Assembly (NCBI GenBank): GCA_023250585.1
Contig: JAHFAK010000031.1
Location: 1 to 19,587 of the forward strand
Length of the DNA: 19,587 nucleotides
DNA from: Deltaproteobacteria bacterium
GTDB lineage: Bacteria; Bdellovibrionota_F; JAHFAK01
Reading direction: 5' to 3'
Shown here: in pieces, positions 1-19,587 of the stretch
Position numbering within the stretch: position 1 is the stretch's first letter
Layout of the letters: each line of letters starts with the position of its first letter
Notes under the pieces: model-generated
Told to the model about the DNA's origin: nothing
The model's database searches: none
The model's input: the letters and a program-made list of their open reading frames with translations, nothing else
Position numbers and translations under genes: made by a program

Positions 1-1
1 T

Positions 2-79
2 GAATCTATCAAGAAACCGAGCTGGAATGGCATACGCCTATCAGACCATGATCCTATTTTCATTGATCTGCAGCTTTAA
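2..79 (+). CDS. Endonuclease/exonuclease/phosphatase family protein, C-terminal end (partial)
   Basis: This reading frame enters from the left edge and stops at the TAA at 77-79, giving 25 residues that end in RLSDHDPIFIDLQL. The S-D-H-x-P block close to the C-terminus is the signature of the endonuclease/exonuclease/phosphatase (EEP) superfamily, where the Asp-His pair belongs to the metal-dependent phosphodiesterase active site. The start and most of the protein lie outside the window, so I cannot tell whether the substrate is DNA (exonuclease III-like), a lipid or a nucleotide. The 158-bp repeat begins 13 bp after the stop. The assignment rests on one short motif. Confidence 0.6.
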   Translation, partial: ESIKKPSWNGIRLSDHDPIFIDLQL

Positions 80-92
80 ACTCCTGTAATAA

Positions 93-250
93 GTACCAGC
101 TCAGTTAATGGGAGGGATTAAGTAATTTCTCTATGGAACTGGATCCCGCGGTCAAGCCGCGGGATGACAATTTGAGAGTGTTTCCCGTTTGTCATCCCGT
201 GGCTTGACCACGGGATCCATCTTCATTTTTCCCATTTACTGAGCTGATAC
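93..250. repeat. 158-bp palindromic repeat, copy 1 (MITE-like)
   Basis: The two ends are imperfect inverted repeats: GTACCAGCTCAGTTAATGGG at the left and, reverse complemented, GTATCAGCTCAGTAAATGGG at the right. Inside are two palindromic modules, one at about 140-168 and one at about 190-217. Each has a GGATCCCG-type arm and a TCAA or TTGA turn, and the two modules are also inverted with respect to each other, so the whole unit can fold into one long hairpin. There is no room for a gene. An inverted copy of the same length lies at 1686-1843 with about 11 mismatches by eye (about 93% identity). The rest of the 80-331 intergenic stretch holds only an AT-rich leader with a TATAAT at 251-256 that lacks a good -35 partner. 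Confidence 0.85.
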
Positions 251-331
251 TATAATAATCTGTGGAAATAAACAAAATATCTTGAAATTCCTCATGTGGT
301 AAGATAGGTGAGATAGCTATAAAATCTAGCT

Positions 332-1675
332 ATGAACTACCGTAAATATTCTCGAATTTCTTTTCCTGTTATAGTGTTATTTCTTTTTCTGCATTTCACT
401 ACCAACCCAAGTCATGCGTTTATATGTTCAATCTTTTCTCAAGAATCTTCCAACCAACGATTAACAATTGATGTTGAACATACTAATATTACAATTCTTG
501 GCGCTGGAACGTTTGGAACTGCAGTAGGCAATGCGCTTGCATATACAGGCTTTCATGTAACAATCTGGACAAAACACAGCACGCATATTCTTGAAGAAAT
601 CAATACGGATCACACGAGTGAAAAACTTCTTGATCGTGTAGGAAAAAAAATTCCCTTAAGCAATAATCTTAAAGGCGTTCTTGACCTTCGAGAAGCAGTC
701 CAAGTAGCGGATATTATATTTTTTGCAGTGACATCAAAAGGCGCTGCAAAAACCGCAGAAGAACTTTCACATGTCATGCACACAGGTACTCCATCACCAA
801 TCATTGTGAGCCTTGATAAAGGTTTCGGATATCTTATTAACGATGAAAAAGAGAAGCATCCACTGAGAATGCTCGATATTATTGCTCACTATTTGCCTTC
901 CCCCTATTCCAATAAAAATTTAGTGTATGCATCCGGTCCAATGCTTGCACAAGAAATTGCTTTAGAAAAAGAAACATTTTTAGTCGTTGCCAGTAGAAAC
1001 ATAGCCAATGCACGCAAAGTACAAACAGTGATGAATACAGCCTTTGGTGCTGAAATGACCAAAGACGTCGCAGGAACACAGGTATGCGCGGCCACAAAAA
1101 ATCCACTCGCTATTATGTATGGCATACTTGAAGCAGCAGCAGAAAAAAATGTCCTCTCTATTGGGAAGAATACTATTGCCGCCTATTTTACCTATGCCCT
1201 AGAAGAAATGCAATTTCTTGCTAAAACAATCTCTCCTCGTATGTATAAACGCACAGTAGCAGGTTTAGCTGGTGCTGCAGACTTTCATGTCACTACGGAA
1301 GGAGGACGGAATGTTAAATTTGGAAAAGGTACGGCAAAAGATTACTTTGATCAAAATGTTTTAGAAGAAAAACTTCGTGTATTTCAAAAAAGAATACAAG
1401 AAATCGAAACATCCAGAAAATCTGAAGATACCATTGAAGGAATTGCAGCTACCCGATCAATCTATATTTTAAGCAAACAAATGGGAATCTCCTTACCTAT
1501 TATTGAAACGCTTTATAGAATTCTTTACGAAGGAGCTCGATTAGAGGATGAATTACCACGTCTTGTTCAGCTCTTACCTAAAGCTTACCCAAAAACAACT
1601 CCAAAAGGTCCATTGAAAGACAGAATATTTATTTGGGGAAGAAATACATACGATCTCTTTTTCAATGGAGATTAA
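332..1675 (+). CDS. GpsA-like NAD(P)-dependent glycerol-3-phosphate dehydrogenase with N-terminal signal peptide
   Basis: GpsA reduces dihydroxyacetone phosphate to sn-glycerol 3-phosphate for phospholipid synthesis. A Rossmann motif GAGTFG is at residues 57-62, followed by a GpsA-type series of blocks: SLDKGFG, SGPMLAQE, TKN with the expected catalytic Lys at 256, GLAGAADF, and GGRN with Arg326 in the substrate-binding position. The C-terminal EGIAATRSIY...LPIIETLYRILYEG block also fits. At 447 residues it is about 110 longer than usual. Residues 1-29 look like a signal peptide (basic n-region, VIVLFLFLHF core, PSHA cleavage site), and there is an extension of about 40 residues at the C-terminus. 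No internal Met offers a start that would remove the leader, and no clear Shine-Dalgarno precedes the ATG. A cytoplasmic NAD(P) enzyme with an export signal is unusual. Inverted repeats flank the gene. Family call is firm; location and activity are open. Confidence 0.82.
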   Translation: MNYRKYSRISFPVIVLFLFLHFTTNPSHAFICSIFSQESSNQRLTIDVEHTNITILGAGTFGTAVGNALAYTGFHVTIWTKHSTHILEEINTDHTSEKLLDRVGKKIPLSNNLKGVLDLREAVQVADIIFFAVTSKGAAKTAEELSHVMHTGTPSPIIVSLDKGFGYLINDEKEKHPLRMLDIIAHYLPSPYSNKNLVYASGPMLAQEIALEKETFLVVASRNIANARKVQTVMNTAFGAEMTKDVAGTQVCAATKNPLAIMYGILEAAAEKNVLSIGKNTIAAYFTYALEEMQFLAKTISPRMYKRTVAGLAGAADFHVTTEGGRNVKFGKGTAKDYFDQNVLEEKLRVFQKRIQEIETSRKSEDTIEGIAATRSIYILSKQMGISLPIIETLYRILYEGARLEDELPRLVQLLPKAYPKTTPKGPLKDRIFIWGRNTYDLFFNGD

Positions 1676-1685
1676 ATAACAATTT

Positions 1686-1843
1686 GTAATGGCTCAGTTA
1701 AGGGGAAAAATGAAGATGGATCCCGTGGTCAAGCCACGGGATGACAAACGGGAAACACTCTCAAATTGTCATCCCGCGACTTGATCGCGGGATCCAGTTC
1801 CGTAGAGAAATTACTTAATCCCTCCCCTTAACTGAACTGTTAC
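1686..1843. repeat. 158-bp palindromic repeat, copy 2 (inverted relative to copy 1)
   Basis: This is the reverse complement of the unit at 93-250, with the same length and about 11 differences, five of them in the first 20 bases. The ends are GTAATGGCTCAGTTAAGGGG and, reverse complemented, GTAACAGTTCAGTTAAGGGG. It starts 10 bp after the gpsA-like stop codon and ends 38 bp before the next gene. With copy 1 it frames a 1.75-kb segment (93-1843) holding only the gpsA-like gene. I see no convincing target-site duplication outside the pair. The TA dinucleotide just inside every end would fit a TA-targeting transposase, but that is a guess. Confidence 0.85.
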
Positions 1844-1881
1844 AATATTTTTTGTATTCATATTGACGAACCCTCCAAAAA

Positions 1882-2457
1882 ATGAGACCTATCGTCTTTA
1901 TGCCAGAAGACATATATGTAAGTACTGATATTGAGGCTGATGGGCCAATTCCAGGGCCGTATTCGATGCTCTCCTTTGGTTCAGCTGCATTCAAACGAGA
2001 TAAAACATTAATTGCAACTTTTTCAGCAAATTTACAACCACTTCCACGAGCTGAACAGGACCCTGAAACCATGAGATGGTGGAAGACACAACCAAAAGCC
2101 TGGGAAGAATGTCACAAGAATCAACAAGACCCAAAGATCGCCCTGAAAGAATATGTCATATGGTTAAAGAAACTTCCGGGAAATCCAGTGTTTGTCGCAT
2201 ATCCGGCTACATTTGATTTCATGTTTATTTATTGGTACTTAATACACTATACGGGTGAAAGTCCTTTTTCATTTTCTGCCATTGATATCAAAACATTCGC
2301 AATGAGTTTATTAAAAATTGATTTCTCAAAAATACGTAAAAAAGTCATGCCAAAAATGTGGTTTGATTCGGCCCGAAAAAACCATATTGCACTTGATGAT
2401 GCTATTGATCAAGGGTTACTCTTTTGTAACATGCTCAACGAAAATACCAGAAGATAA
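1882..2457 (+). CDS. DEDDh-family 3'-5' exonuclease-like protein
   Basis: All elements of a DEDDh nuclease are visible. The Exo I motif is Asp16 and Glu18 in STDIEADGP, an Asp112 lies in the central YPATFDFMF block, and Exo III is His168-x4-Asp173 in HIALDDA. Two metal ions bound by these residues would cleave nucleotides from a 3' end. The [12 protein letters not shown] block at 60-71, just after the first beta sheet, recalls the Rv2179c-like exoribonuclease branch rather than DnaQ proofreading subunits, but that placement is from memory. At 191 residues it is one nuclease domain with nothing attached. Start choice is uncertain: neither Met1 (1882) nor Met7 (1900) has a Shine-Dalgarno, and both leave the motifs intact. 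It is followed after 32 bp by a small lipoprotein gene. Substrate (RNA or DNA) is unknown. Confidence 0.7.
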
Positions 2458-2489
2458 TATCGTATAAATTTTATTTATGGAGGATTATT

Positions 2490-2819
2490 ATGAACATAAA
2501 AATTTCATTATTCCTTACTTTTGTATTGTTATGTGTTCTTGCATGTGCGCGTTCAGCTTCTAAAATGCCCCCAAGCCCGTATGCTCCAAAAGAAGAACAA
2601 GGAATTGGAGTTGTAGTTTATAATCCTTCTGGACTTAAAGACATCGTGGATATGCGAAAGAAAGACGCTTACTGGAAAATCTATACCGCATGTGGAAATT
2701 CAAACGATTACAAAATAATCAAAGAAGAAACTCGTGAGCTTGATCATTTTGACTCAGAAAGCTTCGCCACGGCGGGAGCCACGAAGTTAACCTATCTCTA
2801 TTATCAATGTAAAAAATAA
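2490..2819 (+). CDS. Small putative lipoprotein
   Basis: I do not recognise a family. The N-terminus has one basic residue, a hydrophobic core (ISLFLTFVLLCVL) and a lipobox VLAC with Cys19 as the lipidation site, so the mature protein should be an envelope lipoprotein of about 91 residues. The start is set by a strong GGAGG eight bases upstream of the ATG at 2490. The mature part starts with a Pro-rich linker (MPPSPYAPKEE) and then a compact domain with two further Cys, near the middle (TACGNS) and at the end (YQCKK). These could form a disulfide outside the cytoplasm. The gene converges on fdxA with 33 bp between stops and no clear terminator hairpin there. Function unknown. Confidence 0.7.
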   Translation: MNIKISLFLTFVLLCVLACARSASKMPPSPYAPKEEQGIGVVVYNPSGLKDIVDMRKKDAYWKIYTACGNSNDYKIIKEETRELDHFDSESFATAGATKLTYLYYQCKK

Positions 2820-2852
2820 TACAAAGTTAACGTTTGAATGAATTGATTATAA

Positions 2853-3164
2853 TTATTTGCCGAGTTGTTTTTTCTTAGCTTCAGCACCTGATAAAGCTGG
2901 CTCTTTTTCGGTAATTTGTTTGAGAGTCCCGGACGTAGATTTATCTTCATTGATTTTAGTCCATTCCTTTTTGTCTTCAGGCAGTTCATCTTCTGCGAAA
3001 ATAGCTTCAACGGGACATTCAGGAACACACAACCCACAATCAATACATTCATCGGGATGAATATAGAGCATGGTATCATCTCCATAAAAACAATCAACCG
3101 GACACACAGTAACACAATCAGTAAACCGACAGCCTTGGCAGTTATCCATTACAACATATGCCAT
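2853..3164 (-). CDS. fdxA: FdxA-type seven-iron ferredoxin ([3Fe-4S][4Fe-4S])
   Basis: This is a small cytoplasmic electron carrier. The N-terminal 60 residues follow Azotobacter ferredoxin I closely. By that alignment Cys9, Cys17 and Cys50 hold the [3Fe-4S] cluster and Cys21, Cys40, Cys43 and Cys46 the [4Fe-4S] cluster; extra Cys12 and Cys25 are also present. The motif DECIDCGLCVPECP is intact. The charged C-terminal tail (about residues 58-103) is typical in length for this family. The start is secured by a near-perfect AAGGAGG six bases before the ATG. It is the last gene of the minus-strand run and begins 23 bp after the rnc stop. The redox partner cannot be read from the context, since its neighbours are RNA-processing genes. 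Confidence 0.93.
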   Translation of the reverse strand: MAYVVMDNCQGCRFTDCVTVCPVDCFYGDDTMLYIHPDECIDCGLCVPECPVEAIFAEDELPEDKKEWTKINEDKSTSGTLKQITEKEPALSGAEAKKKQLGK

Positions 3165-3187
3165 ACAAACCTCCTTACAGCTTATAG

Positions 3188-3943
3188 CTAATTAATAAGT
3201 ATCAATGCATCTTTAGCGGCTTGTTGTTCCGCTTCTTTTTTACTTTTGCCCTTACCTGTAGTAATTCTTATCCCATTAATCAAGACTTCTGCAGTAAATA
3301 TTTTATTATGGTCTGGTCCTTCTTGAGTTACAATTTTATACACAGGTGTGGCTTTTCGTAAACGCTGAATTAATTCCTGTAATTTTGATTTATAGTCAAA
3401 TTCAACGTCTCGATGAATATTAACTTCATCAATCTCACTAAAATATGGTTCAAAAAGTCGATAGATTAATTTTTTTGCTGCGTTCAATCCTTGATCAAGG
3501 TATGCTGCTGCAATAACGGCTTCAAAACAATCTGAAATAATCGATGACTTATTTCTTCCGCCCGAATTTTCTTCGCCTTTTCCCAAAAGCACATACTCTT
3601 TAAGATTAATCAGTGTAGCAATTCTCATGAGTCCTTCTTCGCTTACCATATTTGCTCGGAGTTTTGAGAGTTGTCCTTCATCCATTCCAGGATAATCATC
3701 AATCAATTTATCGCTAATGACTAAATCTAAAACAGCATCGCCTAAAAACTCATAGCGCTGATTATTAAAAAATATGGTGTCTCCATGCTCATTGGCAAAT
3801 GAAGGATGAATCAGAGCTTTAAAGATATGATTTTTGTCTTTAAATCTAAATCCAATTTCTTTCTCAAATTTTTTAATGTGATTGAGGTGTTCTTTGTCTA
3901 AAGACGACTTCTTTATTTTTAGAAACTTCATATAGTTGAACAT
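3188..3943 (-). CDS. rnc: Ribonuclease III
   Basis: RNase III cleaves double-stranded RNA, notably rRNA precursors. The nuclease domain carries the signature RYEFLGDAVLDL (Glu67 and Asp71, counting from a possible GTG start at 3949) and the second acidic pair Asp140 and Glu143 in SDCFEAVIAAAYLDQG, so all four metal-binding acids are present. A double-stranded-RNA-binding domain fills about residues 184-253 and ends in the usual GKSKKEAEQQAAKDAL helix. I take the ATG at 3943. A GTG two codons upstream and an ATG at 3931 are alternatives, and none has a Shine-Dalgarno. It lies 68 bp downstream of mnmA and 23 bp upstream of fdxA, probably co-transcribed. Confidence 0.95.
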   Translation of the reverse strand: MFNYMKFLKIKKSSLDKEHLNHIKKFEKEIGFRFKDKNHIFKALIHPSFANEHGDTIFFNNQRYEFLGDAVLDLVISDKLIDDYPGMDEGQLSKLRANMVSEEGLMRIATLINLKEYVLLGKGEENSGGRNKSSIISDCFEAVIAAAYLDQGLNAAKKLIYRLFEPYFSEIDEVNIHRDVEFDYKSKLQELIQRLRKATPVYKIVTQEGPDHNKIFTAEVLINGIRITTGKGKSKKEAEQQAAKDALILIN

Positions 3944-4011
3944 AGTCACATTGATTTAGTGTACTTTCATTTTTATTACTATATACAGGAATATAATTTT
4001 CTGTAAATCCT

Positions 4012-5070
4012 TTATTCAATGAAGCCTCCTCCGAGCATTTGATTATCATTATATACTACGGCAACTTGGCCGGGAGTAATGGAGGGTTGAGGGTGTACGA
4101 ATGTGACGAATGCCTTTTTCTTATCTTCTGAAAGCTTAATCTCGGCATCATCTTCAGTGTGACGATAACGAATACGAACTTTAGCATTAAAGTTTAAAGG
4201 AATATCATTGATCCAATTACAATTAAATGCAGTAAAACTATCTCGTAAAACATCTTCTTTTTTTCCAACGACAACTTCATTTTTTTCTTTATTAATTGAA
4301 GTTACATAGAGAGGTTCGTTACTTGCTACACCTAAACCTTTGCGTTGACCAATAGTATAATTATGGATGCCCTCATGTTTTCCAAGTATCTTCCCATCGG
4401 TAGTAAGAATGTTTCCGGCTTTTGGTAAAATCTGTACAACTTTATTAATAAATCCGCTATAGTTATTATCGGGAATAAAGCAAATCTCCTGGCTCTCCGG
4501 CTTTTGTGCAATTTTGGTATCAATTTTTTGGGCAATATTTCTAATTTCATCCTTTGTGTAGTCACCAAGAGGAAAAAGTATATGTTCAAGTTTACTTTGT
4601 GTTAAGCCAAAAAGAAAATAGGTTTGATCTTTATCTAAGTCTTTTGCTTTATATAACGTGTACCGACTATTTTCATATTTCTTCTTAATATAATGCCCCG
4701 TCGCCACATAATAGGCATCGAGCTTTTTCGCATAATCGAGAAGAGTGCTGAACTTTAATTTATCGTTACACATAACACAGGGATTTGGCGTACGAGCATT
4801 GAGATAGCTCTCAACAAAGTAATCAATAACCTCTTGTTTGAATGTATCCTTGAGATTGAGAACATAAAATGGCACTCCAAGTTTTTCACAAAATCTCTGC
4901 GCATCAATGTTGTGCTCAAGCGAACAACATGAACGATGGGTTTTACTTTCGGCATCTGAAAGTTTCATGTTAATGCCAATGACTTCATAGCCTTGTTCTT
5001 TCAAAAGATACGCTGCCGTCGCACTATCAACGCCACCGCTCAAAGCAACTATTACCCGTTTCTTATTCAT
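4012..5070 (-). CDS. mnmA: tRNA-specific 2-thiouridylase MnmA
   Basis: MnmA activates U34 of Lys, Glu and Gln tRNAs with ATP and installs sulfur at C2. From the ATG at 5070 the protein has 352 residues, the normal size. The PP-loop SGGVDS is at 11-16. The nucleophile is Cys101 in NPCVMCN and the persulfide cysteine is Cys197 in QEICFIPD; TGHY and GQRKGLG blocks and the C-terminal beta-barrel with PSITPGQVAVVY are also present. The frame is open further upstream (TTG at 5106, ATG at 5076), but family members begin just before the KKRVIVALSGG strand, so I use 5070. A small hairpin with a T-run lies immediately upstream. It sits between rsmE and rnc on the same strand. Confidence 0.95.
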   Translation of the reverse strand: MNKKRVIVALSGGVDSATAAYLLKEQGYEVIGINMKLSDAESKTHRSCCSLEHNIDAQRFCEKLGVPFYVLNLKDTFKQEVIDYFVESYLNARTPNPCVMCNDKLKFSTLLDYAKKLDAYYVATGHYIKKKYENSRYTLYKAKDLDKDQTYFLFGLTQSKLEHILFPLGDYTKDEIRNIAQKIDTKIAQKPESQEICFIPDNNYSGFINKVVQILPKAGNILTTDGKILGKHEGIHNYTIGQRKGLGVASNEPLYVTSINKEKNEVVVGKKEDVLRDSFTAFNCNWINDIPLNFNAKVRIRYRHTEDDAEIKLSEDKKKAFVTFVHPQPSITPGQVAVVYNDNQMLGGGFIE

Positions 5071-5085
5071 GATCATATATATGCT

Positions 5086-5104
5086 AAAAAGCCTTTCCAA
5101 AGGC
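5086..5104 (-). terminator. Possible short intrinsic terminator or leader hairpin before mnmA
   Basis: Read on the minus strand, the sequence is GCCTTTGGAAAGGC followed directly by TTTTT. That is a stem of five base pairs with a four-base loop and a U-run, only 15 bp before the mnmA ATG at 5070 and about 130 bp after the rsmE stop. It could end rsmE transcription or attenuate read-through into mnmA. The stem is short, so this is a weak call. Confidence 0.3.
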
Positions 5105-5237
5105 AAGGGGAAAAACTCAAAGATGAGCTGACAACCTGTTAAGCCGAGATGTCGATCGGTACCAAAACACTGTTTTATCCAATAATCGTCAAAAGGTGGG
5201 GACCGACATATGAACTCATTTGGTCGGGGGCACTTTG

Positions 5238-5993
5238 TTATAATTTCCCAATCAAATACTGCGTTAAAGCAGTGACGCCAATTGCCGCTACATCAGCGGT
5301 AAGAACTCGTTCAGAAAATTGCGTTGAAATAAAACCCATTGCAAGAAGAGCTTTTACTTCAGATTCTTCAAAGCCGCCTTCGGGGCCAATTATGAGAAAA
5401 ATTGCATCATAGTTTTTATTCTGAAGAACATTCCAGAGTTTTATTTCTTTTTCATGTTCATTTAATAAAATTTTGAAGTTCTTATGAACTGCATAGATAT
5501 GACTTATCGATTCTAGTGATTCACTAAGAGAGTTAATGGTCTCGACATCATGTATTTTTGGAATAGCATACCGATCAGATCGAATGACCGCAGGCACTAC
5601 AAGTTTTTGCCAACGCTCACACTTTGCTTTGTTATTTCCAATTCGCGGAACAACGCGATTGGTGACACACGGAATAATGCCAGAGATACCAAGCTCCGTT
5701 GTTTTTTCGATGACATCATCCATAGCATCGCCTTTAAGTATGGACTGAATAAGAAAAAGTTTTGGTTTTCTTTCAGGAATAACATCATTTTTTTTAAGAA
5801 TACAAAAAACTGCGCTTCGTCTATTTATTTCTTTGAGCTCGGCTAAATAGGCTTCTCGTTCATTGAAGAATTCAACTTCCTCGCCAACTGAAATTCGTGT
5901 TACCTGAAGTCGATGAAGTAATTCTCGATCAGTTGTTTCAATTTGTTGGTCATGTATCTCGAGAGGATCTTTATACAACCGATGAAGGGTCAT
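5238..5993 (-). CDS. rsmE: 16S rRNA m3U1498 methyltransferase RsmE
   Basis: RsmE is a SPOUT-fold, SAM-dependent enzyme that methylates N3 of U1498 in 16S rRNA. The N-terminal PUA-like part (1-70) and the SPOUT core are both present. Motifs seen are KGDAMDDVIEKTTELGI (88-104), a conserved Arg-rich stretch at 137-145 that ends in IP, and the SAM-loop signature GPEGGF at 203-208. Length 251 is normal. One departure: the usual knot motif close to RxLRTETA reads RVLTADVAA here (229-237), so the second Arg and the Glu are replaced. The downstream gene is mnmA, with a 167-bp gap that holds a weak hairpin and no gene I can support. No strong Shine-Dalgarno precedes the ATG. Confidence 0.88.
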   Translation of the reverse strand: MTLHRLYKDPLEIHDQQIETTDRELLHRLQVTRISVGEEVEFFNEREAYLAELKEINRRSAVFCILKKNDVIPERKPKLFLIQSILKGDAMDDVIEKTTELGISGIIPCVTNRVVPRIGNNKAKCERWQKLVVPAVIRSDRYAIPKIHDVETINSLSESLESISHIYAVHKNFKILLNEHEKEIKLWNVLQNKNYDAIFLIIGPEGGFEESEVKALLAMGFISTQFSERVLTADVAAIGVTALTQYLIGKL

Positions 5994-6238
5994 GAATCAT
6001 CTTTCTATAGCTAAATAAGAGATTATCAAGACAAAAAATGAGCTATTAGGTAATGCTCAGTTATGAGGCTTTCCTTTTTGTCAAAAAATAGTGTTTATTG
6101 CCTTGTGTTTTTGTAAATTATTTACAAGAGGTTGAAATTGAAAAGAAGCTTCATCGCGTAAAGTTCTTATTATCCGTGGTGCCCAGCAAGCATCAAGAGG
6201 CAAAATCATCGGAGAATATTTTTAGTCAATTAATGCAT
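5994..6238. other. Intergenic stretch with a repeat-end fragment and a possible decayed coding remnant
   Basis: GTAATGCTCAGTTA at 6050-6063 matches the end of the 158-bp repeat (compare 1686-1700, one base shorter), but no partner end follows. A small palindrome TTGTAAATTATTTACAA is at about 6110-6126. From 6142 to the TAG at 6223-6225 there is an open stretch of 27 codons on the + strand, preceded by two in-frame stops. Its translation, ending VLIIRGAQQASRGKIIGEYF, looks protein-like but has no start, so it may be the tail of a destroyed gene. I cannot name the family. Confidence 0.3.
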
Positions 6239-8557
6239 CTATGAATGGTCACATGGATCACCTTTGGTATCGCCATCGCTATCAAGCTGATCAGGATTCC
6301 AAATAGTAGGACAATTATCACATACATCACCTATCTTATCGTTGTCCTGATCTCTCTGTTCAAGATTAGATACATCAACACAATTGTCATCATTATTTTG
6401 TAGTCCATCCTTATCGTTATTCAGCTCTGAAGAACAATCATCAGCCCCCTGCTTATGATTTGGCTTTTTTGGACAATTATCACAAGCATCCCCAACTTTA
6501 TCACCATCGGAATCTTGCTGGTTTGCATTTGGTTGTTCAGGACAATTATCTCTCTTATATTCTACGCCATCGCCATCTGTATCTTTATAATTATCGCCTA
6601 CTTGTTGCTCTTCTTTTTTAAGCCTTGACATAATTTCATCTATCATTTTTATAAGCTCATCGAAGACGGCAGTGAGATTTTGATATTGGTCAAGTGGTTT
6701 AGAGTACCACCTGCTGAGGGACTCTCCTGGTAAAACATAATGAAGAATTAAATGTGGTGATGATGGTAAAACATCTTCTTGTGCGTAACCAAAAAAGATA
6801 GTTACAGTAATATCATTGATTACTAAGAAGTAAGCAGAACCATTAGGAGTGCTGCTCATTGCAACTTTATCATATTTTCTCTTTAAATAATATAATAACT
6901 TATCAAAAGCATTGTTAAGACGTACTTGATCACTACTGTTCTCATCTCCTTGATATTCCTCTAATGCATTTTTATATCGTTTTTCATTCAGTAAATCTTT
7001 TTCGACTAAAGTATTTCCAACTTGATTCTCGGTTGTTGTCTCACACGCATCACCGATTTCATTTCCATTAGAATCTTGCTGATCAGGGTTTGCAACTTCT
7101 GGACAATTATCATTTTTGCCAATTACTTCTACAGCTTTTACTGAATCGTCAGAAAGTTTATGATTAAGGTGCCACTTCTCTAAAAAGCCATCTCCGTAAC
7201 AAATGCCGTCCATATCGGAATCTTGATCTCCATCCTGAGGACAGGCATCGCAGACGTCACCTTCATTATCTCCATCACTATCTTCCTGCCCTGGATTCGA
7301 TATCGTTGGGCAATTATCAGAAGTATCTGCAATATTATCTCCATCTGAGTCTCCTTCTGTAATGGATGTTCCAGTGTTGGAAGGTATTGATCCTCGATCC
7401 TCTGCCGGTATCGAATCACACGCATCACCGATTCTATTTCCATCAGAATCTTGCTGATCGGGGTTTGCAACTTCTGGACAATTATCCAAAGGAACTTCTG
7501 CTAATCCATATTTTTTTATCAAATCTTCTGCGGTAAAACTCTTAAGATTATCATTCCTTTTCAGTTCATCAACGATAACTTTATTATCTATCGGTGTTTT
7601 GATGTGTGTAGAAAATACACCATCTTTATCAGGATCAATTGCGGGAAGATCAACTAAACAAAAGTCCATATCGATCTGGAATAAATATTTTTCTTTAAAT
7701 TTTGGTATATCTGACGTTTGCAGATATTGTTGAAATTCATCTACCTGCTCTTGGGTAAATGTGTAATCATTTTTCCAAGCTCCTCCCGTTTTTGAATGCT
7801 CTTCCATACATAAATTGAGAATGCCTATGTGCTCGCAAAATTTTTCATAAAGTTTTTGATTATCTTGAAGATATTGTGAAAGACCCGAACGGTTATTATC
7901 TGGAATATTTTTTTTATTATATCTTGCTGCGTCTGCCTCCGGTTTCAGATAAAAATCTTGAACTAATGATTCGTAATGTTCTTTACAAGATTCAACACTC
8001 AAGTCACCGATAGAAATAATTTTTTCGTATCCCTTCTTAAATGGCCAAGCTATTCCTTTCCCTACTACTTTTGCATTTTTTCCTTTATCCTTTGCGAAAT
8101 ACCAGGCAACTAATCCTCCTACCGTTACGATCCCAGCGGTTACAAGCCACATCCATGGATTTCCAACTGACCAGAATCCTCCGCCACCGCCTGATTCCGA
8201 ACGTGCCTTCGGAGGTTGAGTACCAGGCCAATTACTTGGATTTGGATCTTTTGGTTTCGGACAATCTGAACCTTGTGGATTCTTAATACACATTGGAGAT
8301 ATGCCAGGTGATGCTATGGTCCCTGTTCCTGCATTTCCTCCGTCGTTTTCATCAAGTGGAGCAGTAGGACCATTATTCTTTTGTCCTGAAGAACTAGCTC
8401 CTCCACCATTTCCAACTGGAGGAATATTCAATCCTCCACCGCCCTGTTGAGGAATAAAAGGAATTTGCTCTGTTTGAGTTTTACAACCCAAAATCATTCC
8501 CAACATTATTATAATTAATAAAGTAGCAATACCCGTCTTTTGTGGTATCTTACGCAT
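6239..8557 (-). CDS. Large lipoprotein with thrombospondin type 3 calcium-binding repeats
   Basis: The best start is the ATG at 8557, preceded by GGAGAGG; it opens a lipoprotein signal with lipobox ILGC and Cys25. The longer frame starting at 8593 would bury this signal. The 772-residue product then has a Gly/Pro-rich linker (about 26-130), a second hydrophobic segment (about 134-155, MWLVTAGIVTVGGLVAWYF), a soluble region (about 170-355), and at least six thrombospondin type 3 units in two clusters (about 360-515 and 635-772). These have the DNCP...NPDQQDSDGD..GDACD pattern whose Asp side chains bind calcium. The clusters are separated by a non-repeat domain of about 110 residues with a helix-rich end. 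Such proteins are surface or periplasmic and often structural or adhesive, so the role here is inferred only. A lipid anchor followed by a membrane segment is unusual. Confidence 0.85.
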   Translation of the reverse strand: MRKIPQKTGIATLLIIIMLGMILGCKTQTEQIPFIPQQGGGGLNIPPVGNGGGASSSGQKNNGPTAPLDENDGGNAGTGTIASPGISPMCIKNPQGSDCPKPKDPNPSNWPGTQPPKARSESGGGGGFWSVGNPWMWLVTAGIVTVGGLVAWYFAKDKGKNAKVVGKGIAWPFKKGYEKIISIGDLSVESCKEHYESLVQDFYLKPEADAARYNKKNIPDNNRSGLSQYLQDNQKLYEKFCEHIGILNLCMEEHSKTGGAWKNDYTFTQEQVDEFQQYLQTSDIPKFKEKYLFQIDMDFCLVDLPAIDPDKDGVFSTHIKTPIDNKVIVDELKRNDNLKSFTAEDLIKKYGLAEVPLDNCPEVANPDQQDSDGNRIGDACDSIPAEDRGSIPSNTGTSITEGDSDGDNIADTSDNCPTISNPGQEDSDGDNEGDVCDACPQDGDQDSDMDGICYGDGFLEKWHLNHKLSDDSVKAVEVIGKNDNCPEVANPDQQDSNGNEIGDACETTTENQVGNTLVEKDLLNEKRYKNALEEYQGDENSSDQVRLNNAFDKLLYYLKRKYDKVAMSSTPNGSAYFLVINDITVTIFFGYAQEDVLPSSPHLILHYVLPGESLSRWYSKPLDQYQNLTAVFDELIKMIDEIMSRLKKEEQQVGDNYKDTDGDGVEYKRDNCPEQPNANQQDSDGDKVGDACDNCPKKPNHKQGADDCSSELNNDKDGLQNNDDNCVDVSNLEQRDQDNDKIGDVCDNCPTIWNPDQLDSDGDTKGDPCDHS
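7041..7111. repeat. Internal direct repeat in the TSP3 gene, copy 1
   Basis: These 71 bases encode one thrombospondin type 3 unit. They match 7416-7486 in the same gene with four differences by eye, much closer than the other units resemble each other, which suggests a recent internal duplication or gene conversion. Confidence 0.8.
7416..7486. repeat. Internal direct repeat in the TSP3 gene, copy 2
   Basis: Partner of 7041-7111, same orientation, 375 bp away, which is a whole number of codons (125). It encodes the same NCPEVANPDQQDS unit. Confidence 0.8.
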
Positions 8558-8743
8558 ATAGGCCTCTCCACTTGTAGATAAAGCAAATTCCATGCCAATT
8601 TTTCTGATATTACTTTAATAAAATTACTTATAATTTCAAACTGTTATATGAATAATGTTTATTGAGTATTACATAACTGCGACATTTTCAAACCTTTTGC
8701 TTTTTTATAAAAAAATAGATACAAGTAAAAAATTTAAATGAAG
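8558..8743. other. AT-rich leader region upstream of the TSP3 lipoprotein gene
   Basis: This holds the Shine-Dalgarno GGAGAGG (read on the minus strand at about 8562-8568) and should carry the promoter of the lipoprotein gene. It is very AT-rich with many possible -10 hexamers, and I could not choose a convincing -35/-10 pair. No ORF or RNA gene is supported. It ends where the 301-bp repeat element starts. Confidence 0.4.
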
Positions 8744-9044
8744 GTACCAGCTCAGTTAATAAGAGAGTAAGGGAGTAGGTGTGAAAAAATCAAGAGAGAG
8801 CTGCATTTTCTGAAAAAGAGCGATGGAAAACTAAAATGTCCAAATCGACTGTCATTGCGAAAACCTGAAGGGTTTGAAGCAATCTCTTCCTACATATGTA
8901 GGATTGCGGAGTTTATCCCGAACCTGCTTGAGATTGCTTCGTCGGACAAGAAAACGTGTCCTCCTCGCAATGACAGAAGACCGCACGTTGTCATTTCGAG
9001 CGTCTGCGAGAAATCTCAGTTTTTCACACCTTCTGAGGGAGTAC
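8744..9044. repeat. 301-bp non-coding repeat element with nested palindromes and GTAC ends
   Basis: The left end GTACCAGCTCAGTTAATAAG matches the end of the 158-bp repeats. The right end CTGAGGGAGTAC (9033-9044) is a related inverted end, and both sides carry AGGTGTGAAAAA next to the end in inverted orientation (near 8776 and 9019-9030). Inside, GTCATTGCGA (8851-8860) pairs with TCGCAATGAC (8965-8974), and GAAGCAATCTC (8876-8886) pairs exactly with GAGATTGCTTC (8930-8940). A short TACATATGTA palindrome and a GGACA/TGTCC stem add smaller hairpins. The GTCATTGCGA...GCAATCTC type of palindrome is widespread between genes in many bacterial genomes. Short ORFs on both strands here have no coding signature. 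It ends 17 bp before the RND gene, so its right end may contribute to that gene's leader. Confidence 0.75.
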
Positions 9045-9061
9045 ACATGAAGGATTAATGA

Positions 9062-11503
9062 ATGAAAAAATATGTAAAAAAAATTGTTCGATTCACCGAA
9101 TATTTATTCGATAAGAAATGTCAATCAATCTACGTTGGGTTTCTTGAAAAACACTACCTCCTCATTATTATTCTTGCGTTTTTATTGTCAGGGGTAAGCT
9201 TCTACTACGGAAAAAATATTAAGCTCCGCGCAAACTTTGCGGATCTTTTACCCGATAATACAAAAAGCGTCACCATGTTACATAAAGTTGAGAAAGAAGT
9301 CGGCGGAGTTGCTATCCTAACTCTCGTTGTTGAATCCCCTGATCTTAATCAATCAAAAGCTTTCGCCGAAAAAGTTGCACCGCAAATTCAAGCACTCGAT
9401 ACCGTAGATTTTGTGTATTATAAAATCGATAAGTCCTTTTTCAAAAAAAACAAAATTCTCTATGCTGACCTTGAAGATTTGAAAGATGTCAAAAATCGAC
9501 TTGAAGAAAAAATTAAAACAGAAAAACTGAAACAATCAGGACTGTATCTTAATTTATTTGAAGATGAGGACGAAAAAAGTGATAAAATGTTTAATTTTGA
9601 GGATCTCGAAGCGAAGTATAAAAATAAATATAATCAGGATTACCTCGTTGACGAAAAAAATAATGTCCTTGCTATAATCATTAAACCTAAAGGGGATACA
9701 AGCAATATAAATTTTTCACGAAAGCTGATTAATACCATCATGGAAATTGGGAAAGCTAATCATCCAGAAAGCTTTCATCCTGCAATGAAACTCTCAATCG
9801 CTGGAAGTTTCAAAAAACAAATAAAGCAACATGATACTATTCTCAAAGATTTAAAACAATCTGGAGGAATCGCCTTAATTGTTGTTGCAATTCTCTTATC
9901 CCTTTTTCTTAAAGGCATTGTTCCCGTAATCATAGCAATTCTTCCGCTTGTCATGGGAATCGTATGGACTATGCTTTTTACAGCCCTCAGTATTGGATAC
10001 GTGAATATGCTGACAGGCTTTTTATTTGCAATTCTCTTAGGGCTCGGTATTGAATCAGGAATACATATTGTCTCTCGTTATCAAGAAGAGCGATCACGGA
10101 ATGCTTCACCTCATACAGCGCTTACGATAACATTAAGTAAGACGGGGAAAGCCGCGCTTACATCATTGCTCTCTACAGCAGTGTCATTTTATTCACTCAT
10201 GTTTACCGATTTTAAAGGTTTTTCGCAGCTTGGTTTCATTACTGGCACAGGACTCATGATGTATCTGCCCGCTATGTATATTGTGCTCCCTTCCCTCCTT
10301 ATTTTTGCTGAAAAAATGAAGCTCTTAAAAATGAAACCATTTAAAATAAATCCAATGCTTTTCGAAAAACCACTTCCGCTGCCACGAATTTTCCTTTCTA
10401 TGAGCATTTTTCTAACCATCGCTGCTCTTATTCTTTTAATATTTCACAAAGTCGATTTTGAGTACAACTTCAAAAACCTTACGAATAAAGATGAAGTCGA
10501 AGAAAAAATATCAACAAAGGTAAATAAGATTTATAAAAAATCGATTAGCCCCGCTGTAATTATGACTGATTCGCTTGAAGATATTAAAGCAGTCGATGAC
10601 TATTTCAAAAATTACATTAAACACGATACCACACGAACCATTGATACGGTCTGGACAATCTTCTCTTTTTTACCATCTGAACAAGATCAAAAACTCGCCG
10701 TTATTAGTAATATCCGAACTCTGCTCGGCGACAAAACTTTGAAGCTCGTTGAAGATAAAAAAAATAAAATGAAAATAGATGAATTCAGAAAAATGCTCGC
10801 CGTTGAGAAGTTAACGATCGATAATCTTCCTGATTATATCAAAAAAATATTTACTACACGAAATGGAAAACTCGGAACTTTTGGATACATTTTTTCTAAT
10901 GTTCAACTCTGGGATGTCTTAGAAGCTAAAGCGTTTGCCGATGACGTACGTGAGGTCAAAGCGAATGGCAAAACATTCTATACCTCGGGTAATCCTATCA
11001 TTTTAGTTGATACCGTCGAAAGCATGATTCGAGATGGTAAAATTGCTATTATTCTTGCACTGTCCGTGATCTTTCTTTTGATTCTATTGGATTTCCAAAG
11101 TTTCCGACTTGCGTTTCTTATTCTTGTTCCTCTCATCGGAGGAATTTTGTGGATGCTCCTCATCATGTACCTTTTTGATATAAAACTTGGATTCTTCAAT
11201 ATGATCATATTGCCAATTCTCTTGGGCATCGCAGTTGATAATGGAATTCACTTCGTTCATCGATATCTTGAAAATCCAACAAGAAGAAATCTATTAAGTG
11301 TTGTGAAATATACGGGCGGTGCTATTATCATGTGTACAGCGACGAATATTGCAGGGTTCGTTGGGCTTCTTTTCTGTGAACATCAAGGCTTGCGATCAAT
11401 TGGCGTGCTTGCAGTGATCGGCTTACTCACCTGCTTACTTGCCTCATTCATCTTCCTTCCTTCAATTTTACAACTTCTAGAAAATCGAAAAAATGGAATT
11501 TAA
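9062..11503 (+). CDS. RND superfamily / MMPL-type exporter
   Basis: An inner-membrane proton-driven transporter of the RND/MMPL type. The 813 residues show the duplicated RND layout: TM1 (about 31-49), a large periplasmic loop starting LRANFADLLPDNTKS (about 50-265), TM2-6 (about 267-425), TM7 (about 442-462), a second periplasmic loop (about 463-655), and TM8-12 (about 660-808). The two halves carry matching motifs GLGIESGIHIVSRY and GIAVDNGIHFVHRY at the TM4 and TM10 positions, typical of the MMPL/hopanoid-exporter (HpnN-like) branch and not of AcrB drug pumps. No outer-membrane channel or fusion-protein gene is adjacent, so substrate export (lipids are the usual guess) is unproven. The AAGGA at 9050-9054 supports the ATG at 9062. 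Confidence 0.9.
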   Translation: MKKYVKKIVRFTEYLFDKKCQSIYVGFLEKHYLLIIILAFLLSGVSFYYGKNIKLRANFADLLPDNTKSVTMLHKVEKEVGGVAILTLVVESPDLNQSKAFAEKVAPQIQALDTVDFVYYKIDKSFFKKNKILYADLEDLKDVKNRLEEKIKTEKLKQSGLYLNLFEDEDEKSDKMFNFEDLEAKYKNKYNQDYLVDEKNNVLAIIIKPKGDTSNINFSRKLINTIMEIGKANHPESFHPAMKLSIAGSFKKQIKQHDTILKDLKQSGGIALIVVAILLSLFLKGIVPVIIAILPLVMGIVWTMLFTALSIGYVNMLTGFLFAILLGLGIESGIHIVSRYQEERSRNASPHTALTITLSKTGKAALTSLLSTAVSFYSLMFTDFKGFSQLGFITGTGLMMYLPAMYIVLPSLLIFAEKMKLLKMKPFKINPMLFEKPLPLPRIFLSMSIFLTIAALILLIFHKVDFEYNFKNLTNKDEVEEKISTKVNKIYKKSISPAVIMTDSLEDIKAVDDYFKNYIKHDTTRTIDTVWTIFSFLPSEQDQKLAVISNIRTLLGDKTLKLVEDKKNKMKIDEFRKMLAVEKLTIDNLPDYIKKIFTTRNGKLGTFGYIFSNVQLWDVLEAKAFADDVREVKANGKTFYTSGNPIILVDTVESMIRDGKIAIILALSVIFLLILLDFQSFRLAFLILVPLIGGILWMLLIMYLFDIKLGFFNMIILPILLGIAVDNGIHFVHRYLENPTRRNLLSVVKYTGGAIIMCTATNIAGFVGLLFCEHQGLRSIGVLAVIGLLTCLLASFIFLPSILQLLENRKNGI

Positions 11504-11569
11504 TTCACATGGGCAGAGCTTAGGGTTATTTATCTAGAGGACATACCCATACCAGTTTTATTCATCAAA

Positions 11570-11971
11570 TCATTTTAATAATGAAAGAGCTATCCAATGT
11601 TCTCTATGTTTGAATGTGACTAAGAATTTTTCTAAAATATCTAATCCTAATAGACCGTCAATATCATATTGTTCGGGAAGATCAAAACAGGCTACTTCAA
11701 TATTTTTAAACTCAAAGTTTAAGATCGATATTTGATTAATTATAAGAGTATACCCCATTTCAATACCAATTATAGAGCCTGTACGAATTTTTTTACTCAT
11801 CTTATTAGATCCATACCCCAAAGAATCAGTTAAATCTGTTGAAATGATAGTTCGATAAGCGCCAGGATCAAAGACAAAAGTAACATTTCTATTGCCAAGA
11901 GGTCCGTGTATTCTGCCTGGCAAGAGAATTACATTCTGATTCAAATCATACGAATATTTAATTTTTTTCAT
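11570..11971 (-). CDS. Retropepsin-like aspartic protease
   Basis: This single-domain protein of 133 residues has a pepsin-type active-site loop FVFDPGAYRTIIS with Asp35 as the likely catalytic residue, and the downstream hydrophobic-hydrophobic-Gly element DGLLGLDIL (105-113) that supports the loop in clan AA proteases. Such proteins work as homodimers, each giving one Asp. The usual DTG/DSG is DPG here, so the hydroxyl residue after the Asp is lost; activity should not be taken for granted. There is no signal peptide, so it is probably cytoplasmic. Its start overlaps the stop of the 73-residue gene by four bases (ATGA), implying translational coupling. Gene order hpt - ridA - small gene - protease suggests one transcript. 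Confidence 0.75.
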   Translation of the reverse strand: MKKIKYSYDLNQNVILLPGRIHGPLGNRNVTFVFDPGAYRTIISTDLTDSLGYGSNKMSKKIRTGSIIGIEMGYTLIINQISILNFEFKNIEVACFDLPEQYDIDGLLGLDILEKFLVTFKHREHWIALSLLK

Positions 11972-12189
11972 TTGGTTAAAAAGAATGGTCCTGAAATCTT
12001 GCCCGTATAGCGAATGGCTAAATCTTTATTTGAAAAGTGTTTCCGAATGAATGAATAAAATGTTTTACGATTTTTTGCATGATAAATAACTTCTCCTTTT
12101 ATAACATCGCCTACCGCACTTTCCTCCCATTTATCCATTGCAATCCACATATCATTAAATTCTCTCTTTATTTGCTTCCATGTCTGCAT
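11968..12189 (-). CDS. Small protein coupled to the retropepsin-like protease
   Basis: 73 residues, no signal peptide or membrane segment. A WIAMDKWEE stretch near the N-terminus, then GEVIYHAKNRKTFYSFIRKHF and a hydrophobic end (DLAIRYTGKISGPFFL), loosely recall DUF5678-type small proteins, which I remember as partners of retropepsin-like genes. The match is weak and from memory. An AAGGA lies about 13 bases before the ATG. It starts 16 bp after ridA and its stop overlaps the next start as ATGA. The tight coupling suggests a functional pair (substrate, chaperone or antitoxin-like partner of the protease), but this is inference. Confidence 0.6.
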   Translation of the reverse strand: MQTWKQIKREFNDMWIAMDKWEESAVGDVIKGEVIYHAKNRKTFYSFIRKHFSNKDLAIRYTGKISGPFFLTK

Positions 12190-12205
12190 ACTATTTTTTT
12201 CGTCC

Positions 12206-12589
12206 TTAATGCGAGATCGCTATAACTTCAATTTCTATAGCAGCACCCAAAGGCAAATTTGATACTTCTACGCAACTCCGCGCAGGTTTTGAGTCTTCGA
12301 AATAGAGAGAATACACTTCATTAAATTTTTGAAAATCGCTCATGGTTTTGAGAAACACCGTTACTTTGATTACTTCTTTTAGTGAGCATTTAGTAGCCTC
12401 AAGAATTTCTTTGAGATTATCCAATACTCGTCTCGTTTGAATTTCAATTGATCCATTGACAAGTGTGTTTGTCTTTGGGTCAATGGCGATTTGTCCTGAA
12501 GTAAAAAGAAGCTTTCCATATTTAATTGCTTGTGAATATGGTCCTATGGGCCGGGGTGCCCGGTCGGTATTAATTATTATTTTTTCCAT
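12206..12589 (-). CDS. ridA: RidA family reactive enamine/imine deaminase
   Basis: RidA hydrolyses reactive 2-aminoacrylate-type enamines and imines made by PLP enzymes and protects the cytoplasm. The 127-residue protein matches the family end to end: [12 protein letters not shown] at 11-22, [12 protein letters not shown], the helix [26 protein letters not shown], and PARSCVEV with Arg104 as the substrate carboxylate-binding residue, followed by the conserved acidic position in the IEIEVIAI strand. Size and motif order are normal, and it should form a trimer. The start is set by AAGGAGG seven bases upstream of the ATG. It lies 11 bp downstream of hpt. Confidence 0.93.
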
Positions 12590-12600
12590 GAAAATCCTCC

Positions 12601-13119
12601 TTATGTTTCAAGATATCCAACATAATCTAAATTTCTCATAAACCCTTTATAGTCGAGGCCATAACCTATAACAAATTTATCTTCGATAGTAAATCCCTTG
12701 TAATCGATTTTGATTTTATTTTTGACATTCACCGGCTTTTCTAAAAATGCACAAACTTTTAATGATCGAGGTTTTTTTGTTTGAAGATTTTTTAATATAT
12801 ATTCCATCGTAAGGCCGCTATCAATAATATCTTCAACGACTAAAACATCATGGCCTTCAATGGAATGGGAAAGATCTTTGATTATTTTTACCCCACCCGA
12901 TGATTTTGTATCATCGCCATACGTCGATACTTCAACGAAATCGATAAAAAGAGGCACGTGAATTTGACGAATTAAATCAGCAAGAAATACAATTGACCCT
13001 TTCAATATACCAATTACGGTAATAGTCGTACCCGAATAATCTCGATTAATTTCTTGCCCCAACGCTTCCACGCGCTCATGAATTCTTTCTTTTGTGATTA
13101 ATACTTTTGGTTTCTCCAT
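12601..13119 (-). CDS. hpt: Hypoxanthine phosphoribosyltransferase
   Basis: The enzyme converts hypoxanthine (and usually guanine) with PRPP to IMP or GMP in purine salvage. The PRPP-binding loop [13 protein letters not shown] lies at 92-104 with the paired acids Glu96 and Asp97. The early loop ILKGS (38-42), the flexible-loop STYG (65-68) and the base-binding [22 protein letters not shown]-terminus region are also present. Length 172 is typical. It is the first gene of the minus-strand run hpt - ridA - small gene - protease. The 120-bp region upstream is shared with the divergent ribbon-helix-helix gene. On the minus strand a TATTAT (13144-13149) could be a -10, but no good -35 is seen, and there is no Shine-Dalgarno. 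Confidence 0.95.
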
Positions 13120-13186
13120 GAAACAAAAAATATCTCATGCCCTATAATATAAATCTATATTTTTTACTAACAGACAGATCTTATTA

Positions 13187-13233
13187 TTTGTCATTACAAA
13201 TGTATTGACAAATATTGACATCTATGATATTCT
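13187..13233 (+). promoter_or_regulatory. Putative promoter and operator of the RHH/nucleotidyltransferase cassette
   Basis: TTGACA (13205-13210) and TATTCT (13228-13233) are spaced by 17 bp. Transcription would begin about at the ATG at 13240, so the message may be leaderless, which fits the lack of a Shine-Dalgarno. A 7-bp inverted repeat, TTTGTCA (13187-13193) and TGACAAA (13206-13212), overlaps the -35, and TTGACA recurs at 13215-13220. This arrangement would let a ribbon-helix-helix dimer repress its own promoter. Read by eye, not tested. Confidence 0.5.
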
Positions 13234-13239
13234 TAATTT

Positions 13240-13740
13240 ATGAGAATAAAGAATAATAAATCTGAACACTTACAAATCAGAATTACCGCCGAAGCTAAGA
13301 AAAAACTCTTTCAGCTTGCGAAAGTAAACAACATGACATTATCTGAATGGATTTTATCTAAGCTCTCCATTGAAAATTCACCTTATACTATTCAAAGCAT
13401 TTACGAAGAATTATCGAAAAAACACAATCAAGCATTTGCATATGTACAATTACATGATCTTCTCATGAAGGTCTCTCCTCAACTGTGGGATGATTTTGTA
13501 TCTATTCGTCCACACAATCTTGAATGCGAAACCATGGCATATACAGCTTCAATGATTGAGAGAGCCGCTCAAATGAGGGGACTAACACAACCTCCCTGGA
13601 TAAGAGAAGTAGAAACATGCTCTCCACCTTATTTTGCAACTAACTTACAAACTCTTAGGCTCTATCTTCTGATCAACTCGCCGGTAGCATTTAGAAAAAG
13701 AAATATTTTCATTGATTCAAGCACAGGAGATAGAGTGTGA
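13240..13740 (+). CDS. Ribbon-helix-helix protein, probable antitoxin/regulator of the downstream nucleotidyltransferase
   Basis: Residues 10-42 (LQIRITAEAKKKLFQLAKVN, then a NMTLSEWILSKL helix) have the beta-strand-helix-helix pattern of Arc/CopG-type DNA-binding antitoxins. The remaining 120 residues form a larger domain ending in PPWIREVE...LRLYLLINSPVAFRKRNIFID, a pattern I remember from proteins encoded directly upstream of DUF6036 nucleotidyltransferases. The next gene starts inside this one's stop codon (GTGA overlap at 13737-13740), so they are translationally coupled. Upstream is a good promoter with an inverted repeat over the -35, consistent with autoregulation. Antitoxin function is inferred from domain and layout, since no toxicity is shown by sequence. 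Confidence 0.75.
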   Translation: MRIKNNKSEHLQIRITAEAKKKLFQLAKVNNMTLSEWILSKLSIENSPYTIQSIYEELSKKHNQAFAYVQLHDLLMKVSPQLWDDFVSIRPHNLECETMAYTASMIERAAQMRGLTQPPWIREVETCSPPYFATNLQTLRLYLLINSPVAFRKRNIFIDSSTGDRV

Positions 13741-14258
13741 AAATACTTTTGGACAAAAAAACCATTCTCGAACTTTTTAATGCCTTAAACCAAAAACTCC
13801 ACAAAGAAAATGTCCAAGGAGAATTGTATTTAGTTGGAGGAGCTGTTATGTGCCTAAACTTTAATACACGGCCATCAACACTAGATATCGATGGCTATTA
13901 TGCACCAAAAACAAAAATAAAAGAAGCTGCGCAAAAAGTAGCTGAAGAGTTTAATATTAATACTGATTGGCTCAACGATGCCGTAAAAGGTTTTTTAAGT
14001 CCTCATGGAAATTTTTCAGAATATTTAGAGCTGTCTCATTTAAAAATATTTTGCGCACATCCCGAGTATTTATTAGCAATGAAATGTCTCTGCATGCGAT
14101 TAGGCAAAGAATTTCATGACGAATCAGACATACGCTATCTTCTCAGATATTTGAACATAACAAAATCCGAAGATGCTCTTAAAATTATCGAAAAATATTA
14201 TGATCAAAAACTCATCCCTCAAAAAACCTTCTACGCTTTAGAAGAATTACTTTCGTGA
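13737..14258 (+). CDS. DUF6036-like nucleotidyltransferase, putative toxin partner
   Basis: The 173-residue protein has the minimal nucleotidyltransferase core: YLVGGAVMCL with Gly34-Gly35 followed by RPSTLDID with Asp50 and Asp52, the GG...DxD metal-binding pattern of the DNA polymerase beta-like fold. Downstream, LKIFCAHPEYLLAMKCLCMR and DESDIRYLLRYL match the helical part of the DUF6036/AbiEii-related families, where a Lys follows the sheet and an Asp-rich helix ends the domain. Related enzymes in toxin-antitoxin systems transfer nucleotides to tRNA or protein; the target here is unknown. It starts with GTG inside the stop of the RHH gene. Its 3' end overlaps the convergent comEA-like gene by 12 bp. 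Confidence 0.75.
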   Translation: MKILLDKKTILELFNALNQKLHKENVQGELYLVGGAVMCLNFNTRPSTLDIDGYYAPKTKIKEAAQKVAEEFNINTDWLNDAVKGFLSPHGNFSEYLELSHLKIFCAHPEYLLAMKCLCMRLGKEFHDESDIRYLLRYLNITKSEDALKIIEKYYDQKLIPQKTFYALEELLS

Positions 14259-14579
14259 AGTTTGCTCTTTACTCTTACTGACAACTTTCAAATCCGAGTC
14301 GCCACTGAATTTTACATGGGGTTCGAGTGCAGTAATTATCTTTTTACTTACGCCTCTAACTTTTTCAATTTCTTCTAATGATTGTAATGGCTTTTGCTTT
14401 CTTAATTCAATAATAGCTTTAGCTTTTTTTTCACCAATAAAAGGCAATTGGGTAAGCTCTTTTTCAGTGGCAGTGTTAATATTGAGTTTTCCTGAAACTT
14501 GTTTCCCCGCAAAAGCGAGTGTCGAAAGTGACGCCAAAACAAAAAGCATAAGAACAAAATTTTTCATCAAATGATGCAT
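14247..14579 (-). CDS. ComEA-like exported helix-hairpin-helix DNA-binding protein
   Basis: ComEA binds double-stranded DNA at the outer face of the membrane during natural transformation. An N-terminal signal peptide (hydrophobic FVLMLFVLASLSTLAFA, cleavage near residue 24) leads to a ComEA-type tandem helix-hairpin-helix domain: KLNINTATEKELTQLPFIG then KAKAIIELRKQK and LEEIEKVRGVSKK (about 31-85), followed by a basic tail. The 110-residue size fits the short Gram-negative form without a membrane anchor. AGGAGGT five bases before the ATG at 14579 fixes the start. No other competence genes (comEC, pilins) are near. An uptake role is therefore probable by family only; short ComEA-like proteins may also serve other envelope DNA roles. 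Confidence 0.85.
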   Translation of the reverse strand: MHHLMKNFVLMLFVLASLSTLAFAGKQVSGKLNINTATEKELTQLPFIGEKKAKAIIELRKQKPLQSLEEIEKVRGVSKKIITALEPHVKFSGDSDLKVVSKSKEQTSRK

Positions 14580-14891
14580 AGATACCTCCTAAAAGTTAAC
14601 GTTAATATTGATTTCAGAAGGTTTTGTAATGCATTGTAGATGCCAAACTATATAATGACTATATTCATTAATAATAATAGAAACATAGCCTACATTGCAT
14701 AAAAATAAGGCAATAGTTTCTGAATATTCTTCCATACAAAATGTTTTTTGAGCGATACAAAAAAAAATTTATTTTTCTCGACAATCGTTTGACTTAGCAT
14801 TTTCTATTATATAAATTTGGGATACTAATTATTTCGAAGTAGGTTGTAACCGTTTTCTAATCAACAATTTCAGAATGAAAAAGAGATATCT
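14580..14891. promoter_or_regulatory. Divergent regulatory region between the comEA-like gene and nrdAB
   Basis: No gene is supported here. For nrdA, TTGACT (14789-14794) with TATAAA (14810-14815, spacing 15) is the best promoter pair, but weak. AAACTATATAATGACT at 14645-14660 matches the NrdR-box consensus acaCwAtATaTwGtgt at 12 of 16 positions; NrdR normally uses two such boxes, and I could not find a good second one 31-32 bp away. TTAACGTTAA (14596-14605) is a perfect palindrome near the comEA-like Shine-Dalgarno. Confidence 0.35.
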
Positions 14892-17681
14892 ATGCTAACA
14901 AAAATCAAAAAACGTAATGGACAGGTTGTCGATTTTAAACCTGAAAAAATTAAAGATGCTGCAGGGAAAGCATTTACTGCAACCATGGTAAACGTTGATG
15001 ATGGAATCTTAAATGAGATCACGCACAATGCGCTTGAGGCAGTACACCAGACATTTAATGGGACAACGCCATCCGTTGAAAACATTCAAGACATCGTTGA
15101 AAAAATCCTCATGCAAAAAGGTTTTTATGATGTTGCCAAGGCTTATATTCTCTATAGGTATGAACATAGTAAAGATCGAGTAGAAGAAAAGCGAAAAACA
15201 CTCAAAAAAATAGAACGAAATAATCTCTTCGTTACCAAACGTTCGGGCGAAAAAGAAAAGTTTTCTTTAGAGAAGCTTCGTAAGGCTGTTTCATTTGCAG
15301 CACAAGGGATAGAAGATGTTGTTGATTTGAATGCTATTGTTATTCAATGCCAAGCAGAACTCTACGATGGAATTACAAGCGCAGAAATAGACCGAACACT
15401 CATGATGGCGGCAAGGTCTTTTATTGAAAAGGATCTTGCTTACTCAAAAGTAGCGGCACGTCTTTTACTGAATATCATTTATAAGGAAACACTCGGCCGC
15501 GACACCATGGATTATGAACGTCTCTATCAGCAATATCGCCAGATGTTTGTCGATACTATTCAAAAAGGTGTTGAAATGGGTAAGCTCGATAAACGACTTC
15601 TTACCTTTAACTTGTGGCAGCTCAGTGCAGTGCTTGAACCTAGCCGAGATGAAGACCTTAAATATCTCGGTCTCCAAACTCTCTATGATCGTTATTTTCT
15701 TTCTAATCCAAAAACAAACAAAATTTTAGAGACCCCTCAAATATTTTGGATGCGTGTTGCGATGGGACTTGCATTAAATGAAGAAAAAAAAGAAGCATGG
15801 GCAATTAAATTTTATGAACTCATGAGTACACTTCGTTATCTTCCTTCGACACCAACACTCTTTCATGCATCGACATTACATCCACAACTGTCCTCATGTT
15901 ATTTGAATACAGTTGATGATTCGCTCACACATATTTTCAAAGTCATTGGAGATAATGCTCAACTTTCAAAATGGTCAGGCGGAATCGGAACTGACTGGAC
16001 CAATATTCGAGCAACCGGTTCATTTATTAAAGGAACCGGCGTTGAATCACAAGGAGTCGTTCCTTTTTTAAAGATTGCCAATGACACAACCGTTGCAATT
16101 AATCGCAGTGGCCGCCGGAGAGGAGCTACCTGCGTGTATCTTGAAACATGGCATTACGATATTGAAGATTTTCTTGAGCTTAGAAAAAATACCGGCGATG
16201 AACGTCGTAGAACTCATGATATGAACACTGCCAATTGGGTTCCTGATCTCTTTATGAAACGTGTGCTTAGTGATGGAGAATGGACCCTCTTTTCTCCTCA
16301 TGAAACTCCTGAACTTCATGATACCTATGGAAAAGAATTTGAACGCTTGTATGAAGAATACGAAAAAAAAGCTGCCAAAGGAAAATTAACCATAACAAAA
16401 AAAGTCCGAGCACGAGATCTGTGGAAAAAGATGCTTTCCATGTTGTTTGAAACGGGACATCCATGGATTACCTTTAAAGACACCTGCAATATTCGTTCTC
16501 CGCAAGATCATATGGGAGTTATCCATAATTCCAACCTCTGTACGGAAATTACGCTTAATACATCAGATAAGGAAACAGCAGTGTGTAATTTAGGTTCCAT
16601 TAATCTTGGTCGCCATATTCATAATGGAAAAATACACCTGCCTCTTTTAAAAGAAACTGTAGAAACAGCAATGCGAATTCTCGACAACGTTATTGATCTC
16701 AATTTTTATCCTACCGAAGAAGCCAAATATTCAAATTTACGCCATCGCCCTGTTGGGCTTGGGATTATGGGATTTCAAGATGCGCTTTATCAGCAAGATA
16801 TTAATTTTGATTCAGAAAAATGCGTAAACTTTGCCGATACTAATATGGAATTTATTTCGTATCATGCAATTCTCACATCAACAGAACTCGCGAGAGAGCG
16901 TGGTGCATATGCTTCTTTTGCTGGCTCAAAATGGGACCGAGGTATTTTGCCGCTCGATACGTTAAAGACTCTTGAAAAAGAGCGAGAAATGCCTATCGAA
17001 GTAAGCCAAAGCACGACTTTAGATTGGAATATTGTCAGGGGAGCAATTAAAGCACATGGCATGCGTAATTCAAATTGTATGGCGATTGCACCAACCGCAA
17101 CCATTTCAAATATAGCCGGCTGCTTCCCTACTATTGAACCAATCTATAAAAACATTTATGTAAAATCCAATCAGAGCGGTGACTTTGTTATTGTGAATCC
17201 TTATCTTATTGAAGATTTAAAAGCAAAAAAACTCTGGGATTATGAAATGCTTGGAAAGATTAAATACAACGATGGGAATATTTCAAAGATTCAAGAGATT
17301 CCAATTGAACTGAAAGAAAAATATAAAGAAGTATTTGATATTTCTTCTGATTGGCTCATAAAAATTGCAGCTCATAGAGGGAAATGGGTCGATCAAAGTC
17401 AATCGCTCAATCTCTTCTTTAAAGGAACATCAGGAAAAATATTGAGCGATGCATATATATATGCATGGAAATGCGGATTAAAGACCACGTACTATTTACG
17501 TACGCTTGCTGCTTCACAAGTTGAAAAATCAACGGTTGATACGAATGTTTATGGATCAACTCACATTCGTGAACAGAAACAAGAAGAGGTGCAAATTCCA
17601 GTAGCAGCTGAACCTCAAGAAGAAGTGGCTACTCTTGCCACCTGTAAAGTTGATGATCCTGAATGTGAAGCATGCCAATAG
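14892..17681 (+). CDS. nrdA: Class I ribonucleoside-diphosphate reductase, alpha subunit
   Basis: NrdA binds and reduces ribonucleoside diphosphates using a radical supplied by NrdB. Two ATP-cone domains come first (about 1-95 and 112-200), giving 929 residues rather than about 760; overall activity should be controlled by ATP/dATP. The catalytic barrel has Cys336 (SSCY), Asn548-Cys550-Glu552 (NSNLCTEI) and Cys565 (AVCNLGS) for substrate and thiyl radical chemistry, and Tyr867-Tyr868 (KTTYYLRT) for radical transfer. The mobile tail ends in CEACQ, with Cys925 and Cys928 to re-reduce the active site. No intein interrupts the gene. nrdB starts 9 bp after the stop, so they form an operon. Only a weak AAGAGAT precedes the ATG. 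Confidence 0.96.
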   Translation: MLTKIKKRNGQVVDFKPEKIKDAAGKAFTATMVNVDDGILNEITHNALEAVHQTFNGTTPSVENIQDIVEKILMQKGFYDVAKAYILYRYEHSKDRVEEKRKTLKKIERNNLFVTKRSGEKEKFSLEKLRKAVSFAAQGIEDVVDLNAIVIQCQAELYDGITSAEIDRTLMMAARSFIEKDLAYSKVAARLLLNIIYKETLGRDTMDYERLYQQYRQMFVDTIQKGVEMGKLDKRLLTFNLWQLSAVLEPSRDEDLKYLGLQTLYDRYFLSNPKTNKILETPQIFWMRVAMGLALNEEKKEAWAIKFYELMSTLRYLPSTPTLFHASTLHPQLSSCYLNTVDDSLTHIFKVIGDNAQLSKWSGGIGTDWTNIRATGSFIKGTGVESQGVVPFLKIANDTTVAINRSGRRRGATCVYLETWHYDIEDFLELRKNTGDERRRTHDMNTANWVPDLFMKRVLSDGEWTLFSPHETPELHDTYGKEFERLYEEYEKKAAKGKLTITKKVRARDLWKKMLSMLFETGHPWITFKDTCNIRSPQDHMGVIHNSNLCTEITLNTSDKETAVCNLGSINLGRHIHNGKIHLPLLKETVETAMRILDNVIDLNFYPTEEAKYSNLRHRPVGLGIMGFQDALYQQDINFDSEKCVNFADTNMEFISYHAILTSTELARERGAYASFAGSKWDRGILPLDTLKTLEKEREMPIEVSQSTTLDWNIVRGAIKAHGMRNSNCMAIAPTATISNIAGCFPTIEPIYKNIYVKSNQSGDFVIVNPYLIEDLKAKKLWDYEMLGKIKYNDGNISKIQEIPIELKEKYKEVFDISSDWLIKIAAHRGKWVDQSQSLNLFFKGTSGKILSDAYIYAWKCGLKTTYYLRTLAASQVEKSTVDTNVYGSTHIREQKQEEVQIPVAAEPQEEVATLATCKVDDPECEACQ

Positions 17682-17690
17682 GAGACACGT

Positions 17691-18725
17691 ATGGCTTTTA
17701 AAAAAACGACTCAAAAAGTTGATATCAATAAACGAAAAATTATCAATGGAGAAGATGCAGATGTAGTACAGCTGTATCCGATAAAACATACCTTCGCATG
17801 GGAAGCCTATAATGCAGCAAATGCAAATCATTGGCTTCCAACTGAAATCAGCATGCAAAATGATATTGAGGAATGGAAGTCGACTAAAGTTTTATCACAT
17901 GATGAACGAACAGCATTAAAAATTGTCCTTGGATTTTTTACGACAGCAGATTCCATTGCGGCAAATAATATTGTACTTGGTTTTTATCGCCATATTACAT
18001 CTCCGGAATGCCGGCTGTATCTGTTACGTCAAGGGTATGAAGAAGCTATTCACACGCATTCCTATCAATACATTGTCGAAAGTTTACGACTCAATGAAAG
18101 CGAAATCTTTAATATGTATCGCGAGAATCAAGCAATTTATAATAAAGATGCCTTTATTCTTTCTTTTAATGAAGGCATTCTTAATCCGCATTTTAAAACA
18201 GGTACCGTGGAAAGCGATCAAAAATTCTTAGAAAATATCATTATTGCTTCAATCATTATGGAAGGAATTTTTTTCTATAGTTCATTTGCTGTTATGTTTG
18301 GATTTCAACGCCAGAATAAACTTATGGGATCAGCTGAACAAATCCAGTACATCATGCGTGATGAATCCATGCATCTTAACTTCGGTATCAACCTGGTAAA
18401 TACCATTAAAGAAGAGCAGCCAGAACTATGGTCAAAAGAGTTCCAATCACATGCAATAGATTTAATTAAAACAGGTGTTGAACTCGAATGTACTTTTGCA
18501 ACTGAAGTTTTCCCTAAAGGAATATTTGGCCTCAATGCCGATAACTTCAGACAGTATATTCAACATATCGCTGATCGCCGCCTCGCTCGTATTGGCCTTT
18601 CCGAACAATACCGTTCACCGAATCCATTTCCCTGGATGTCAGAAGCAATTGACCTCAATAAAGAAAAAAACTTCTTCGAAACACGAGTCATCGAATACCA
18701 AACCGGTGGCACACTTGAGTGGTAA
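17691..18725 (+). CDS. nrdB: Class I ribonucleoside-diphosphate reductase, beta subunit (chlamydia-like clade, tyrosyl type)
   Basis: NrdB holds the dimetal site and radical that drive NrdA. All six ligands of the E. coli enzyme are found at matching spacing: Asp87, Glu118, His121, Glu191, Glu225, His228, with Tyr125 at the radical position (EAIHTHSY). As I remember the chlamydial protein, much of the sequence closely resembles it, including NWLPTE-like, FAWE and the C-terminal FPWMSE...LNKEKNFFETRV..EYQT block. Chlamydial class Ic has Glu and Phe where this has Asp87 and Tyr125, so an ordinary tyrosyl radical is expected. The C-terminal peptide should dock on NrdA. AGGAG overlapping the nrdA stop is the ribosome site. 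The last 51 bp are repeated exactly at 19331-19381. Confidence 0.95.
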   Translation: MAFKKTTQKVDINKRKIINGEDADVVQLYPIKHTFAWEAYNAANANHWLPTEISMQNDIEEWKSTKVLSHDERTALKIVLGFFTTADSIAANNIVLGFYRHITSPECRLYLLRQGYEEAIHTHSYQYIVESLRLNESEIFNMYRENQAIYNKDAFILSFNEGILNPHFKTGTVESDQKFLENIIIASIIMEGIFFYSSFAVMFGFQRQNKLMGSAEQIQYIMRDESMHLNFGINLVNTIKEEQPELWSKEFQSHAIDLIKTGVELECTFATEVFPKGIFGLNADNFRQYIQHIADRRLARIGLSEQYRSPNPFPWMSEAIDLNKEKNFFETRVIEYQTGGTLEW

Positions 18726-18764
18726 GTGCATATACCCGAACGGGCGAGAAGTAGCGTCACACCT
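18675..18764 (+). repeat. Direct repeat copy A, spanning the nrdB 3' end
   Basis: Covers the last 16 sense codons and stop of nrdB plus 39 bp beyond. It matches 19331-19421: the 51 coding bases are identical and the following 39-40 differ by one indel and three substitutions. The start-to-start distance is 656 bp. Confidence 0.92.
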
Positions 18765-18787
18765 TGTACTCCCTCAGTTATTATTGT

Positions 18788-19048
18788 TTATTTATATACC
18801 AGCGGATAGCGTTCAGGAGCTGTGATGGCATCGAGTTCTAAGTCAACATCAAGTAGAGGCCAATACAAATGATCCCCCTGTAATAACTTTAGATGAAACA
18901 CATCGGAAAGTCGTGCTTTCTGAAACCATGGAAATTGAGTATGTGACAAAAAATACTCTGCATCGTTTACAAGAACCCAGAGGCCATGAGAAGTAACGGT
19001 TAGTACTTCAGCTTTTGAAATGTTTTCTCCATGCTTTTTTGATTTCAT
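18788..19048 (-). CDS. DUF2442 domain protein
   Basis: The 86-residue protein fits the DUF2442 pattern: a short strand before a DG-like turn (VLTVTSHGLWVLVNDAEYFLS), an F/W-rich middle (FPWFQKARLSDVFHLKLL) and a closing LYWPLLDVDLELDAI strand that usually gives the W-P-x-LD motif. I use the ATG at 19048, preceded by GAGGA; an upstream TTG at 19063 is possible. Its first 41 bases overlap the end of the DUF4160 gene, so the two are translationally coupled. DUF4160 and DUF2442 genes are often adjacent in bacteria and are suspected toxin-antitoxin-like partners, with no established biochemical activity that I know of. Confidence 0.8.
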   Translation of the reverse strand: MKSKKHGENISKAEVLTVTSHGLWVLVNDAEYFLSHTQFPWFQKARLSDVFHLKLLQGDHLYWPLLDVDLELDAITAPERYPLVYK

Positions 19049-19247
19049 CTTTTCGTTCCTCAATAATTTTCTCTAGTTCTCTTAATGCTCTCTCGGGAAG
19101 CCCATAACATATAGCTAAAGACACCGTGGGCTCCAACCAAAACTTTGCTTCTCCTCTCGGTGATGCAACATGAATATGCATTCTTTGTTCTTCTCGAGAA
19201 AAAAAGTAAAAGCGCCATGACCTATGCCGAAAAACTGTTGGACTCAT
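19008..19247 (-). CDS. DUF4160 domain protein
   Basis: The 79-residue sequence carries the DUF4160 hallmarks: SPTVFRHRSWRFYFFSRE at the N-terminus, MHIHVASPRGEAKFWLEP (23-40, with the HIHV and KFWL blocks) and a C-terminal helix PERALRELEKIIEERKDEI ending in KAWRKHF. This is the whole normal domain, so the gene is intact. No Shine-Dalgarno is seen before the ATG, although TATACAAT sits directly upstream. It is the first gene of the minus-strand pair and overlaps DUF2442 at its 3' end. The gene body sits entirely inside the segment between the nrdB 3'-end repeats, consistent with being cargo. Confidence 0.82.
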   Translation of the reverse strand: MSPTVFRHRSWRFYFFSREEQRMHIHVASPRGEAKFWLEPTVSLAICYGLPERALRELEKIIEERKDEIKKAWRKHFKS

Positions 19248-19330
19248 ATTGTATAGTATTAATTTTCAATAATAATACTCCTGAAGTCAAGGCATCAGAA
19301 AGGTGGGCCACATCTGTTTTCACCTGTTTT

Positions 19331-19421
19331 TTCGAAACACGAGTCATCGAATACCAAACCGGTGGCACACTTGAGTGGTAAGGTGCCTATACCAAAACGG
19401 GCGAGAAGTAGCGTCACACCT
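19331..19421 (+). repeat. Direct repeat copy B, displaced nrdB 3' end
   Basis: Repeats the nrdB C-terminal codons (the FFETRV...GTLEW end, then TAA) and the following non-coding bases, without any nrdB sequence before them. Preceding bases show no further match to nrdB beyond about 4 bp. It is probably the ancestral end of nrdB, pushed away by the insert, although copy A could equally be the original. Confidence 0.92.
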
Positions 19422-19483
19422 ATTTTCACCCGGCTATTGACAATGAATTGTATATACTTTTTGAATGATTCTTTAATTCGTTT

Positions 19484-19587
19484 TCAGATTTCATACGCCA
19501 CATTGCCTTTTTTGCAAATAGTTTCAAATTCAGCCTTTGTTATCGGCATAACCGATAACCGATTACCGCGAGCAACGAGTTTCATAT
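19484..19587 (-). CDS. EVE-domain protein, C-terminal end (partial)
   Basis: Read on the minus strand, a frame enters from the right edge and stops at the TGA at 19484-19486. Its 34 residues contain LVARGNRLSVMPITKAEFETI, which matches the last strand and helix of EVE (YTH/PUA-like) proteins, where the pattern is L-x-x-x-x-R-L-S-V-x-P-V-T-x-E-E-F. EVE proteins bind modified bases in DNA or RNA and appear both as stand-alone housekeeping proteins and next to restriction or defence genes. The ATG inside the fragment is not the start, as the domain should extend upstream by over 100 residues. The 19422-19483 gap to the nrdB repeat shows nothing else. Confidence 0.7.
   Translation of the reverse strand, partial: MKLVARGNRLSVMPITKAEFETICKKGNVAYEI

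Follow-up and report, generated by a model that had tools for sequence, protein, structure and literature searches.

A dispersed repeat behind nrdB and a displaced copy of the nrdB tail, possibly carried by a REP/TIR-like element

The window, a stretch of 19,587 nucleotides of DNA from a deltaproteobacterium, contains the 3' end of nrdB twice. On sequence grounds, the repeated 90-bp block is a composite of the nrdB tail and a 39-base repeat that is dispersed in the genome, which we call family A. Rather than a new integration site, the repeat seems to be a small mobile element or one end of such an element. In the explanation that we favour, to which we give roughly an even chance, the 39-base sequence behind nrdB would be one copy of a dispersed, terminal-inverted-repeat-like family of the REP/TIR kind, mobilised in trans, most likely by a RAYT-type (Y1, HUH) transposase. 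The right end of the element, AGTAGCGTCACACCT, would be fixed and its left end loose, so that copying would sometimes take upstream sequence along. The nrdB tail would thereby have been carried to position 19328 of the window and to contig C143, and a trace of it put into the right arm of four palindromic dimers.

The nrdB gene (17691..18725, plus strand; PF00268, E 4e-87) ends in ...FFETRVIEYQTGGTLEW and a stop codon, and the first family A copy (18726..18764, plus strand), which ends AGTAGCGTCACACCT, begins at the very next base. The repetition of this arrangement 656 bp downstream, reported by the first-pass annotation, is borne out: positions 18672-18726 and 19328-19382 are identical at 54 of 55 bases, and positions 18726-18764 and 19383-19421 at 36 of 39, with one inserted base (G at 19382). 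The exact repeat of 51 bases cannot be due to chance within 20 kb, and an assembly duplicate is excluded because the sequences of the two copies differ. The downstream block consists of a displaced nrdB tail including the stop codon (19328..19381, plus strand), where no real gene ends, and the second family A copy (19382..19421, plus strand), which ends CACACCT. To its left lies a flank (19309..19327, plus strand; CACATCTGTTTTCACCTGT...) that contains CACCT-plus-target repeats like those beside other family A ends. The 657-bp segment at 18765-19421, which comprises two DUF genes, the nrdB tail and family A, has CACACCT on either side. An intrinsic terminator was not found at either copy by a terminator scan, and scanning the window for Rfam families and tRNAs gave no matches.

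The two copies had been described as exact in the coding part and changed in the non-coding part, a contrast that is not significant (1/55 versus 4/40 differences, Fisher p = 0.16). The differences are confined to one patch of ~13 bases, 18726-18738, which simple copying does not explain. Beyond the patch, the tract GGGCGAGA is present in copy 1 and copy 2 alone among the 28 aligned family A copies. The common tract, together with the differing patch, suggests conversion between the copies.

We searched the draft genome to which the window belongs (2.24 Mb in 164 contigs, estimated to be 96.7% complete) for family A, using a pattern search and a sequence model trained on 28 copies. There are 32 copies at E below 0.002, located at 24 places, which supports the mobile-DNA origin and the recurrence that had been suspected from the window. 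The consensus is approximately AAGTGCCTATACCCGAACGGACGGGAAGTAGCGTCACACCT, with the strongest conservation in the last 15 bases and a fixed right edge (AGTAGCGTCACACCT, CACACCT). Because of this distribution, the 39-base tract is not nrdB's own. That the 90-bp sequence might be a dispersed repeat unrelated to nrdB therefore applies to its 39-base part and not to its nrdB part, which is not dispersed: the genome-wide search located the nrdB tail only in copy 1, in copy 2 and, in degenerate form, at the end of contig C143. Apart from the copy at nrdB, four family A copies begin 10 bases or fewer past the stop codons of long open reading frames (248 aa in C107, 367 aa in C71, 487 aa in C80 and 463 aa in C28, the last of which we take to encode a cysteinyl-tRNA synthetase-like protein). 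The copies in C48 and C95 also have upstream sequence in common, and a search for a source gene of this common flank found none. Family A is so far known from its own genome alone, as judged by pattern scans of genomes and viruses, which gave three GTDB and seven viral matches at chance level or of unrelated context, and by blastn of one dimer against plasmids and phages, which gave no matches. Among 30 other genomes sampled, only one belongs to the same class, with no nrdB match in it, and none is close enough for an empty-site comparison.

The sequence after the terminal CACACCT is repeated as short X-CACCT-X units in 13 of 26 copies, against 0.6 copies in shuffled sequence and a rate of 2.3% at other ACCT sites, and X differs from site to site (L024-L052, family A ends). 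This pattern is real and could have arisen by slippage at the end or by repeated cutting and joining at CACCT. In several dimers of family A and of a second repeat family, B, similar X sequences stand on each side in inverted orientation. A conserved hairpin within family A monomers was not supported (54% of cells paired, no covariation). At L080 124-178 a hairpin, CCACGGCTTAAGCCGTGG, lies upstream of an A-like end, an arrangement that resembles IS605-type right ends.

The direction of the transfer follows from the nrdB end itself. NrdB ends in GTLEW* and GSLEWE* in two distant genomes and in GTLEW* in the window; since this ending is common to other NrdB proteins, the window gene has its native, ancestral 3' end and the tail was copied from nrdB. 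The tail seems to have moved together with family A at least twice, to copy 2 and to C143. These two tails align with nrdB from 18672 and 18666, respectively, and both have CACACCT as their right end. A fixed right end with attached upstream sequence suggests that copying is anchored on the right. The looseness of the left end rests on few cases, as the two copied nrdB tails begin only about 6 bases apart.

Further traces of nrdB occur in inverted dimers of family A, of which there are four, each of ~106 bp. Two of them were folded, each giving a long hairpin (z -6.5 and -7.7 as DNA, and -8.8 for one as RNA). In all four, the 18-base stretch leading into the right arm agrees with the nrdB tail at 12-13 positions (p 0.0004 or less each, the four not being independent); the left arms have no such match. 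Among the other family A copies, a strong match to this 18-base stretch of nrdB is found only in C143 and copy 2.

The genome encodes seven proteins with Y1 family matches, three of them RAYT-type (C32, C47 and C69), which match NCBIfam REP_Tyr_transpos with E 7e-18 to 2e-19, scores under the cutoff of that model. The RAYT gene of C47 is flanked by inverted repeats of family B (consensus CATATGTCGGTCCCCACC, then mostly TTTTG), which has 35 copies in the genome. One of these is in the window (5195..5237, minus strand), beginning just past the stop codon that ends the gene at 5238-5993. A short hybrid unit at C66:121-198 has a family B left end and a family A right end. TnpAREP enzymes cut at CT (PMC8266576), and family A ends CACACCT. 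From the RAYT-type genes, the family B repeats at C47, the hybrid unit and this cutting specificity, we infer that a RAYT-type Y1 (HUH) transposase is the likeliest mobiliser of family A, although no family A copy was found beside the RAYT genes at the loci examined. We rejected retrotransposition, as the genome has no PF00078 match to a reverse transcriptase, and an integron, as IntI was not found and the tyrosine recombinases are only XerC, XerD and an odd protein of 1019 aa with a partial domain. This last protein (L075 8124-11183) carries the partial tyrosine-recombinase domain N-terminally and is encoded among housekeeping genes near XerC.

Between the two copies of the block lies, as annotated, a pair of toxin-antitoxin-like genes on the minus strand, encoding a DUF4160 protein (19008..19247; PF13711, E 2e-16; weak match to NCBIfam toxin_DhiT), the predicted toxin side, and a DUF2442 protein (18788..19048; PF10387, E 1e-10), the predicted antitoxin side of a dhiTA-type pair. 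In dhiTA, an experimentally shown toxin-antitoxin system, the DUF4160 toxin gene likewise comes first and the DUF2442 antitoxin gene overlaps it (PMC8198452), whereas the window pair, with its weak NCBIfam match only, is a putative toxin-antitoxin system by gene make-up. The pair could equally have moved with the element or have been resident when copy 2 landed beyond it. A fixed partnership of DUF4160 with the repeats was rejected, since of the six DUF4160 genes in the genome only that in C82 is near family A and only that in C45 near family B. The window contains another two-gene pair of this type at 13240-14258, a weak RHH-antitoxin-like protein and a DUF6036 nucleotidyltransferase, with no family A copy nearby.

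Genes of this kind adjoin family A elsewhere, and mobile toxin-antitoxin-like cassettes are possible. The family A ends might be recombination sites, the 657-bp segment having been inserted exactly after the CACACCT of the nrdB copy, in the manner of integrons or dif modules with another enzyme. We consider this unlikely, despite the CACACCT that borders the segment on both sides. When AbiEii, DUF4143 and DUF4160 genes were located genome-wide, 9 of 24 family A sites were within 1 kb of one (1.4 expected; P 6e-6, an optimistic value, the gene families having been chosen after they were seen near family A), compared with 3 of 27 family B sites (1.6 expected), which have no such excess. Other neighbours of family A copies are PIN, Fic, HEPN plus nucleotidyltransferase and RlaP genes; a DUF4143 gene stands between two dimers in C66, and DUF4143 and PIN genes between two single copies in C97. 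Against recombination sites of this kind, most DUF4143 and AbiEii genes of the genome have no family A copy nearby, no cassette was found at two sites, and there is no IntI. The association is a lead, not proof. At the opposite ends of other cassettes, no convincing degenerate family A copies were found. In C97 (L079 1340-3760), a CAAAATAATGTGCGCAAGAAAGC stretch adjoins both family A copies around the DUF4143 and PIN genes. It is rather doubtful that, more generally, family A ends bound chromosomal toxin-antitoxin or defence cassettes inserted exactly at CACCT by a RAYT-type single-strand transposase, an integron-like system with an HUH enzyme in place of the integrase.

In the proposal of the first-pass annotation, a tyrosine recombinase would have integrated a circle site-specifically into the 3' end of nrdB, which would make nrdB a new att site. 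Such an event would leave direct repeats and a displaced gene end, as are seen here, and the different cargo anticipated at another copy is present in C143, where AbiEii and DUF4143 ATPase genes stand beside the third nrdB tail. We nevertheless regard integration of this type as very improbable: many genes are followed by a dispersed copy of the 3' half of the repeat, nrdB-tail traces are also found within the palindromic dimers, the only tyrosine recombinases are XerC, XerD and the 1019-aa protein, and no integrase gene lies in the window (as the annotation had noted of recombinases) or beside the repeats elsewhere. It is unlikely that the nrdB end is an att site of the usual kind. Ordinary recombination, whether the nrdB end was duplicated in tandem or family A copies recombined and DNA was then lost or gained, would accommodate the patchy differences between copies 1 and 2, which suggest conversion, and the repeated family A copies would supply the homology. 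It would need several steps and by itself leaves the C143 copy and the dimers unexplained, which makes it quite unlikely as the full account. One-ended copying of a RAYT-moved element, the explanation that we favour, would make this locus a legible instance of how a REP/TIR-like repeat can spread a fragment of a host gene to other sites. Should the association with toxin-antitoxin genes hold, it would also offer these genes a route to spread in chromosomes without plasmids, integrons or phages.

Parts of this picture recur in known systems. The inverted dimers of family A, with conserved outer ends, a spacer and a long hairpin in the two that were folded, are like REPINs and BIMEs, whereas the monomers lack a conserved self-palindrome and the copy number is low (PMC3116915). 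REPs are recognised as self-palindromic units of 20-40 bp, tagged at one end with GTAG or CGTC; in family A, GTAGCGTC is present, but it is near the 3' end, followed by the fixed CACACCT, and not a tag 5' of a hairpin. With the IS200/IS605 and TnpAREP chemistry the genome shares the presence of Y1 enzymes, and the CACACCT end seems compatible with cutting at CT, although no pair of left-end and right-end hairpins is defined for family A (PMC8266576). The dif (pdif) modules of Acinetobacter similarly hold accessory genes, including toxin-antitoxin pairs, between short repeated sites, but family A is not recognisable as a dif site and its copies sit among chromosomal genes (PMC6449649). Integron attC cassettes are likewise single-gene units beside imperfect palindromes; here there is no IntI, and the two dimers that enclose the C66 gene face in opposite directions. 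The TIR families and TIRtrons of RAYT-like tyrosine transposases differ in that no RAYT gene was found flanked by family A, which carries nrdB sequence and often borders toxin-antitoxin-type genes; like the present repeats, they are short, lie dispersed between genes, frequently as oppositely oriented dimers, and share the genome with RAYT-like genes; here, the gene in C47 is flanked by family B as inverted repeats (Di Nocera et al., 2013, PMC3733652).
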